A DNA stretch of 64,000 nt. It comes from Erythrobacter sp. 3-20A1M. GTDB lineage: Bacteria > Pseudomonadota > Alphaproteobacteria > Sphingomonadales > Sphingomonadaceae. Each line of letters opens with the position of its first letter. The first letter of the stretch is position 1. Below the pieces are notes generated by a model. That model worked only from the letters and a program-made list of their open reading frames with translations, was not told the DNA's origin and did not search any database. The position numbers and the translations under genes were made by a program. Below are positions 1 to 64,000 of this stretch, piece after piece. Where the stretch lies: contig NZ_CP045200.1 in NCBI RefSeq assembly GCF_018636735.1, positions 2,882,001 to 2,946,000 of the forward strand. Reading direction: 5' to 3'.

Positions 1-1
1 T

Positions 2-196
2 AGAGACCAAACAACTGCCGACCTTCGAAAACAGTTTTCGGGCAACATGTTAAAGTCGGAAATCAAAGAGCGTTCGGTCGTCACAGAAGCAACTGCGAAG
101 AACAAGTCGATCTACGAAATGGGCGAGGCGACGGCCAAGAAAGAATTCTCCGACTTTTCGAAAGAGCTTCTAAAGAAAATTGGGCTTCTGAAATGA
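2..196 (+). CDS. ParA-like ATPase, C-terminal fragment (5' end outside window)
   Basis: An open frame runs from the window edge to the TGA at 194-196. The visible 64 residues have the typical C-terminal pattern of ParA/Soj partition ATPases: a short basic-Thr-Ile-like strand segment followed by a helix with T-E-A-x-A-x-N-K-S-I, then an amphipathic helix ending in a lysine-rich tail. The nucleotide-binding motifs would lie upstream of the window, so the family call rests on the tail only. Its stop overlaps the next start (ATGA), so the genes are probably translationally coupled. In a mobile element such a gene would serve maintenance or partition of the excised form. Confidence 0.5.
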   Translation, partial: RDQTTADLRKQFSGNMLKSEIKERSVVTEATAKNKSIYEMGEATAKKEFSDFSKELLKKIGLLK

Positions 197-573
197 AAAC
201 ACATGATCTTGCAAAAGCACTTACGCAATTAGGTAAGCTCCTTCGCACCTTGCCGAATCAAGAACTGGAAGAACTTGGTTCGACGCTGTCGAACTTTGCT
301 TCAGGCCCCTCCGCTGATGTCGGAATTAGCCTTTCGGCACTGGCGTCGCTCTCAAAATTTAGCAAATCGGATTGGGAAAAGGTTGCCCGCGACTTCGAGC
401 TTCCCGTCGACCTTCGTCCCCGCGATGCGGCGCGCGATGTAATGGGCAAGATTTTGACCTACCTCGCTGAGAATGATGCGGAGCGGAAACGGGTCGCAAT
501 GAAAGCTCGCGCCGCCACCGACCAGCCTTCCGAACTGTCAAACGCGCTGAAGTTCCTCCTTTCAAATGGTTAA
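193..573 (+). CDS. Hypothetical protein, partner of ParA-like gene
   Basis: This 126-residue protein is not recognised. It starts in an ATGA overlap with the ParA-like gene and itself overlaps the next gene by 8 bases (its TAA lies inside the next gene's first codons). This is a tight three-gene operon. The protein is predicted mostly helical, without membrane segments, cysteines or a signal peptide. Position immediately after a ParA-type ATPase would suit a small DNA-binding (ParB-like) or regulatory partner, but no helix-turn-helix can be called with confidence. Function unknown. Confidence 0.6.
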   Translation: MKTHDLAKALTQLGKLLRTLPNQELEELGSTLSNFASGPSADVGISLSALASLSKFSKSDWEKVARDFELPVDLRPRDAARDVMGKILTYLAENDAERKRVAMKARAATDQPSELSNALKFLLSNG

Positions 574-1311
574 GGTTGTCGAGAAGATCGAGGCAAACTA
601 TCTCGCTTTTTCGCAAATGGTTTCGGATTCTATCGTTTCCAACATCGCAACGTTTAAGGGGAACGAGAGGCTATCTGAGAGCTATGCCAGAATAGCGGCG
701 ATCAATGCGATAAAGATAGACGTTGTTGAGCCTCACTTTGCAAGGGGTGCGGCACATTTTTTCTTCGAAGCCCATAATGATGCCCTACTGTCCACGTTAA
801 CGCCAGCTTCGGAAGCTGGCGGCCGGCGCTTCAGGCTCTCCGTAGCTTTATGGAAAATACTATGGCCGCGATCTTCTTTCTGGACCATCCCGTCGAGTTC
901 GAAAAGTGGAGGGTAGGAGATTTCCGGCTACCACCGAAGGCGATGCGCGAATACATCGCAGAGCACCCCAAGCTTATCAACCTTGTCAACGATCTGGGTC
1001 TTAAAGCCGCACTTGATAAAGAGTATGGCACGCTGTCGAAGGCTGTGCACGGTTCAGACAGCCTGTTCCGGATGACGTCTGCAGAGGGTAACATAAACAT
1101 CGCAAATCCTAGTGCGGCCGATCTCGGGAAGTGGTCGGCTCGCGAGCGCAGCGCCGTCGACCTATCCATCACTGCACTTGCAGGGGTTCTTAGCGATTTT
1201 TTAGAGGGCGCGAAGATGCAGAACTTGCGGGCCGTTCTTGGCGTGGCGGTTCAACCAAAGAGCCGAGCCGCCCTGAGGAAGCACCTGAATATCTCGATCC
1301 CTGAGCCATAA
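566..1311 (+). pseudogene. Hypothetical protein, third gene of the ParA-like operon, interrupted by an apparent 1-nt frameshift
   Basis: Two open frames abut. The first runs from ATG 566 and loses its coding character near 800-830. The second is open through 781-1311 and contains a plausible globular protein sequence from about 800 onward. The total span of 746 nt becomes 747 (249 codons, including the stop) if one base is added, so a single missing base around 790-815 would restore one protein of about 248 residues. It could be a real mutation or an assembly error; no slippery heptamer suggesting programmed frameshifting stands out. Family not recognised. It overlaps the previous gene and is probably co-transcribed with it. 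Confidence 0.55.
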
Positions 1312-1391
1312 CTTTCGGATAAGGCGGCGCCTCGTTATAAAAGAACCTGTTAAAACCTGTGCCGCTTGCATTAGCCTCTCTGGAGGGCGCT

Positions 1392-1826
1392 GTGGGTGAG
1401 CGAACGTTCGATATTTTGCGAAAAAACAGCGCTAATCTGAAGGCTTGGGCAAGTGGCTGCTGCGATCCTTCGCCGAGTGTGCGAAATGCAATCGGCGCTC
1501 TGGCAGAGATCGTCTACGCCCGGCATGTGGGTGGCGTGATCGTGTCTGATACGAAGGACGAGTATGACGTCGAGTTTACAGGGACTGACCGCCACACCGT
1601 GGAGGTCAAGACGCGACTGAAAGGAGAGAAAGCCAATTTTCGAGGCAAAGCGGCCGACGTGTTCGCGCAAGTTTACTTCCAGCGCAGTGCGGGGACGCGC
1701 TCGGTCGTCGCGATTAGGACGCGAGACGGACAGCCATTAGTGGTCAACAGCGGCGAGAATCCATGGTCGGTCGATGAGGATTTCGAGCCTTATGTGGTGG
1801 ACATCGACGCAATTCGCGAAGAGTAA
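1392..1826 (+). CDS. Small protein with PD-(D/E)XK nuclease-like motif
   Basis: The frame could begin at GTG 1359, but GTG 1392 has a GGAGGG ribosome site 5 nt upstream and is preferred, giving 144 residues. The central part has a D-x-E-F...V-E-V-K-T-R pattern, which matches the core strand arrangement (acidic residue, then E-x-K) of restriction-like nuclease folds. An upstream helix contains a conserved-looking A-L-A-E-I-V-Y-A segment, as in DUF3883/VSR-like or Mrr-like proteins. No DNA-binding domain is visible. It may be a stand-alone nuclease or a degenerate family member. The motif is seen directly; nuclease activity is inference. Confidence 0.45.
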   Translation: MGERTFDILRKNSANLKAWASGCCDPSPSVRNAIGALAEIVYARHVGGVIVSDTKDEYDVEFTGTDRHTVEVKTRLKGEKANFRGKAADVFAQVYFQRSAGTRSVVAIRTRDGQPLVVNSGENPWSVDEDFEPYVVDIDAIREE

Positions 1827-2061
1827 GTTGGCAGCCTTGGCAGGGGAAAGCTGACAGCAAGTCCTTGGTGCTGCGATAAAAACTAAGCATCGATTGCTAG
1901 GACGGTAACCCGAATCCAACGGCTCTCATCCTTCGGGTGTTCGTAATCTTCCTGTAGGTTAAACGACCAATGCCCCAACCGAACTAGCACTTGTCTATTA
2001 TGTCTTAGACATTCGCGATGGGACCCTTGCGGAGAGGTTCGCGAGGTGGGACAATTCGCGC

Positions 2062-3240
2062 ATGAAGACCCATTGCATTCTAGGCCAGCGGAAGCTGAAA
2101 CAGTCCGACATCGTCCACGCGCGCGGACACAACAACCGCGAAGAAGACGTTGGTAATTCCGACCGGTCAGCGCCTCCGCCATCCGTAATCTTCGGACCGC
2201 AAGACGCATGGATAGGTGTCCGCGATCGGCTCAAAGATCTCGGCATTCGTCCGCGCAAGGGTGCCGTGCTGGCGCTCGAACTGATGCTGACCACGTCCCC
2301 GGAATGGTGGCCAAGCGATGATCCGGTGCGCTACGTCATGCAGCTGCGGCGCTTCATTCGCCGCTCAATGCGCTATCTACTCGGCCGGTATCCGCGATGC
2401 GCTATCATGTCGATCACGCTCCACTCCGATGAGCAAACGCCGCATCTGCACGTCATCGTGCTTCCGGTGCGCAAGCGGATCGACCGTCGGTTCGCGGACA
2501 AAGGCGAGCGCTGGACTTTGAGCGCGCGCGGCGACCTTCCGCCGAAGCGCACGAAGGATGGACCGAAGCCAGACTACTCGACATTCTGGAGAGGAGCGAT
2601 CGGATCTCGCGGTCAGATGGCATACGAGCAAACTGTTTTTGCGAAGGTCATGGAACCGCTCGGCCTCGAGCGTGGCCGGGTCTGGAGCGGCGCGCCAAAC
2701 AAGCCGAACGCGGTGCACCAGGCCGAGATGCGCGACGCAATCGCCGCGGCGAATTCGGAGCGAGAAGGGCTTGTCAGATCGCGCGAAGTGCTTACGAGCG
2801 AACGCGCAAGGATCGGCCAATGCAAGGCGGCGATCAATGACAAGCTGGCCGAAGTCGAAGCGTTACTGACGCGGGTTCGTGCCGACGAAGCGCGTTTGGC
2901 TGAGCAGCGTCGCGCTTTCGATTTGGAGCGCGCCGAGTTCGACGAGAAGCTGGTGAAGGTGCGCCGCTGGAAAGCCGGGCTGGATGCGCAACGGGACCGT
3001 GTAGTCGAAGAACGCGATAAGCTCGCGGAAAGTGCGCCGAAGGTCGCCGCGCTCGCCGAGGCGGCGATTAAAGCGCTCCGGTCTATCGATCTGGAGCGTA
3101 TCCCGGAGCATGAGCGCTCCATTGTAATGCAGGCGGCTCATGCGATCGGTCGGCCCTTGGAGGCCGCAGACGGCGCGCACTGGGCGATCGCGGCGGCACG
3201 GACGGAGCTGAAGGCTTCGCGACCGTCACGAGGACGCTGA
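2062..3240 (+). CDS. MobV/Pre-family relaxase (mobilization protein)
   Basis: This 392-residue protein carries the MobV signature around residue 120: H-x-D-E-x-T-P-H-L-H, followed by a hydrophobic strand and V-L-P-V. In the family these histidines and acidic residues coordinate the metal used to nick the transfer origin. The C-terminal half (about 220-350) is a long, highly charged coiled coil, also usual for MobV/Pre relaxases. Family members are commonly 400-500 residues, so this one is compact but looks complete. Upstream (1827-2061) is a non-coding stretch with a short inverted repeat at 2001-2011 that could be part of an oriT. The gene makes the island mobilizable in principle; no mating-pair genes are nearby. 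Confidence 0.8.
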   Translation: MKTHCILGQRKLKQSDIVHARGHNNREEDVGNSDRSAPPPSVIFGPQDAWIGVRDRLKDLGIRPRKGAVLALELMLTTSPEWWPSDDPVRYVMQLRRFIRRSMRYLLGRYPRCAIMSITLHSDEQTPHLHVIVLPVRKRIDRRFADKGERWTLSARGDLPPKRTKDGPKPDYSTFWRGAIGSRGQMAYEQTVFAKVMEPLGLERGRVWSGAPNKPNAVHQAEMRDAIAAANSEREGLVRSREVLTSERARIGQCKAAINDKLAEVEALLTRVRADEARLAEQRRAFDLERAEFDEKLVKVRRWKAGLDAQRDRVVEERDKLAESAPKVAALAEAAIKALRSIDLERIPEHERSIVMQAAHAIGRPLEAADGAHWAIAAARTELKASRPSRGR

Positions 3241-3795
3241 TCAGACCTCCTTGTCTTCTCGTTCGACGGAAATACTCGGATCGAAGGAAGGATCGGCCGG
3301 CGGCAAGTTGACGGACGATGCCGGAGGTTGACTAACCTCACAACGCCCACCCCGGGCAAGCGCGTTCCGCCGCTGCTTTTCAACGTAGGATGGCGAAACC
3401 TTTGGATATACGTCCATGCCCTCAAAACGTGCGGGAAGGTCTTTGAGACCGTGCTTTGTGAGGTAGTCGTCCCAGGAGATGTGGTGCTTCCGCTGGACAT
3501 GCAGCGCGAGGCTCTCGGTCCGTTTCGAGCATTCCAGGCACTCAAGCCAATCGTGCCGAACCGTTGCTTCCAGTAGGCGTCGCACCTCGCGCTCCTCGTC
3601 GCTTTCTTGTGCGAGGTGCTCTTCCGCCTGTCGGACTAGCTCGGCCTTAGGTCCGGTGTTTTCATCCACCCACGAACGATCACGGATGATGCGGCGCCAC
3701 TCTAGCACCAGCGGCATGATCTCCAGCAGGTCTTTGTGACGCAGCCGAGCGATGTCGGCTGTCAGCAAAGCGGCTTCTTCGAGTGTGCGGTTCAT
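3241..3795 (-). CDS. MucR/Ros-like zinc-finger transcriptional regulator
   Basis: Residues about 85-155 match the MucR/Ros plan: an upstream tryptophan-leucine turn, then C-L-E-C, a stretch with H-V-Q-R-K-H, then a D-x-Y-L-T-K-H-G-L segment and a basic tail with Y-P-K-V-S-P-S-Y-V-E-K-Q-R-R. In Ros/MucR the two Cys and two His bind zinc and the flanking basic residues contact AT-rich DNA. The N-terminal ~80 residues are helical and the C-terminal tail is acidic and probably disordered. The protein is 184 residues, slightly longer than usual MucR. It ends back-to-back with the relaxase gene (no intergenic bases). A role in controlling element genes is likely but inferred. Confidence 0.6.
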   Translation of the reverse strand: MNRTLEEAALLTADIARLRHKDLLEIMPLVLEWRRIIRDRSWVDENTGPKAELVRQAEEHLAQESDEEREVRRLLEATVRHDWLECLECSKRTESLALHVQRKHHISWDDYLTKHGLKDLPARFEGMDVYPKVSPSYVEKQRRNALARGGRCEVSQPPASSVNLPPADPSFDPSISVEREDKEV

Positions 3796-3835
3796 CTCGG
3801 TCTATCCCTAGCGCGGGTGCAGCGTCCGGTCGAGA

Positions 3836-4450
3836 TCACCATTCGATGTCCTCGATCCGATGCGGAAAGCGATGCGGCTGTGCCTCAATGGCACGACGCA
3901 GCGTCGCGCTAGGCGAGCAGTCGAAGTTCGAGCCTGGCGCGCTTGCCCGCAGCATGAGAAGGATCGACTTGCCTTCCGGGCTGAGCCGCAGATCAGCAAT
4001 AGATCGGCCTTCGCACGTGATGATCTGCTCCAGCTCCAGATACTGCAGGTAATCCTCGAGGTATGCGCGTGAACCGTCGAACGTCTTCTCGACAACCTCC
4101 TCCGGCCGCCGGACGTGAAGCTCCTTGTCGAGCGCCTCAAGAACATGCCGCATCTTCTCGACTGGATCGCTTCTTCGATCGCAACGGCACCGACCGAGGC
4201 GGAAGTGGCTGAAGAGCTCGCGGATGGTCTCGTGGTAATCGCCGCGCGGATCACGGAAGAGCCACGTTTTCGCGACCTTCTCGACATGCGCCGGACTGCC
4301 GCCGCGCATTTGTTCGAGGCCCCAAGCTTTGTCAGGCTCGCCGGTCCACCACCAGCGACCGATCCGATCCTCGTGAATGGGACTTTCGCGCTGCCCCTTC
4401 GGCTTGATCCATCTGACCTGCTCGATCACACTCGTCTTGATCATTTTCAT
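3836..4450 (-). CDS. Hypothetical protein
   Basis: About 204 residues from ATG 4450; a second ATG six bases further in (4444) has better spacing to the AAGGAG site just upstream, so either may be used. The product is soluble, rich in arginine and tryptophan near the N-terminus (W-I-K-P...W-W-W-T-G), with a C-terminal section that looks like a winged-helix or helical domain (L-E-D-Y-L-Q-Y-L-E-L-E-Q-I-I...L-S-P-E-G). No catalytic signature is recognised. It lies 40 bp upstream of the MucR-like gene in the same direction and may share its transcript. Function unknown. Confidence 0.55.
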   Translation of the reverse strand: MKMIKTSVIEQVRWIKPKGQRESPIHEDRIGRWWWTGEPDKAWGLEQMRGGSPAHVEKVAKTWLFRDPRGDYHETIRELFSHFRLGRCRCDRRSDPVEKMRHVLEALDKELHVRRPEEVVEKTFDGSRAYLEDYLQYLELEQIITCEGRSIADLRLSPEGKSILLMLRASAPGSNFDCSPSATLRRAIEAQPHRFPHRIEDIEW

Positions 4451-4481
4451 ACTCCTTGAGATTGCTCCCACGGAGATTTTT

Positions 4482-4703
4482 TCACAGCAGCGGCAGCTGC
4501 CTTTTCTCGCGCTCGCGCACTCGCGAAGCGGCTGCCATCGCCTGTTGCGCGGCTCCTACCGCCCGGCGGTATTCGCTGGTCCTGCGACGCTCAGCGCGTT
4601 CGAAGCTGAGGGACACATCGTCGAACCAGATCGAGGCGTAGATCGCCGCAGCCATTGCACGCAGCGTTTCGTCGTGGGCAAGGGGCACGGGCCGAGTCGT
4701 CAT
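4482..4703 (-). CDS. Small hypothetical protein
   Basis: A 73-residue frame with an alanine-rich helical centre and a basic C-terminal half (E-R-A-E-R-R-R-T-S-E-Y-R-R). It is the first gene leftward from the divergent promoter region shared with the methyltransferase and is followed about 30 bp later by the gene starting at 4450. No domain is recognised. Its start at 4703 is close to the inverted repeat at 4714-4751, so its expression may respond to the same regulator as the restriction-modification genes. Existence as a real gene is likely from position but not certain. Confidence 0.4.
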   Translation of the reverse strand: MTTRPVPLAHDETLRAMAAAIYASIWFDDVSLSFERAERRRTSEYRRAVGAAQQAMAAASRVREREKRQLPLL

Positions 4704-4713
4704 GCCTCATGGG

Positions 4714-4751
4714 TAGAACAAAACGCTCGGCAAGAAACCCGTTTTGTTCTA
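4714..4751. promoter_or_regulatory. 12-bp perfect inverted repeat in divergent promoter region (candidate operator)
   Basis: TAGAACAAAACG at 4714-4725 is mirrored perfectly by CGTTTTGTTCTA at 4740-4751, with a 14-bp spacer. It lies between the leftward small gene (start 4703) and the rightward methyltransferase gene. Methyltransferases of the EcoRII/SsoII group often carry an N-terminal helix-turn-helix that represses their own gene, and the one here has such an N-terminal segment, so autoregulation at this site is a reasonable inference. Confidence 0.5.
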
Positions 4752-4760
4752 GATATGTTC
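4746..4760 (+). promoter_or_regulatory. LexA-type SOS box (GTTC-N7-GTTC) upstream of the restriction-modification operon
   Basis: The sequence GTTC-TAGATAT-GTTC matches the alphaproteobacterial LexA consensus GTTC-N7-GTTC with an AT-rich spacer. It overlaps the right arm of the inverted repeat and lies about 70-85 bp before the preferred methyltransferase start. A motif of this length is expected a couple of times by chance in 64 kb, so function is only suggested by its place in a promoter region. Confidence 0.35.
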
Positions 4761-4831
4761 GATAATACCGATTGACGCTGGGAAGGATAGAGGTCAAAAC
4801 GTCCTCAACTTTTCCCCATCGCGAGTTCGAC

Positions 4832-6091
4832 ATGCAAGCCACAATCGACGGATCCGAAGCGCTGACAAGAGCGCGAGAGATATTCACCCAGAAGGAGCTC
4901 TCTGCGCTGATCCATCGCTCTGCAAAACAGATCGGACGATGGGAAAAGGCTGGACGCGCTCCGCCGGAATTCGTCCCACTTCTGAAGTCGGTCATTGAAG
5001 GGCGTTCGCCTGTTGCGCGGCCGGAGGATAGTGATTTCACGTTCATCGACCTGTTCGCGGGCATTGGAGGGATCCGCATCGGATTTGAGCAGGCCGGTGG
5101 CCGTTGCGTATTCACCAGTGAATGGGACAGCTACGCTCAGAAGACCTACGCCGAGAATTTCGCGGACGATCACGACATCGCTGGCGACATTACCCAGATC
5201 GATGCCGATGAGATCCCGGACCACGACGTGCTTCTGGCTGGTTTCCCCTGTCAGCCGTTCAGCCTAGCGGGCGTGTCGAAGAAGAACGCACTCGGCAAGC
5301 CGCATGGTTTCGAGTGCACGACGCAGGGCACCCTTTTCTTCGATGTGCAGAGGATCATAGCGGCCAAACGTCCGAAGGCTTTCCTCCTCGAGAACGTGAA
5401 GAACCTCGTCAGCCACGACAAGGGTAACACCTTCCGTGTCATCATGGATGTGCTGGAGAACAAGCTCGGTTATGTTGTGCGGCCCCACGTCGTAGACGGC
5501 AAACGGTTCGTTCCGCAGCATCGTCAGCGGATCCTGCTTGTCGGCTTTCAGAAGGATGTCGGCTTCGACTGGGACGAAGTGATCGCGCGTATGCCGGAGG
5601 TTGCCGATGGACCGAAGCTCGCCTCGATCCTCCACCGCGAAACCGGAAGTGAGCCGGATGTCGATGGCGGTCGCTACCTCGAGCCCAGCGGCCGCGTTCT
5701 CAAAAAATACACGCTGACTGACCGCCTCTGGCAGTATCTTCAGGGATATGCGGAAAAGCACCGGCTCGCTGGGAATGGGTTCGGCTGCAGTGTCGTAGGC
5801 CCGCAGGACACGAGCAGAACGCTGTCGGCACGATACTACAAGGATGGCTCGGAAATCCTGATCAGCCGGGGCAAGGGTCGAAATCCGCGACGGCTAACTC
5901 CTCGAGAGTGCGCACGCCTGATGGGCTATCCGGATACCTTCCGGATCCCGGTATCCGACACGCGGGCATACAAGCAGTTCGGAAACTCGGTCGTCGTTCC
6001 GATGATGGCGGAGGTGGCCCGGGCGATGAAGCCTGGTATCATGCATCTTACGAAGGACGAACCGATCCAGTTCGAACTGGCGCAGTCCTGA
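4832..6091 (+). CDS. DNA (cytosine-5) methyltransferase, EcoRII/Dcm-like
   Basis: From ATG 4832 the product has 419 residues (a TTG at 4772 would add 20). Residues about 15-55 form a helix-turn-helix-like segment. The methyltransferase core follows: F-I-D-L-F-A-G-I-G-G (SAM binding) near 71, the catalytic P-C-Q-P-F-S near 139 with the nucleophilic Cys, E-N-V near 187, the Q-x-R-x-R motif, and F-G-N-S-V near the C-terminus. All ten-motif landmarks are in standard order. It is followed directly by Vsr and an EcoRII-type endonuclease gene, so the target is probably the inner cytosine of CCWGG or a close relative. It protects host DNA from the partner nuclease. Confidence 0.9.
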   Translation: MQATIDGSEALTRAREIFTQKELSALIHRSAKQIGRWEKAGRAPPEFVPLLKSVIEGRSPVARPEDSDFTFIDLFAGIGGIRIGFEQAGGRCVFTSEWDSYAQKTYAENFADDHDIAGDITQIDADEIPDHDVLLAGFPCQPFSLAGVSKKNALGKPHGFECTTQGTLFFDVQRIIAAKRPKAFLLENVKNLVSHDKGNTFRVIMDVLENKLGYVVRPHVVDGKRFVPQHRQRILLVGFQKDVGFDWDEVIARMPEVADGPKLASILHRETGSEPDVDGGRYLEPSGRVLKKYTLTDRLWQYLQGYAEKHRLAGNGFGCSVVGPQDTSRTLSARYYKDGSEILISRGKGRNPRRLTPRECARLMGYPDTFRIPVSDTRAYKQFGNSVVVPMMAEVARAMKPGIMHLTKDEPIQFELAQS

Positions 6092-6094
6092 CCT

Positions 6095-6544
6095 GTGGCC
6101 GACGTCGTCGACAAGGCGACGCGCAGCCGGATGATGGCGGGTATCCGAGGCAAGGATACCAAGATCGAGGTCGCGGTCCGGAAGGCTCTCCACGCCCGGG
6201 GTTTCCGTTACCGGACCGACGTGCGATCGCTTCCCGGCCGTCCCGACATCGTCTTGGCACGATGGAATGCCGTGGTCTTCGTTCATGGCTGCTTCTGGCA
6301 TGCACACGATTGCGGCCTGTGCCGCATTCCGGCGACCAGGCCTGACTTCTGGCGTTCGAAGCTGGATGCGAATGTCGCGCGGGATCGGAAGAACACGGAA
6401 GCCTTGCTGCGGTCCAGTTGGCGCGTAGCGATCGTATGGGAATGCGCCTTGCGTGGCCGGGGAGTTGAAGGTCTAACCCGGGTTGCGGATCGACTCGAAG
6501 ACTGGATCCGGGGAGATGGCAACATGATCGAAATTCGCGGATGA
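6095..6544 (+). CDS. vsr: Vsr very-short-patch repair endonuclease
   Basis: This 149-residue protein has the full Vsr pattern: an N-terminal R-S-x-M-M-A-G-I-R-G-K-D-T-K-I-E helix, then F-R-Y-R-T-D...L-P-G-R-P-D-I-V (the nuclease core), F-V-H-G-C-F-W-H-x-H-x-C, and a final W-R-V-A-I-V-W-E-C. Vsr nicks 5' of the mismatched T in T:G mismatches produced when 5-methylcytosine deaminates, preventing mutation at methylated sites. The start is 3 bp after the methyltransferase stop; the end overlaps the endonuclease start by 4 bases (ATGA), so the three genes form one operon. The length matches the family. Confidence 0.93.
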   Translation: MADVVDKATRSRMMAGIRGKDTKIEVAVRKALHARGFRYRTDVRSLPGRPDIVLARWNAVVFVHGCFWHAHDCGLCRIPATRPDFWRSKLDANVARDRKNTEALLRSSWRVAIVWECALRGRGVEGLTRVADRLEDWIRGDGNMIEIRG

Positions 6545-7761
6545 AGAGCGGATCGCTGTCGGAATACTTCCAGCATGTCGCATGGAAGCCGCTATCCGCC
6601 GTAGATGCCGAGGCACACCGGTCGCACCAGCACGAGTTCGGCGGCGTGGGCAAACTGAGGGCCATCCTCGGCGATGACGATCGCAACGAGATCCCCACAA
6701 CCTTCATCTACCTGAACGACGACGATCCTGAGCCTCTGCAAGAGGTCCGATGGCTCAGTTGGTATGACACGCGCCGAAAGCAGCCGCATCGCTCAGCCGA
6801 ATACAGGCTCTATTTCCCGGACAACGTCGTCACGGACAATGCAGCCGAAGGCGACCTGCTGATCATCGGCGTCCGGCCTGATGACACCCTGATGGCCATC
6901 ATCGCCGAGGGTGGGTCGACCATCGAGCAACAGCTCCTATGGTTATTCGGCGCGAACGATCTCCTGCATCCGGGCTTCTCGGTAAAAGGTGAGATTGAGG
7001 CCGACCAGACGCGGCTGGAATTCGCCTCGCGCTACATTCTCGAACAGCTCGGTGTCGAGATCGAGGAAGAGGCGCCTAGCTTCCTAGAGGCGATGCTCGA
7101 TAGGTTCGACGGAAAGTTTCCGAGCACGCGCGATTTCTCATCCTATGCGCGGGAGACCCTCGGCGATATCGATTTAGCGGCCGATCCTGACGAAGCGGTC
7201 ATCGTGCTGATGGAAAGGGAGGAGATCCTTTTCCGAACCTTGGAGCGGCATCTGATCGGTGACCGCCTGCAAGCCGGGTTCGACGAAGTGGACGACTTCA
7301 TCAAGTTCAGCTTGTCGGTCCAGAACAGGCGCAAGTCGCGGGCTGGGTCGGCGCTGGAGAACCATCTCGAATGGCTCTTCGGACGGCTGCAGCTCCGGGC
7401 CGATCGGACGCCTGTCACCGAGGGAAAGGCGAAACCGGACTTCCTGTTTCCCGGGACCTCCGCCTATGCCGACCCGACTTTTCCGGTGGAGCTCCTTACG
7501 ATGCTGGGAGTGAAGTCGAGCTGCAAGGATCGCTGGCGACAGGTTCTGGCCGAAGCCGACCGCATCGACGACAAGCACCTACTAACTCTGGAGCCGTCCA
7601 TCAGCGGAGCTCAAACCGATGAGATGCAGCAGCGTCGTCTGCAGCTCGTGCTTCCACGGCGGCTACATCAGACCTATTCGACTAAGCAGCAGGATTGGCT
7701 CATGTCCGTAAACCAGCTGGTCGATATCGTTCGCGAGCGGCAGGATGCCGCCGGGTTGTAA
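6541..7761 (+). CDS. EcoRII-type restriction endonuclease
   Basis: The protein has 406 residues, almost the same length as R.EcoRII as I recall it (404). The C-terminal EcoRII-C domain is clear: S-R-A-G-S-A-L-E-N-H-L-E-W-L-F, then K-P-D-F-L-F-P-G, and G-V-K-S-S-C-K-D-R-W. The spacing D-(25)-K-(4)-K-(9)-E reproduces the catalytic residues known for EcoRII (D299, K324, K328, E337). The N-terminal ~160 residues would be the effector-binding domain, which in EcoRII makes cleavage depend on a second site. It overlaps vsr by 4 bases. Expected recognition is CCWGG or a related site; this is family inference, not seen in sequence. Confidence 0.9.
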   Translation: MKSGSLSEYFQHVAWKPLSAVDAEAHRSHQHEFGGVGKLRAILGDDDRNEIPTTFIYLNDDDPEPLQEVRWLSWYDTRRKQPHRSAEYRLYFPDNVVTDNAAEGDLLIIGVRPDDTLMAIIAEGGSTIEQQLLWLFGANDLLHPGFSVKGEIEADQTRLEFASRYILEQLGVEIEEEAPSFLEAMLDRFDGKFPSTRDFSSYARETLGDIDLAADPDEAVIVLMEREEILFRTLERHLIGDRLQAGFDEVDDFIKFSLSVQNRRKSRAGSALENHLEWLFGRLQLRADRTPVTEGKAKPDFLFPGTSAYADPTFPVELLTMLGVKSSCKDRWRQVLAEADRIDDKHLLTLEPSISGAQTDEMQQRRLQLVLPRRLHQTYSTKQQDWLMSVNQLVDIVRERQDAAGL

Positions 7762-7795
7762 AGTTCGACGCGAATTCCATCCCGACGATATGGGT

Positions 7796-8170
7796 TTACG
7801 AAGCACTGCGGTCCTGCTGCGGCTCCGGCAGGATAGGTGGCGTGGAGTCCACGAAGGTGAGCCAATGGGCCCATATCGCGTGCGTCCGCGCCCGCGTCAG
7901 GCGATCGGAGCAGTCGGCGGCCATCGTGCGAGCGATCGAGCCCGGATACCAGTTCGTGAAGACCGCACCGCACTCGGCGTCCCGGTATTTGATCCAGGCG
8001 CGCTGCGCGTCCCGCAGCTCGGTGCGTGCCTTCGCGGAGTCCTCACCCTGTTCCGCGAGGCGTTCCATGGCAGCAGCGTAGTAGCGGTTCAATTCGCCAT
8101 CGGCGTCATCGGCCGGGGCGTCTGCCTGTCCGAGCGCGGCAGCGGCCATAGTCAGAGCGTGAAGCAGCAT
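7796..8170 (-). CDS. LprI-like / DUF1311 secreted protein
   Basis: The N-terminus is a short hydrophobic segment ending in A-L-G-Q-A-D-A, fitting a signal peptide. The mature part follows the DUF1311 (lysozyme-inhibitor LprI-like) pattern: helices with L-N-x-x-Y, A-R-T-E-L-R-D-A-Q-R-A-W-I-K-Y-R-D-A-E-C, a glycine-serine turn, then A-D-C and R-A-R-T. The two spaced cysteines probably form a disulfide. The protein has 124 residues. It is convergent with the endonuclease gene. Its role on the element is unknown; family members are periplasmic or envelope-associated. Confidence 0.7.
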   Translation of the reverse strand: MLLHALTMAAAALGQADAPADDADGELNRYYAAAMERLAEQGEDSAKARTELRDAQRAWIKYRDAECGAVFTNWYPGSIARTMAADCSDRLTRARTHAIWAHWLTFVDSTPPILPEPQQDRSAS

Positions 8171-8224
8171 CGGCGGTTCCCTCGTCTATCGTGATCGGCG
8201 AGTAGCAGCAGGCGAGGGCGGACG

Positions 8225-8512
8225 CTACTGGATCGTGGTGTCGCTCGGTCTTCCGAGAATGTAGGACGAGGTCTTTGTCTCGACGATATCGCCGAACTGC
8301 AGCGGCGGCACCGGCATCGATCTGATTACGCCCGTTCGGATCCGAGTGCCGTTATCCCAGCGGCCGCGCTTGTCGTCCCAGACCTCGGCTAGGATCACGG
8401 GCCATATGTCGCCCTTCTCGTTGCGCAGATCGCATAGGGACCAGCCCATCAGGCAGGCATCGAAATCGGTTTTCTTCTCGTCATCTTCCATAGCGCCATG
8501 GCGCTCATCCAT
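8225..8512 (-). CDS. Hypothetical protein
   Basis: About 95 residues from ATG 8512; the frame is open further upstream but that part overlaps the preceding gene, and the ATG at 8512 has a GGGAG site just before it. The start overlaps the stop of the upstream gene (8505-8507), so the two are coupled. Soluble, with an acidic N-terminus and several tryptophans in a beta-rich centre (W-S-L-C-D-L-R...W-D-D-K-R-G-R-W). No family is recognised. Together with the next gene upstream it forms a two-gene unit of unknown role. Confidence 0.5.
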   Translation of the reverse strand: MDERHGAMEDDEKKTDFDACLMGWSLCDLRNEKGDIWPVILAEVWDDKRGRWDNGTRIRTGVIRSMPVPPLQFGDIVETKTSSYILGRPSDTTIQ

Positions 8513-8975
8513 TCTCCCGTCCGCTAGTGGCGGCTGCGAAGCCCATGGCAGCAATGGGACCGAGCACGCTTGAAATGTAGTCCACCAACTCATCAGCCCG
8601 TTGCGGCCACCGAAGCGCGGCCGTGCTGAGAAGATCGTAGACATCATCGATGTATATCGGTCGGCAGGATGCGAAGGGCTGACCCCGTCGATTCAAATAT
8701 CGGATCTCGAGACCGTCGGCGTGACGGCTCGCTATGCCGGTATCGGATAGCAGGACAGCGCGACCAGCCAGAGAGATGGTCACGGAGTGACCGAGATCCG
8801 TCCTCCGGCATCGCATGGATTCCCTGCCAATATCGGCAAGCAAACCAGCCTCGTATATCGCTACCCAGGTTCCGCCGGCAGCGGGCAACCATTTTCGTTC
8901 TCTTTGCATAGCGAGAATCGCTTCATGACGCAGCCTTAGGGGGTGCACTGGCGCAACCCTCTCCTCGGTAAACAT
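8505..8975 (-). CDS. Hypothetical protein
   Basis: This 156-residue frame starts with M-F-T-E-E-R and has mixed alpha/beta character without signal peptide or membrane segment. A central section reads V-T-I-S-L-A-G-R-A-V-L-L-S-D-T-G and is followed by a helical C-terminus. No catalytic motif is recognised. It overlaps the downstream hypothetical gene by 8 bases, indicating a two-gene operon. The upstream region 8976-9054 separates it from a tRNA-Lys-like sequence. Probably element cargo. Confidence 0.5.
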   Translation of the reverse strand: MFTEERVAPVHPLRLRHEAILAMQRERKWLPAAGGTWVAIYEAGLLADIGRESMRCRRTDLGHSVTISLAGRAVLLSDTGIASRHADGLEIRYLNRRGQPFASCRPIYIDDVYDLLSTAALRWPQRADELVDYISSVLGPIAAMGFAAATSGRENG

Positions 8976-9054
8976 CGGATGAAATCAGCTAAAGGATTGC
9001 ACCCCCGCAAATGAGAGGCGACGGTCAAAACCGACGCTATATCAAGGGGAAAGG

Positions 9055-9135
9055 TGGTGGACGCACTAGGGCTCGAACCTAGGACCCGCTGATTAAGAGT
9101 CAGCTGCTCGACGGCAGCTTTACCGATTCGTCACC
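9055..9135 (-). tRNA. tRNA-Lys(CTT)-like sequence, probably a 3' remnant with a replaced 5' part
   Basis: Reading the minus strand, the 3' portion (9110 down to 9055) has an intact anticodon arm with loop CTCTTAA (anticodon CTT), a 5-nt variable loop, a good T arm with TTCGAGC and an encoded CCA. The 5' part (9135-9111) does not fit: its acceptor bases do not pair with the 3' acceptor strand and the region is about 5 nt too long. This is what remains when an element attaches at a tRNA 3' end. It lies just beyond the 3' end of the integrase gene. A functional tRNA is possible but unlikely. Confidence 0.5.
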
Positions 9136-9173
9136 TGAAGAGGACGATCAACAATCGGCCGAGCCCTTGACCC

Positions 9174-11282
9174 TCAGGCTACGATCTTCGGCCTTCCTCT
9201 GCGTGCACCGTGGCGCTGGCGATCCAGAGGACGCAACCGCAACTGTCTTGGTTCGATATGCGCGGTCAGAAACGAAAGATGCTGGAGGGCGGCGAGTTTA
9301 TCCTCCAATTCGGCCTCTTCATCATAGGTCTGCTCAGTCTCAGTCTGTCCTTCATGTCCGATGATGTCATATCGGACACTGTCGGCGACTTTCCCTTTCA
9401 GGATCGTGGTGCACAGACCCCGGTAGCTGTGAACATTTTTGTCGATCCAGGCCCCCTTGTTTCGGTGGCGCCATTCGGTGCCCTCTGGAAACGCCCACGC
9501 GCGCAGCTTTTCGAATACTGACTTCCTAAAGGTGTCGGCAAAGCTTGTGGCTTTCGGAGCCTTCATTTCCGGAAACAGATATGTGTGACCGAGGTCACGC
9601 ATCGCACGGACATAATCGATGAAGCCAAGGCGAATAAGTTCAGGATGGATGGGAAGCTTGCGGATGGACTGAACATTTTTCAGTTCGCGATCCTCAGTGT
9701 AATCGATCTGCATATATGGGATCGGATCATCTTCATGCACGTCCGCCAGCGGCAGTCCGGCGAGTTCTGAACTCCGGCCACCATAGAGCGGCAGCATTAT
9801 TGGTAGGTAATACCAGGCGTCGTGAAAGATCTGGTCGCCGGCGCTCAGGCGATCGTCCAGGCTTGATGAACCGGACCAAATCGGAGCGGACAGGATGTGG
9901 CGAACCTCTTCCTTGGTCCAATTCGCCCGCAGATCGCGCTTGCGCTTCGCTTTCCGCCCGCCATTCTTCGTCAGCGTTTTGCGGGCCAATTTGAAATTGA
10001 GAGGCTCCGCTGTCTTATGGCGACCGCCCTCCGCGCTTGCGCTAAATTCGATGACCTTCCCAATCCAGGTCAGATGCTTGTTCATCGTTTTCTGGCTGAT
10101 ACCGACTTCGGACGCGGGCATTTCTTTCGCCCGCTCTAAACTGGCTGGGAAGCCATGCGCGCGTTCGGCAGCGGTGCGACCCCAACGATTAGGTAGAGCC
10201 CGGCATAACGCCTTGAATTCCACTACACTTTCTTGATCGATGTCTTCAATCTTGATGTTCCCGCCGGCAGCGAAGTCGAACATCGCGATAGCTGTCCGAA
10301 CCTGCTTGATGGTGTCCGGGCTCCAGCCATCTTCGTATAAAGCCGCCGCGATGCAATCTTCCGCGGCTGTTTTCAGCAGCTTGGTATTGGCAACCTCGGC
10401 CTTTGAGCGCTGAGCAGGAGCCTTGGTTTCGGCAGCGAAATCAGCTGTTTTGGGCGAAGCTTTTTGGGCGTATTCTTTTTGCGGCTCTCTACCGGCCTTT
10501 TCATAAAAAGCGGATGTTTCAACCGGTTCGGGCGCAGTCGCTGTCGACTCAGCAGCATGCGCCTCATCGTAAGTCTCTTGCTCATCTGGTTCACTGATTG
10601 CAGGTTTGCGTATCTCATAGGCGAGGGGGGAATCGTCTCGAATTGCCTCGTCAATCCAATCTCGGAAATCGAACCCGCTATCCGGCAATTGTCGTGAAGC
10701 CTCCCGGCAAGCAGCCGCTCGCGCCTCATAGATCAGGCGCTGCAGCTTTTCGAGGTTTGAGCGAGTCGGGGTAATTCCGAAGCTGGAGGCGTAATCGTCG
10801 ATTTGACGCTTCGATACTTCGATCTGTCCCCGGCGCTCATGGCACAACATTGCGACGCACGATGCATCGTTCGCAGACCAGCCTTGCGCTAGGAGATCGT
10901 CGAAGTGATCTGGACTAAAATCGGCATCAATTCCGCGACGGGCGCGGATGTCCCAGAATTCCGCGAAGACTCGATTAACGCGCGTGTCCTCGGCCGGATC
11001 GCCGCCTCCTCCGATCTGATCTGTCAAGATACGGTTCAATTGGACTCGCAGCGCGTCCTTGAACACACCCTTCATTTGATCAGGACGGATCGCTAATCCA
11101 ACACTATCATACGACATGACTAAGTTCCTCGCCTGAACCTCCAGACGAGCCATAATATCACACGCAGTTCTATAGTTGCCAGTGCAAAGTGAGAACGAAA
11201 CAGAAACGGGTGTTCCGGCAAGGGTGAATTTGCGGCGCCAGTGATAGGATCCACCGCGAAGGCGAAGATTGGTAGTCGTCAT
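9174..11282 (-). CDS. Tyrosine recombinase (integrase), DUF6538-type
   Basis: From ATG 11282 (M-T-T-T-N-L) the protein has 702 residues; a longer frame to 11366 exists but this start fits the family N-terminus (R-L-R-G-G-S-Y-H-W-R-R-K-F, DUF6538-like). The middle is a long, charged, low-complexity spacer, then a SAM-like core-binding domain. The C-terminal catalytic domain shows the tyrosine recombinase set: R in Y-G-G-R-S-S-E-L, H-S-Y-R-G, G-H-E-G and the nucleophile in T-E-Q-T-Y-D. It starts about 100 bp from the 47-bp tRNA-Pro repeat at 11380, the normal place for an integrase at its attachment site. It probably inserts and excises the element at tRNA-Pro. Confidence 0.88.
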   Translation of the reverse strand: MTTTNLRLRGGSYHWRRKFTLAGTPVSVSFSLCTGNYRTACDIMARLEVQARNLVMSYDSVGLAIRPDQMKGVFKDALRVQLNRILTDQIGGGGDPAEDTRVNRVFAEFWDIRARRGIDADFSPDHFDDLLAQGWSANDASCVAMLCHERRGQIEVSKRQIDDYASSFGITPTRSNLEKLQRLIYEARAAACREASRQLPDSGFDFRDWIDEAIRDDSPLAYEIRKPAISEPDEQETYDEAHAAESTATAPEPVETSAFYEKAGREPQKEYAQKASPKTADFAAETKAPAQRSKAEVANTKLLKTAAEDCIAAALYEDGWSPDTIKQVRTAIAMFDFAAGGNIKIEDIDQESVVEFKALCRALPNRWGRTAAERAHGFPASLERAKEMPASEVGISQKTMNKHLTWIGKVIEFSASAEGGRHKTAEPLNFKLARKTLTKNGGRKAKRKRDLRANWTKEEVRHILSAPIWSGSSSLDDRLSAGDQIFHDAWYYLPIMLPLYGGRSSELAGLPLADVHEDDPIPYMQIDYTEDRELKNVQSIRKLPIHPELIRLGFIDYVRAMRDLGHTYLFPEMKAPKATSFADTFRKSVFEKLRAWAFPEGTEWRHRNKGAWIDKNVHSYRGLCTTILKGKVADSVRYDIIGHEGQTETEQTYDEEAELEDKLAALQHLSFLTAHIEPRQLRLRPLDRQRHGARRGRPKIVA

Positions 11283-11379
11283 CGAATGCGCTCCCCATGG
11301 GAACAGCGATGGGGACAGGTTTGGGGACAAACCTGCCCAACCGCCGAGCGGACCGCGTGTTTTCAATGACTTAGCGTTA

Positions 11380-11426
11380 ATTGGTCGGGGAGAGAGGATT
11401 CGAACCTCCGGCCCCTGCCTCCCGAA
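11380..11426. repeat. att repeat, copy 1 (3' part of tRNA-Pro)
   Basis: This 47-bp sequence is identical to 13638-13684, which covers tRNA-Pro from the anticodon loop to two bases past CCA. Identity begins exactly in the anticodon loop, a common crossover region for tyrosine integrases. A short inverted repeat (ATGCGTG / CACGCAT, about 11430-11453) follows immediately and could be a hairpin or binding site. Confidence 0.85.
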
Positions 11427-11596
11427 ATTTATGCGTGGTCACAAACACACGCATTTCTGCGCTCGTTGGGTCGGCAAAAGTGCCGAAAGTGCGCGTAAAA
11501 TTGGGCAATTGAGGGTCAATTCACCCAAGTTTCACCCAAGAAATTACGCGGCGGAGAGCACCTCTGATTGCATTGCATGCGTGTCAATCACCATGT

Positions 11597-12871
11597 CTAA
11601 GCTAACAATGAAACGCGAGTTGCGCGACGCCTCATCCGTCCGTCACCCGCAGCCATTTTTTCGAGGAAATACCGTCTGAAGTCGTGCAGCTCGCGATCGA
11701 CCTGACTGTCCAATTCCGAAAATTTTTGAGGCGCGTTGGAACACGAAAATGATGCGCGCCAACCCATCAGGGTATTGTCGATCGCTACCAACGTCTGCGC
11801 ATAACATCGCTCGTTCGAGCGTAGCTCCTCACCTCTCATTGATTTGGCAATCGATCGCTTTCCCGCGCTGATTAGAAGACGAATTTGATCAAGCAGTCTT
11901 TTACACGATTTTGCTGATGGCGGGTATTCACCAGGAATAAGATCGTAGCCCAAGAAAGAATGAGGTTCGCCGACCACGCCCGCAAACGCCTTGCCCGGAT
12001 CATGTGCGGGATTGTAAATGTCCATGCCAAGACCTCGCAAAATTTTACTCGCAGAGGCCAAGGCTTTTAATACGGAAGACTGGGACCTACCGATCAATAG
12101 GAAGTCGTCGATATATCTAATACAGGTAATACCCCTACCGTTCATCTCCCTATCGAATTGTTCAAGAACAATGTTGCCTGCCAGTGCCGACAACGGACAT
12201 CCTTGGGCCACGCCGTCACGGCCGGTAGGAAAGAGTTTGAGATCGTCGGGCGCCAACTGGTCGGCATTCTTCAGTTCGACCGCAAGAGCTTTGGCCACGA
12301 GCTGCACGAATGGCTCGTCAAGTCCGTCTCTCCTTAGGAAAGCGATAACATCCTCGCGAGAAATTTTGGTGAAAAAGCCTTTGATGTCACTTCCGGCTAC
12401 GTAGCAGTCCCCAGCCTCTACGCGCTCTTGAAAGATTCTTATTGCAGCATCGACGCCTCGACCTGGAATGCCGCCGATAGAAGTGGGGGTTGCTAAGACG
12501 CGCTGTATTCCTGTCGACGATGTCGTAGCCTGCAAGACATCCAAAATCGCTCTTTGAACGATCCGATCAGGAAGTGGGGCAACGACTATTGGCCGTTTGC
12601 CCGTCTTATGAGGACCTTTCGGCGGAAGCGCACCGTGTGCTTTTGAAAACTTATAGCCTTCTAAGAGCTGTCGCTGGATCTTGCGAAGGTTAGCCGGGAG
12701 ATATTCTCCGAACTCGCGAGCCCTGCGTTTCGTTAAAGGCTGCTGGGAGGTCTCTGCATTTCGCCGAATCGCGTGCCAAGCGCCGATCAGGTTCTCCATG
12801 CGACGAACTTCTAGGCACAAATCCTTCATGCCCGCATCAAACCTAGCTTGGGACCTGCCGACAAAGATCAC
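11597..12871 (-). CDS. Reverse transcriptase, unassigned/defence-type (candidate DRT family)
   Basis: The 424-residue frame begins at GTG 12871; ATG 12829 and ATG 12799 are alternatives, none with a strong ribosome site. Reverse transcriptase motifs are in order: G-K-R-P-I-V-V-A-P-L near 91, S-D-I-K-G-F-F near 161 (first catalytic Asp), Q-G-C-P-L-S near 223, Y-I-D-D at 253-256, and F-L-G-Y near 306. A C-terminal helical thumb-like region follows. No endonuclease, protease or other fused domain is present. It lacks the diversity-generating-retroelement QG-region signature and retron landmarks. The size, single-gene layout and structured leader resemble stand-alone defence RTs such as DRT2; the exact class cannot be set by eye. 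Confidence 0.85.
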   Translation of the reverse strand: MIFVGRSQARFDAGMKDLCLEVRRMENLIGAWHAIRRNAETSQQPLTKRRAREFGEYLPANLRKIQRQLLEGYKFSKAHGALPPKGPHKTGKRPIVVAPLPDRIVQRAILDVLQATTSSTGIQRVLATPTSIGGIPGRGVDAAIRIFQERVEAGDCYVAGSDIKGFFTKISREDVIAFLRRDGLDEPFVQLVAKALAVELKNADQLAPDDLKLFPTGRDGVAQGCPLSALAGNIVLEQFDREMNGRGITCIRYIDDFLLIGRSQSSVLKALASASKILRGLGMDIYNPAHDPGKAFAGVVGEPHSFLGYDLIPGEYPPSAKSCKRLLDQIRLLISAGKRSIAKSMRGEELRSNERCYAQTLVAIDNTLMGWRASFSCSNAPQKFSELDSQVDRELHDFRRYFLEKMAAGDGRMRRRATRVSLLA

Positions 12872-12884
12872 CCCGGCCAGATTT

Positions 12885-13013
12885 GTTCTTCAGTCGCAGG
12901 CCCGGGCAACGATGTTGCCGAACCCTCGACCGACACGGACAGGCTTACCGCCCATCCATGATCCCCGCTTCTCGGACCTGCACCATCGCATGGCCAGGCG
13001 AGATTGAGAGACA
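12885..13013. repeat. 129-bp direct repeat, inner copy (next to RT)
   Basis: Base-for-base identical to 13238-13366, same orientation, offset 353 bp. It ends 14 bp before the RT GTG start. It contains a perfect hairpin at 12905-12919 (GGCAAC-GAT-GTTGCC). The unit is 43 x 3 nt. Perfect identity over 129 bp in a non-coding region means recent duplication, active homogenisation or strong constraint. Flanking sequences of the two copies are not similar. Confidence 0.95.
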
Positions 13014-13237
13014 TGAGCGAAGCGATCAGAAAGCACATCATCGAGACTCCATGTCGCGTCGCTGAAACTCCGCGACCGCGCGATTTAGAATGACCCCCGA
13101 AAAGCGTAGCAGCTTTTTCAGCGCGTCAACCCCTTGCACGGCTCGGCGCCCCGTCCGACATTTATGTTCGGAGACTGATCGGCAGGCCGTTTCACACGGG
13201 ACACCAGTCTCGCACATATCAACCGGGGCGTGCGGGC

Positions 13238-13366
13238 GTTCTTCAGTCGCAGGCCCGGGCAACGATGTTGCCGAACCCTCGACCGACACGGACAGGCTTA
13301 CCGCCCATCCATGATCCCCGCTTCTCGGACCTGCACCATCGCATGGCCAGGCGAGATTGAGAGACA
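13238..13366. repeat. 129-bp direct repeat, outer copy
   Basis: Identical to 12885-13013. The hairpin GGCAAC-GAT-GTTGCC is at 13258-13272. The copy ends 6 bp from a perfect 22-bp palindrome at 13373-13394, so on the RT strand it would be the first element transcribed from a promoter at the palindrome. Confidence 0.95.
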
Positions 13367-13372
13367 AGTCAG

Positions 13373-13394
13373 CGTTCTCGCTATAGCGAGAACG
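13373..13394. promoter_or_regulatory. 22-bp perfect palindrome, candidate operator or promoter of the RT leader
   Basis: CGTTCTCGCTATAGCGAGAACG is a perfect palindrome without spacer. On the minus strand its centre provides a TATAGC box, with TTGTTC 15 nt upstream (complement of 13401-13406) as a weak -35. This would be a suboptimal promoter firing toward the repeats and the RT, with the palindrome placed to bind a dimeric repressor. It could instead be an RNA hairpin. Confidence 0.4.
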
Positions 13395-13637
13395 AGCGGG
13401 GAACAAAAGGCCCAACCTGATTTGTCCCCGAAGATCTAGGAAGATGTCACGAAGTCCAAAATGCGATGGCTAGCCACTGTCTCATACGCAGGAGCAAGGC
13501 AGTGCTCGGACTTAACCTACTGATTTTGAGGCTTTCATGCATGTCGTCCAACATGCGGAGTAGATCGCAAACGTCCGATCTGCACCCAAAATTCACCCAA
13601 GAAAATTCTCGGGTATCACACGTAAGTGCTTGAAATC

Positions 13638-13684
13638 ATTGGTCGGGGAGAGAGGATTCGAACCTCCGGCCCCTGCCTCCCGAA
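13638..13684. repeat. att repeat, copy 2 (inside intact tRNA-Pro)
   Basis: A 47-bp sequence identical to 11380-11426. It covers the tRNA-Pro gene from the anticodon loop to two bases past the encoded CCA, so insertion here leaves the tRNA intact. The motif TTCACCCAAG occurs a short distance inside both ends of the cassette (about 11520-11542 and 13590-13601), as arm-type integrase sites often do. Confidence 0.85.
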
Positions 13685-13716
13685 GACAGTGCTCTACCAG
13701 GCTGAGCTACTCCCCG
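13640..13716 (-). tRNA. tRNA-Pro(CGG)
   Basis: The minus strand folds as a full cloverleaf of 77 nt. The acceptor CGGGGAG pairs with CTCCCCG, the D arm has GCTC...GAGC, the anticodon stem CTGTC/GGCAG closes the loop TTCGGGA (anticodon CGG), the T arm has TTCGAATC, and CCA is encoded. It is the integration target of the island on its 3' side and the boundary between accessory and core DNA. Confidence 0.95.
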
Positions 13717-13829
13717 ACCGTGTCGGTCCCGCATCGGCTGAAAGCCTGCGCGGGTCGAGGCAAGGCGCGCCCTATAGGAGGGCATCGGCGGGGTGGCAAG
13801 CGGACAATTTGGGGGCTACCCGGTGAGGT

Positions 13830-14789
13830 ATGACCAACTTCACGCCGCCGGGCGATTCCCCTCATCCCGAATGGCAATATCTCGAGCTTATGCGCCGTAT
13901 CTGGCAGGAAGGGGACGAGCGAATGGATCGCACCGGGGTCGGGACCCGCTCGGTCTTCGGCACGATGCTCCGCTTCGATCTGGCCGATGGAGCAATGCCG
14001 CTGCTGACCACCAAGCGGGTCTATTGGAAGACGGCGACGCGCGAGATGCTGTGGTTCCTGACCGGAGAGACCAATATCCGGCCGCTCGTGCTTCAAGGGG
14101 TGAAGATTTGGAACGAGTGGCCGCATGCGCGCTATGTACGGGAAACAGGCGATACGATCACTCTCGACGAGTTCGTGACGCGAATTGCGGAGGACGAGGA
14201 ATTTGCTGCGCGCTGGGGTGACCTAGGCCCTGTTTATGGCAAGCAGTGGGTCGATTGGCCGACCTGGCGCTACCGCCCCGATGGACTTTACGAACCGGGC
14301 GAGGGCATCAATCAGGTCGCGCAGGTCGTCGATAGCCTGAGGAACAATCCCGGCAGTCGACGTCATATCATCGAGGGATGGAACGTCGCGGAGCTCGACC
14401 GGATGGCACTGCCGCCCTGTCACAAGACCTATCAGTTCCACGTATCGGGCCAGGGGCATGACGCTCGGCTTAATTGCGCACTTTATCAGCGCAGTTGCGA
14501 CGTTGCCCTGGGCTTGCCGTTCAACCTGTGGTCGGCGGCGCTGCTGCAGCGCATGATCGCGCAGCAGACCGACCTGATGCCGGGCGAACTCGTCTGGATG
14601 GGAGGCGACACGCATCTGTACCTCAACCACTCCGAATTGATTGAGGAGCAGCTCACACGGGAACCCCGGGGCTACCCGCGACTTGAAATTACCAGACGGC
14701 CGGAGTCGATTTTCGATTACGTGATCGAGGATTTCGCAGTTCACGAGTATGAGCCGCTCGGGCCGTTGAAGGCACCGGTCGCGGTATGA
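13830..14789 (+). CDS. thyA: Thymidylate synthase
   Basis: The 319-residue protein makes dTMP from dUMP using 5,10-methylene-tetrahydrofolate. It shows the ThyA landmarks: the N-terminal D-R-T-G-V-G-T dUMP-binding loop, W near E-x-x-W-F-L-x-G, the catalytic L-P-P-C-H region near residue 195, R-S-C-D-V-x-L-G-L-P-F-N and the C-terminal H-x-Y-x-N-H. It has the extra insertions of the longer thymidylate synthases (E. coli is 264). It is the first core gene after tRNA-Pro and is followed by the branched-chain dehydrogenase operon after about 100 bp. Confidence 0.97.
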   Translation: MTNFTPPGDSPHPEWQYLELMRRIWQEGDERMDRTGVGTRSVFGTMLRFDLADGAMPLLTTKRVYWKTATREMLWFLTGETNIRPLVLQGVKIWNEWPHARYVRETGDTITLDEFVTRIAEDEEFAARWGDLGPVYGKQWVDWPTWRYRPDGLYEPGEGINQVAQVVDSLRNNPGSRRHIIEGWNVAELDRMALPPCHKTYQFHVSGQGHDARLNCALYQRSCDVALGLPFNLWSAALLQRMIAQQTDLMPGELVWMGGDTHLYLNHSELIEEQLTREPRGYPRLEITRRPESIFDYVIEDFAVHEYEPLGPLKAPVAV

Positions 14790-14897
14790 GGGCCGACTTG
14801 ACCGCCCGCCATGCGCGCAATATTGCTTCGCGCAAGTGAAAGAATAGGATTGCCAAATGGCCCGGCCGCTCCGCCGGGTCACCGCTGGGAGAGAACC

Positions 14898-16187
14898 ATG
14901 GCCGACCGGCCGCAAGGTCACAACAAGCCGAAACTGTCGTTGCACGTGCCGGAACCGAAATTCCGTCCTGGCGACACGGTGGACTTCAGCGATATCGGTG
15001 TCACCGAACCGGGCGAGCAACCGCGGCCGGACGAGGCCTGCGCGGCACAGGACACCGCGCCCCTCTGCCATGACCTGATCCGCGTCCTTGGTGATGACGA
15101 CGAGGCGCACGGCCCTTGGGATCCGAAGCTCGACCCCGAGACGCTGCGCACCATGCTCGGGCACTTCGCACTCACCCGCGCCTTCGATGAGCGGATGTTT
15201 CGTGGGCAACGGCAGGGCAAGACCAGCTTCTACATGAAGTGCACGGGCGAGGAGGCGACGAGCGTCGCTGCCGCAATGGCGCTGGCGAGCGACGACATGG
15301 TCTTCCCCAGCTATCGCCAGCAGGGTGTCCTGATCGCGCGCGGCTATCCGATTATCGAGATGATCAACCAGATCTACTCGAACAAGGCGGACAAGCTGAA
15401 GGGGCGCCAGCTCCCTATCATGTATTCGAGCCGGGAGAAGAGCTTCTTCTCGATTTCGGGCAACCTCGCCACGCAGACCCCGCAGGCGGTGGGCTGGGCG
15501 ATGGCGAGCGCGATCAAGGGCGACAGCCGTATTGCCGCAACCTGGGTGGGCGAGGGCAGCACGGCGGAAGGGGACTTTCACTCCGCCTGCACGTTCGCGA
15601 CCGTCTACAACGCGCCGGTCATCCTGAACGTGATTAACAACCAGTGGGCGATCTCGAGCTTCTCGGGCTTTGCCGGTGCCGAACGGACGACCTTTGCCGC
15701 CCGCGCGCTCGGCTACGGCCTTGCGGGCCTGCGCGTCGACGGAAACGATCCGCTCGCGGTCTTCGCGGCAGAGCGCTGGGCGGCGAACCGGGCACGTTCC
15801 AATGCCGGGCCGACGCTGATCGAACACTTCACCTACCGCGCGGAAGGGCATTCGACGTCCGACGATCCGAGCGGCTATCGAAGCGCGCAGGAACGAGAGG
15901 AATGGCCGCTGGGCGATCCGATCATGCGGCTCAAGAAGCATCTCATCGCGTTGGGCGAATGGGATGAGGAACGGCAGGAGGCGCTCGATGCCGATTGCAT
16001 GGACCGGGTGAAGAAGGCGACGAAGGAGGCGGAGAAGAACGGCATTCTCGGCCACGGCCTTCACCATCCCTTCCGCACGATGTTCGAAGATGTGTACGAG
16101 GACCTACCCTGGCATCTGAAGGAGCAGGCGGAGCAGGCGATCCACGAGCGCAAGACCAAGTTTCCCGAAGGGCTTCCTGAGGCATGA
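14898..16187 (+). CDS. bkdA1: Branched-chain 2-oxoacid dehydrogenase E1 component, alpha subunit
   Basis: ATG 14898 follows a GGGAGAGA site; the open frame extends to 14811 but without support. The product has 429 residues. The thiamine-diphosphate domain is clear: R-G-Q-R-Q-G-K-T-S-F-Y near 100, F-P-S-Y-R-Q-Q-G, and G-E-G-S-T-A-E-G-D-F-H followed by V-I-N-N-Q-W-A-I-S, the variant GDG...NN motif of this family. The long N-terminal arm and E-H-F-T-Y-R-A-E-G-H-S-T-S-D-D point to branched-chain rather than pyruvate dehydrogenase. It decarboxylates 2-oxo acids from Val, Leu and Ile and overlaps the beta-subunit start by 4 bases. Confidence 0.9.
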   Translation: MADRPQGHNKPKLSLHVPEPKFRPGDTVDFSDIGVTEPGEQPRPDEACAAQDTAPLCHDLIRVLGDDDEAHGPWDPKLDPETLRTMLGHFALTRAFDERMFRGQRQGKTSFYMKCTGEEATSVAAAMALASDDMVFPSYRQQGVLIARGYPIIEMINQIYSNKADKLKGRQLPIMYSSREKSFFSISGNLATQTPQAVGWAMASAIKGDSRIAATWVGEGSTAEGDFHSACTFATVYNAPVILNVINNQWAISSFSGFAGAERTTFAARALGYGLAGLRVDGNDPLAVFAAERWAANRARSNAGPTLIEHFTYRAEGHSTSDDPSGYRSAQEREEWPLGDPIMRLKKHLIALGEWDEERQEALDADCMDRVKKATKEAEKNGILGHGLHHPFRTMFEDVYEDLPWHLKEQAEQAIHERKTKFPEGLPEA

Positions 16188-17251
16188 GCGAGAGCATCGA
16201 GAAAACGCAGGCGTCCGCGCCGGGCGAGGGCGAGACCGAACGCCGCCTCAACATGATCGAGGCGATCAACGACGCTTTGAGTATCATGCTAGATCGCGAC
16301 CCCGACGTGATCGTAATGGGGGAAGATGTTGGCTATTTCGGCGGCGTGTTCCGCTGCACAGCGGGGCTACAGGAGAAATTCGGCAAGACCCGCGTGTTCG
16401 ACACGCCGATTTCCGAATGCGGGATCATCGGCGTGGCGGTTGGCATGGGTGCCTACGGCCTGCGCCCGGTGCCGGAAATCCAGTTTGCGGACTATATCTA
16501 TCCCGGCCTCGACCAGCTCATCAGCGAGGCGGCGCGGTTGCGCTATCGCTCGGCGGCGGAGTTCATTGCGCCGATGACCGTACGCAGCCCGTTCGGTGGC
16601 GGTATTTTCGGCGGGCAGACGCATAGCCAGAGCCCGGAGAGCCTGTTCACGCATGTGTCGGGCCTCAAGACTGTGATCCCCTCGACGCCTTACGACGCCA
16701 AGGGTCTGCTCATCGCCGCGATCGAGGACAACGATCCCGTCATCTTCTTCGAGCCGAAGCGGATTTACAACGGCCCCTTCGACGGGTTCTACGACCGGCC
16801 GGTGCAGCCGTGGAAGAAACATCCGCAGAGCCTGGTGCCCGAGGGATATTACCGTATCCCGCTCGGCCAGGCGCGCATCGTGCGCGAAGGCGAGGCGATG
16901 ACCGTGCTTTCCTACGGCACCATGTGCCACGTCGCCGAAGGCGTGTGCCGCGAAAAGGGCGTCGATGCAGAGATCATCGATCTGCGAACGCTGGTACCGC
17001 TGGACATCGAGACGATCGAGGCTTCTGTAAAGAAGACCGGGCGCTGCATGATCGTGCACGAGGCGACGCGCACCTCTGGCTTCGGTGCTGAGCTTTCGGC
17101 GCTGGTGCAGGAGCGCTGCTTCTATCATCTCGAGGCCCCGATCGAGCGCGTGACCGGCTTCGACACCCCCTATCCCCACAGCCTCGAATGGGCGTATTTC
17201 CCCGGCCCTATCCGCATTGGCGAGGCCATCGACAAACTTCTTCAGGATTGA
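16184..17251 (+). CDS. bkdA2: Branched-chain 2-oxoacid dehydrogenase E1 component, beta subunit
   Basis: The 355-residue protein has the transketolase pyrimidine-binding domain (M-G-E-D-V-G-Y-F-G-G-V-F-R; F-D-T-P-I-S-E; E-I-Q-F-A-D-Y-I-Y-P) and the C-terminal transketolase domain (E-I-I-D-L-R-T-L-V-P-L-D). These match E1 beta subunits, which form the heterotetramer with the alpha subunit and share the cofactor site. The first ~25 residues are a charged extension. It starts inside the alpha-subunit stop (ATGA) and ends 6 bp before the E2 gene. Confidence 0.92.
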   Translation: MSESIEKTQASAPGEGETERRLNMIEAINDALSIMLDRDPDVIVMGEDVGYFGGVFRCTAGLQEKFGKTRVFDTPISECGIIGVAVGMGAYGLRPVPEIQFADYIYPGLDQLISEAARLRYRSAAEFIAPMTVRSPFGGGIFGGQTHSQSPESLFTHVSGLKTVIPSTPYDAKGLLIAAIEDNDPVIFFEPKRIYNGPFDGFYDRPVQPWKKHPQSLVPEGYYRIPLGQARIVREGEAMTVLSYGTMCHVAEGVCREKGVDAEIIDLRTLVPLDIETIEASVKKTGRCMIVHEATRTSGFGAELSALVQERCFYHLEAPIERVTGFDTPYPHSLEWAYFPGPIRIGEAIDKLLQD

Positions 17252-17257
17252 TCCGGC

Positions 17258-18565
17258 ATGGCAGATTTCACCTTCAAGATGCCCGACGTGGGCGAGGGCG
17301 TGGCCGAGGCGGAGGTCGTCGAATGGCACGTCAAGGTCGGCGATACGGTCGAGGAAGATCAGCACCTCGTCGACGTGATGACCGACAAGGCGACGATCGA
17401 CATTGAAAGCCCGGTCTCAGGCACGGTCAAGGAAGTCGCGGGCGAGGTCGGTGACACCATCTCGGTCGGATCGATGCTGGTAGTGATCGCTACCGAGGGC
17501 GAAGTTTCGGAAGAAGTTGTTCAGGAGAACGATGCTGCGCATGAGAGCGCGCCGGCACCGGCCCCGAAGGACGAGGAGGTCGAAGAGCGGATCGAGGTCG
17601 AGACTTCGGACGCCAGCGACGCGGACGACGCAATCGATGCCGATCCGGAGCCGGTACCATCGCCCAAGCCGACCCCTGCGCCCGCCCCGAACGAGAAGGC
17701 CAAGGTTCTCGCCAGTCCGGCAGTGCGCAAGCGCGCGAAAGACCTGGGCATCGACCTGGCGCAGGTTAGGCCCGCGGAAGATGGCCGCCTGCGCCATGGC
17801 GACCTCGACCAATTTCTCAGCTACAATTCGGGCTATGGCGGCGCGGCGGCAACCCGTAGCGACGAAACCATAAAAGTCATCGGCATGCGCAAGCGGATTG
17901 CGCAGAACATGGCGGCATCGAAGCGGGCGATACCGCATTTCTCCTATGTCGAGGAAGTGGACGTGACCGCGCTCGAGGAAATGCGCGCGCAGCTCAACGA
18001 CAGCCGCGGGGACAAACCCAAGCTGACGATCCTGCCGCTGCTGATCACCGCAATTTGCAAGACGTTGCCAGATTTCCCCATGATTAATGCCCGTTACGAC
18101 GACGAGGCGGGCGTGGTGACGCGCCACGGCGCGGTCCATATGGGAATGGCGGCGCAAACCGACGCCGGCCTCATGGTGCCGGTGATCGAGGATGCGCATG
18201 CGAAGAATGTCTGGCAACTCGCGCGCGAGATTTCGCGCCTTGCGGACGCGGCGCGCGATGGCACGGCGAAGTCGGAGGAGCTGTCAGGCGGCACGCTGAC
18301 CGTCACTTCGCTCGGGCCTTTGGGCGGCATCGCGACGACGCCGGTGATCAACCGTCCGGAGGTCGCAATCATCGGGCCCAACAAAATCGTCGAACGGCCG
18401 ATGTTCGTGCCCGATGGGCAGGGTGGCGAGCGGATCGAGAAACGCAAGCTGATGAACATCTCGATCAGCTGCGACCATCGCGTGGTGGATGGCTGGGATG
18501 CGGCGAGCTTCGTTCAGGCGCTCAAGAAGCTTATCGAAACGCCGGTCCTGATCGTCTCGAACTGA
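17258..18565 (+). CDS. bkdB: Branched-chain 2-oxoacid dehydrogenase E2 component (dihydrolipoyl acyltransferase)
   Basis: The 435-residue protein has three parts. One lipoyl domain (residues about 3-78) carries the lipoylated lysine in T-D-K-A-T-I-D-I. After an acidic, Pro/Ala-rich linker comes a peripheral-subunit binding domain near 147-185 (A-S-P-A-V-R-K-R-A-K-D-L-G). The catalytic acyltransferase domain ends with the D-H-R-V-V-D-G active-site motif. It transfers the acyl group to CoA. It closes the operon; no E3 gene is adjacent, so the dihydrolipoamide dehydrogenase must be elsewhere. It is convergent with the next gene, with 10 bp between stops. Confidence 0.93.
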   Translation: MADFTFKMPDVGEGVAEAEVVEWHVKVGDTVEEDQHLVDVMTDKATIDIESPVSGTVKEVAGEVGDTISVGSMLVVIATEGEVSEEVVQENDAAHESAPAPAPKDEEVEERIEVETSDASDADDAIDADPEPVPSPKPTPAPAPNEKAKVLASPAVRKRAKDLGIDLAQVRPAEDGRLRHGDLDQFLSYNSGYGGAAATRSDETIKVIGMRKRIAQNMAASKRAIPHFSYVEEVDVTALEEMRAQLNDSRGDKPKLTILPLLITAICKTLPDFPMINARYDDEAGVVTRHGAVHMGMAAQTDAGLMVPVIEDAHAKNVWQLAREISRLADAARDGTAKSEELSGGTLTVTSLGPLGGIATTPVINRPEVAIIGPNKIVERPMFVPDGQGGERIEKRKLMNISISCDHRVVDGWDAASFVQALKKLIETPVLIVSN

Positions 18566-18575
18566 TGGCGGCCGG

Positions 18576-19016
18576 TCAGCGTACCTGCGCGCTGTAGGTC
18601 AGCATTCCGCGCCCGCGCGCCGCGTCTTCGCGGGATATGATCCAGCGCACGTCCGTTACGTCGCTTTCATTGGCGCGCCTCGTGCCGAGACGTCGCGTCG
18701 ACAGGGGCCCCCAGGTGCGACCCCCGTCGACCGATACCTGATACGCGGCAGAACCGACCCGCTCGAATGCCAGACGCTCCGGTACGCGGCTCGAGACCAC
18801 GAAACCTATGTTGGAAGCTGTCGGCGCATACCAGTTCAGCATCAGCACCACACGATCCCCGCGGGACAAGCTCTCTGCAGGGGCGAGCGTGCACACGGTG
18901 CGACCTTCGCTATGCTGAACCCGTTCGATAAACACAGAACGATCGATGCGAACCGCTTCGCTGGCATGGGTCGGGACACCAATCGCAAGCGCGGCAGCAA
19001 GCAATGCAAGACGCAT
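18576..19016 (-). CDS. Hypothetical secreted protein (DUF11-like fold)
   Basis: From ATG 19016 the product has 146 residues and begins with a clear signal peptide (M-R-L-A-L-L-A-A-A-L-A-I-G, cleavage near T-H-A-S). The mature part reads as a beta-sandwich similar to DUF11/conserved-repeat domains: G-D-R-V-V-L-M-L-N-W, R-V-P-E-R-L-A-F and S-V-D-G-G-R-T-W-G. It is probably periplasmic or surface-exposed. No enzyme motif is seen. An upstream ATG at 19040 would only add a charged tail before the signal peptide. Confidence 0.65.
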   Translation of the reverse strand: MRLALLAAALAIGVPTHASEAVRIDRSVFIERVQHSEGRTVCTLAPAESLSRGDRVVLMLNWYAPTASNIGFVVSSRVPERLAFERVGSAAYQVSVDGGRTWGPLSTRRLGTRRANESDVTDVRWIISREDAARGRGMLTYSAQVR

Positions 19017-19189
19017 GTCGGTTCCCCCATCACCTTTCAAACTGCGAGCCAGACGTGCCAGCCAGGTGCGAAATTATGGTTAACGAGGAAGGTCCGGGCT
19101 CTGCGTAGAAATTGTGCGATAGGGGCCATTGACAGCCCATCGGTGCTGCCCTAACTGCGCCGCTCCCACGCAGCGCCGCTGCGATTTGC

Positions 19190-19266
<77 letters not shown>

Positions 19267-19284
19267 TTTCTTTCGGAAATGGCA

Positions 19285-20067
19285 TTATTCCTGATGCGAC
19301 GGGCAGTAATAGGCCGTTCGCCCGCCAACCTTCCTGGCTGCGATCGTTCCGCCGCATTTCGGACAATCGGCGCCTTTTTTGCGATTGCGCACTAGCCAGT
19401 CCTTCGGAAGTTTCGAATAGGTCGCCTCCGTATCGAGCACCGCCCGCAGGATATCGCGCATCGCGTCGTAGGCGCGTGAGAGGCAATCCTCGCCCAGCTC
19501 ATGGGCCGTCCGTTCCGGATCGAGGCCGAGACGGTAATCGATCTCGTCCGACCAGAGGTTTCCGATCCCGGCGAGCTTCTTCTGGCTCATCAGCGCCGAC
19601 TTGATCGCGCCATTCGTACCGCCGATCCGCTCCACGAAGTCCTGGTGGGAAATCTCCAGCGCGTCGGGCCCGTAGCCGCCTTCGGCGATGAAGCTTTCCG
19701 GATCGTCGACGATCTCGACCCGGCCCAGCTTGCGCGGACAGCGAAACGCCAACCGCCGATCGCCTTCGAACCTGATCAGGAACTTCGTGTGGTCGGGTGC
19801 TTCGTCAGGCGCGTCGAAGGCGATCAGTTTGCCGGTCATCCCCAGATGGACGACCATCCAGGGGCCGGTCTTGGAACCGGCGAAGATGAATTTCCCGTGC
19901 CGGTCGGTCCGGGTGAACTGATGCCCGACCAGACGAGCGCGTTCGTTGCTTCCGGGGAGCTTGATATAGCTTGTATTGCTGCCGAGTTCCGCCGCCTCGA
20001 TTGTTCGGTTCAGGCACTCCCGCTCAATAACGAGCCGCATGGCGTCGGATTCGGGTAGTTCGGGCAT
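19285..20067 (-). CDS. Fpg/Nei-family DNA glycosylase
   Basis: The 260-residue protein starts M-P-E-L-P-E, with the catalytic Pro2 and Glu3 of formamidopyrimidine-DNA glycosylases, and has the H-G-K-F beta-hairpin lysine near residue 58. The helix-two-turn-helix region contains K-K-L-A-G-I-G-N-L-W-S-D-E. The C-terminal zinc finger is C-P-K-C-(16)-C-P-S-H-Q, so the last ligand is His where most Fpg proteins have Cys. Such proteins excise oxidised purines or pyrimidines and cut the strand by beta/delta elimination. The N-terminal S-D after MPELPE also departs from the common V-E, suggesting a paralogue rather than the main MutM. Confidence 0.82.
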   Translation of the reverse strand: MPELPESDAMRLVIERECLNRTIEAAELGSNTSYIKLPGSNERARLVGHQFTRTDRHGKFIFAGSKTGPWMVVHLGMTGKLIAFDAPDEAPDHTKFLIRFEGDRRLAFRCPRKLGRVEIVDDPESFIAEGGYGPDALEISHQDFVERIGGTNGAIKSALMSQKKLAGIGNLWSDEIDYRLGLDPERTAHELGEDCLSRAYDAMRDILRAVLDTEATYSKLPKDWLVRNRKKGADCPKCGGTIAARKVGGRTAYYCPSHQE

Positions 20068-20120
20068 GCGGTTCTCCTTCCCGCATCAACGCGAAGTTCT
20101 CCGCCGCCGTTCCGCGCGGG

Positions 20121-20336
20121 CTAGCGACCCGGCGGCGTTTCCATCCAGATGAGAAACCGGCGCAGGGGCAGAAGCCACATGGTGCCGAGGATCAGGTAGA
20201 CGATTGTTTGTACGAGCACCGGCCATTCCCCGATCCAGTCCGGGACCAGCCGTGCAACGAGCAAAGCATAGACGGTCAGCCCGATCAGCAGGCCTATGAT
20301 CCCGACGGGAATGCGCCAGCTGGGCTCGCGCCTCAT
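20121..20336 (-). CDS. DUF2842 membrane protein
   Basis: The 71-residue protein starts at ATG 20336, overlapping the stop of the cyclo-ligase gene (ATGA). It has two hydrophobic helices (about 11-32 and 40-58) with W-R-I-P before the first and a final L-P-L-R-R-F-L-I-W-M, matching the alphaproteobacterial DUF2842 family. The function is unknown. The longer open frame upstream lies in cyclo-ligase coding sequence and is not used. Confidence 0.75.
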   Translation of the reverse strand: MRREPSWRIPVGIIGLLIGLTVYALLVARLVPDWIGEWPVLVQTIVYLILGTMWLLPLRRFLIWMETPPGR

Positions 20337-20920
20337 GCGAACGGCCCGATCAGGCGCGACGGTGTGAGCACGGCGTTGAGCGGAATATCGTGGGGCTCCG
20401 TAGGCATCTCGTCGACCTCCTGCGCATCCCACGCGAGGCCGATCCGCAGGACGTCGGCATGGCTTGCCAGCCAGCGATCGTAATGGCCCGCCCCCTGTCC
20501 GATCCTGTCCCCGCGAGAGGTAAAGCCGAGAAGGGGAACGAAGACGACGGCGGGCACGACCTCTTCCGCTGCCGAACCGGGCTGAGAAATGCCGAACGGA
20601 CCAGCTTCCAGATCGCTGTCGCCGAAGGGATCGCTATGCGCAGCGAAGTGCATGGGCGCGTCGCGCGAAGCGAAGCGGGGAAGGGCGATGGTATGCCCTT
20701 GCTCCTTGAACCAGCGGGCGAGCCGGTTTGCCGGGACCTCGTGGGCGAGCGCATGATAGAACCCGATCGTGGCACCGTCCGGTATCAGCTCGATCAACGG
20801 GTTGGGCGGGCGAAAGAAGATCAGCGCCCGCTCTGCCGGAGCAACCGCGCGCGCCGCCTTCTTTTGCAGATCGCGCAGATCGATGCGCAAGCGCGCCTTC
20901 TCTTCGGTCAGTGTTTTCAC
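20333..20920 (-). CDS. 5-formyltetrahydrofolate cyclo-ligase
   Basis: The 195-residue product from GTG 20920 (the frame stays open to 20965) converts 5-formyl-THF to 5,10-methenyl-THF with ATP. Family marks include the N-terminal K-A-R-L-R...L-R-D-L helix, a central L-P-R-F and, most clearly, the C-terminal V-F-V-P-L-L-G-F-T-S-R-G-D-R-I-G-Q-G-A-G-H-Y-D-R-x-L loop that binds nucleotide and folate. It lies downstream of zapA and a probable 6S RNA, the arrangement also common in proteobacteria (zapA-ssrS-ygfA). Confidence 0.9.
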   Translation of the reverse strand: MKTLTEEKARLRIDLRDLQKKAARAVAPAERALIFFRPPNPLIELIPDGATIGFYHALAHEVPANRLARWFKEQGHTIALPRFASRDAPMHFAAHSDPFGDSDLEAGPFGISQPGSAAEEVVPAVVFVPLLGFTSRGDRIGQGAGHYDRWLASHADVLRIGLAWDAQEVDEMPTEPHDIPLNAVLTPSRLIGPFA

Positions 20921-20964
20921 CGGGCCTCTGCCATTTGCGCCCCCAGGGGGTTCGTCCGTCGTCA

Positions 20965-21092
20965 AGGAAGTGGCGGGACCACCATGGGTCGTTTGCCGGG
21001 GAAATCCTCTGACGCCTCAACGTCAGGTGGGTGCCGTTTACCCCGGTTCCCCGGACGGACCGGTGTTCCAGGGCAGGGACAGCTCCCTTTGG
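20965..21092 (-). ncRNA. ssrS: Candidate 6S RNA
   Basis: The 256 bp between zapA and the cyclo-ligase gene is the classical 6S RNA locus. On the minus strand a CTATAA box (about 21097-21102) precedes a sequence whose 5' end (CAAAGGGAG) can pair with its 3' end (CTTCCTTG), leaving a GC-rich, partly paired interior as in 6S RNA. zapA itself is followed by a hairpin GATCCT-N5-AGGATC at 21147-21163. The identification rests on location and end pairing; the ends are approximate and the length (about 128 nt) is short for 6S. Confidence 0.45.
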
Positions 21093-21176
21093 ATTGCTTA
21101 TAGCCTCAGGGATGTTCGATCGGCTCGTGCCGGGCAGTCCCGCCGTGATCCTATGTAAGGATCGGGACGGCCGGCC

Positions 21177-21626
21177 TCAAGCGGTTCGTGGATCGAGTTT
21201 GTCCGCGCAGTCTTCCAATAGTTCGGCAAAGCGTTCGAGCGCGGGGAGAAGCGTCTCGTCACTACCGGTCGACGCCAGCGGCCGCTCTGCGCCTGTCGCG
21301 CCAAGCGGCGCATTCTCATTATCGCTTTCCAGTCGCGCAAGGGTGTCTCGTAGGCGCGAAATTTCCCTTTTCGACTCCTCCGCCTCGGCGGTCAGCATCG
21401 CGATCCGTTCGCGCAGGTTATCCCTATCGGTTTCGGTGTCGCGGTTATCCTTCAATTCGTCAGCGAGACGAAGCGCCGCAAACAGGAGATTGTGTGAATA
21501 GCGCGGGGAGAGGGTCTCGAATTTCCCCTCGATCCGGCGTGCCAGCCCGCGAACATGCTCTTCCTCGCCAGCGGCGCAGGTGAGCGAGAAATCGCGTCCC
21601 CCGATGCAAAGTGTGATCTCGCTCAA
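21177..21626 (-). CDS. zapA: Cell division protein ZapA
   Basis: The 149-residue protein has the ZapA globular N-terminus (I-G-G-R-D-F-S-L-T-C...E-E-H-V-R-G-L-A-R-R-I-E) followed by the long coiled coil (about 55-110) that mediates dimer and tetramer formation. ZapA bundles FtsZ filaments at mid-cell. The C-terminal ~40 residues are a low-complexity extension beyond the roughly 100-110 residues usual for the family. It starts inside the stop of the upstream small gene (ATGA overlap), so the two are co-translated. Confidence 0.88.
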   Translation of the reverse strand: MSEITLCIGGRDFSLTCAAGEEEHVRGLARRIEGKFETLSPRYSHNLLFAALRLADELKDNRDTETDRDNLRERIAMLTAEAEESKREISRLRDTLARLESDNENAPLGATGAERPLASTGSDETLLPALERFAELLEDCADKLDPRTA

Positions 21627-21859
21627 CTTTTCATCCTGTCGATGAGCGTATCGAGCCGGTCGATCTGTGCCGCGACTTGGGTGCGCAGTCCCTCATGCCG
21701 TTCGCGCAATGCCTCATGTGCCTCGAGGAGTTGTCCATCCCCTGGCGCGGACTCCTCCGGGAAGGGCGCGGCGCCCGAAGGGACCTCGGCGGCCTTCGCG
21801 ATGCGTGCCAAGGCCCGCTCGATCCGCTGGACTGCCTGTTCGATCGGATCCGCCGTCAT
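21623..21859 (-). CDS. Small coiled-coil protein upstream of ZapA
   Basis: The 78-residue protein from ATG 21859 has an N-terminal helix (I-E-Q-A-V-Q-R-I-E-R-A-L-A-R-I), a short acidic linker and a second heptad-like helix (L-R-T-Q-V-A-A-Q-I-D-R-L-D-T-L-I-D-R-M). It overlaps zapA by 4 bases and is divergent from tkt. Coupled expression suggests it works with ZapA or the divisome, but that is inference from position. The upstream continuation of the frame overlaps tkt and is not coding. Confidence 0.65.
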   Translation of the reverse strand: MTADPIEQAVQRIERALARIAKAAEVPSGAAPFPEESAPGDGQLLEAHEALRERHEGLRTQVAAQIDRLDTLIDRMKS

Positions 21860-22056
21860 GATACGGTCATTTCTAAACCGATTTCGCAATGCGGGCAAAG
21901 CCTTGGTCCGACCTGTTGATAAGTGTTGCCAACCGCAGGGACGTTCTCGGACCCGGCACGGTCCCTTGACCTCGCGAAGCCGCTCCGCGATGGCGTCCCC
22001 GCCGACGAATCGCGCGATATTCGCAGCGTGTTTGCGAAGGAGACGATACCCTCGCC

Positions 22057-24030
22057 ATGAATTACGAACCAGCCCGCCTCCAACAGATGGCCAACGCAGT
22101 GCGAGCGCTGTCCATGGATGCGGTGCAGGCCGCCAATTCCGGTCACCCGGGCATGCCAATGGGCATGGCGGACGTGGCGACGGTGCTGTGGACCGAGTTC
22201 CTGAAGCACGATCCCGAGGACCCGCACTGGGCCGATCGCGATCGTTTCGTGCTGTCCGCCGGGCACGGTTCCATGTTGATCTACAGCCTGCTTCACCTGT
22301 CCGGCTACGCCCATCCGACGATCGACGACATCCGCAATTTCCGCCAGCTTGGTGGCCCGTGTGCGGGGCATCCCGAGAACTTCCTGCTCGACGGCGTCGA
22401 ATGCACCACCGGGCCGCTGGGCCAGGGCTTGGCAATGGCGGTCGGCATGGCGATGGCGGAGCGGCATCTGAACGCCGTATTCGGCGACGAACTGGTCGAT
22501 CATCGCACTTGGGTTGTCGCCGGCGATGGTTGCCTGATGGAAGGGATCAACCACGAGGCGATCGGTCTGGCGGGCAATCTCCAGTTGAACCGGCTCGTCG
22601 TGCTGTGGGACGACAACAATATCACCATCGATGGGTCCACCGATCTGTCGACCTGCGAAGATATTCCCGCGCGCTACCACGCCGCCGGGTGGACGACGCT
22701 GGAGTGCGAGGGCCACGACTTCGGCGATATCCGCCGTGCCCTGGGCGAAGCGACGCTGGCGGATAGGCCGGTACTGGTGCGCTGTCGCACGGTGATCGGC
22801 AAGGGCGCGCCGAACAAGCAGGGCACCAGTGCGACCCACGGCTCCCCACTGGGTGACGACGAGGTTGCGGCGGCACGGGAAACACTGGGCTGGGACCATC
22901 CTGCGTTCGACGTGCCTGCCGATATCCTTTCGGATTGGCGTGAAGGCGCGAAAGCGCGTGCAACCGAACATGCTGACTGGGACGATCGGCTCACCGCCAG
23001 TCCCAATCGCGCCGAGTTCGAGCGACGCATGGCGGGCGACCTTCCCGAAGGGAAGGGTATCGCGGACGAGTTTGCGAGCTGGCTTTCCGCCGATCAGAAG
23101 GTCGCGACCCGCAAGGCGTCGGAAATGGCGCTGTCGGTGCTGACCGCCGCTATCCCCGACCTCATCGGCGGATCAGCGGATCTGACTGGGTCGAACAACA
23201 CCAAGACCGCCTCGACCGAGCCGTTCACGAAGAACAATTACGCCGGACGCTACGTCTATTACGGCATTCGCGAATTCGGCATGGCCGCCGCGATCAACGG
23301 TATGGCGCTGCATGGCGGGGTGATCCCCTATGGCGGCACCTTCCTGATCTTCAGCGACTATGCGCGCAACGCGATCCGGCTCGCCGCGCTGCAACAGGCG
23401 CGCTCTATCTTCGTGCTGACGCACGACAGCATCGGACTGGGCGAGGACGGACCGACGCACCAGCCGGTGGAGCAGGTGATGAGCCTGCGCCTGATCCCGA
23501 ACCTCAACGTGTTCCGCCCTGCGGATATCATCGAGACGGCCGAGTGTTGGCAGCTCGCGTTGCAGCACAAGGCAACGCCCTCGGCACTTTGCCTCACCCG
23601 CCAAGGCCTGCCGCAACTGCGGCATGAAGGCGACATGCTGTCGGCAAAGGGCGCGTATCGACTGCATGCCGCTCAGGCCGAGCGGAAAGTGGTGATCGTC
23701 GCGACCGGCTCGGAGGTTGCGCTGGCCATGGAATGCGCCGAGCAGCTCGAGAGCGAAGGCATCGGCGCGGATGTCGTCTCGATGCCTTGCATGGAGCTAT
23801 TCGAGGCGCAGGACGCCAGCTACCGCGCCGAGTTGTTGCCCGCCGACGCCCTGAAGGTCTCGATCGAGGCGGGGAGCACGCTGGGGTGGGAGCGCTATGT
23901 TGGTCAGGACGGTCTGACCATCGGGCTCGACCGTTTCGGCGCGTCGGCTCCGGCGGAAGACCTGTTCGACCGTTTCGGTTTCACCGCGGACAAAATCGTC
24001 CCGCAAATCATGAACAAGATCAGCAAGTAA
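22057..24030 (+). CDS. tkt: Transketolase
   Basis: The 657-residue enzyme transfers two-carbon units between sugar phosphates in the pentose phosphate pathway, using thiamine diphosphate. It shows N-S-G-H-P-G-M-P-M-G near the N-terminus, G-P-L-G-Q-G, the cofactor motif G-D-G-C-L-M-E-G-I...D-N-N-I-T-I-D-G, and the second-domain D-L-T-G-S-N and T-H-D-S-I-G-L-G-E-D-G-P-T-H-Q-P-V-E. Full length for the family. It is the first gene of a carbon-metabolism run: gap starts 16 bp after its stop. Confidence 0.97.
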   Translation: MNYEPARLQQMANAVRALSMDAVQAANSGHPGMPMGMADVATVLWTEFLKHDPEDPHWADRDRFVLSAGHGSMLIYSLLHLSGYAHPTIDDIRNFRQLGGPCAGHPENFLLDGVECTTGPLGQGLAMAVGMAMAERHLNAVFGDELVDHRTWVVAGDGCLMEGINHEAIGLAGNLQLNRLVVLWDDNNITIDGSTDLSTCEDIPARYHAAGWTTLECEGHDFGDIRRALGEATLADRPVLVRCRTVIGKGAPNKQGTSATHGSPLGDDEVAAARETLGWDHPAFDVPADILSDWREGAKARATEHADWDDRLTASPNRAEFERRMAGDLPEGKGIADEFASWLSADQKVATRKASEMALSVLTAAIPDLIGGSADLTGSNNTKTASTEPFTKNNYAGRYVYYGIREFGMAAAINGMALHGGVIPYGGTFLIFSDYARNAIRLAALQQARSIFVLTHDSIGLGEDGPTHQPVEQVMSLRLIPNLNVFRPADIIETAECWQLALQHKATPSALCLTRQGLPQLRHEGDMLSAKGAYRLHAAQAERKVVIVATGSEVALAMECAEQLESEGIGADVVSMPCMELFEAQDASYRAELLPADALKVSIEAGSTLGWERYVGQDGLTIGLDRFGASAPAEDLFDRFGFTADKIVPQIMNKISK

Positions 24031-24045
24031 GCAGGAGCTCTTCGT

Positions 24046-25053
24046 ATGGCGACCAAGGTTGCAATCAACGGTTTCGGACGGATCGGTCGCCTGGTGGCGC
24101 GGGCCCTGCTGGAGCGTGACGACCACGATCTGGATCTGGTCGCGATCAACGATCTCGCCGATGCGCAGGCCAACGCTCTGCTCTTCCAGTACGACAGCAC
24201 GCATGGCCGCTTCCCCGGCAGCGTGTCGGTGGATGGCGATGCGATCGTCGTCAATGGCACGCGGATTGCGGTCACGAGCGAGCGCGAACCGGGAAAATTG
24301 CCCCACGCCAACATGGGTGTCGAAATCGTCCTGGAATGCACAGGTTTCTTCCAGTCCGACGAAGCGGCGCGTCCCCATATCGAGGCGGGAGCGAAGAAGG
24401 TCCTGATCTCTGCCCCGGCGAAGGGAGTCTCGAAGACCATCGTCTTCGGGGTCAATCAGGACAAGCTGACCGCCGAGGACGATATCGTTTCCAACGCGAG
24501 CTGCACGACCAACTGCCTCGCCCCGATCGCGAAGGTGTGCAACGACACGGTCGGGATCGAGCGCGGTTTCATGACCACGATCCACTCCTACACCAACGAT
24601 CAGCGCATGCTCGATCAGATGCACAAGGACATGCGGCGCGCGCGTGGCGGTGCGCAGAATATCATCCCGACCACCACCGGCGCGGCGCGCGCGGTCGGTC
24701 TGGTCCTGCCCGAACTGAACGGCAAGCTCGACGGCTCCTCTGTCCGCGTGCCCACGCCCAACGTTTCCCTCGTTGATCTTACCTTCGTTCCGGGCCGCGA
24801 TACGAGCGCGGAGGAATTGAACGATGCGCTGAAGGCGGCGTCGGAAGGGGCAATGAAGGGTGTTCTCGATTATACCGACCAGCCGCTCGTTTCGTCTGAC
24901 TTCAATCATTACCCGGCCAGCTCGACCGTGGATTCGCTGGAGACCGCGGTGCTGGAGGGCAAGATGGCGCGGGTCGTCAGCTGGTACGACAACGAGTGGG
25001 GCTTCTCCAATCGCATGATCGATACCGCCGGCGTGATGGCGGGCCTGCTCTGA
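24046..25053 (+). CDS. gap: Type I glyceraldehyde-3-phosphate dehydrogenase
   Basis: The 335-residue protein has the Rossmann start I-N-G-F-G-R-I-G-R, the catalytic S-N-A-S-C-T-T-N-C near residue 150 and W-Y-D-N-E-W-G-F at the C-terminus. It interconverts glyceraldehyde-3-phosphate and 1,3-bisphosphoglycerate with NAD(P). It lies between tkt and pgk in the same direction with short gaps and is probably co-transcribed. Confidence 0.97.
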
Positions 25054-25077
25054 TCCTGCCCGTCTAGGGAGACGACA

Positions 25078-26277
25078 TTGACCAGCTTTAAGACCCTGGA
25101 CGACCTCGGTGACGTTGCCGGCAAGGTCGCGCTGGTTCGCGTGGACCTTAACCTGCCCATGCAGGACGGTTCCGCGACCGACGTGACCCGGGTGGAGGCG
25201 GCGAAGCCGACCATCCTCGAACTGACGGAGAAGGGTGCAAAGGTGCTCCTCCTCGCCCATTTCGGTCGGCCTAAGGGCCAGCGCTCCTCCACCATGTCGA
25301 CCAGCTTCGTGCAGGGCGACGTGGAGAAGGTTCTCGGCAAGGAGATCATGTTTGTCCCCGAGGTCATGGGGCCCGTAGTCGAACAGTCGATCGGCATCCT
25401 CGACAACGGCGATATCGGCTTGCTCGACAATGTCCGCTTCTGGCCGGGCGAGGAGGCGAACGATCCCGACTTCGCGAAAGGGATCGCGGAGAACGGCGAT
25501 TTCTACGTCAACGATGCCTTCTCCGCCGCACACCGCGCCCATGCGAGCACCGAAGGACTGGCGCATCTACTGCCGGCCTATGCCGGCCGCGCGATGGAGG
25601 CCGAGCTCAAGGCGCTCGATGCCGCGCTCGGCAATCCCGAACCGCCGGTCGCCGCGGTCGTGGGCGGCGCGAAGGTTTCGACGAAGTTGGCCGTGCTGGA
25701 AAACCTGGTCGGGCGCGTGCAGCATCTCATCATCGGCGGCGGGATGGCGAACACGTTCCTCGCCGCGCGCGGCGTCGATGTGGGCAAGTCGCTGTGCGAG
25801 CACGACCTGACCGACACCGCAAACCGCATCATGGACCAGGCCGACCACGCGGGCTGTACCGTCCATCTTCCCTACGACGTGGTGGTCGCGAAGGAGTTCG
25901 CCGCCAATCCGCCTTCGCTCCGCACCTGCAATGTGCACGAGGTCGGCTCCGACGAGATGATCCTCGATATCGGCCCGCAGGCGGTCGAGGCGCTGGCGGA
26001 TGTGCTCAAGACCTGTCGCACGCTGGTCTGGAACGGTCCACTTGGCGCGTTCGAGACGTCTCCTTTCGACGAAGCGACGGTGACCTTGGCGAAGACGGCC
26101 GCGGCGCTGACACAGGACGGTTCGCTGGTTTCCGTCGCGGGCGGGGGCGATACGGTTGCGGCGCTCAATCAGGCAGATGTCGCAGGCGACTTCACCTATG
26201 TCTCTGCCGCGGGCGGCGCGTTCCTCGAATGGATGGAAGGTAAGCCGCTGCCCGGCGTTGAGGCGCTCAAGGGGTGA
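25078..26277 (+). CDS. pgk: Phosphoglycerate kinase
   Basis: The 399-residue enzyme starts at TTG 25078, 5 nt after a GGGAGAC site; no ATG lies close by in frame. Landmarks are [16 protein letters not shown], the F-A-x-G-I-A hinge region, V-V-G-G-A-K-V-S and the nucleotide loop G-G-G-D-T-V-A-A. It makes ATP from 1,3-bisphosphoglycerate. Its stop overlaps the GTG start of the thioesterase gene. Confidence 0.96.
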
Positions 26278-26708
26278 GCGGGCCGCGGCAGCAGATCACG
26301 GAAGGCGAGTTCGCAGGGTGGGAACGGTCGGACAGCGACGATTTCGAACGCTATTCCGGCCCCTATTACGAACGCTCGGAACCTGACGGTCGTCGACGCA
26401 TCGCGTTCCGCGCGGAAGCGCGTCACATGAACGGGCACGGCGTGATGCATGGCGGCTGCCTGATGACCTTCGCCGACGCCGCGCTGTTCACCATCAGCCA
26501 CGATGCACGCGCCGGGCAGCGCGGCGTTACGCTCCAATTGGCGGGCGATTTCCTAGAGCCCGTGCCAGAGGGTGCGTGGGTCGAGGCCACCGGAGAAGTG
26601 GTGCGGGGTGGGGGCAAGACCATTTTCGTACGCGGAATGGTGACCGCAGATGGTACCGCCGCGCTCAGCTTCAACGGCATCGTCCGCAAGATCGGCGAAC
26701 GTCGCTAG
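26274..26708 (+). CDS. PaaI-type acyl-CoA thioesterase (hotdog fold)
   Basis: The 144-residue protein starts at a GTG overlapping the pgk stop (GTGA). The hotdog-fold signature is [18 protein letters not shown], where the HGG loop binds CoA and the Asp is catalytic in PaaI-like enzymes. The second half has [20 protein letters not shown] and a final strand. The substrate cannot be told. It ends in a 4-bp convergent overlap with the reductase gene. Confidence 0.82.
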
Positions 26709-27463
26709 CGATACTCCGGATTGGGCGCGTCGAACCGCCTGCCGTCGTTCCACAAATCGACCGAGTTGCCATGGCATGGCAGACCCCCTGCATCCTTCAG
26801 CATGCGCGCCATGTGCATCAGGTTCCATGTCATGAAGGTGGCGTTGCGACGGGTGAAATCGTTGTCGAAACCGACATAGCCTTCGCCGTCTTGCTTCGGG
26901 TCGCCGTAGCTCGGCCCCGGACCTGCCTCCCCAATCCATCCGGCGTCGGCCTGGGGAGGAATGGCGTAGCCGACGTGCTGCAGCGAATAGAGCACATGCA
27001 TGCCCACATTCTTGATGCCGTCTTCGTTGCCAGTGACGATGCAGCCCCCGGTCTTGCCGTAGAAGACATACTGACCCTTCTCGTTCGTTTGCCCGGAATG
27101 GCCGTACAGGCGCTCGATCAGGCGCTGGCACACGCTCGACTTCTGGCCCAGCCAGATGGGCGTACCGACGATCAGAATATCGGCCCGCTCGATCTTCTCC
27201 CAGATCGCGGGCCATGCGTCGGTTTCGAAGCCATGCTCTGTCATGTCGGGATAGACGCCCGGCGCGATGGTATGATCGACCAGCCGGACTTGCTCCAGCG
27301 ACACGCCGTTCCGCGCAAGGATGGCCTCGGGAACGCCGAGCAGCTTGGCGGTATGCGACCCCTGCGGGCTCGGCTTTAGCGTACAATTGATCGTCAGCGC
27401 GGCGAGATCGCTGAAATCGATGGTGTTTTCGCTGCAGAGCCGCTCCTGAACTTTATCGAGCAT
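26705..27463 (-). CDS. NAD(P)H-dependent FMN reductase / flavodoxin-like protein
   Basis: About 252 residues from ATG 27463 (the frame is open to 27547 with an unlikely charged extension). The flavodoxin-like fold is supported by a start strand L-T-I-N-C-T-L-K with phosphate-loop residues, A-D-I-L-I-V-G-T-P-I-W-L-G-Q-K-S-S (an FMN-binding loop typical of NADPH-dependent FMN reductases) and G-K-T-G-G-C-I-V-T-G-N-E-D-G. It is probably a quinone or flavin reductase. It is convergent with the thioesterase gene and divergent from the aldolase gene. Confidence 0.75.
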   Translation of the reverse strand: MLDKVQERLCSENTIDFSDLAALTINCTLKPSPQGSHTAKLLGVPEAILARNGVSLEQVRLVDHTIAPGVYPDMTEHGFETDAWPAIWEKIERADILIVGTPIWLGQKSSVCQRLIERLYGHSGQTNEKGQYVFYGKTGGCIVTGNEDGIKNVGMHVLYSLQHVGYAIPPQADAGWIGEAGPGPSYGDPKQDGEGYVGFDNDFTRRNATFMTWNLMHMARMLKDAGGLPCHGNSVDLWNDGRRFDAPNPEYR

Positions 27464-27591
27464 GGCGATCCTTTCCGTTTCCTTGCCTTCTCTACGCTCT
27501 CGCTTGGCGACAGGTCCACGCGGGCGGTTGCGAGGGAAAGGTAGCACGGCTAAGGCCGCGCCTGCATTCGTATGCGCAGCAGGGATTTTTT

Positions 27592-28488
27592 ATGACGATG
27601 ACCTTCGACGAGATGCGGCAGAAGATGGCGACGGGGCAGGGGTTTATCGCTGCCCTAGACCAGTCGGGAGGCTCCACGCCTAACGCCCTGCGCGGCTATG
27701 GCGTAGAGGACAGCGAATGGTCTGGCGACGAGGAAATGTTCGCGAAGATACACGAGATGCGCTGCCGGATCGTCGAAAGTCCGTCCTTCACGGGCGAGAA
27801 AGTGGTCGGGGCAATCCTGTTCGATCGCACGATGGAAGGTTGCAACCAAGACGGCATGCCCATTCCCGAGCGGCTTCGCGGGAAGGGCATCGTGCCGTTT
27901 CTGAAAGTCGACAAGGGCATGCACGACACGGCGGATGGCGTGCAGCTGATGAAGGACATTCCAGAGCTCGACGCGCAGTGCGCCCGCGCGAAGGAACTGG
28001 GCATCTTCGGCACCAAGATGCGGTCGGTCATCCACGAGGCGGACGAGAAGGGGATCGGCGACAATATCCGACAGCAGATGGATTTCGGCTTGCAGATCCT
28101 GGACCAGGGTCTGGTCCCGATCCTGGAGCCGGAGGTGAGCCTGAAAAGCGAGAGCCGCGAGCAGGCCGAGGCACTCGTTCTGACCAAGCTGCTCGACCAG
28201 CTTGACCGTGTGCCCGATGGCCGGGAAGTCATGCTGAAGCTGACCATTCCCGCGCAACCCGATACATACAAGCCGCTGACCGAGCATCCCAAGGTGCTAC
28301 GGGTGGTCGCTCTGTCGGGTGGGTATTCACGTGACGAGGCGTGCGCCGAACTCGCCAAGAATTCCGGCATGATTGCCAGTTTCAGCCGTGCTCTGCTGGA
28401 AGAATTGCGACAGGATATGGACGAACAGCGGTTCGACGCGGCGCTGGAAACCGCGATCGACGAAATCTACGCGGCTTCGGTCGGCTAG
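27592..28488 (+). CDS. Class I fructose-bisphosphate aldolase
   Basis: The 298-residue protein has the class I (Schiff-base) aldolase pattern: A-L-D-Q-S-G-G-S-T-P near 20, F-L-K-V-D-K-G, a T-K-M-R-S-V-I segment, P-I-L-E-P-E-V near 180 and L-K-L-T-I-P with the presumed Schiff-base lysine, then A-L-S-G-G-Y-S. It cleaves fructose-1,6-bisphosphate. The first codon is ATG 27592; a second in-frame ATG two codons later is equally possible. It sits close to tkt-gap-pgk, completing a central carbon cluster. Confidence 0.92.
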   Translation: MTMTFDEMRQKMATGQGFIAALDQSGGSTPNALRGYGVEDSEWSGDEEMFAKIHEMRCRIVESPSFTGEKVVGAILFDRTMEGCNQDGMPIPERLRGKGIVPFLKVDKGMHDTADGVQLMKDIPELDAQCARAKELGIFGTKMRSVIHEADEKGIGDNIRQQMDFGLQILDQGLVPILEPEVSLKSESREQAEALVLTKLLDQLDRVPDGREVMLKLTIPAQPDTYKPLTEHPKVLRVVALSGGYSRDEACAELAKNSGMIASFSRALLEELRQDMDEQRFDAALETAIDEIYAASVG

Positions 28489-28607
28489 GGCTGTAGCGAA
28501 TTAACCAGGCGATAGGCGCTGGTGGGGGCTCGTGCCGGCACCTTCGCCGTCGTCGAATAGGTCGGATGAACGGTGGCGTTTTGTCCCATATCGCCTAATT
28601 CGTCGTC

Positions 28608-29240
28608 ATGATCGACTGTCAGCTTTACCTCATTTCCCCGCTCGACGTCTCGGGTGCCTTCCCGGACCGCCTTTCCCGTGCTCTTGATGCCGGGGGTGGG
28701 CGAGCGACCGCATTCCAGTTCCGGGTGAAGGGGGTGGATCAGCACGAAGCCGCTCGTCTCGCCGAACCGCTGCAAGACATCTGCGCGCAGCGCGACGTCG
28801 CGTTCATCGTCAACGACGACGTGGCGCTGGCGAAGCGTTTGGGCGCGGACGGCGTTCACCTCGGGCAAGGGGACGGCGACCCGAAGGAGGCACGCGAAGA
28901 GCTGGGCCGCGAGGCGCAGATCGGCGTCACATGCCACGCGTCGCGTCATCTGGCGATGGAAGCGGGGGAGGCGGGGGCCGATTACGTCGCGTTCGGATCG
29001 TTCTTCCCCAGCACGACCAAGGCTAGCGAGCATCGGCCCGAACCCGACCTGCTCGAATGGTGGAGCCGGGTCTTCGAGATCCCCTGCGTCGCGATCGGGG
29101 GGATTACCCCGGCCAATTGCGGACCGCTGGTAAGTGCGGGCGCGGACTTCCTGGCTGTCTCGGCTGCCGTTTGGAGCGGAGACGAACAGGCCGCGATGGC
29201 CGCATTCGCGCAAGCCATGGAGCGAGCCGCCACCGATTAG
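28608..29240 (+). CDS. thiE: Thiamine-phosphate synthase
   Basis: The 210-residue protein joins hydroxymethylpyrimidine diphosphate and thiazole phosphate into thiamine phosphate. The TIM-barrel marks are present: Q-F-R-V-K near 35, F-I-V-N-D-D-V-A-L-A, G-A-D-G-V-H-L-G-Q-G-D, G-V-T-C-H, D-Y-V-A-F-G-S-F-F-P-S-T-T-K and A-I-G-G-I-T-P-A-N. Thiamine diphosphate is the cofactor of the nearby transketolase and branched-chain dehydrogenase, but co-regulation is not evident. No TPP riboswitch was recognised in the 119 bp upstream. Confidence 0.9.
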   Translation: MIDCQLYLISPLDVSGAFPDRLSRALDAGGGRATAFQFRVKGVDQHEAARLAEPLQDICAQRDVAFIVNDDVALAKRLGADGVHLGQGDGDPKEAREELGREAQIGVTCHASRHLAMEAGEAGADYVAFGSFFPSTTKASEHRPEPDLLEWWSRVFEIPCVAIGGITPANCGPLVSAGADFLAVSAAVWSGDEQAAMAAFAQAMERAATD

Positions 29241-29286
29241 GAGCCAAAGCAGGCAATACGCGTTGGATGCCACGAAGGAGTTTTAG

Positions 29287-30516
29287 ATGCGTCAAACGAT
29301 TGGGATCGCGGCTTTGTTCGCCTTGGCAGCTTGTGGAATGAACGGCACCGACGGGGATGATGGCGCGCAGGATAGCGCAGCGACCACGCCTGCGGCCCCC
29401 AGCAACAATCTGGCCGACAGCATGGCTTCGCACGACGGGACGAACCAGTCGTCACAGGACGTGCCGGACATTCCCGACGCCGAACAGCGCCCGATGATGC
29501 AGGCTCAGGTTGTACTCGACCGCCAGGGGTTCGGCCCCGGCGTGGTCGATGGCAAGATGGGCCTGTCGACCGAGAATGCGCTGAATGCTTTCCAGCGGGC
29601 AAACAAGCTGGATGAAACCGGCAAGCTTGATCAGCCCACGCGGCAGGCATTGTCCCAATGGCAATCCATTCCCGCAACCCGGGTCGTCCGCATTCCCGCC
29701 AATTGGGGCGATACGACCTATCAACCCATTCCGGACAAACCATCCGCTCAAGCCGAGATGCAGCGGCTCGGCTACACTTCTCTCGACGAGCGCCTGGCCG
29801 AGCGGTTTCATACCACGGTCGATACGCTCAAGGCGTTGAATCCCGGCGGCCAACCGGCGGGGAGCAAGGGCGCGGCAGCGGGACCTTCGGTGAGCCCCAG
29901 CGCAACCGCGTCTCCATCTCCGACCCCTACCGCGACCTCTTCCACGTCCACGGACGCAGCCGAAAAGACATCCAGCGTTTTCCGCGCTGGCCAATTGGTT
30001 CGCGTGCCCAATATCGGTGCAGATCGCATCGCGCCGGGCGCGATTAAGGATGCCGACTGGCAGCGTACGCTGACCTCACTAGGCGTCGGCAGCGAACAGC
30101 CGCATCTCGCGCGCATCGTGGTAAGCAAGTCGAAGGATACGCTGCTAGGCTATGACGACGACGGCAATCTGCGCGTCGCCTTCACCGTCACATCAGGTTC
30201 CAGCCACGATCCGCTACCGCTGGGCGACTGGAAGATAAACGGCATCTCGCACAATCCGAAGTTCTCCTTCGACCCGTCGCTGTTCTGGGACGTGCCCGAC
30301 GACGAGGCGGAGCATCGCCTTCCGCCGGGGCCGAACGGGCCGGTCGGCGTCGTCTGGATCGACCTGTCGAAGGAGCACTACGGTATCCACGGCACTTCGG
30401 AACCCGAAACGATTGGTCGCGCCCAGAGCCATGGCTGCGTTCGTCTGACCAATTGGGATGCGGCGCGATTGTCCGAGATGGTCGATCAAAAGACGAAAGT
30501 GGAATTCGTGGCGTGA
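29287..30516 (+). CDS. L,D-transpeptidase lipoprotein with peptidoglycan-binding domain
   Basis: The 409-residue protein starts at ATG 29287 behind AAGGAG. The N-terminus is a lipoprotein signal (A-L-F-A-L-A-A-C-G, lipobox Cys near 16). Residues about 65-120 are a peptidoglycan-binding type 1 domain (V-V-D-G-K-M-G-L-S-T-E-N-A-L-N-A-F-Q). After a Ser/Thr/Pro linker comes the YkuD catalytic domain with H-Y-G-I-H-G-T and S-H-G-C-V-R-L-T-N, carrying the nucleophilic Cys. Such enzymes form 3-3 cross-links or attach lipoproteins to the wall. The M23 peptidase gene follows after 18 bp. Confidence 0.92.
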   Translation: MRQTIGIAALFALAACGMNGTDGDDGAQDSAATTPAAPSNNLADSMASHDGTNQSSQDVPDIPDAEQRPMMQAQVVLDRQGFGPGVVDGKMGLSTENALNAFQRANKLDETGKLDQPTRQALSQWQSIPATRVVRIPANWGDTTYQPIPDKPSAQAEMQRLGYTSLDERLAERFHTTVDTLKALNPGGQPAGSKGAAAGPSVSPSATASPSPTPTATSSTSTDAAEKTSSVFRAGQLVRVPNIGADRIAPGAIKDADWQRTLTSLGVGSEQPHLARIVVSKSKDTLLGYDDDGNLRVAFTVTSGSSHDPLPLGDWKINGISHNPKFSFDPSLFWDVPDDEAEHRLPPGPNGPVGVVWIDLSKEHYGIHGTSEPETIGRAQSHGCVRLTNWDAARLSEMVDQKTKVEFVA

Positions 30517-30534
30517 CGCGCTAGGGTAACCGAC

Positions 30535-31248
30535 ATGAAATGGGCCGACCGCATCCTCACCATAGTGGTGACTGCCACGCTGACGAGCGCTGTGTGGATC
30601 GTGGCGGGCGGCAGTCTGATCGAGATGGCGAGTGGCGAAGGTCAGCGCGAGGTCACCCGCCCGTCCGACGCCCAGCCGAGCCCCGCGGTGCAAACCGACA
30701 GCCTGCCCTCGGAGCGCGGGCAGGCGACTTCGAACATTGTATCGAGCGGACTGGACGACAAATCGGCGGCCGCAATTCCCGGAGATTCCCAGCGCAATCT
30801 GATGATCCCCGTTCTGAACGTGCGGCCCGAGGACCTGACGGATACCTTTGCCGACGAGCGTGAGGGCGGGGGCCGACTACACGAAGCGATCGACATCATG
30901 GCCCCCGAAGGCACCACGGTCGTCTCGGCCGCAGCGGGCAGGATCGAGAAGCTGTTCCGGTCGAAGGCGGGGGGCAACACGATCTATGTTCGCTCGCCGG
31001 ATGAACAGGCGATCTACTATTACGCGCACCTGAAGGAATACGCCCAGGGATTGAAAGAAGGGCAGCAGGTTCGGCGCGGGCAGCGACTGGGCGCGGTGGG
31101 CAGTTCGGGAAATGCCTCAGCCGATGCGCCCCATCTCCATTTCGCGCTTCTGCGCACCACCCCCGATGCGGCGTGGTGGGAGCCCGCGAACGCGCTCAAT
31201 CCCTACCCTCTGCTCGGCGGGAAAAAGAACGCGGGGTCGGGCAAATAG
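30535..31248 (+). CDS. M23-family (LytM-type) peptidoglycan endopeptidase
   Basis: The 237-residue protein has an N-terminal membrane anchor or signal (about 6-27), a variable region, and a LytM domain from about 110: R-L-H-E-A-I-D-I (H-x3-D zinc site), G-R-I-E-K-L-F...N-T-I-Y-V-R, Y-A-H-L, G-A-V-G-S-S-G-N-A and H-L-H-F with the second zinc histidines. It probably cleaves peptide cross-links in the periplasm and partners with the preceding transpeptidase gene. Confidence 0.88.
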   Translation: MKWADRILTIVVTATLTSAVWIVAGGSLIEMASGEGQREVTRPSDAQPSPAVQTDSLPSERGQATSNIVSSGLDDKSAAAIPGDSQRNLMIPVLNVRPEDLTDTFADEREGGGRLHEAIDIMAPEGTTVVSAAAGRIEKLFRSKAGGNTIYVRSPDEQAIYYYAHLKEYAQGLKEGQQVRRGQRLGAVGSSGNASADAPHLHFALLRTTPDAAWWEPANALNPYPLLGGKKNAGSGK

Positions 31249-31276
31249 CGGGGCGCGGGTTCGCCTGCCCTTGCAG

Positions 31277-31660
31277 CTAGCGAGCGTTCGAGCGCACGCA
31301 ACGAAGGTCGCCCGCTTCGCTGCCCCCATTTCTCAGGGTCACCGTGTTTTCACCCGTTCGTTCGAATGTCTTGCCTTTGAGCGGACCGCGCGTGAATTGC
31401 AGCGACTTGCCGCGCAGCAGATATACGCCCGACCCGTCTTCGGTACGGTAGCTGGAGGAATTGCCGATCGTGAAGTCCAGCGCCGGTACGGGGACACGCG
31501 CTTTCCCGCCAGCATCGCCGGGCAGCGAACAGTGGTAGCGCCCCTGCGGCAGGGTATCGACCGGCCCATCGACCGGTGGTGCGGCGGCGATCAGCCCGTA
31601 AGCGAGCGGAACCAGCGCGAAGGCGGAAAGAACTGGCGATCTCATCTTCGGAATCCTCAT
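31277..31660 (-). CDS. Hypothetical secreted protein
   Basis: The 127-residue protein from ATG 31660 (GGTGGAG site upstream) has a signal peptide (S-P-V-L-S-A-F-A-L-V-P-L-A-Y-G-L-I-A-A-A). The mature part is small, beta-rich and has two cysteines (Y-H-C and L-R-C) that could form a disulfide. The P-Q-G-R-Y-H-C-S-L-P-G and T-E-D-G-S-G-V-Y segments look conserved, but no named family is recognised. It is divergent from efp. Confidence 0.6.
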   Translation of the reverse strand: MRIPKMRSPVLSAFALVPLAYGLIAAAPPVDGPVDTLPQGRYHCSLPGDAGGKARVPVPALDFTIGNSSSYRTEDGSGVYLLRGKSLQFTRGPLKGKTFERTGENTVTLRNGGSEAGDLRCVRSNAR

Positions 31661-31776
31661 AGTCTCCACCCTATAGCACAGGCAAGCTTGCCCGTACCTG
31701 ACCGGTGGGCTAGGGGCGGGCTTTCGAGGGCGGCGCCCACAGCCGCCACAGACCCCCAGCAGGCAGGCAGTTTCCC

Positions 31777-32340
31777 ATGAAGATCAGTGGCGTCGATATC
31801 CGTCCCGGCAACATCATCGAATACGAAAACGGGATCTGGAAAGTGGCCAAGATCCAGCATACCCAGCCGGGCAAGGGCGGTGCCTATATGCAGGTCGAGA
31901 TGAAGAACCTGCAGGACGGTCGCAAAACCAATGTCCGCTTCCGCAGCGCCGACACCGTGGAGCGCGTGCGGCTCGATACGAAGGAATATCAGTTCCTGTA
32001 CGAAGACGGCGACAATCTGGTCTTTATGGACCAGGAAACCTTCGAGCAGATTCAACTCCCGTCCGATCTGCTCGGCGATGCCCGCCCGTTCCTCCAGGAC
32101 GGCATGACCGTGACGCTGGAGCTGTGGGAAGAAAAGCCGATTTCGGTCGCGCTGCCCGAGCAGGTCGAGGCCGAGATCGTCGAAGCGGACGCGGTGGTGA
32201 AGGGGCAGACCGCCTCTTCCAGCTACAAGCCCGCCATCCTCGACAACGGCGTGCGCATCATGGTGCCGCCGCATATCGAGAGCGGGACGCGCATCGTGGT
32301 CGATGTGTATGAGCAGACCTATGTTGGGAAAGCCAACTGA
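31777..32340 (+). CDS. efp: Elongation factor P
   Basis: The 187-residue protein has the EF-P three-domain layout: a KOW-like N-terminal domain with P-G-K-G-G-A-Y at the loop whose lysine reaches the peptidyl-transferase centre, a central OB domain ([17 protein letters not shown]) and a C-terminal OB domain with T-G-like signature [17 protein letters not shown]. It rescues ribosomes stalled at polyproline stretches. Standard length. suhB follows after 12 bp. Confidence 0.97.
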
Positions 32341-32352
32341 GGCGCACGTAAA

Positions 32353-33171
32353 ATGGCTGCTATTTCAGGATTGATCCGCGTCATGGAACGCGCCGCGCGC
32401 AAGGCGGGCGGTCGCTTGCGCCGCGATTTCGGCGAGGTCGAGCACCTCCAGGTGAGCCGCAAGGGGCCCGCCGACTTCGTATCGAAGGCGGACCGCATCG
32501 CGGAACGCACGCTTTATGACGAACTGCGCCAGGCGCGGCCCGACTGGGGCTTCGTGATGGAGGAAGCGGGCGTGATCGAGGGCGACCCCGATCAGCCGCG
32601 CTGGATCGTGGACCCGCTCGACGGGACCAGCAATTTCCTTCACGGCATTCCGCATTTCGCCGTCTCCATCGCGGCGCAGGAGCCCAAGCTCGGTGGCGGG
32701 GGCTGGGGCGAAGTCGTCGCCGGTGTCGTGTACCAGCCGATCACCGACGAGACCTTCTGGGCCGAGAAATCCCGCGGCGCGTGGCTGCACGACGGTCGCC
32801 TGCGGGTAAGCGCACGCGCGCGTTTGCCGGATGCGCTGATCGCCACCGGTATCCCCTTTCAGGGCCATGGGGATTTTGGCGAGTGGGGCCGCATCTTCGG
32901 TGCCATCGGGCCGGAAGTCGCAGGGATCCGCCGCTATGGCGCGGCGTCGCTCGACCTCGCATGGGTCGCGGCGGGCCGCTTCGACGGGTTCTGGGAAAGC
33001 GGTCTCAGCGATTGGGATACCGCGGCGGGATGTCTACTGGTGCGCGAGGCGGGCGGGTTCGTTTCCGACTATCGCGGCCGCTCGCAGTCGATCCATAGCG
33101 CGCAAGTGCTGGCGGCGAACGACAGTTTGCATTCCAAATTGCACAAGCTGCTGGTGAGCTCGCTGCGCTAA
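32353..33171 (+). CDS. suhB: Inositol monophosphatase family protein (SuhB-like)
   Basis: The 272-residue protein shows the family metal-binding motifs: E-E-A near 74, D-P-L-D-G-T-S-N-F-L-H-G-I-P-H-F near 92 and W-D-T-A-A-G near 220. It hydrolyses inositol-1-phosphate or related phosphates; SuhB homologues also act in rRNA transcription antitermination. It lies directly after efp and before tRNA-Leu. Confidence 0.92.
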   Translation: MAAISGLIRVMERAARKAGGRLRRDFGEVEHLQVSRKGPADFVSKADRIAERTLYDELRQARPDWGFVMEEAGVIEGDPDQPRWIVDPLDGTSNFLHGIPHFAVSIAAQEPKLGGGGWGEVVAGVVYQPITDETFWAEKSRGAWLHDGRLRVSARARLPDALIATGIPFQGHGDFGEWGRIFGAIGPEVAGIRRYGAASLDLAWVAAGRFDGFWESGLSDWDTAAGCLLVREAGGFVSDYRGRSQSIHSAQVLAANDSLHSKLHKLLVSSLR

Positions 33172-33223
33172 CCCGCTTGCGAGTTGGGGCGGCCCCGGCT
33201 AACGCCGCCGCGCCCGCAGCAGT

Positions 33224-33308
33224 GCCCCTGTGGCGGAATTGGTAGACGCGTTCGACTCAAAATCGAATTTCCACGGAAGTGCCGGTTCGAGTCCGGCCAG
33301 GGGCACCA
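33224..33308 (+). tRNA. tRNA-Leu(CAA)
   Basis: An 85-nt class II tRNA. The acceptor GCCCCTG pairs with CAGGGGC, the D arm is complete, the anticodon stem TTCGA/TCGAA closes the loop CTCAAAA (anticodon CAA), there is a long variable arm, a T arm with TTCGAGT, and encoded CCA. Confidence 0.95.
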
Positions 33309-33374
33309 CACAGGCACTACCAGTCACGAACCGCTTGTGATCGACGCGGGTTTCTGGAATTCGGAACCCGCACA

Positions 33375-35182
33375 ATGATCCCGGTCCCATCCCCTCACGC
33401 AATTGCCGCGATGGCTGTCACCATCGCGATGTTCGTGGCGTTCGCGCGCGGGAAGATGTCGATCGAGATCGTGTCGTTGCTCACGATCGCGGTCATCGCC
33501 GTGGGCCTGTATTTCTTCCCGCTGCCGGGCACGCAGCAGACCGACGGGCTGAACTCGCCTTCTCCGGTTTCGGGCATTATGCGCTCATCACGATCTGCGC
33601 CTTGATGATCATGGGGCGCGGCCTCGTCGTCACCGGCGCTCTCGAGCCGGTCGCCAGAGCGCTGGAGCGGTTGTTCAAATACAACCTGCAACTCGGCCTG
33701 CTCATTTCGCTGCTGATGGCCGTGTTCCTGTCCATGGCGGTGAACGACACCCCCGTGCTCGTCCTGCTCCTGCCCATATTCGTCCAGCTGGCGGCGCGGG
33801 GCGCAATGCCGGCGTCGAAGACACTTATCCCGCTGAACGCCGCGGTCCTGATCGGCGGAATGGCGACGACCATCGGCACCTCGACGAACATCCTCGTCGT
33901 CTCGATCGCGAACGACCTGGGAATGCCGCGCATGGGGGTGTTCCACTATACGCCCATCGTGCTGCTCGCGGGCGCGATCGCGCTGCCCTATCTGTGGCTG
34001 GTGATGCCGCGCCTGCTCGGTGACAACCGCGTAGAGGAGGTGGCGCAGCGGCGGCGGTTTCACACACGGTTGCGGATCGACGAGGAAAGCGGGCTGCGCG
34101 GTCAGGAACTTGCGACGATCATGTCGCGCATGCCGTCGGAAATCGAGTTCGAGGGCACCCCAAGTGGCCCGCTGCAAGCCCAGCAGCGCCTGCGCATGTC
34201 GGGCACGCACGAGGCGCTGGAGGAGGCCCTGCGCACCCTGAAGGGTGCGATCGCGCCCACCTGGGTGCTCGACCGTATCCGGCGCCAGGCCGACCAGAAA
34301 AACGAGACCATCCTGGTCAGGGAAATGTCGGTCACCGCCGATTCCAGGTTGATCAATCGCACACTACCCACGTCCGGCGTCGCGGATCTTTATGGCGTGG
34401 TCATCCTGGGTATCCATCGTCCGGAACGGCTGGTGCGCGAACGCGAGGTTTACAGCGAAGGCGGCGACCTGCGGATCGCAGAAGGGGACGTCCTGCTGGT
34501 GATGGGTCTGCCGGAGGGGCTGGACGCGTTCGCCCGGGACGACAGCCTGCTGATGCTCGAAGGCGCACGGGAATTGCCCCGCCGTTCGAAGGCCACGCTA
34601 GCCGCCGCGATCATGGTCGGGGCGATCGGGACCGCCTCGGTCGGGTTGTTCCCCATCGCGATCTCGGCGCTGGCAGGCGCGATCGTGATGTTCGTAACCG
34701 GGTGCGTGAAGTTCGACCGCGTCGGCCGAGCGCTGTCGGCAAAGGTGATCGTGCTGGTCGCGGCCAGCATCGCCATCGGGCGGATCATCGACGACAGCGG
34801 GGCGGCGGACTGGATCGGGCAGTTGATGTCCTCCGGCCTGCAATATCTCAGCCCCGCGCTGGTGCTCGCCGCGATCATGCTGTGCGTGACCGTACTGACC
34901 AATTTCGCATCGAATGCGACCGCGGCCACGGTGGGGACGCCGATCGCCTTCAGCATCGCGCAGCAACTCGGCCTGCCGGCAGAGCCGCTGGTCCTTGCCG
35001 TGCTGTTCGGCTGCAACCTCTGCTACGCGACCCCGATCGCATATCAGACCAACATGCTGATCATGTCGGAAGGGTCCTACGAGTTCTCGGATTATATCCG
35101 CACCGGGGTGCCCCTGGTGCTGCTGATGGTGACGACATTGTCCGTCCTGCTGGTTCTGACCTACGGCATGCGTCTGTTCTGA
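33375..35182 (+). pseudogene. SLC13/DASS-type transporter with TrkA-C domains, apparent 1-nt frameshift
   Basis: The N-terminal frame from ATG 33375 encodes a first membrane helix, then changes to nonsense after about 33550. In another frame coding resumes as E-L-A-F-S-G-F-G-H-Y-A-L-I-T-I-C before ATG 33602. The span is 1808 nt; adding one base gives 1809 (603 codons including the stop), so one deleted base near 33550 explains it. The remainder has many hydrophobic helices, the N-A-A-V-L-I-G-G-M-A-T-T-I-G-T-S-T-N signature and a cytosolic RCK/TrkA-C region around 190-330 of the restored protein. It is probably an ion or organic-acid transporter. A sequencing error cannot be excluded. Confidence 0.75.
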
Positions 35183-35261
35183 CCGAGTGCTTCGCGCGAG
35201 CGCATGAAATGGCCGCCGGAATTGCTCCCGGCGGCCATCCTCTCCCAACTCTGACGGTGGG

Positions 35262-35465
35262 TTATTCGGCGTCCGGCACGTACGTGCCGAGGCGGTGATG
35301 CAGGGCGTTGATCCGCGCCAGCTCCTCGCGATCTTCGGTCGCGCGCGCATGGCTGGTCAACGCAGCACGCAGCAGGCGGAAATCGGCGGTCGAGAACAGG
35401 GCGCGGGCGCGGCCCGGTTCGCGTGGCCGCTCGGTCTGGGGCTTCTCTTCGGTCATGGTGGTCAT
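35262..35465 (-). CDS. Small hypothetical protein downstream of aceA
   Basis: The 67-residue frame starts at ATG 35465 with an AAGGAG site about 9 nt upstream; a second ATG lies three codons later. The N-terminus is charged, with T-E-E-K-P-Q-T-E-R. The rest is helical: F-S-T-A-D-F-R-L-L-R-A-A-L...E-L-A-R-I-N-A-L-H-H-R-L-G-T-Y. It follows isocitrate lyase by 15 bp in the same direction and is probably in the same transcript. Function unknown. Confidence 0.6.
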   Translation of the reverse strand: MTTMTEEKPQTERPREPGRARALFSTADFRLLRAALTSHARATEDREELARINALHHRLGTYVPDAE

Positions 35466-35480
35466 CCTCTTTCTCCTTGG

Positions 35481-37076
35481 TCAGGCGGCGAACTGGTTCA
35501 TCGTGTTTGCCGTGCCGCCCGCCTTCAGTGCAGCCTCGCCGGCGAAATATTCCTTGTGGTCGTCCCCGATATCGGAGCCGGCCATGTTCTGGTGCTTCAC
35601 GCAGGCGATACCCTGGCGGATCTCCTCGCGCTGGACCTGTTTGACGTAGCCCAGCATGCCTTCCTCGCCGAAATAGCGCTTGGCGAGATTGTCGGTGCTG
35701 AGCGCGGCGGTGTGGTAGGTCGGCAGGGTGATGAGGTGGTGGAATATACCCGCCTCCCGCGCCGCATCGGCCTGGAACGTCCGGATGCGCTCGTCCGCAT
35801 CCTGAGCCAGCTCGGTTCCATCGTAGTCGATGCTCATCAGCCGGTCGCGGTCGTATTGCGACAGATCGCGACCTTCTTCTGCCCATGCATCATACACTTG
35901 CTGGCGGAAGTTCAGCGTCCAGTTGAAGCTGGGCGAGTTGTTGTAAACCAGCTTCGCGTTCGGGATCACTTCGCGGATACGATCGACCATGCCGCCGATC
36001 TGGCCGATATGCGGCTTCTCCGTCTCGATCCACAGCAGGTCGGCTCCGTTCTGCAGCGCGGTGATGCAGTCGAGCACGCAGCGGTCCTCACCCGTTCCGG
36101 GCCGGAACTGGTAGAGATTGCTCGGCAGCCGCTTGGGCGCCATCAGCTTGCCGTCGCGGCTGATGAAGACCTGCCCATTGGCGATGTCGGCGGGATCGAC
36201 CTCCTCGCAGTCGAGATAGGCGTTGTACTGGTCGCCAAGATCGCCGGGCTCCTTGGAATAGGCGATCTGCTTGGTCAGACCGGCCCCCAGGCTATCCGTG
36301 CGGGCGACGATGATCCCATCGGGAACGCCCATTTCGAGGAAGGCGTAGCGAATCGCACGGATCTTCTGGAGGAAGTCCTCGTGCGGCACGGTGACCTTGC
36401 CGTCCTGGTGGCCGCACTGCTTCTCGTCGGAAACCTGGTTCTCGATCTGCAGCGCACAGGCCCCGGCCTCGATCATCTTCTTGGCAAGCAGGTAAGTCGC
36501 CTCAGCATTGCCGAAGCCGGCGTCGATATCCGCGATGATCGGCACGACATGTGTTTCGTAGTGGTCGATGGCGTGCTGGATACGCTGCGCCTCGACCTCG
36601 TCGCCGGAATCGCGCGCCCGGTCGAGGTCGCGGAACAGCATTCCGAGTTCGCGCGCGTCGGCCTGCTTCAGGAAGGTGTAGAGTTCCTCGATCAGGGCGG
36701 GCACGCTCGTCTTCTCGTGCATCGACTGATCGGGCAGCGGCCCGAACTCGCTGCGCAGGGCGGCGACCATCCAGCCGGAGAGGTAGAGGTAGCGCCGCTT
36801 CGTCGAGCCGAAATGCTTCTTGATGGAAATCATCTTCTGCTGCGCGACGAAGCCGTGCCAGCAGCCCAGCGACTGCGTGTAATTGGCGGGGTCCGCATCG
36901 TATGCGGCCATGTCCTCGCGCATGATCTTCGCGGTGTAGCGCGCGATATCCAGCCCGGTCAGGAACCGGTTCTGGGTCCGCATCCGTGCCGCGCTGCGCG
37001 GATCGATGGAGGCCCAGGATGCGCCGTTGTCTTCGATGGTGTGCTGCAGTTCGGTGAAGTTATCTTGAAAAGTCAT
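35481..37076 (-). CDS. aceA: Isocitrate lyase
   Basis: The 531-residue enzyme splits isocitrate to glyoxylate and succinate, allowing growth on acetate or fatty acids. It belongs to the longer isocitrate lyase subgroup: the active-site loop reads D-E-K-Q-C-G-H-Q-D-G-K with the catalytic Cys (K-K-C-G-H in E. coli), preceded by I-A-D-I-D-A-G-F-G-N and followed by I-V-A-R-T-D-S. It is transcribed away from a ScfR-like regulator gene, with putative operators in the 130 bp between them. Confidence 0.96.
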   Translation of the reverse strand: MTFQDNFTELQHTIEDNGASWASIDPRSAARMRTQNRFLTGLDIARYTAKIMREDMAAYDADPANYTQSLGCWHGFVAQQKMISIKKHFGSTKRRYLYLSGWMVAALRSEFGPLPDQSMHEKTSVPALIEELYTFLKQADARELGMLFRDLDRARDSGDEVEAQRIQHAIDHYETHVVPIIADIDAGFGNAEATYLLAKKMIEAGACALQIENQVSDEKQCGHQDGKVTVPHEDFLQKIRAIRYAFLEMGVPDGIIVARTDSLGAGLTKQIAYSKEPGDLGDQYNAYLDCEEVDPADIANGQVFISRDGKLMAPKRLPSNLYQFRPGTGEDRCVLDCITALQNGADLLWIETEKPHIGQIGGMVDRIREVIPNAKLVYNNSPSFNWTLNFRQQVYDAWAEEGRDLSQYDRDRLMSIDYDGTELAQDADERIRTFQADAAREAGIFHHLITLPTYHTAALSTDNLAKRYFGEEGMLGYVKQVQREEIRQGIACVKHQNMAGSDIGDDHKEYFAGEAALKAGGTANTMNQFAA

Positions 37077-37134
37077 TTCGGTTTCTCCCGTTCACAGGAC
37101 TGAAATAGCGAACGGGGCCGGCGGTGCTATCATT

Positions 37135-37188
37135 CTTTACAGACTTTCTTGTTATCCTGCGATGGGATAAGTGATCAACGCTGTAAAG
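37135..37188. promoter_or_regulatory. Inverted repeat in aceA/regulator intergenic region
   Basis: CTTTACAG (37135-37142) is mirrored by CTGTAAAG (37181-37188), and a further GTAA-N6-TTAC lies at 37191-37204, just before the regulator's GTG start. These fit repeated half-sites for a regulator controlling both divergent genes, most simply the adjacent ScfR-like protein. Confidence 0.45.
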
Positions 37189-37206
37189 ATGTAAGGATAT
37201 TTACAA

Positions 37207-38616
37207 GTGCCCGAAGCCCCCCTGTCACCCGGTCCGGCGCTACGTCGATTGCGTAAGCGGGAGGGGCTGACCCAGGCCGCCATGGCCCAACGCCTGGGTA
37301 TCTCGCCGAGTTACCTCGCGCTGCTCGAACGCAATCAGCGCCCTGTCTCCGCCCGTGTGCTGGTGGAACTGGTCGATCAGTTCGAGTTCGATCCGCTCCA
37401 TCTGCGCGAGGCGGAATCGATCGGTGGTGTCCAGGGCCTCGCCAGGCGATTGGCCGACGAGCGATTCTCCGATCTGGGCATCGACCGGGACGAGGCAGTG
37501 GAGTTCCTGTCTGCCGCGCCGCAGGCTGCCGCGGCGTTTGCGCGCCTGTTCGATCAGGCGGGCGAGCAGGGCAGCGGCGTGGCGACGGGGCGATCGCTTC
37601 CGTTGGACGGTCTGCGGCAGGAGGTGGAACGGTGGCGCAACCACTTCGCCGATCTCGACCTCGCCGCCGAGGAGCTGGCGGACGAAATGCGGCTCTCACG
37701 CGCCGACATCGCTACCGCGCTGACGGACCGTTTGCGCGAGCGGCACCAGCTCACCTTGCGGATTCTGCCGCAGAACGTGATGCCCGGTCTGGCGCGTCGG
37801 CTCGACCTGCACGCGCGCCAGGTTCAGCTGTCGGAGATGCTCGATCCGGCGGCGCGCCAGTTCGAGCTCGCCCTGCAGCTCGTCGAACTGGAGCATGGGG
37901 ACGAATTGACAAATATCGCCAAGGGCGCCCGGTTGGACGACGAGGCTGTGCGTGTGCTGTTCCGTCGCCATCTGGCGGATTATTTCGCAGACGCGCTCGT
38001 CATGCCATATGGCCGTTTCCTGCGCGCGTGCGAGGCTACGTCCTACGATCTCGCGATCCTCCAGCGAAGGTTCGGCGTCGGCGTGGAGCAGCTCGCGCGG
38101 CGTCTCACCACATTGCAGCGGATGGGGCAGCGGGGACTGCCGTTCTTCATGGCGAAAGTGGACCGGGCGGGCCAGTTCTCGGCGCGGGTTCCGGGGGCGA
38201 GTGGGACCACGCTCCTCGACAACACATTCGGCTGCCCGCTTTGGCACGTCCACCATGGGTTCGAACGACCGGACACGTGGTGGCCGCAGGCAGTGATGCA
38301 GGAGGAGGGGGGGGCGGCCGGCCCGCACTGGATTACCTTTAGCCATTTCGTCCGGGCGAGCAGTGGTGCGGAGACCGGGGAGTACGCCATAGTCCTGGGG
38401 ATCGAGGCGCGGTTCGGGGAGACCCTTGCCCCGGCGCGGGGAATGGCGCTCGACCCCGCCGCCGCTACACCGATCGGTCCAGGCTGCGCGCGATGCCACC
38501 GCACCTCGTGCACGCAGCGATCGCTACCGCCCGTAGGTGCCACGCTGGCGTTGGATCGGACTACGCGCCCGCTCACCCCATATCTCCTGTCCGATCCCGG
38601 GTCGGACGTGCGTTAA
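37207..38616 (+). CDS. ScfR/RamB-like transcriptional regulator of acyl/glyoxylate metabolism
   Basis: The 469-residue protein starts at GTG 37207. Residues about 8-65 are an XRE helix-turn-helix (L-R-K-R-E-G-L-T-Q-A-A-M-A...S-P-S-Y-L-A-L-L-E-R-N). The long middle contains an IrrE/ImmA-like (DUF955) region, and the C-terminal third matches the DUF2083-type domain with C-P-L-W-H-V-H near 340 and a Cys-rich end (G-C-A-R-C-H-R-T-S-C). This is the architecture of RamB/ScfR regulators, which sense acyl-CoA or propionyl intermediates and control glyoxylate and methylcitrate genes. Its divergent position from aceA supports that. Confidence 0.82.
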   Translation: MPEAPLSPGPALRRLRKREGLTQAAMAQRLGISPSYLALLERNQRPVSARVLVELVDQFEFDPLHLREAESIGGVQGLARRLADERFSDLGIDRDEAVEFLSAAPQAAAAFARLFDQAGEQGSGVATGRSLPLDGLRQEVERWRNHFADLDLAAEELADEMRLSRADIATALTDRLRERHQLTLRILPQNVMPGLARRLDLHARQVQLSEMLDPAARQFELALQLVELEHGDELTNIAKGARLDDEAVRVLFRRHLADYFADALVMPYGRFLRACEATSYDLAILQRRFGVGVEQLARRLTTLQRMGQRGLPFFMAKVDRAGQFSARVPGASGTTLLDNTFGCPLWHVHHGFERPDTWWPQAVMQEEGGAAGPHWITFSHFVRASSGAETGEYAIVLGIEARFGETLAPARGMALDPAAATPIGPGCARCHRTSCTQRSLPPVGATLALDRTTRPLTPYLLSDPGSDVR

Positions 38617-38680
38617 CCACGCTCGAGGGAACCGGATCGACGCGTGCGATGTTTTCGCGGCATTCGCAGGAGGAACTCCA

Positions 38681-38977
38681 ATGACCGAAGAACGCATCAC
38701 CACCACCGAAGACCCCGATGGCCGCACCCACACGACCCACACCACCGTCATCGACGATGGCGAACGGCGACGGGGCGGGTCAGGCACCTGGGTGCTCCTC
38801 ATCATATTGATTTTGGCGGTGGTCGCCGGGCTTTATTTCTTCTCGGGCATGTCCAATTCGGAAGCGGCCAAGGACAACGCCATCGCCGATGCCGCCAACC
38901 AGGTCGGAACCGCTGCGGAGCAGGTCGGCAATGCTGCCGAATCCGCTGCGGACAAGGCCACCGGCGCGGGTAATTGA
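38681..38977 (+). CDS. Small single-span membrane protein
   Basis: The 98-residue protein starts at ATG 38681 after AGGAGG. The first ~35 residues are hydrophilic and Thr/Asp-rich (T-T-T-E-D-P-D-G-R-T-H). One transmembrane helix follows (about 37-56, W-V-L-L-I-I-L-I-L-A-V-V-A-G-L-Y-F-F), then an alanine-rich amphipathic tail with repeated A-A-x-Q-V-G units. No family name is recognised. The longer frame upstream is not used. Confidence 0.7.
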   Translation: MTEERITTTEDPDGRTHTTHTTVIDDGERRRGGSGTWVLLIILILAVVAGLYFFSGMSNSEAAKDNAIADAANQVGTAAEQVGNAAESAADKATGAGN

Positions 38978-39101
38978 AATGGGGCATTCGGGAGGGGGCG
39001 CGGGTTGAGCACGGTCCCCTCCTGAAGCCGCTGCTGCCGAAGTGTAAGATTTACCGACATTTCATCAATGCGCCCTAGGTCGGTGACATCCCACAAAGGG
39101 G

Positions 39102-39335
39102 ATGGCCGGACCCGAGCGCATGATACGCCTGTTCAAGCATGACGTCCCGTACGCCGTGAAGCCCGGCATCACCGGATGGGCGCAGATCAACTATCCGCAT
39201 GGAGCCAGCATAGAGGATGCGCGTCACAAGCTTGAATACGACCTCTACTACGCGAAGAACTACTCTCCTTTCCTCGATCTCCTGATCCTGCTGCAAACGC
39301 TCAGGGTGATCCTGTGGTCGGAGGGGGCGGCGTGA
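39102..39335 (+). pseudogene. Remnant of exopolysaccharide sugar transferase (C-terminal end)
   Basis: The 77-residue frame matches only the extreme C-terminus of polyprenyl-phosphate sugar transferases of the XrtA/PEP-CTERM loci: V-K-P-G-I-T-G-W-A-Q-I-N, then R-H-K-L-E-Y-D-L-Y-Y-A-K-N-Y-S-P-F-L-D-L and a final helix with W-S-E-G-A-A. Normal family members exceed 400 residues with five N-terminal membrane helices; nothing of these is present upstream. It overlaps prsK by 4 bases (GTGA), as the intact gene does in related loci, so this is probably a deletion remnant, although a short product could still couple prsK translation. Confidence 0.7.
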
Positions 39336-41413
39336 CCATCGCCATTCCCGCAGCCCAGTTGCTGAGCTTCCTCGGCTATCTGATCGGGGCCGCTGCTGCC
39401 TGTGTCGGCGCGGTATTCATTGCGCGCAACGAAGAAACCTGGCGGCGCGACAAGCGTCCCATGCTGATCGCCCTGGCGTTGTCGGCGGGCTGGGCGTCTC
39501 TGGGCGCCGCGCTCGGCCCCGATTCGATAGAAGCGCGAATGTTCGCCGCCGCGCGTGATCTAGCTTGGTTGTTCGTGATCTATCGCCTGTTCGCCAATGA
39601 TGGGCGATCGCATACGCAGATCGCCGTGCCTCTACTGGCCGCCGTCCTCGGTTTCGTGACCTTGTTGCAACCGGCCGTCATCCTACTCGCCGAGCGTTCG
39701 CCTACGGCATTGCAGGTGTCGTGGTCGTTTCATCTGATCGTCGCGATCGGGGCCCTGGTGCTGCTGCACAACCTCTATCTGGGTGCGGCTATGCGAAGCC
39801 GCGTCGCGCTTCAGTGGACGATCGCCGGCATCGGTATGTACTGGATCTTCGAGCTCAACCTGTTCCTGTCGGCGGCTCTTTCGGGACAGACCGATCCGGC
39901 GCTCAACGCGCTGCGAGGCATCGTGCTCCTTCCGCTTGCCGTCTGCGTGGGGGTGGGGGCCACCGCACAGGCCGACAATCTGCGCCTGCGCACATCGCGC
40001 GCGGTGACGTTCCGGCTTCTCTCCCTGTCGCTTATCGGTCTCTACCTCGCCGCGATGGCCGGATTGACCTGGCTCGCCGCGCGCTTCGGCGGAGATATCG
40101 CCAGGATCGTGCAGATCGGGTCGCTCGTGGCGGCGCTTGCCGCATCCGTCGCGTTGCTTCCGTCGCGGCGGTTCCGCGGATGGACCCGCGTGATGTTGCT
40201 GAAGCATCTCTTCCGCCATCGCTACGATTACCGAGCGGAATGGCTTCGCTTTACTGAGACGATCGGCAATGCGGGCCAGAGCGGAGGCCGTTCCCTGCAC
40301 GAACGCGTGGCGAAAGCGCTTGCCGACATAACCGAGAGCCCGGCCGCCGTGCTGTTCCTCCCCAACGATCAAGGGGAGCTGGGGGAAACGGCGAACTGGC
40401 GCTGGAGCAACCTGGCAGAAGGCGGTGCCACGCTGCCCGAGCCGCTTTGTGACATCATGGAGAGGCGCAATCTGATCGTCGATGTCGCTGGCGAAACGGA
40501 AGGTTCGCCGGGAATGGCATTGCCCGACTGGCTTCGCGGCGAACAGCGTGCCTGGGCGATCGTTCCGCTCCTGCATTTCGGCGGGCTCACCGGGGCAGTG
40601 CTGCTGGCGCGACCCGACTATCCGCGCAAGCTGGACTGGGAGGATTTCGATCTCCTCAAGATCGTCGGTCGTCAGCTCGCCAGCCATCTCGCCGAGGAGG
40701 CGGGCCAGAGGGCCTTACTCGAGGCTGCCCAATTCGACGATTTCAGCCGCCGGATGGCGTTCGTGATGCACGATATAAAGAACCTCGCCAGCCAGCTTTC
40801 CCTGCTGGCACGCAATGCGGAGCGGCATGCCGAGAATCCCGCGTTCCGCAAGGATATGCTGGTAACACTGCGCACCGGGTCGGACCGCCTGCAGACGCTG
40901 CTCGCAAGGCTTGGGCGCTACGGTACCGGTGGGCAGGCGGAATGCCGACCGATCGATCTGGTATCCGTGGCCAGGAACGTGGTGAGCCGGTTCACCCCTA
41001 TCCGTCCGCTGGTCGTCGCGGGCGAGGTTCCTTGCCTGGTGATGGCCGACGGGGCGACGCTTGAACAGGCGATCGTCCATCTCACCCAAAACGCGATCGA
41101 CGCCAGCGATCCGGGCGAACCCGTGCTGCTCGATATCCAGAGTGACGAACGCGGAGGAATACTGGACATCGTCGATGCGGGTTCCGGCATGACCGCGGAC
41201 TTCATCCGCGACGGGCTGTTCAAGCCCTTCGTGAGCTCGAAGCAGGGCGGCTTCGGGATCGGCGCACTCGAGGCAAGGGAACTCGTCGCGGCCATGGGAG
41301 GGCGGCTGGAAGTGCAGTCGCGCACCGGCACCGGCACCCGGTTCACCATAGTCCTGCCTCTTGCGCAGGCCGATGAGCACCAGCAACCTGGCAACGAGGC
41401 GGCAGCGGCATGA
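39332..41413 (+). CDS. prsK: PEP-CTERM/XrtA system sensor histidine kinase PrsK
   Basis: The 693-residue protein from GTG 39332 (GGAGG about 8 nt upstream) has eight or so N-terminal membrane helices (to about residue 280), a GAF-like section (about 300-450) and a histidine kinase: H-D-I-K-N-L-A-S-Q-L with the phosphorylated His near 480, N-A-I-D-A-S-D near 590, D-A-G-S-G-M and G-F-G-I-G-A-L-E. It pairs with PrsR immediately downstream (4-base overlap). The couple is known to control PEP-CTERM protein and exopolysaccharide genes through sigma-54. Confidence 0.92.
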   Translation: MTIAIPAAQLLSFLGYLIGAAAACVGAVFIARNEETWRRDKRPMLIALALSAGWASLGAALGPDSIEARMFAAARDLAWLFVIYRLFANDGRSHTQIAVPLLAAVLGFVTLLQPAVILLAERSPTALQVSWSFHLIVAIGALVLLHNLYLGAAMRSRVALQWTIAGIGMYWIFELNLFLSAALSGQTDPALNALRGIVLLPLAVCVGVGATAQADNLRLRTSRAVTFRLLSLSLIGLYLAAMAGLTWLAARFGGDIARIVQIGSLVAALAASVALLPSRRFRGWTRVMLLKHLFRHRYDYRAEWLRFTETIGNAGQSGGRSLHERVAKALADITESPAAVLFLPNDQGELGETANWRWSNLAEGGATLPEPLCDIMERRNLIVDVAGETEGSPGMALPDWLRGEQRAWAIVPLLHFGGLTGAVLLARPDYPRKLDWEDFDLLKIVGRQLASHLAEEAGQRALLEAAQFDDFSRRMAFVMHDIKNLASQLSLLARNAERHAENPAFRKDMLVTLRTGSDRLQTLLARLGRYGTGGQAECRPIDLVSVARNVVSRFTPIRPLVVAGEVPCLVMADGATLEQAIVHLTQNAIDASDPGEPVLLDIQSDERGGILDIVDAGSGMTADFIRDGLFKPFVSSKQGGFGIGALEARELVAAMGGRLEVQSRTGTGTRFTIVLPLAQADEHQQPGNEAAAA

Positions 41414-42777
41414 GCAAGGACGAGAAACCCGTTCTCCTGATAATCGAGGACGATCCGGGCCTGCAGGCGCAGCTGAAATGGGCTTTCGATGGCTTCGAAG
41501 TGATGCTTGCAGGCGACCGTGAGAGTGCAGTTGCTGCGATCCGCGCGCACGAGCCCCCGGTCGTCACTCTCGACCTGGGTCTGCCCCCCGATCCGGACGG
41601 CACGACGGAAGGTTTCGGGGTTCTCGACGCGATCATGGCGCTGAAGCCGGATACGAAGGTGATCGTAGCCTCCGGACACGGTGCCCGCGAGAGTGCGCTG
41701 CAAGCGATCGAGCGCGGCGCGTACGACTTCTACCAGAAGCCACTCGATATCGATTCGCTGGCTTTGATCGTCCAGCGCGCTGTAAATCTGCATACGATCG
41801 AAGCCGAGAATCGCCGGCTGGCAAGCCGCGTCGCGAAGGATAAGACCGTCCTCGGTTCCATGATTACCGGTGCGCCGGAGATGGCGAAGGTCGCCCGAAC
41901 TATAGAGCGGGTGGCGCAAACGAACGTGTCGGTCATGCTGCTCGGTGCAAGCGGGACCGGCAAGGAGCTGCTGGCGCGCGGTCTCCACGATGCAAGCGCA
42001 CGGCGCGAGGGACAGTTTGTCGCGATAAACTGCGCGGCAATCCCCGAAACCTTGCTCGAAAGCGAGCTTTTCGGGCATGAGAAAGGCGCGTTCACCGGGG
42101 CCGTCAAGACCAGCGAGGGGAAGATCGAGCTCGCGCATGGCGGCACGCTCTTTCTCGACGAGGTCGGCGACATCCCGCTCACGTTGCAGGTCAAGCTGCT
42201 TCGTTTCCTGCAGGAACGTACGATCGAGCGGATCGGAGGGCGCAAGCCGATCGCGGTGGATACGCGGATCGTTTGTGCGACGCATCAGGATCTGGAAGCC
42301 ATGACCGCCCAGGGTTCGTTCCGCGAGGACCTGTATTACCGGCTGGCGGAGATCGTCGTTCGCATCCCCTCGCTGTCCGAACGGCCAGGTGATGCTACCC
42401 TGTTGGCGAAATCTTTCCTCAACCGCCACGGACCGGATCTCAATCCTGCCGTCAAGGGCTTCTCGCCAGATGCGCTGGCCGCGATCAATGCATGGAGTTG
42501 GCCCGGCAATGTCCGCGAGCTCGAGAACCGGATCAAGCGCGCGACGATCATGGCGGAAGGCAAGCTCATTGCGAAGGCCGATCTCGACTTGGACGATGTC
42601 GAGCTGGAGCCCGATACCGTCTTGAACCTCAAAATGGCGCGCGAACAGGCGGATCGGCGAGTCATTCGGCATGCGCTGGCGCGGTGCGAAGGGAATATAT
42701 CGAGCAGCGCGCGACTGCTGGGTATCAGCAGGCCGACCCTCTACGACCTGTTGCGGCAATACGACCTTTCGGCTTGA
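41410..42777 (+). CDS. prsR: PEP-CTERM-box response regulator PrsR (sigma-54 activator)
   Basis: The 455-residue protein has a receiver domain (about 8-125; D near 57 in V-V-T-L-D-L-G-L-P, K in Y-Q-K-P-L), an AAA+ sigma-54 interaction domain (G-A-S-G-T-G-K-E Walker A near 180; the E-S-E-L-F-G-H-E-K-G-A-F-T-G-A loop that contacts sigma-54; F-L-D-E-V-G Walker B) and a Fis-type helix-turn-helix at the end (A-R-L-L-G-I-S-R-P-T-L-Y-D-L-L). It activates sigma-54 promoters when phosphorylated by PrsK. Confidence 0.95.
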   Translation: MSKDEKPVLLIIEDDPGLQAQLKWAFDGFEVMLAGDRESAVAAIRAHEPPVVTLDLGLPPDPDGTTEGFGVLDAIMALKPDTKVIVASGHGARESALQAIERGAYDFYQKPLDIDSLALIVQRAVNLHTIEAENRRLASRVAKDKTVLGSMITGAPEMAKVARTIERVAQTNVSVMLLGASGTGKELLARGLHDASARREGQFVAINCAAIPETLLESELFGHEKGAFTGAVKTSEGKIELAHGGTLFLDEVGDIPLTLQVKLLRFLQERTIERIGGRKPIAVDTRIVCATHQDLEAMTAQGSFREDLYYRLAEIVVRIPSLSERPGDATLLAKSFLNRHGPDLNPAVKGFSPDALAAINAWSWPGNVRELENRIKRATIMAEGKLIAKADLDLDDVELEPDTVLNLKMAREQADRRVIRHALARCEGNISSSARLLGISRPTLYDLLRQYDLSA

Positions 42778-43007
42778 GCTGGTGCGCCGGTCAGGCTTTG
42801 TCATTGTGACACTTGCCGCCTTCGCGCTCCCATCCGGCGGCGACACGCCTGATGCCATGACGCCGAACGAAAGGCGATGGACGCTTTGGTTATTCAGCCA
42901 ATCAATCGTGCCGCGCTTGCGATACTGGCGGAGCTGTTGGATCGATCGACGCGCGTGACTCTACAGGCGAAGTTGCTCACTTCTTGATCTCGCCGAACCT
43001 CGACAGA

Positions 43008-44021
43008 ATGCCGGGTTTCAGCAAAAGCGCGCCGATGCGCAAACTTTTCGCCGCCTTTGCCGACCCCATGATCGGCGTTCTGGCCCTGGCGGTTTTCCTG
43101 TCCCTCATCGTTCCGGCCGCCGGGCCCGCGCGCGACGTGTGGCAGAATATCGCGAACGGCGCGATCTTCGTCCTGTTCTTCGTGAACGGCCTGCGGGTTT
43201 CCCGCGCAGAGGTGGTACGCGGCCTGCGCCACTGGCGCTATTTCCTGCCGCTGTTTGCATGGGTCTTCCTCGTCATGCCGGCCTTGGGAATGCTGTTGCA
43301 GCTGTTCGGCGGAACACGCATTCCGCCTGAGATCGCGCTGGGTTTCCTGTTCCTGGGCACGCTGCCGTCGACCGTTCAATCGGCCACCACTTACACGACG
43401 TTGGCAGGTGGTAGCATCGCGGTCGCGGTCATAGGTGCGGCGGTGCTCAACATTGCCGGGGTATTCGTCAGCGCGCCTTTGTTCGCGCTTCTGGAGGGTG
43501 GAGCTTCGGTCGCGGTCGGCACCGACACGATTTGGCGCATTGCCCAATTGTTGATCCTGCCATTCGCGCTCGGCCAGATCGCCCAGGGTTGGCTGGGAGG
43601 AATTGCCGCGCGGCACCGGGATGCGAGCAAATGGCTTGACCGCGCCGTGATCGGTATTGCCGTCTACGTGGCATTCTCGGGTGCGGTGGAGGAAGGGATA
43701 GGCGCTTTGGCTGCTCAGGACTGGGCCTGGCTCGCAGGGCTGGTGGCGCTCTATCTCGCCAGCGCACATGCCGGAGCCTGGCTGGCCGGCGGCTTGCTGC
43801 GGCTCCCGCGACCGGATCGGGTGGCGTTTCTGTTTGCCGGCGCCCAGAAAAGCATCGCGATCGGTGCGCCGCTTGCGGCGCTGATCTTTCCGCCGGAACG
43901 GGCGGGGTTCGTGATCGCGCCGCTCCTGCTCTATCATCTGGCGCAACTGGTGATCGCGGCACCGATCGCCGGACGGCTCGCCAGATCGACTATATCGCAG
44001 CCGCCGCTTCGCGCCGGTTGA
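43008..44021 (+). CDS. Bile acid:sodium symporter-like membrane protein
   Basis: About 337 residues from ATG 43008; ATG 43035 and TTG 42984 are alternatives. Around ten hydrophobic helices with short loops, in the layout of the SBF-like (PF13593-type, YfeH-like) transporters. Features include N-G-L-R-V-S in helix 2-3, G-T-L-P-S-T-V-Q-S-A-T-T-Y-T near the first crossing motif and G-A-Q-K-S-I-A-I-G-A-P near the second, both family marks. The substrate is unknown. Its end overlaps the convergent DUF475 gene by 32 bp. Confidence 0.85.
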   Translation: MPGFSKSAPMRKLFAAFADPMIGVLALAVFLSLIVPAAGPARDVWQNIANGAIFVLFFVNGLRVSRAEVVRGLRHWRYFLPLFAWVFLVMPALGMLLQLFGGTRIPPEIALGFLFLGTLPSTVQSATTYTTLAGGSIAVAVIGAAVLNIAGVFVSAPLFALLEGGASVAVGTDTIWRIAQLLILPFALGQIAQGWLGGIAARHRDASKWLDRAVIGIAVYVAFSGAVEEGIGALAAQDWAWLAGLVALYLASAHAGAWLAGGLLRLPRPDRVAFLFAGAQKSIAIGAPLAALIFPPERAGFVIAPLLLYHLAQLVIAAPIAGRLARSTISQPPLRAG

Positions 44022-45045
44022 AGCGGACCGACCAGAACAGCGACAGACCGATCAAGACGGCTCCGATCAGGCCGGTAATCGCCTCAGGAATGGCGAAGCG
44101 GGCCGACAGCAGCATGATGATGCCGAGCGCGATAATGGCCCAGAACGCGCCATGTTCGAGGAACCGGTATTCCGCCAGCGTGCCGCGCTGCACGAGATGG
44201 ATGGTCATGGAGCGCACGAACATCGCCCCGATGGAGAGACCCAACGCAATCACGATCATGTTGTTCGACAGGGCGAAGGCGCCGATGACGCCATCGAAAC
44301 TGAACGAACTGTCGAGAACCTGGAGGTAGAGAAATCCGCCGAGACCGCTCTTTACCGCCTTGCCTAGGCGTTGCTGCCGTTCCTCGCGATGCTCCAGCCA
44401 TGCGCTGATGCCTTCCACCGCGACGAAGGCGACGATGCCGAATATGCCCGCCATGAGAAAGGTCAAGGATTCCTCGTCAGGTATCAGGGTGGATATCCCG
44501 ACCAGTAGCAGAAGCACGAATGCGACTTCGATCGCGGGCACGCGGGATACCGAAGCGAGGCGCTGTTCCACCAGTCGGATCCAGTGGACATCCTTGTTCT
44601 TGTCGAAGAAGAAGCGCGAACCGACCAGCGTTAGGAATGCTCCGCCGAACCCGGCAATGCCAACATGCGCCGATGCGACGATGCGTTCGTAATCCTGCGG
44701 ATGCGCGAGGGACAGCCGCACCGCCTCGACCGGGCCTATGCCCGCGGCGATCGCGACGATTGCCAGCGGGAAGGCAATACGCATGCCGAACACGGCGATC
44801 AACATTCCCCAGGTCAGGAAACGCCGCTGCCAGATCTCGTCCATGTTCCGCAAAACGGTGGCGTTGACGACCGCATTGTCGAAGCTGAGCGAGATCTCGA
44901 GCACCGACAGGACGGCGATGATCCAGAGAAGCCCGAGCACCCCGGGGACCGAACCGGTGCTCTCCCACCCGTACCATCCGCCCAGCGCCAGACAGACGAG
45001 GGTGAATACAATCGAGAAGCCGTAGAAGCGAATGAAGCCCGACAT
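43990..45045 (-). CDS. DUF475/TerC-like membrane protein
   Basis: The 351-residue protein has about nine membrane helices. Two matching acidic motifs stand out: L-E-I-S-L-S-F-D-N-A-V-V-N-A near 50 and L-D-S-S-F-S-F-D-G-V-I-G-A near 245, the paired signature of DUF475 and TerC-type proteins. TerC relatives are linked to tellurite resistance and to Mn/Ca export or metallation of exoenzymes. The assignment to DUF475 is from these motifs; the substrate is not known. It overlaps the convergent symporter gene and is followed upstream by panB. Confidence 0.88.
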   Translation of the reverse strand: MSGFIRFYGFSIVFTLVCLALGGWYGWESTGSVPGVLGLLWIIAVLSVLEISLSFDNAVVNATVLRNMDEIWQRRFLTWGMLIAVFGMRIAFPLAIVAIAAGIGPVEAVRLSLAHPQDYERIVASAHVGIAGFGGAFLTLVGSRFFFDKNKDVHWIRLVEQRLASVSRVPAIEVAFVLLLLVGISTLIPDEESLTFLMAGIFGIVAFVAVEGISAWLEHREERQQRLGKAVKSGLGGFLYLQVLDSSFSFDGVIGAFALSNNMIVIALGLSIGAMFVRSMTIHLVQRGTLAEYRFLEHGAFWAIIALGIIMLLSARFAIPEAITGLIGAVLIGLSLFWSVRFNRREAAAAI

Positions 45046-45063
45046 GACGATGTTATTCCTGGC

Positions 45064-45936
45064 TCAATCTTTGGGCTGGTAGGTCTGGGCTTCGCCTGGG
45101 AAGCTGCGCTCTCGGACTTCCGCAGCGTATCTTTCCGCCGTTTGCGTGATCATGGCAGCCATATCACCGTATTTCTTCACGAAGCGCGGAACACGTTCGA
45201 ACATCCCCAGCATATCTTCGGTCACCAGCACCTGCCCGTCGCACTTTGCAGAGGCGCCGATCCCGATTGTTGGCGCTTGGACCGCCTCAGTCACGGAGAT
45301 GGCGATAGGTTCGACTACACCCTCCACAACGATCGCGAAGGCTCCTGCCTCGTCGAGCGCGCGCGCGTCGGCAAGGATTTTCTCCGCTTCGGCATCGCTG
45401 CGCCCGCGCGCATCATAGCCGCCGAGCACATTCACGGCCTGGGGGGTCAAACCGATGTGACCCATAACGGGAATGCCGCGCCGGGTCAGGAAAGCGACTG
45501 TCTCCGCCATCGCTTCGCCGCCCTCCAGCTTCACGCCGGCGGCGTTGCTGGCCTTCAGAAGTTGGCTCGCATTTTCGAAGGCCTGCTGCGGCGATTGCTC
45601 GTAGCTGCCGAAAGGCATGTCGACGATCACTACCGCGTGATAGCTACCCCGCACCACGGCGGCGGCATGGTTGGCCATCATGTCGAGCGTGACGGGGAGC
45701 GTGGACGGGAGGCCATAGATGACCTGACCCAGCGAATCGCCGACTAGCAACAGATCGCAGTGCGCATCCAGCAGTTGCGCTTGGCGGGCGGTGTATGCGG
45801 TCAGCATGACGAGAGGATCGTCCACCTTCCCCCCCGATTTGCGGGCGCGGATCTTCGGTACCGTCAACCGCTTCATGGGGGCCGGCGTCGGATTTGCGCG
45901 ACTGGTCGCGGTATCGATCTGGAAGGTCGTTGACAT
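45064..45936 (-). CDS. panB: 3-methyl-2-oxobutanoate hydroxymethyltransferase
   Basis: From ATG 45936 the protein has 290 residues; the longer open frame upstream covers the promoter region of the divergent permease gene. PanB marks are [23 protein letters not shown] near 60 (metal and substrate), V-D-M-P-F-G-S-Y near 100, V-K-L-E-G-G near 130, G-H-I-G-L-T-P-Q and I-G-I-G-A-S...[10 protein letters not shown]. It makes ketopantoate from 2-oxoisovalerate, the first step to pantothenate. The substrate is also used by the branched-chain dehydrogenase elsewhere in the window. Confidence 0.93.
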
Positions 45937-46147
45937 GTGCGCACGCCTAGCAAGCGGGAAAGCGCAGGGGAAGCGACGCTTGGACTTGCTTGCCTGCCGG
46001 AGCGACCTGCCGCGTATCGACAACGATCTGCGGCTCTCGTTCGTCAATTCCCATTTGCCGCTGTCGTATTTGCTGCGTAGACACCGCGTTTGTTGGCCAC
46101 CGCGCGGGAGGGTTTCCGCGATACGGCCGAGGGGAGTATCACAGTCT

Positions 46148-47722
46148 ATGCTATTTGGTCGCGTGAAACCGCTCGACGCCATTCTTGCAACGGCGGAGAG
46201 GAAATCGCTCAAGCGTACGCTGGGTCCGATCCAGCTGATGTTGTTCGGGATCGGCTGCATCATCGGCACGGGCATTTTCGTGCTGACGTCGGTCGGGGCG
46301 CAGAAGGCGGGGCCGGGCCTCATGCTGGCCTTCGCTATCGCCGGTGCGGTCTGTATCGTCGCGGCCCTCTGCTATGCCGAGATCGCGGCAATGATACCCG
46401 TGGCGGGTTCTGCCTATACCTACAGCTATGCGACTATCGGTGAATTCTTTGCCTGGACTGTCGGCTGGGCGCTCATCATGGAATACGCCATATCCGCCGC
46501 CGCCGTATCGGTGGGCTGGTCGGGTTATTTCGCGGGGACGATCCTCAACGAATTTCTAGGGGTGCAATTGCCTGCTTGGCTCGCCCACGGTCCGCTCGCG
46601 CTTGGCGGTGAAGAGGGTGGCTTCGTCAACCTGCCTGCCGCGATCATCGCGCTGCTCGTGACTGGCCTGCTGGTGATCGGCACCAGCGAGAGCGCAAAGG
46701 TCAACACGATCCTCGTCGCGATCAAGGTGACGGCGCTGACAGTATTCGTGGCACTCACCCTGACCAGTCCGGACTTCGACGCCGACCGGTTCAATCCGTT
46801 CCTGCCCGCCGGGATCTTCGGCGAATGGGGCACGGGCACGGGCGCGGTCGGTGCGGCGGCGACGATGTTCTTCGCCTATGTCGGCTTCGACGCGGTCTCT
46901 ACCGCGGCGGAGGAAACCAAGAATCCGCAGCGCAACGTGCCCATCGGGCTGATCGGGTCGCTGCTGTTCTGCACCGTGTTCTACATTCTCGTGGCCGCCG
47001 GTGCGATCGGCACTATCGGTGGTCAGCCGATCATGAGCGGCGGACTTCCGATCGAGGCCGGTTCGGCGGAGCTCGCGCGTCAGTGCGCGATGCCGCAATA
47101 TGCCGACGCGCTGGTGTGTTCCGACGAGGCGCTGGCCCACGTCCTGCGCATGATCGGCTTCTCCGGCATCGGTAATCTGATCGGCGTCGCGGCATTCCTG
47201 GCGTTGCCCTCGGTGATCCTAGTGCTGATCTTCGCGCAGACTCGCATCTTCTTCGTGATGAGCCGCGATGGTCTGCTGCCCAAAGTGCTGAGCACGGTGC
47301 ATCCGCGCTATCGCACCCCCCACATCGTGACGATGATCACGGGCGGGGCGGTCGCATTGGGCGCAGCGTTCTTCCCCGTCGGGCAGCTGGCTGACATCTC
47401 CAACGCTGGGACGCTGTACGCGTTTCTGATGGTCGCGGTCGCGGTGATGGTGCTGCGGCGCACCGATCCGGAGCGCAAGCGCAGCTTCCGTACCCCCGCG
47501 GTGTGGATCGTGGCACCGCTGACCATCGCGGGCTGCGTGTTCCTGTTCGTGAACCTGCCGACGGCAGCGATGCTGTTCCTGCCCGTGTGGGGCATCGGTG
47601 GGCTGGTGGTCTATTTCCTCTACAGCCGCCGTCACAGCCTGCTGGGCCAGGGTATCGTCGAGGTGGTCGATGATATCGAAGGTGACGAGGACCTGCTTCC
47701 GATCGACGAACCCAAGGACTGA
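46148..47722 (+). CDS. APC-family amino acid permease
   Basis: The 524-residue protein from ATG 46148 (GGGGAG site upstream) has about twelve membrane helices. The first carries the APC signature [17 protein letters not shown] with the unwound substrate-binding loop; helix 6 region has [20 protein letters not shown], typical of cationic amino acid transporters (CAT/YfnA group). The C-terminal tail is acidic. Divergent from panB. A weak terminator-like hairpin follows at about 47739-47779. Confidence 0.9.
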
Positions 47723-47738
47723 AGCGATCGGCTTGCAA

Positions 47739-47782
47739 CGAAAAAGGGACGCTCTCCGTGATGGAAGGCGGCCCTTTCGTTT
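47739..47782 (+). terminator. Possible intrinsic terminator after the permease gene
   Basis: CGAAAAAGGG at 47739-47748 can pair with CCCTTTCG at 47772-47779 around a 23-nt loop, followed by TTTG. It lies in the convergent gap between the permease and the PNPOx-like gene and could serve both. The stem is imperfect and the U tract short. Confidence 0.35.
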
Positions 47783-47797
47783 GAAGGTATCTGACGT

Positions 47798-48286
47798 CTA
47801 GAGAGAGGCCTCGGTGTGGCTCTCGCGCACGTTCTTGTCGTCGTGCACCGTCTTGCCCAGCGCCATCTTGGCGGTGGTCAGAAGGCCGAAGTCGCCGTCC
47901 CAGATTTCTGCGTGGCCGAGGTCCATACGCAGGAACAGCAGATCCGGATCGTCCTTACCGCCATCGTACCAGGCCTCGATAAAGTTGTTCCAGAACTGCT
48001 CGAACCGTTCGCGGCTTTCCTCGACCGAGAGCTGGCCGTGGAAACGACAATACATGTCGTGCCCCTTGCCCTGGAATGTGGCTGTGGCTTGGCCCAGTTT
48101 GGCGAAACTGCTGTTTTTGTGCGTGAAGAACCAGATCGTGCTGTTGGCGTCCTTGTCCAGCTGTGGGCTCATGGGGACCGCTGTTTCGGGATCGCCATCG
48201 AGCTGGAGGAACAGGAACGGGCTGTCGGCCAGCGCCTTCCAGAATTTCTTCTTGAGCTCTTCGGGATCGCCTTCTTTGTGATTCAT
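47798..48286 (-). CDS. Pyridoxamine 5'-phosphate oxidase-fold protein (general stress protein 26-like)
   Basis: The 162-residue protein has the split-barrel FMN-binding pattern of PNPOx-like stress proteins: F-L-Q-L-D near 28, T-I-W-F-F-T-H-K-N-S-S-F-A-K near 50, D-M-Y-C-R-F-H-G near 80, and a C-terminal L-R-M-D-L-G-H-A-E-I-W with the G-K-T-V-H tail. It is usually cytosolic and binds flavin or heme-like cofactors. The length is standard for the group. Confidence 0.82.
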   Translation of the reverse strand: MNHKEGDPEELKKKFWKALADSPFLFLQLDGDPETAVPMSPQLDKDANSTIWFFTHKNSSFAKLGQATATFQGKGHDMYCRFHGQLSVEESRERFEQFWNNFIEAWYDGGKDDPDLLFLRMDLGHAEIWDGDFGLLTTAKMALGKTVHDDKNVRESHTEASL

Positions 48287-48369
48287 GTGGTGCTCCTTCC
48301 TTTATTCCATAAGCGCTGGACGGCGTTGCGGTTCCGGGAAGGAGGGGGGCGTTGCATCGGGAAGCTCCG

Positions 48370-48384
48370 GAACATAATAAGAAC
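48370..48384. promoter_or_regulatory. LexA-type SOS box upstream of imuA
   Basis: GAAC-ATAATAA-GAAC is a perfect alphaproteobacterial SOS box (reverse complement of GTTC-N7-GTTC) with an AT spacer, 18 bp before the imuA start. imuA-imuB-dnaE2 cassettes are established LexA targets, so repression by LexA is highly likely. Confidence 0.85.
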
Positions 48385-48401
48385 ACCTGAGTCGATTCGC
48401 T

Positions 48402-49187
48402 ATGAACCCATCCCGTCCCACACCTTTCGCGCATACGCTTTCACCGGGGCAACTCGCTTCGTTATCGACTGCCCGACACCGATCCTGGCAGCCGGGTCAG
48501 ACGCTGCGTGGCACGCGCCATAGCGAGATTTTCGCCAGTGGGGCCGAAGCGAGCGGGGCGGGCTTCGCACTGGCGCTGGCGCTGGACGATCTGGCCACCC
48601 GCGCCGAAGAAGCGGGGGCGGAAACAGATGACCGGCGCGGGGTGCTATGGGTGCAGGACCGCACCGCGCTGAAGCTGACCGGGCGACCCTATCGCCCCGG
48701 CCTTCCCGAAAGCCTGCGCCATCGCCTGATCCATGTTCGTACCGAGAACGCGCAGGATGCGCTCTTCGCGCTGGAGGAGGGGGTGAGATGCCGCGAACTG
48801 GCCTGCGTCATCGGAGAGGTAGCGGGCAATCCGCGTGCACTGGATTTCACCGCCTCGCGCCGCCTGACACTGGCGGCCGAGCGGCACGGAGTGGCATTAT
48901 GGCTGGTGCGGCTGGATGCCGCGCACGACCTGTCTTCCGCCCGGATGCGGTGGGAAGTGGGCAGCGCTCCATCGGACGCTCCACCATGGAATGCCGCCGC
49001 GCCCGGCTTGCCGACCTGGCGGGCCGTTCTCTTCCGCTCTCGCTCCCATGCACCGGGCCAATGGATAATGTACGATGACGGTACGGGACGCATCGCTCCC
49101 GCCGCGCAGCCTTCAGGGGCCGCCGCCGCGGCGAATCCTGTCGCTGTGGCTGGCGCAGCTGGCGATCGATCGCTGGCGGCTCGCTGA
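48402..49187 (+). CDS. imuA: ImuA-family SOS mutagenesis protein
   Basis: The 261-residue protein is a RecA-like-fold accessory of the ImuB/DnaE2 translesion system. Visible features are the G-A-G-F-A-L-A-L-A-L-D-D-L segment at the usual Walker position, W-V-Q-D-R near 80, a central E-G-V-R-C-R-E-L-A-C-V-I-G-E-V and an R-R-L-T-L-A-A-E-R helix, as in ImuA proteins that replace SulA-like ImuA elsewhere. It starts 18 bp after the SOS box and its end overlaps imuB by 113 bp in another frame. Confidence 0.85.
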   Translation: MNPSRPTPFAHTLSPGQLASLSTARHRSWQPGQTLRGTRHSEIFASGAEASGAGFALALALDDLATRAEEAGAETDDRRGVLWVQDRTALKLTGRPYRPGLPESLRHRLIHVRTENAQDALFALEEGVRCRELACVIGEVAGNPRALDFTASRRLTLAAERHGVALWLVRLDAAHDLSSARMRWEVGSAPSDAPPWNAAAPGLPTWRAVLFRSRSHAPGQWIMYDDGTGRIAPAAQPSGAAAAANPVAVAGAAGDRSLAAR

Positions 49188-50700
49188 GAACTGCCGCCTG
49201 GGCGAGGGGGCCGATGCGGCTCCTGTCGTGCTGATCGCGGAAACCGCGCATGGGCCCCGTATCGAGGCTGCGAACGCTGTGGGCAGCGCGCAAGGTGCGC
49301 AGCCGGGCATGATGCTGGCCGATGCGCGTACGCTATGCCCGTCGCTTCGTGCGGTTCCGGCCGATCCTGCGGGCGATCGCGACGCATTGGAAAAGCTTGC
49401 CATATGGGCGCGGCGCTGGGGCCCGTGGTCGGCGCTCGACCTGCCGGACGGACTGCTGGTGGACGTGACCGCGGTAGCGCATCTGTTCGGCGGCGAGCCG
49501 AAATTACTGGCCGATGTGAGAGCTATTTTCGCCCGGCGGGGGCTCACCGTGCGAGCGGCGATCGCGCCGACGGCGGGGGCCGCGTGGGCGCTCGCGCACC
49601 ATGGCGCAGCGAAAGCGCCGTACGATGCCATCCTCTCGCCCGATGACGATATCGTCGCGCGCCTCTCCGGCCTGCCGGTCGCGGCGCTCCGGCTCGAGGA
49701 CGATGTCCTGCTGGTGTTGCGCCGGCTGGGGCTCAAGACGGTGGGGCAACTTGCCGGGGTGGAGGACGGCGGCGAAGGGCGCGACGCGCTCCAGCGCCGC
49801 TTCCGCAACCGCAAGTCGCCCAGCGCCAATCCACTGCTCCGGCTCGACCAGATCGCGGGCCGCGTACCGGAGCCGCTGCTGCCGGTGGTCCCGCGCGACA
49901 TGCCGCTGGTGCAGCGTCGCTTGGCCGAGCCGATCCGCCATCGCGATCCGCTCGACCATGTCCTCGCCGACCTGACTGCGGACATGGCGCGCGTGCTGGA
50001 GGGGCGGGGCGAGGGCGCGCGACGGCTCGAGCTCGGGCTGTGGCGCGTGGATGGAGAGGTGCTGGTCCGGCGGCTCGAACTGGCTGCGGCGACGCGCGAC
50101 CCAGCGCATATCTGCAAGCTGTTCGGCGAGAAGCTGGACGATGTCGATGCCGGTTTCGGGATCGAGACCATGCGCCTGCGTGCCAGCTGGGTCGAACCCC
50201 GATCGCTGACGCAGGGGGATATCGAGACGACGGCCGAGACGCACGGCACCTCGCTCGCCGTCTGTATCGATCGGCTGACCACCCGGCTCGGGCCGAAGGC
50301 GGTGGCGCGGCCGGTTCTTTACGGCAGCCACCTGCCCGAACGCGCGCAGCGCTGGCAACCGCCGCTCGCTCCCGAACCGCCGAGCCAGGGCGAGTTGCGG
50401 TTCCACGCGCGCCCGCTGAAGCTGCTCGACCGGGCGGAGCCCATCGCGGTGCTGTATGCGACGCCCGACGGCTACCCCCAGCGTTTTCGCTGGCGCGGCG
50501 CGGTTCACGATGTGGTCCGGGTAGAGGGGCCGGAGCGGATCGCGCCCGAATGGTGGCGCGAACGCTCCACTGCGCGGCTGCGCGACTACTACCGGATCGA
50601 GGATCGCGAGGGCCGCCGCTACTGGATTTATCGCAACGGTCTGATCGGCGATGGACGCGGCGGCGCGCCCGACTGGTTCCTGCAGGGGTTATGCGCCTGA
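49075..50700 (+). CDS. imuB: ImuB, catalytically inactive Y-family polymerase homologue
   Basis: The 541-residue protein has the Y-family palm/finger order but lacks the catalytic D-x-D/DE carboxylates: the N-terminal strand reads L-S-L-W-L-A-Q-L-A-I-D-R-W where active enzymes have I-D-x-D-x-F-F/Y. Later sections include A-Q-P-G-M-M-L-A-D-A-R and G-L-K-T-V-G-Q-L-A-G near 225, a thumb-like HhH. ImuB acts as a hub linking ImuA, the beta clamp and DnaE2. The start at 49075 lies within imuA, which implies tight coupling. Its end overlaps the convergent membrane-protein gene by 12 bp. Confidence 0.9.
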   Translation: MTVRDASLPPRSLQGPPPRRILSLWLAQLAIDRWRLAENCRLGEGADAAPVVLIAETAHGPRIEAANAVGSAQGAQPGMMLADARTLCPSLRAVPADPAGDRDALEKLAIWARRWGPWSALDLPDGLLVDVTAVAHLFGGEPKLLADVRAIFARRGLTVRAAIAPTAGAAWALAHHGAAKAPYDAILSPDDDIVARLSGLPVAALRLEDDVLLVLRRLGLKTVGQLAGVEDGGEGRDALQRRFRNRKSPSANPLLRLDQIAGRVPEPLLPVVPRDMPLVQRRLAEPIRHRDPLDHVLADLTADMARVLEGRGEGARRLELGLWRVDGEVLVRRLELAAATRDPAHICKLFGEKLDDVDAGFGIETMRLRASWVEPRSLTQGDIETTAETHGTSLAVCIDRLTTRLGPKAVARPVLYGSHLPERAQRWQPPLAPEPPSQGELRFHARPLKLLDRAEPIAVLYATPDGYPQRFRWRGAVHDVVRVEGPERIAPEWWRERSTARLRDYYRIEDREGRRYWIYRNGLIGDGRGGAPDWFLQGLCA

Positions 50701-51234
50701 GCGGGAGGCGAGCCACAACGGAAGCGCTGTTGCGATCCAGAGCACGGCGAAAAATGCCGCGATCGGCCATACCGGATACGACCCCATCCCCGCCGCGATC
50801 GCACCGAGCACGACATGCGATGCCGCCATCGCGAGACAGACGATCGCCATCGGACGGGACCGGAAGCGAACCATGCCCGCACTCGCCATCGCGATCAGCA
50901 GCACGATGAAATATAGCTGGTTGAATGAGTTGTTCTCGTTCCCGATGATGCCGACCGCCAGGTTGCTCCACACGGTGAAGAAGGCGACGCCCGTCGCCAG
51001 GACGAGCCCGGCGCGCCGCCACAGGCTTCCGCGTATCCGCACGATCAGATCGAGGGCAAAGGCGACCGTGCCCAGCAATACCGCGGCGACCACAAAGTCC
51101 CCCGCAGTCCAGTCGACCTCTTGCGTCACCTGCATCGCCAGCGCCGGGATCAGCAACAGCAGTGCCGCGCCGCCCCATATGACGATGCGCCAGAGGGCGG
51201 GGGCCCGGTCGAAATTTCCTGCCTTGGTAGTCAT
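50689..51234 (-). CDS. Hypothetical multi-span membrane protein
   Basis: From ATG 51234 the protein has 181 residues with about six hydrophobic helices (for example W-G-G-A-A-L-L-L-L-I-P-A-L-A and F-V-V-A-A-V-L-L-G-T-V-A-F). A loop with E-N-N-S-F-N-Q-L-Y-F lies near the middle. No transport or enzyme motif is recognised. It sits on the opposite strand inside the SOS block, between imuB (convergent, 12 bp overlap) and the winged-helix gene (divergent). Confidence 0.7.
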   Translation of the reverse strand: MTTKAGNFDRAPALWRIVIWGGAALLLLIPALAMQVTQEVDWTAGDFVVAAVLLGTVAFALDLIVRIRGSLWRRAGLVLATGVAFFTVWSNLAVGIIGNENNSFNQLYFIVLLIAMASAGMVRFRSRPMAIVCLAMAASHVVLGAIAAGMGSYPVWPIAAFFAVLWIATALPLWLASRSGA

Positions 51235-51314
51235 GAGCTTGCCTTTCTCGGTATTGGACGGGCAAAACATGGCGACGAAGAAGATGAGGGGCATGAGCGA
51301 TCGCTGAGCAATCG

Positions 51315-52355
51315 CTGAAATCGACGGGAAGACTGCAGTTCGGAAGCTACACGCTCGATCCCGAGGCGCGGTTGCTGCTGCGCGAGGGCGAAGTGGTGGA
51401 GCTCAGCGCACGCTATTTCGATGCGCTGGTGCTGCTTGCGCGTCACCCGGGCTTCCTTATCACCAAGGAGCGGTTCTTCGACGAGGTGTGGCACGGTGTC
51501 CCGGTAACGGACGAGGCCCTGACCCAGTGCGTGCGGACATTGCGCAAGGCGCTGGGCGATGCGGCGACGCAGCCGCGTTTCATCGAGACGGTGCCCAAGC
51601 ATGGCTATCGCTTCGTGGCGGATCCGCACCAGGTCGCTGCCGACCCTGCCCCATCTGCCGCGAATGCGAAACCTGTCGTTTCATCGTCCCTTCTGGGTCC
51701 GGTCGGCGGCGGAACGCTGGGTGCTGGAGCCGCCGGGGCGCTGGTGGGGATGATCTACGGCCTCTCCTTGGCGACGGCTTCTGCGGGATCATCGGGCGGC
51801 CGCCTCTCGCTGGTGCTGGTCATGATCTGCGTCGGGGCGCTTGCAGGTCTGGTCGCCGGGGCGGGAATAGCGGGCGGGATTGGGCTTGCGTGGCGCAATT
51901 TGTCCGACGGGCTTGCAGCCTTGGCTCTGGGCGGAGCGCTGGGCGGGTTGCTGACCGGAGGGATCGGCCGCCTGATCGGGATGGACGCGTTCTCGCTCCT
52001 TCTCGGCCACAGTCCGCATGACATTACGGGCGCGACGGAGGGCGCCATCGCAGGCCTCGCGTGCGGTTGCGGCGTATGGCTTGGCACGAGACGAAGCGGC
52101 CTGCTGCGACAGCTGTTACCCGGTGCGATCATCGGGGCGGGGATCGGCGCGGGCCTGATCCTTTCCGGGGGGCTTCTCCTGGGCGGCAGCCTGGCCGCGC
52201 TGGCAGAAGCGTTCCCCGGCTCCACGCTCCGCCTGGCGGACGAGAGCGTGCCACTCCGCGCGGTTTTCGGGGCGCTGGAGGCCGCGCTCTTCGTCACCGG
52301 ATTGATGGCCGGCATGATCTTCGGCGGTCTGCGCCGTGTCGGCGATAAGGGCTAG
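51315..52355 (+). CDS. Winged-helix (OmpR/PhoB-type) protein with glycine-rich membrane region; start unclear
   Basis: Residues about 7-95 are a complete transcriptional-regulator C-terminal domain (L-Q-F-G-S-Y-T-L-D...V-E-L-S-A-R-Y-F-D-A-L...V-R-T-L-R-K-A-L-G-D...V-P-K-H-G-Y-R-F). After a short linker, the rest (about 125-340) is a series of Gly/Ala-rich hydrophobic helices, as in CadC/ToxR-like or related membrane regulators. The winged-helix begins before the first conventional start (TTG 51372), and the open frame back to 51297 has no ATG, GTG or TTG. A CTG at 51315 or a +1 base after ATG 51293 would solve this. Function unknown. Confidence 0.65.
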   Translation: MKSTGRLQFGSYTLDPEARLLLREGEVVELSARYFDALVLLARHPGFLITKERFFDEVWHGVPVTDEALTQCVRTLRKALGDAATQPRFIETVPKHGYRFVADPHQVAADPAPSAANAKPVVSSSLLGPVGGGTLGAGAAGALVGMIYGLSLATASAGSSGGRLSLVLVMICVGALAGLVAGAGIAGGIGLAWRNLSDGLAALALGGALGGLLTGGIGRLIGMDAFSLLLGHSPHDITGATEGAIAGLACGCGVWLGTRRSGLLRQLLPGAIIGAGIGAGLILSGGLLLGGSLAALAEAFPGSTLRLADESVPLRAVFGALEAALFVTGLMAGMIFGGLRRVGDKG

Positions 52356-52370
52356 GCAAGGGGAGGAATG

Positions 52371-52385
52371 GAACATATAAAGAAC
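52371..52385. promoter_or_regulatory. LexA-type SOS box at the radical SAM gene start
   Basis: GAAC-ATATAAA-GAAC is a perfect SOS box ending 2 bp before the ATG at 52388. It contains a TATAAA-like box. This closeness leaves no room for a ribosome site, so the transcript may be leaderless or start just upstream (a GGGGAGG lies at 52360-52366). Confidence 0.8.
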
Positions 52386-52387
52386 AC

Positions 52388-53632
52388 ATGGCGTCGCAAA
52401 CCATCCTGGAGAAGCTCGAAATACTCGCCGATGCGGCGAAATACGACGCGTCCTGCGCCTCTTCGGGCACTGCGAAGCGGACCAGCACTACCGGGCGCGG
52501 GATCGGTTCGACCGAGGGGATGGGCATCTGCCACGCCTATGCGCCCGATGGACGGTGCATCTCCCTGCTCAAGGTCCTGCTGACCAATCACTGCGTGTTC
52601 GATTGCCATTACTGCATCAACCGCAAGAGCTCCAACGTACGCCGGGCGCGCTTCACGCCGCAGGAGGTGGCGGACCTGACGCTCGCCTTCTACCGGCGCA
52701 ATTATATCGAGGGGCTGTTCCTGTCCTCAGGCATCATCAAGAGCTCCAATCACACGATGGAGCAACTGGTGGAGACCGCCCGCATCCTGCGCGAAGAGCA
52801 CGATTTTCGCGGCTACATCCACCTGAAGACCATTCCCGAGGCCGATCCGGAGCTGGTGCATCAGGCCGGGTTCTACGCCGACCGCGTCTCCATCAATGTC
52901 GAACTGCCGACGGATAGCGGACTGACCCGTCTGGCTCCCGACAAGGACGCGCGCCAGATCGAAGGCGCGATGGGCAAGACCAAGGACGATATCGTCGAGG
53001 CGAAGGATGCGAAGAAGCGGTTCCGCCACGCACCCCGCTTCGCCCCCGCCGGCCAGTCGACCCAGATGATCGTGGGTGCGGATGCCGCGACCGACAGCGA
53101 TATCGTCGGGCGGGCGAGCCGTCTCTACGACAGTTTCGGCCTGCGCCGGGTCTATTACTCCGCCTTCAGCCCCATTCCCGATGCCAGCGCGGTTTTACCG
53201 CTAAAGCGCCCACCGCTGATCCGCGAACACCGGCTCTACCAGTCGGACTGGCTGATGCGCTTCTACGGTTACCGGCCCGCCGACGTGATGCAGGCGACCG
53301 AGGCGGACGGCAACCTACCGCTCGATATCGATCCCAAACTCGCCTGGGCATTGAAGTTTCGCGAGAACTTTCCGGTCGACGTCAACCGCTCCACCCGCGA
53401 GCAATTGCTTCGCGTGCCGGGGCTGGGGGTGAAGGCGGTCAACCGGATCGTCGCCGCACGGCGGCATCGATCGCTACGGCTCGACGATGTAGCGAAGCTG
53501 ACCGTTTCCATCACGAAGGTGCGTCCCTTCATCTGCACGCTCGACTGGCGTCCGACGTTGCTGACCGACCGCGCCGACCTGCGCACGCTGCTTGCCCCCC
53601 GGCAGGAACAGCTGGAGCTGTTTGCGGCATGA
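52388..53632 (+). CDS. Radical SAM protein, putative DNA modification/repair (TIGR03916-like)
   Basis: The 414-residue protein starts E-K-L-E-I-L-A-D-A-A-K-Y-D-A-S-C-A-S-S-G, the family opening. The radical SAM cluster motif is C-V-F-D-C-H-Y-C (C-x3-C-x2-C) near 75. The C-terminal section holds a helix-hairpin-helix DNA-binding motif (L-L-R-V-P-G-L-G-V-K-A-V-N-R-I). This family regularly sits next to DUF4130-UDG proteins and is thought to act on DNA, distantly like spore photoproduct lyase. The SOS box at its start supports a repair role. Its stop overlaps the next gene's start. Confidence 0.88.
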   Translation: MASQTILEKLEILADAAKYDASCASSGTAKRTSTTGRGIGSTEGMGICHAYAPDGRCISLLKVLLTNHCVFDCHYCINRKSSNVRRARFTPQEVADLTLAFYRRNYIEGLFLSSGIIKSSNHTMEQLVETARILREEHDFRGYIHLKTIPEADPELVHQAGFYADRVSINVELPTDSGLTRLAPDKDARQIEGAMGKTKDDIVEAKDAKKRFRHAPRFAPAGQSTQMIVGADAATDSDIVGRASRLYDSFGLRRVYYSAFSPIPDASAVLPLKRPPLIREHRLYQSDWLMRFYGYRPADVMQATEADGNLPLDIDPKLAWALKFRENFPVDVNRSTREQLLRVPGLGVKAVNRIVAARRHRSLRLDDVAKLTVSITKVRPFICTLDWRPTLLTDRADLRTLLAPRQEQLELFAA

Positions 53633-55077
53633 GCGCGCAGCGGCAAATCGAACCCGGCGTTTATTACGTCGTCGACCTGGAACGGCCGGACGATTTCGAC
53701 GTCTGGCGCGAACGGGCGCGGGCCCTGATCCAATGCGGGATCGCGCCGGATCGTATTGCCTGGGTCGAACCCGGGGGTTCGGGTGATCTGTTCGCGGGTG
53801 AGGGCCGAAGCCTGCCGGTGCCAGAAGACGATACGCAGCCGGTCCGCGCCAACCGGCGCTTCGTGCAATTGGCAAAGAACGCAGCCCTCCATTCGGACCC
53901 ACAGCGGTTCGCGCTGCTCTATCGCCTATTGTGGCGCCTCCAGTCCAATCCACGGGTCATGGAGGACAAGACCGACGACGACGTTCGCCGCGTCGAGGAA
54001 CTCGACAAGAACGTGCGCCGCGACAGCCACAAGATGCACGCCTTCGTCCGCTTCCGCGAGATCGAGGATGCGGATGGGGAGATGCACTACGTCGCCTGGT
54101 TCGAGCCGGAGCATCATATCGTGCGCGCCAATGCGGGCTTCTTCATGCGCCGTTTCGCCAATATGCGCTGGTCGATCCTGACCCCGCGCGGCACGCTACA
54201 CTGGGATGGCGAGACCATGCGCGAGGGGCCACCCGCGCAGCGTTCCGACGCGCCGCAGGGCGATCCGGTCGAGGTTCTGTGGCGCAGCTATTACGCATCC
54301 ATCTTCAACCCCGCGCGGTTGAAGGTCGGGGCGATGCTGTCGGAAATGCCCAAGAAATACTGGAAGAACATGCCCGAGGCGGCGCTCATTCCCGAGCTGA
54401 TCGCCGGGGCGCAATCGCGAGAGGCGCGGATGGTGGAAGCGGGAACGCTGGAGTTCGAGGATCGGCCCGAAACGCTCGACGCGATCGACAAGGCGATCCA
54501 TGCCTGTCGCAAATGCCCAATCGGCTCGCTCGACAACCGGGCGGTGATGGGGGAGGGGCCGCGCGACGCCGCCCAGGGTTTTTCAGGGCTGATGATCGTG
54601 GGCGAGCAACCGGGCGATCAGGAGGACGAGGCGGGCCGCCCCTTTGTCGGCCCTGCCGGGCAATTGCTCGATCGGCATCTGGAGCGCGCCGGGATCGACC
54701 GTGCCAGCGCGTATGTCACCAACACGGTCAAGCATTTCAAATACGTCCAGCGCGGCAAGCGGCGGCTTCACCAGAGTCCGACCGCGAAGGAAATCGATAC
54801 CTGTCGCTGGTGGATCGAGAGCGAGCGCGCGATCGTGCAGCCCAAGCTTATCCTGGCCATGGGGGCGAGCGCGGCACGCGGCATGCTGGGCAAGACGGTC
54901 AGCATTTCCAAGGCGCGGGGCGAACCGATTGCGCTCGACGACGGCAGTGAGCTGTGGATCACCGCGCACCCATCCTACCTCCTGCGCCTCGACGGCGAAG
55001 CGGCGGAAAAGCAGACGCGCCTGTTCGATGCCGATCTGGCTGCCGTGCGCGAGCGACTGGCGGAACTGGCGTCATGA
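53629..55077 (+). CDS. DUF4130 - UdgX uracil-DNA glycosylase fusion
   Basis: The 482-residue protein is a fusion. Residues about 1-250 match the DUF4130 (TIGR03915-type) domain. Residues about 265-480 are a family-4/UdgX uracil-DNA glycosylase: C-x2-C iron-sulfur ligands (A-C-R-K-C-P), G-E-Q-P-G-D-Q-E-D-E, R-P-F-V-G-P-A-G and the UdgX-specific loop G-K-R-R-L-H-Q, whose His forms a covalent bond to the uracil-site DNA in characterised UdgX. Final motif T-A-H-P-S-Y-L-L-R. It overlaps the radical SAM gene by 4 bases, so both are in one LexA-controlled operon. Confidence 0.92.
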   Translation: MSAQRQIEPGVYYVVDLERPDDFDVWRERARALIQCGIAPDRIAWVEPGGSGDLFAGEGRSLPVPEDDTQPVRANRRFVQLAKNAALHSDPQRFALLYRLLWRLQSNPRVMEDKTDDDVRRVEELDKNVRRDSHKMHAFVRFREIEDADGEMHYVAWFEPEHHIVRANAGFFMRRFANMRWSILTPRGTLHWDGETMREGPPAQRSDAPQGDPVEVLWRSYYASIFNPARLKVGAMLSEMPKKYWKNMPEAALIPELIAGAQSREARMVEAGTLEFEDRPETLDAIDKAIHACRKCPIGSLDNRAVMGEGPRDAAQGFSGLMIVGEQPGDQEDEAGRPFVGPAGQLLDRHLERAGIDRASAYVTNTVKHFKYVQRGKRRLHQSPTAKEIDTCRWWIESERAIVQPKLILAMGASAARGMLGKTVSISKARGEPIALDDGSELWITAHPSYLLRLDGEAAEKQTRLFDADLAAVRERLAELAS

Positions 55078-55081
55078 ACAT

Positions 55082-55157
55082 CGTCGTCCCTGCGCGGGCG
55101 GGGATCCAGAGCGAAGTTACGAAGATCGCAGCTGGATTCCCCCCTGCGCGGGAATGA
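55082..55157. repeat. Inverted-repeat intergenic element (REP-like)
   Basis: The 98-bp gap before dnaE2 contains CGTCGTCCCTGCGCGGG...GGATCCAG followed, after a short loop, by the near-complement CTGGATTCCCCCCTGCGCGGGAATGACGG. Such palindromes with TCATTCCCGCGCAGG-like cores are dispersed in many alphaproteobacterial genomes. It would form a strong hairpin in RNA and may affect dnaE2 expression or be an inert repeat. Confidence 0.6.
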
Positions 55158-55175
55158 CGGGACAAGCGTCTTCGG

Positions 55176-58100
55176 ATGCCCGAGAATGAAGGTGTTCCGC
55201 GCCGTACGCTGTGCGTCGATCCAGGCAGGATCACCGCCCCCGAACGTGCGCCCTTCGTCGAACTCGGCCTGGTCTCGTGCTTCACCTTCCTGCGGGGCGC
55301 ATCGGATACGGTCGATCTGGTTAAGACGGCGTACCAGCGCGGCTACGATGCGATCGGAATTGCCGATGCCAACACGATGGCAGGCGTGGTGCGGATTCAT
55401 ACCGAGGCGAAGAAGCTCAAGCTGCGGCCGATCATCGGCTGCCGGATCGAGACGGTCGAAGGGCTTTCCTTCCTCGCCTACCCGCGCGACCGCGTCGCTT
55501 ACGGGAGGTTGTGCAGGCTCATATCGGCCGGTCGCCGCGCCACGCTCGACGACGAATGGCAGGAGAAGGGGGTGTGCGAGATAAACCTCGCCATGCTGGC
55601 CGAGCACAGCGAGGGCGTGCACCTGATCCTGATCCCGCCGCCCGATCTGGAGGCGCAGTTCACGATCGCCGTTCCCAGTACGGTGGTCCCTTTCACCTCC
55701 CGAGGCCAGGGTGAGGATTTCGAGAGAATCGAACTTTCCGGATCGCTCGACCATCTCCTGCCGCACCTCGCCGTGCAATTTCCCACCCTGCGCCACATCG
55801 CCGCCAGCTTCCTCCATCTCGGCGACGATATCGCCCGGATCGAGCGACTCGATGCGCTGGCGCAGATGCGTGGTCTCTCCATCCTCGCCACCAACGACGT
55901 GCATTACGCGACGCCCGACAAGCGTCCGTTGCAGGACGTGATGACGGCTATCCGGTACAAGACCACGGTCGCGCGGGCCGGGCCTTTGTTGCACGGCAAT
56001 GCGGAGCGGTATCTGAAACCGCCCGAGACGATGGTCCGCCTGTTCGAGCGCTGGCCGCACGCGATCGCGGCGGCGCGCGCGGTTGCCGACGCGTGCACCT
56101 TCAGCCTCGACGAATTGCAATACGAGTATCCGCAGGAAGCATATTCCGGCGGCATCTCGCCCCAACGACACCTGGAAAATCAGGTTTGGAAGGGCGCGAA
56201 GGAATGGCGCTATCCCAAAGGCTTACCTTCCAATGTGAGGAAGACCCTCGAGCGAGAGCTCGCGCTGATCGCCGAACTCGACCTCGCCCGCTATTTCCTC
56301 ACCATCAAGGACATCGTCGATTACGCGCGCGGGCGGGACATCCTGTGCCAGGGGCGCGGTTCGGCGGCGAATTCGGCGGTATGCTTCTGCCTCGGCATCA
56401 CCAGTGTCGATCCCGCCCGGCACCAGCTGCTCTTCGACCGCTTCATTTCGAAGGAGCGGCGCGAGCCACCCGATATCGACGTCGATTTCGAGCACGAGCG
56501 GCGCGAGGAGGTGATCCAGCACATCTACGAACATTACGGGCGCGATCGGGCCGGGCTGTGCGCCACGGTGATCCATTACCGCCCGCGCATGGCCGTGCGA
56601 GAGGTCGGCAAGGCGATGGGGCTGACGGAAGATGTTACCGCGCTGCTCGCGCGGACTGTGTGGGGTGGCCACGGGCGCACCATCGACCCGGAGCATGTCC
56701 GGCGGGAAACCGGTCTCGACCTCACCGATCCGCATCTGCGGCGCGTACTGGCGCTGACCGAGCAGATGATCGGCATGCCGCGCCACCTCAGCCAGCATGT
56801 CGGCGGCTTCATCCTGACGGACGGACCACTGACCGAGACGGTGCCGATCGGCAATGGCGCCATGCCAGAGCGCAGCTTCATCGAATGGGACAAGGACGAT
56901 ATCGACGAGCTCGGGATTATGAAGGTCGATGTTCTCGCGCTCGGCATGCTCACCTGCATCCGCAAGTGCCTGCATCTGCTGCGCGATCATCACGACCGCG
57001 AGCTTGGGCTGGCGGATGTGCCGGCGGAGGATTCGGCCGTTTACGACATGCTGTGCAAAGGCGATTCGCTGGGCGTGTTCCAGGTCGAGAGCCGGGCGCA
57101 GATGAACATGCTGCCGCGATTGCGGCCCCGGGAATTCTACGATCTGGTGGTGCAGGTGGCGATCGTGCGTCCCGGTCCGATCCAGGGTGACATGGTCCAC
57201 CCCTACCTCAAGCAGCGGCGGTTGAAGCGGGAAGGGAAGACCGATTTCACACTGCCCAGTCCCGCGCCCGAGCACGGTCCGCCGGACGAGCTGTCATCCA
57301 TTCTTCGGCGGACATACGGCGTTCCGATCTTCCAAGAACAGGCAATGAAGATCGCGCTGGATGCGGCGAAGTTCTCGCCCGAGGAAGCCAATCAACTGCG
57401 CAAGGCGATGGCCACTTTCCGCAGCCGGGGAATGGTGAACGAACATCAGGACAAGATGGTCGGGCGGATGATCGCCCGCGGCTACGATCCCGTATTCGCG
57501 GAGCGCTGTTTCAACCAGATCAAGGGCTTCGGCGAATACGGTTTCCCTGAGAGCCACGCGGCGAGCTTCGCCCATCTGGTCTATGTCTCGAGCTGGCTCA
57601 AATGCCATTATCCGGCCGCCTTCGCTTGCGGTCTGCTCAATTCGCAGCCGATGGGTTTTTACGCACCGGCCCAGATCGTACGCGACGCGCGCGAGCACGG
57701 GGTGGAGGTGCTGCCCCCCGATGTGAACCTGTCCAATTGGGACTGCACGCTGGAGAAGGTAGACGGTGCCGTCGCCCTGCGGCTCGGCCTGCGCCAGATC
57801 GATGGCCTGCCCGAGGGGGCGGCGGCCGAGCTAATGCGGGAGCGGCAGGCGAGAGGTCCCTATCGCGATTTGCACGACCTGCACGACCGTGCTCGCATCC
57901 AGGCTTCGTATATCGAGCGGCTCGCCAGCGCCGATGCGTGCGGGTCGCTGGGCCTGTCGCGGCGGCAGGCGTTGTGGGATGCGCGCAGCCTGGTGACCGC
58001 GCCCGACCTGCCGCTGTTCCGCGCGGCGGCGGAACGCGACGAGGGGGCGGAGCGTCGTGCAACCATGCTCCCCGTGATGCCCCTGTCGGAAGAAGTGGTC

Positions 58101-58718
58101 GCCGATTACCAGACCACGCGGCTGAGCCTGAAGGCGCATCCCATGTCCTTCCTGCGAGAGGAACTGGACGGGCGCGGTTTCGTGCGGGCCAGCGACCTCA
58201 GGTCGCGCAAGTTCCGATCCGTCGTGCAGGTCGCGGGCGTCGTGCTGATCCGCCAGCAGCCGGGATCGGCCAAGGGCGTGTGCTTCATCACGCTGGAGGA
58301 CGAGACGGGGGTGGTGAACCTGGTGGTCTGGCCCGACGTGAAGGAGCGCCAGCGCAAGGTGGTGATGGGTGCCCGGATGATGGAGGTGCGCGGCAGGGTA
58401 GAATACGATGACGAGGTGATCCACGTCATCGCCCATCAGATGACCGACGCGACGCACCAGCTTTCCAAACTGTCGGACGATCTGCTGCAGGCACCGCTTG
58501 CCAGGGCGGACCATGTGAAGAACCCCCTGCCGGGCAACAAGGTCAACCCGCGCGACAATCTGCGCGAGGGGGCAGACGATCCCTATACCGGCGCGCAGCC
58601 GGTCGAGCCGTGGCAGGAACCGCCGCCGGGCAATCGCGACTGCGGCTATCATGGGCCGCAGGGGGGCGGGCACCCGCGCAACGTGCGGGTCATTCCCAAA
58701 TCGCGCGACTTTCATTGA
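55176..58718 (+). CDS. dnaE2: Error-prone DNA polymerase DnaE2
   Basis: The 1180-residue protein is a C-family polymerase. The PHP domain opens with F-V-E-L-G-L-V-S-C-F-T-F-L-R-G-A-S near residue 30. The palm has C-Q-G-R-G-S-A-A-N-S-A-V and P-D-I-D-V-D-F with catalytic aspartates near 430; a helix-hairpin-helix and a C-terminal OB fold (V-Q-V-A-G-V-V-L-I-R-Q-Q-P-G-S-A-K-G-V) follow. DnaE2 does translesion synthesis with ImuA/ImuB. It is about 50-100 residues longer than many homologues. It follows the UdgX gene after the REP-like element; no separate SOS box was found, so it may be read from the upstream operon. Confidence 0.95.
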   Translation: MPENEGVPRRTLCVDPGRITAPERAPFVELGLVSCFTFLRGASDTVDLVKTAYQRGYDAIGIADANTMAGVVRIHTEAKKLKLRPIIGCRIETVEGLSFLAYPRDRVAYGRLCRLISAGRRATLDDEWQEKGVCEINLAMLAEHSEGVHLILIPPPDLEAQFTIAVPSTVVPFTSRGQGEDFERIELSGSLDHLLPHLAVQFPTLRHIAASFLHLGDDIARIERLDALAQMRGLSILATNDVHYATPDKRPLQDVMTAIRYKTTVARAGPLLHGNAERYLKPPETMVRLFERWPHAIAAARAVADACTFSLDELQYEYPQEAYSGGISPQRHLENQVWKGAKEWRYPKGLPSNVRKTLERELALIAELDLARYFLTIKDIVDYARGRDILCQGRGSAANSAVCFCLGITSVDPARHQLLFDRFISKERREPPDIDVDFEHERREEVIQHIYEHYGRDRAGLCATVIHYRPRMAVREVGKAMGLTEDVTALLARTVWGGHGRTIDPEHVRRETGLDLTDPHLRRVLALTEQMIGMPRHLSQHVGGFILTDGPLTETVPIGNGAMPERSFIEWDKDDIDELGIMKVDVLALGMLTCIRKCLHLLRDHHDRELGLADVPAEDSAVYDMLCKGDSLGVFQVESRAQMNMLPRLRPREFYDLVVQVAIVRPGPIQGDMVHPYLKQRRLKREGKTDFTLPSPAPEHGPPDELSSILRRTYGVPIFQEQAMKIALDAAKFSPEEANQLRKAMATFRSRGMVNEHQDKMVGRMIARGYDPVFAERCFNQIKGFGEYGFPESHAASFAHLVYVSSWLKCHYPAAFACGLLNSQPMGFYAPAQIVRDAREHGVEVLPPDVNLSNWDCTLEKVDGAVALRLGLRQIDGLPEGAAAELMRERQARGPYRDLHDLHDRARIQASYIERLASADACGSLGLSRRQALWDARSLVTAPDLPLFRAAAERDEGAERRATMLPVMPLSEEVVADYQTTRLSLKAHPMSFLREELDGRGFVRASDLRSRKFRSVVQVAGVVLIRQQPGSAKGVCFITLEDETGVVNLVVWPDVKERQRKVVMGARMMEVRGRVEYDDEVIHVIAHQMTDATHQLSKLSDDLLQAPLARADHVKNPLPGNKVNPRDNLREGADDPYTGAQPVEPWQEPPPGNRDCGYHGPQGGGHPRNVRVIPKSRDFH

Positions 58719-59461
58719 GCGGGCGCTCGCGCCTGTCGCGCAGGCTGGGCCGTTTCCGGCGCGACCGGGCGCTCTTCTGGCTGTTGGTATTGCTTGGGCT
58801 GTTCGTTGCCGGACGGGCCTGGCTGGCAGACCACCCCGGGGACGACCCCTGGGCTCCGCTCGATCTGCGAGAGGAGCCGGGCTGGGCGACCGCCCGCAAG
58901 ATAACCGCGCTGCGGAACGATCCCGCCCAGTGCCGCGCCGTGCTGGAACGCAGCGCGATAGCCTTCAGGCAGCTGGAACCGGCGGGTGAGGGCGCGTGCC
59001 GCCGCGAGGATCGCACACAATTGACCGACTTCCCGCTCAACCCAACGCGGCCGCCCACCACTTGCGCCGTCGCCGCGGCGCTCGAGCTATGGCTGCGAGA
59101 CGGCGTGAACCCCATCGCACAGGAAATCTACGGGTCGAAAGTGGCGCGTATCGAGCATTACGGCTCCTATAGCTGTCGTCGGCTCTACGGGCGCGACAGC
59201 GGCCCGTGGAGCGAACATGCCACCGGCAACGCGATCGATATCGCGGCCTTCGTGCTGGCGGATGGAACGCGCATCAGCGTGCTGCGCGACTGGGATTCGA
59301 CCGCTTCCGAACCGGATCGGGCCGATCGGTTCCTACATGCCGCCCGCGACCGGGCGTGCGACGTCTTCGGGACGGTCCTCTCGCCAGACTACAACGATGC
59401 TCACCGCGACCATTTTCACCTGGATCAGGAAGCGCGCGGGTTCGGCGGCGTCTGTCGCTAG
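58715..59461 (+). CDS. Extensin-like C-terminal domain protein
   Basis: The 248-residue protein most likely starts at TTG 58715, overlapping the dnaE2 stop. A basic N-terminus is followed by one membrane helix (about 19-35). The rest is the extensin-like domain: C-x-A-V-L near 75, T-C-A-V-A-A-A-L, Y-G-S-Y-S-C-R-R, S-E-H-A-T-G-N-A-I-D-I-A-A-F and H-R-D-H-F-H-L-D. The H-A-x-x-x-A-x-D and D-H-F-H-x-D motifs are like those of zinc D-Ala-D-Ala peptidases, so wall remodelling is possible. It is translationally coupled to dnaE2 only by overlap; no functional link is evident. Confidence 0.85.
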   Translation: MSGRSRLSRRLGRFRRDRALFWLLVLLGLFVAGRAWLADHPGDDPWAPLDLREEPGWATARKITALRNDPAQCRAVLERSAIAFRQLEPAGEGACRREDRTQLTDFPLNPTRPPTTCAVAAALELWLRDGVNPIAQEIYGSKVARIEHYGSYSCRRLYGRDSGPWSEHATGNAIDIAAFVLADGTRISVLRDWDSTASEPDRADRFLHAARDRACDVFGTVLSPDYNDAHRDHFHLDQEARGFGGVCR

Positions 59462-59464
59462 CGA

Positions 59465-60157
59465 TCAGCCGCGGATCGCGTAGCCCGCGCTGCGCACCGT
59501 CCGGATCGGATCCTCGGTGCCCTCTATGTCGATCGCCTTGCGCAGGCGGCGGATATGCACATCCACCGTGCGCAGTTCGATGTCGCTTTCGGTACCCCAG
59601 ACCCCGTCGAGCAGCTGGTTGCGACTGAAAACCCGGCCGGGGCTTTCCATCAGGAATTTCAGCAGTCGGTACTCGGTCGGACCCAGATGAAGTTCCCGCC
59701 CTTTGCGCTCCACCCGGTGCGCGACCGGATCGAGGCGGATATCCCCGACCTCGATCGTCTCGCCGGCCAGCGCAGGGCGGATGCGACGCATGACAGCGGC
59801 CACCCGTGCGAGCAGTTCGCGTGGGGAGAAGGGCTTCGTCAGGTAGTCGTCGGCCCCGGTTTCAAGCCCGCGGATACGATCGTCCTCGGCTTCGCGCGCG
59901 GTCAGCATGATGATGGGGACGTGGGCCGTCTCGCTGTCGCGGCGCAGCCGTCGGCAGACCTCGATCCCGCTCGTCCCCTCGATCATCCAGTCGAGGATGA
60001 CGAGATCGGGCACATCCTCGCGTGCCATCAACAGCGCTTCGTCGCCGTCGGACGTAGCGCGGACCTGATAGCCTTCGTTCTGGAAACGGTATTCCAGCAA
60101 TTCGGCAAGGGCGGGGTCGTCTTCGACCAGGATCAGCTTGGCGGGGGACATTGGCAA
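59465..60157 (-). CDS. phoB: Phosphate regulon response regulator PhoB
   Basis: The 230-residue protein has a receiver domain (E-D-D near 12, phosphorylated D in L-V-I-L-D-W-M near 55, K in T-K-P-F-S-P-R-E) and an OmpR-type winged helix (about 130-228; L-T/G-P-T-E-Y-R-L-L-K-F-L-M, V-D-V-H-I-R-R-L-R-K-A-I). It activates phosphate-starvation genes by binding Pho boxes. It is the last gene of the pst-phoU-phoB operon, 51 bp after phoU. The sensor PhoR is not in view and would be upstream of pstC or elsewhere. Confidence 0.95.
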   Translation of the reverse strand: MPMSPAKLILVEDDPALAELLEYRFQNEGYQVRATSDGDEALLMAREDVPDLVILDWMIEGTSGIEVCRRLRRDSETAHVPIIMLTAREAEDDRIRGLETGADDYLTKPFSPRELLARVAAVMRRIRPALAGETIEVGDIRLDPVAHRVERKGRELHLGPTEYRLLKFLMESPGRVFSRNQLLDGVWGTESDIELRTVDVHIRRLRKAIDIEGTEDPIRTVRSAGYAIRG

Positions 60158-60208
60158 ACTCGCTATGGCTACCCGAGCCCTCTATGACGCTTCCAAGACC
60201 GTTTCGTG

Positions 60209-60877
60209 TCAGTCGTCGTCGGTGGGGTAGGACCCGGTGGCCGCGAAATGCACCATCTCCGCCACATTGGTGGCGTGGTCGCCGATACGTTCCAGATTGC
60301 GCGCGATGAAGAGCAGCTGCGCAGCGCTCGAAATGGTGGAAGGGTTCTCCACCATGTGACTGACAAGGTTGCGGAATATGCTGTTGTAGAAGGCGTCGAC
60401 CTTCTCGTCCGCCTTGATGACTTCGCGCGCCAGCTCGGGATCGCGGGCCGCGTAGGCGGAAAGCACGTCGTGGACCATCTCGATCGCGAGTTCCGCCATG
60501 GCGGGAAGCAGCGTCAGGGGCTCGAAGTGCGTCCGGCCTTCAATGCGACCGACGCGCTTGGCGATGTTCTTCGCATAATCGCCGATCCGCTCCACCACGC
60601 CCGCGATCTTCAGCGCCGCGATGACTTCGCGCAGATCGTCCGCCATCGGCGCGCGCAGCGCGATGATGCGAACGGCCATCCGGTCGACATCCGCTTCCAG
60701 TGCGTCCAGTTTCTTATCGCCGGCCACGACCCGGTGGCCCAGCTCCTCGTCTCCGTTGACGAGCGCATCGAGCGCCTGCTGCGTAGCCAATTCGGCGAGG
60801 CCGCCCATCTGCGTGATGAGCCCGCGCAGCCGCGTGATATCCTCGTCGAAGGATTTGACCGTGTGTTCGGTGCTCAT
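60209..60877 (-). CDS. phoU: Phosphate signalling protein PhoU
   Basis: The 222-residue all-helical protein has the PhoU repeats: two three-helix bundles with metal-binding E/D-x3-D motifs (D-x-x-V-N-G-D-E in the first, I-K-A-D-E-K-V-D in the second) and the [10 protein letters not shown] and [10 protein letters not shown] sections. It links the Pst transporter to the PhoR/PhoB pair and limits phosphate uptake. Its start overlaps the pstB stop (ATGA). Confidence 0.95.
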
Positions 60878-61662
60878 CCGTACCGTCCCGTAATATAGTC
60901 CTTGGTCCGCTCTTCGAGCGGATTGGTGAATATGTCACTAGTGCGACCATATTCCACCATCTTTCCCAAGTGGAAAAAGGCGGTTCGCTGCGAAACGCGC
61001 GCCGCCTGCTGCATGGAATGCGTCACGATCACGATTGCGTAACGCCCCGTCAGGTCGGCGATCAGTTCCTCCACGCGCGCGGTCGCGATCGGATCGAGTG
61101 CAGAGCACGGCTCATCCATCAGGATAACCTCGGGATCGACCGCGATCGCGCGGGCGATGCACAGCCGCTGTTGCTGCCCGCCCGATAGCGCGGTGCCGGA
61201 TTCGCCGAGACGATCCTTTACCTCGTTCCACAGGCCGGCGCGTTGCAGCGAGCGCTCTACGATCGCGTCGAGGTCGGACTTGCTCTCCGCGAGGCCATGG
61301 ATCTTGGGGCCGTAGGCGATGTTCTCGTAGATCGATTTGGGGAAGGGATTGGGCTTTTGGAACACCATGCCCACCCGCGCGCGCAGCTGCACGACGTCCA
61401 TCTTCGTGCGGTAGATATCCTCGCCGTCCAGCTCGATACATCCCTCCACCCTGGCGGAGGGAATGGTGTCGTTCATGCGATTGAGCGAGCGCAGGAAAGT
61501 CGACTTACCGCACCCGGACGGGCCGATGAACGCGGTGACGTATTCGGTCGGAATATCGATCGAGACCGAATCGATCGCCTGCTTCTCGCCGTAATAGACG
61601 TCGACGTCGCGGGTGCGGATCTTGGCCTCGAGCGGCTCGAGATTGTCGTGGACTAGGGTCAC
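60874..61662 (-). CDS. pstB: Phosphate ABC transporter ATP-binding protein PstB
   Basis: From GTG 61662, which overlaps the pstA stop (GTGA), the protein has 262 residues; the longer frame to 61725 would run into pstA. ABC motifs are all present: G-P-S-G-C-G-K-S-T (Walker A), Q-K-P-N-P-F-P (Q-loop), L-S-G-G-Q-Q-Q-R-L (signature), [12 protein letters not shown] (Walker B) and V-T-H-S-M. The S-x-Y-x-N-I-A-Y-G-P-K segment is typical of PstB. Confidence 0.96.
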
Positions 61663-62924
61663 CAGGTCTTCTCGAATTTGTTGCGGAGGTAAATGGCGAG
61701 GCCGTTCATCAGGAGGAGGACGCACAGCAGCACGATGATCGCGGCGCTGGTTCGGGCGACGAAGCCCGTGTCGATTTCATCGGACCACAGGAAGATCTGT
61801 ACCGGAAGCACGGTGGCCGGGGAAGTGAAACCATCGGGCGGCGTCGCGACGAAGGCGCGCATCCCGATCATCAGCAGGGGCGCGGTCTCGCCCAGTGCGC
61901 GCGCCATGCCGATGATGGTGCCGGTCAGAATGCCGGGCAGGGCGAGCGGCAGGACATGGTGGAACACCACCTGCATCCGCGACGCGCCGATCGCGAGCGC
62001 CCCGTCGCGAATGGACGGTGGCACCGCCTTGATCGCGTTACGGCCCGAGATGACGATCACCGGCATGGTCATCAGAGCCAGGGTCATGCCCCCGATCAGC
62101 GGGGCCGAGCGCATGTTCGGAAAGATGAACAGGAAGACCGAAAGGCCGAGCAGGCCGAAGATGATCGACGGCACCGCGGCCAGATTGTTGATCGAAACCT
62201 CTATGATGTCGGTCCAGCGGTTCTTTGGCGCATATTCCTCGAGATAGAGGGCGGAGAGGACGCCGACAGGAAACGCCAGAGCCAATGTGACGATCATCGT
62301 CAGGATGGAGCCCTTCAATGCGCCCCAGATACCCACCTGCTGCGGATCGGTCGCGTCCGAACGGGTAAGGAACCCGCCGTCGAACCGCTCCGACAGCAGC
62401 CCCTGGCTTTCCAGTCGATCCGCCAGTGCGCGCATCTCCGGAGAACCTTCGCCCGTCATCGCTTCGGCGAGGTCGCCATTGGCCGGCAGCCACACGGAGG
62501 TGGTGCGCTGCAGCAGCTCGGGATCGTCGACGATGTTGTTCGCCACCTCGCGCCAGGCATCCGAGCTTAGCTGCGCGGCGCCCTGCTCACCCAGCGATTG
62601 CACGGCGGCCGCTTCCACGATCTGCGGCAGGCCCTGCAACTCCAGCAACTGCACGGCACCAGGTTGCTGGAGCGTGCGCGCATCGGCGGCGAGGCCGGAG
62701 CTCGCGAAATCGATCGAAACCTCCAGCTCGGCGCGCTGGAAGCCGCTCGCCCCCTTGTAGATCATGTTGCCCAGCAGCAGGCCGAGCACCAAGATCGAGA
62801 ACAGGATGGCGGCGAGGCCGAACCATTTGAAGCGACGTTCCGCGGCGTAGCGGCGCTTCAGCCGGTTCTCGAACGCGGCGCTGCGGGTCGGTGCTCGTGG
62901 CGGCGGGGCGGTGGTGCTACTCAT
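61659..62924 (-). CDS. pstA: Phosphate ABC transporter permease PstA
   Basis: The 421-residue permease from ATG 62924 has an N-terminal membrane helix (about 37-57), a large periplasmic insertion (about 60-200) not found in short PstA proteins such as E. coli's, and then the usual permease core with [23 protein letters not shown] and the EAA-like loop [20 protein letters not shown]. The long form is common in alphaproteobacteria. It overlaps pstC by 8 bases. Confidence 0.94.
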
Positions 62925-64000
62925 ACGCCTCCCGGAAGCGCTTGACGACGCGCAGTGCAATGAAATTGAGCGCCAGCGTCACCATGAACAGGACGAAGCC
63001 GAGCGCGAAGGCGCTGAGCGTGGCGGGATGGTCGAAGCTGGCCTCGCCGGTCAGCAGGGCGACGATCTGGACCGTGACGGTGGTCATCGCTTCCAGCGGA
63101 TTGCCGGTCAGGTTGGCGGCGGTGGACGCAGCCATCACCACGATCATCGTCTCCCCGATGGCGCGGCTCACCGCCAGCATCACGCCCGCGACGATGCCCG
63201 GAAGGGCGGCGGGGATGAGAACGCGCTTGATGGTTTCGGACTTGGTCGCGCCCATCGCCAGACTGCCGTCGCGCATCGCGCCGGGAACCGCGGCGATGCT
63301 GTCGTCCGCCATGGAGGAAACGAACGGGATGATCATCACACCCATCACGAGCCCCGCCGCGAGCGCACTCTCGCTCGAAGCATTCGCGATGCCGACCGCC
63401 TGCGCCCCGTCGCGAATGAGCGGGGCGACCGTCAGCGCGGCGAAATAGCCGTAGACCACCGTGGGCACGCCCGCGAGTATTTCGAGCGCGGGTTTGAGCC
63501 ATCTGCGCCAAGTGGAGCTGGCATATTGGGTCAAATATATCGCGCTCATCAGGCCGAGCGGAATGGCGACTATCATCGCTATTATCGCGCCTATGAAGAT
63601 TGTGCCCCAAAATAGCGGGATCGCGCCGAAACGGTCGGGCTGGGTGGCGGAAATCGAGGCCATCGGGTCGGGTGCCCATTGGGTTCCGAACAGGAAATCG
63701 ATCGGGGAAACCATCCCGAAGAAACGCACCGTTTCAAACACCAGGCTGACGAGAATGCCGAAGGTCGTGAGGATCGCCACCAGCGAGGCGAGCAGCAAGA
63801 CCAGCATCACGGTCCGTTCCACCCGAACGCGCGCCTGGAAGCGCGGGTTGAGCCGGGTCCACGCCCACAGCCCGCATATCACTGCGATCGCGAGCGCGAG
63901 GAGGACGCCGGCCGTGCCGTAGAACTGAATCGCTTCCCGAAACGGTTGAACCAGCGCCTGCGCATCGGGGTTGAACACCGCCCGCGAATTGCCGGTAGCC
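62917..64000 (-). CDS. pstC: Phosphate ABC transporter permease PstC (5' end outside window)
   Basis: The frame is open to the window edge; a GTG at 63978 is internal rather than the likely start, because coding sequence continues upstream (A-T-G-N-S-R-A before it). The visible 361 residues contain an N-terminal hydrophobic helix, F-F-G-M-V-S-P-I-D-F-L-F-G-T-Q-W, permease helices, the A-G-V-P-T-V-V-Y-G-Y section and the EAA-like loop G-A-T-K-S-E-T-I-K-R-V-L-I-P-A-A-L-P-G-I. It pairs with PstA as the transmembrane channel for phosphate. The operon promoter and its Pho box would lie beyond the window. Confidence 0.94.
   Translation of the reverse strand, partial: ATGNSRAVFNPDAQALVQPFREAIQFYGTAGVLLALAIAVICGLWAWTRLNPRFQARVRVERTVMLVLLLASLVAILTTFGILVSLVFETVRFFGMVSPIDFLFGTQWAPDPMASISATQPDRFGAIPLFWGTIFIGAIIAMIVAIPLGLMSAIYLTQYASSTWRRWLKPALEILAGVPTVVYGYFAALTVAPLIRDGAQAVGIANASSESALAAGLVMGVMIIPFVSSMADDSIAAVPGAMRDGSLAMGATKSETIKRVLIPAALPGIVAGVMLAVSRAIGETMIVVMAASTAANLTGNPLEAMTTVTVQIVALLTGEASFDHPATLSAFALGFVLFMVTLALNFIALRVVKRFREAYE

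Follow-up and report, generated by a model that had tools for sequence, protein, structure and literature searches.

A small cassette in the genome of Erythrobacter sp. 3-20A1M, located within an analysed stretch of 64,000 nt (the window), carries a G2L4-like reverse transcriptase (RT) preceded by a leader in which two identical direct repeats enclose a spacer (R1-S-R2). When the R-S unit is read as a circle through R, a single open reading frame (ORF) appears, whose two halves the chromosome holds in swapped order. Judging from the sequences, we consider the chances evenly balanced that this is a mobile RT module, in which strand transfer between the repeats would assemble a small gene from the swapped halves. 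Coordinates are collected in Table 1.

Table 1. Features of the cassette and its surroundings (window positions)
Feature	Position	Strand	Remark
Integrase-like ORF, neighbour outside the cassette, tRNA-Pro-associated family	9174..11366	-	
att repeat, left	11380..11426	.	47 bp
Arm-like motif, left cassette end	11522..11539	.	
RT, G2L4-like, 424 aa, YIDD	11597..12871	-	
Split ORF, N-terminal half: hydrophobic start in S, into R2, stop after 57 aa	12868..13041	-	
R2, downstream copy, 129-nt perfect direct repeat	12885..13013	-	
S, 224-nt spacer: apparently structured RNA, internal promoter-like site, small-ORF start	13014..13237	-	
Split ORF, C-terminal half: R1 into S, same frame in R	13041..13364	-	
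P2, promoter-like site (TTGACG, 15 nt, TACGCT)	13103..13129	-	consensus match only
R1, upstream copy (RT sense), 129-nt perfect direct repeat	13238..13366	-	
22-nt palindrome just upstream of R1; candidate operator	13373..13394	.	by eye; function inferred
Arm-like motif, right cassette end	13583..13600	.	
att repeat, right = 3' part of tRNA-Pro	13638..13684	.	47 bp
tRNA-Pro (CGG), intact	13640..13716	-	

The tRNA-Pro cassette and its reverse transcriptase

The cassette is 2.2 kb long and flanked by 47-nt direct repeats with 100% identity, as a preliminary description had stated; no further copy exists in the window, even with up to 3 mismatches allowed (0 in 100 shuffles). A genome-wide search with this DNA returned its own place and two weaker matches only (83% and 72%), and a partial copy of 20 nt lies 27.6 kb to the left of the window. 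The 3' part of an intact tRNA-Pro(CGG) gene lies within the right repeat, in agreement with the earlier placement. This tRNA gene adjoins the same ORF, thymidylate-synthase-like as judged by eye, in all 9 other genomes of the genus that were searched. The check for cassette-free tRNA-Pro sites proposed in the preliminary description gave the expected result, the 45-nt att core being single-copy in 9/9 of these relatives (15 kb examined per genome). Two marks of tRNA-integrated mobile elements are present here, namely att sites in direct repeat and relatives with a single copy. The absence of an integrase and the RT as single large gene were likewise borne out: the remaining cassette ORFs of at least 80 aa, with lengths of 108-136 aa, each overlap the RT gene, a repeat or the left end. 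A cargo of RT plus template-like RNA is also supported for the att-flanked cassette in tRNA-Pro. The earlier account of a "large non-coding leader" is corrected in two points: the leader contains 129-nt perfect direct repeats, longer than the att repeats, which had been overlooked, and short open frames cross them.

The neighbouring integrase may act as a helper moving the cassette. tRNA-Pro occurs within the fetched locus for 14 of 26 other genomes with homologues of this protein, and the flank outside the left att repeat resembles, by eye, that of one homologous island. Searches of Pfam, NCBIfam, PHROGs and PADLOC at E 0.01 found no match to the protein, and its PDB matches, with E-values of 0.84 and above, were unconvincing. 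The cassette ends bear a further repeated motif, CACCCAANWTTCACCCAA. Its core CACCCAAG was absent from 13 of 15 other integrase loci and present as a single copy in 2, which we counted against the neighbour integrase as mover of the cassette. The 10-nt core TTCACCCAAG has 3 matches in the window against a shuffle mean of 2.2 (38/100 shuffles reach 3); within the window, the end motif is rare only in its 18-nt form.

The closest solved relative of the RT is the G2L4 (group II intron-like 4) RT of Pseudomonas aeruginosa (PDB IDs: 9d5x and 9d4s), with a phmmer E-value of 3e-67 against 9d5x and of 1.8e-13 against the next non-G2L4 chain. Similarity to 9d5x extends over the full length, identity being about one third by eye on the printed alignment, and the active site YIDD is present (IRYIDDFL). 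The preliminary description had proposed placing the RT in a tree with the DRTs; in our tree it joins the G2L4 RT in a 13-row group (support 82/94, drawn open). Along the RT3a plug region, the alignment with 9d5x has a gap of a single residue (sequence alignment only). Positions mapped by eye show that the acidic residue D182 of the plug is kept as E and that neither the window RT nor its three nearest relatives conserve the plug pair R190/R191; because of the latter, we name the RT G2L4-like only.

Other classes were tried and rejected: group II intron maturase (TIGR04416, 120.9 bits, cut-off 300), DRT2 (NF041746, 37.9 bits, cut-off 390) and retron (St85 profile, 35.5 bits, cut-off 235). An Rfam scan at gathering threshold contained no group II intron RNA, which together with the maturase score speaks against the group II intron considered at the outset. 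The best named PADLOC group is DRT10/UG17 with 106.6 bits; profile scores reject the named DRT groups, which the preliminary description had brought into play, and the RT is G2L4-like instead.

The G2L4 RT has been reported as a strand-annealing, end-joining enzyme of break repair; the accessible part of that paper mentions neither an RNA partner nor an R-S-R unit (PMC12337344). In the accessible parts of the literature naming both "G2L4" and "direct repeat", the latter means CRISPR arrays or LTRs (PMC5541045, PMC4244168). The native locus of the 9d5x enzyme was not found among the sequences searched.

The repeated leader and its split reading frame

An R-S-R unit lies directly upstream of 14 of the 19 related RTs having enough upstream sequence and is absent from 5/19. 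Outside the 19 stand L137 and L139 (contig starts close to the RT), L105 (contig end), the distant RTs L005, L006, L007, L008 and L142, and the comparison RTs from plasmids L133, L134 and L135. Loci with R-S-R and RT occur in genomes, phage-type contigs and a plasmid. At the 14 loci the period is 346-382 nt and the R copies of one locus are 96-100% identical, while R is on average 60% alike between the four nearest loci; the copies are thus kept identical within a locus. Duplication with homogenised copies recurs in several clades. In a survey of 663,986 bases of fetched loci, partly redundant, pairs of at least 70 nt with more than 97% identity and 200-500 nt spacing were present only at such RTs among those listed. 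Comparison of L106 and L107 gave 132/132 identical positions in R, 235/244 in S and 973/1245 in the RT gene, 193 of the 272 RT differences being at third codon positions. Locus L128 has a single R and no matching S, which fits deletion by recombination between R1 and R2. One of the 14 R-S-R RTs scanned, that of L102, is fused to an RNase H domain (E=3.5e-22).

A 16-nt motif, ATGCAAAAACGTGCCA, was found in 8 stretches of IMG/VR, and only L122 among them had a related RT and R-S-R; with 1/8 such cases, the motif alone is not specific there. Its 14-nt core occurs once each in 4/11 chosen genomes (reversed control 0). An IMG/VR search with the L106 RT alone gave no result.

The R-S-R unit looks like a structured RNA: its fold has double changes at 21 of 95 pairs, a number reached by 0/500 shuffles. 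A P2-like site occupies the same place in 11/14 loci (consensus match only). P2 is intact in the chromosome, so that even cells lacking the RT would produce a truncated peptide.

Past R1, the joined frame contains 0 stops over 44 codons in 14/14 loci, compared with 29 and 44 stops in the other frames. When one locus per clade is taken, 7/7 are stop-free, against 1 and 0. The chromosomal small gene usually stops less than 100 nt past R2, and the ORF would be complete only in joined DNA, being open past R1 at every one of the 14 loci. A hydrophobic start is present in the joined frame at 12/12 loci scored, that frame only having been scored. Shuffles with anchored start gave p 0.0006-0.13 each for 11 loci, the anchors for the window and L101 having been chosen after the frame was seen; when the start was left free, most single-locus shuffles failed to reach significance (p 0.003-0.56). 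The alpha-group frame score is z=3.26 (0/300 shuffles).

Codon tests lend the C-terminal half weak support. Taken by itself, the S 5' half scored z=1.21 (59/500), and z=-0.45 (337/500) in the second group. For the whole ORF, the second group reached z=1.93 (11/500) with four loci and z=0.52 (146/500) with three. Differences in the alpha-group ORF are not concentrated at third positions (290, 231, 269). A purely coding explanation is weakened by these codon tests, and a neo-like endless ORF was rejected, 0/14 periods being divisible by three. By eye, the window copy lacks the start codon of its nearest relative and would start later. The AlphaFold model of the R1-S half was uninformative (mean pLDDT 43), and Pfam searches with 5 R1-S halves produced two weak matches, both below curated cut-offs.

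Proposed strand transfer and alternative explanations

In the mechanism we propose, the leader would be an RNA template that carries a direct repeat at either end (R1-S-R2) and is copied by the G2L4-like RT. On reaching R1, the cDNA would switch to R2, on the same RNA molecule or on a second one, as retroviral cDNA does between R regions, and this strand transfer would yield a concatemer or a circle of the R-S unit. In the new DNA the 3' part of S, R and the 5' part of S would be continuous, and P2 would then drive a small gene made whole, with a start that resembles a signal peptide. The layout of the unit and its conservation, the covarying fold, the common open frame and one RT-RNase H fusion are read directly from the sequences; the RNA ends, the cDNA with its strand transfer, expression and an anti-phage role we infer, and an anti-phage function as such is a guess from context. 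A wider claim, which we hold tentatively and put slightly below an even chance, is that a whole family of bacterial RTs assembles a working gene, by means of LTR-like end repeats and strand transfer, from pieces that the chromosome keeps in scrambled order. G2L4 RTs would then have R-S-R RNA as their native substrate, and the annealing known from them would represent strand transfer, in place of break repair or in addition to it.

We counted in favour of gene assembly the R-S-R at 14 RTs, the kept-identical copies, the open frame, the fold, P2, L102 and L128. Counted against it were the weak codon tests, the chromosomal P2, RNase H in 1/14, the absence of R-S-R at 5/19, the start codon missing from the window copy, the uninformative AlphaFold model and the end joining reported for a G2L4 RT in PMC12337344, whose accessible part mentions no RNA partner.

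R-S-R could instead be a structured ncRNA, a cofactor or a template for short or repetitive cDNA, with repeats that serve folding or template switching and a frame that is incidental or yields only the S-to-R2 peptide. The covarying fold, the almost unchanged DNA of R and S between L106 and L107 and the weakness of the codon signal for the 5' half of S suit this explanation, as does DRT10, which makes tandem-repeat cDNA from an ncRNA (accessible part of PMC12632851). We nevertheless consider it rather unlikely, given an R1-to-S frame that is stop-free in 14/14 loci, with stops in other frames, and the hydrophobic start of that frame in all 12 loci scored (no control frames). Less probable still is a module of toxin-antitoxin type, outlined as in retron systems, whose toxin would be the hydrophobic S-to-R2 peptide controlled by R1-S RNA and RT. 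Hydrophobic N-terminal segments, the internal promoter-like site and the occurrence in phage-type contigs and a plasmid island agree with such a module, which has no need, however, for R1 running into S in the same open frame; we regard it as quite improbable.

Long identical direct repeats readily recombine, and homologous recombination of R1 with R2 could restore the gene in a DNA circle or tandem R-S, the RT being a separate repair enzyme or annealing helper. L128 resembles the deletion product expected from it, with one R and no S, and the reported strand-annealing activity of G2L4 RT (accessible part of PMC12337344) points the same way. Arguments against recombination are that R-S-R goes with this RT family, that the RNA fold covaries and that the L102 RT carries RNase H, which suits RNA-templated synthesis; overall we find this explanation unlikely. 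A domesticated G2L4 DNA-repair RT with a passively duplicated leader would account for the sequence relation to 9d5x/9d4s, but the recurrence of a homogenised duplication across several clades makes this the explanation we can hardly credit.

If gene assembly by strand transfer is true, a second RT lineage would make genes that the genome holds in unreadable form, by a route resembling retroviral strand transfer. Stitching a gene together from halves stored in swapped order would be a new mode of switching it on. G2L4 RTs, known as repair enzymes, would acquire a specific RNA as partner and perhaps a part in defence, and an overlooked repeat unit would be predicted at the native locus of the crystallised G2L4 enzyme.

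Comparison with known systems

The window RT shares with the P. aeruginosa G2L4 RT full-length similarity and YIDD, and no group II intron RNA was found at the window locus; it differs in having about one third identity and in lacking R190/R191 of the RT3a plug. DRT2 likewise places an RT beside an RNA, and end-to-end cDNA creates there the neo ORF, absent from the chromosome; its repeats of about 120 nt are divisible by three, the ORF is nearly endless and the promoter is rebuilt across the junction (accessible part of PMC12039810). The RT of DRT2 belongs to another family (37.9 bits for the window RT, cut-off 390). In the cassette family, by contrast, the units measure 346-382 nt, never a multiple of three; the ORF is bounded, the promoter-like site is intact, and the DNA itself already contains the long direct repeats.

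DRT10/UG17, the best named PADLOC group, makes ncRNA-templated tandem-repeat DNA; its partner is a SLATT protein and its repeat is 9 nt long (accessible part of PMC12632851). The cassette, in contrast, has no second large ORF (none above 136 aa besides the RT), and a general Pfam scan of six neighbouring ORFs returned no SLATT name. The G2L4 chain gives 230 bits with the window RT (phmmer), on a scale different from that of the DRT10 profile with its 106.6 bits.

LTR retroelements employ a first strand transfer and an R-U-R type layout. The cassette resembles them in this layout and, in one relative (L102), in the joining of RT and RNase H; it differs in having no integrase, and its sequence does not seem to indicate a transposon. 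CIME-type elements are integrase-less and flanked by att sites. With its att repeats in a tRNA gene and no integrase, the cassette is similar to them, its mobility being putative.

The cassette and its insertion site

The host genome of the window is a single contig of 3.1 Mb. The 47-nt repeats bounding the cassette are identical to each other and have no further copies in the window. An intact tRNA-Pro(CGG) ends, on its 3' side, in the right repeat, which the preliminary description had already placed in a tRNA-Pro. Sites with a single copy of the 45-nt core were found in all nine other genus genomes searched (15 kb taken from each), and in all nine the tRNA-Pro adjoins the same open reading frame (ORF). 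The cassette is real and integrated; its construction differs from that described, a direct repeat (R1-S-R2) upstream of the reverse transcriptase (RT) having been overlooked in the leader. In these relatives, blastn matched the DNA left of tRNA-Pro to the window and the 40 kb on its left through the att repeat only; two proteins encoded there have matches of 31-33% in the same interval. By eye, the left flanks are mostly unlike one another among the genus genomes, and the tRNA-Pro site therefore looks like an insertion hot spot.

Mobilization had tentatively been assigned to the integrase of the neighbouring element. Of 396 genomes in the order, 27, that of the window included, have homologues of this ORF (E up to 1e-30), and the loci of the 26 others contain tRNA-Pro (14), tRNA-Gln (5), tRNA-Gly (1) or no tRNA (6). 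Searches of Pfam, NCBIfam, PHROGs and PADLOC gave no profile match to it, so the name integrase rests on placement beside tRNAs and on motifs taken to be those of an integrase. In three family genomes (L062, L064 and L065) homologues lie beside a tRNA-Pro whose 47-nt sequence is identical to the att repeat, and the flank outside the left att repeat is similar by eye to that of one homologous integrase island. A partial, 20-nt copy of the att repeat (L044) lies 27.6 kb to the left of the window and possibly marks where an integrase island of 39 kb ends on that side. Both cassette ends carry CACCCAANWTTCACCCAA, which was found in 3 of the 298 family genomes (two copies in the window genome; control 0). 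Its copy in one other family genome lies near tRNA-Val and an ORF whose match to a phage integrase is sub-threshold; the cassette may therefore answer to a recombinase other than the neighbour's. Next to the 3' end of the integrase-like ORF is a stretch (9054-9140) that by eye resembles a tRNA-Lys 3' half, without an ARAGORN call.

The repeat unit and its reverse transcriptases

Features of the cassette and its neighbour (positions within the window)
Feature	Position	Strand	Length	Remark
Integrase-like ORF	9174-11366	minus	730 aa	neighbour of cassette
Left att repeat	11380-11426		47 nt	
RT ORF	11597-12871	minus	424 aa	
R2, downstream repeat copy	12885-13013		129 nt	upstream of RT; identical to R1
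S, spacer between R1 and R2	13014-13237	minus	224 nt	
P2, promoter-like site	13103-13129	minus		within S
R1, upstream repeat copy	13238-13366		129 nt	upstream of RT; identical to R2
Right att repeat	13638-13684		47 nt	3' part of tRNA-Pro(CGG)

The window RT contains an RVT_1 domain (Pfam), and its best PDB chains are the G2L4 RTs 9d5x (E=3e-67) and 9d4s (E=3.6e-67); the next is a group II intron RT (E=1.8e-13), and Drt2 scored 4e-4. PADLOC gave 111 bits for a generic RT profile and 107 bits for UG17. In a 25-row tree it clusters with the RTs of L089, L094 and L095 (support 100/100), and these four join 9d5x, L106, L107, L102 and five others (82/94, drawn open). The YIDD motif is present and the RT3a plug arginine pair is absent, and we therefore call the enzyme G2L4-like. 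PMC12337344 reports that one G2L4 RT works in end joining and anneals strongly.

The R-S-R arrangement recurs beside related RTs. In L089, a phage-type contig, the RT (62% identical) sits by eye between terminase-like and portal-like ORFs and has a 133-nt repeat pair with period 353, as in the window. A search with leader DNA matched 3 of 396 genomes, the window genome included, and the two other family members have repeat pairs of period 350. Protein searches added the RTs of L101, L102, L103, L106, L107, L112, L114, L138, L140 and L141, for a total of 14 loci. Repeats are 110-138 nt long, except in L103 (78 plus 28 nt), and the two copies are 100% identical in ten loci, 99% in three and 96% in L114. 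R-S-R is absent from five related loci with enough upstream DNA (L099, L100, L010, L128 and L132), of which L128 has one R left and L132 combines an RT interrupted by a stop codon with a single R-like stretch and other tandem repeats. A large unrelated tandem array lies upstream of this interrupted RT (L132 2669-3994). The pairs listed for the fetched loci (663,986 bases, partly redundant) included no other of comparable kind.

Between L106 (a Pseudomonas aeruginosa plasmid) and L107 the unit is nearly invariant: 132 of 132 positions of R and 235 of 244 of S are identical, versus 973 of 1245 in the RT (193 of 272 differences at third positions) and 44% and 36% in the outer flanks. Sequences taken singly gave better folds than their shuffles (z -2.85, -3.60 and -3.13; 0, 0 and 1 shuffles per 100 folding as well). 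Across the four alpha loci, 90.8% of cells pair and 21 of the 95 predicted pairs show double changes; neither value was matched in 500 shuffles, and with slid partners such pairs number 2 to 8. For four sequences whose own alignment supplied the structure, this covariation is good but not final evidence for an RNA fold. A second group has double changes in 23 of 96 pairs, a count without the alpha group's control.

A split frame across the repeats

Every R-S-R locus has a frame with a hydrophobic start that begins in the 3' portion of S and enters R2. In R1 the corresponding frame of R leads on into the 5' portion of S, there without a conserved start (by eye). In the chromosome, the first stretch, counted from the chosen starts, meets a stop after 57-100 aa in 13 of 14 loci, whereas in L138 it reaches 150 aa; joined through R, the two halves give one ORF. 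None of the 14 loci has a stop in the joined frame over the 44 codons that follow R1, versus 29 and 44 stops in the other two frames (stop-free loci 1 and 0); taking one locus per clade, it is stop-free in 7 of 7, versus 1 and 0. With the start fixed and the remainder shuffled, p ranged from 0.0006 to 0.13 per locus over 11 non-independent loci, the anchors for the window and L101 having been picked after the frame was seen; shuffles without an anchored start were not significant for the majority of loci. A promoter-like site precedes the start at the same position in 11 of 14 loci (spacer 15-16 nt), and all 12 loci scored, in this frame only, have a hydrophobic segment (Kyte-Doolittle averages of 1.57-2.83 over 15 residues).

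The frame score of the whole alpha ORF is high (z=3.26, 0/300), most of it coming from R (z=2.1, 7/500 when taken alone) and from the 3' part of S. The 5' half of S by itself gave no clear codon signal, and differences within the alpha group are not enriched at third positions. For the second group the whole-ORF score is z=1.93 with four loci and 0.52 with three. By eye, S of L101, L102, L103, L106, L107, L112, L138, L140 and L141 contains a (C/G)AAAAAC run, which could be a slippery site; a short ORF with a good ribosome-binding site lies there, one frame off the joined ORF.

Possible function and proposed mechanism

Genomic context hints at a possible role in defence: R-S-R modules occur on phage-type contigs, in a plasmid island and beside restriction-type genes. 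One gene of the plasmid island bears a TIR-domain annotation (its Pfam match is sub-threshold), and in L094 an EcoRI-type methylase and a GmrSD-HNH gene lie just upstream of the module. In the window, genes for a Dcm-type methylase, a Vsr nuclease and an EcoRII-C restriction enzyme are adjacent (4772-7761), left of the integrase-like ORF. A 6S RNA gene is located at 20972-21143 on the minus strand.

R-S-R is laid out like an RNA that carries repeats at its ends. The RNase H activity of retroviruses frees the first cDNA end for transfer. In L102 (1483-3183) a G2L4-like RT is fused to an RNase H domain (PF00075, E=3.5e-22), the single such fusion among 14 R-S-R RTs in a Pfam scan. The G2L4 RT outlined in PMC12337344 is dimeric and anneals short homologies, properties that would suit strand transfer. 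The predicted product is an R-S circle or concatemer with P2 ahead of the whole gene.

In the literature searched, mostly at listing level, no description of such an R-S-R mechanism was found; if it holds, the system would be a new variant of RT-made genes. In DRT2, as outlined in PMC12039810, promoter and ORF are rebuilt by concatemeric cDNA. The outcome proposed for R-S-R would be alike, a gene made by RT-derived joined cDNA; unlike DRT2 as outlined there, R-S-R has its join already provided by long repeats, none of its units is divisible by three and its ORF is bounded.
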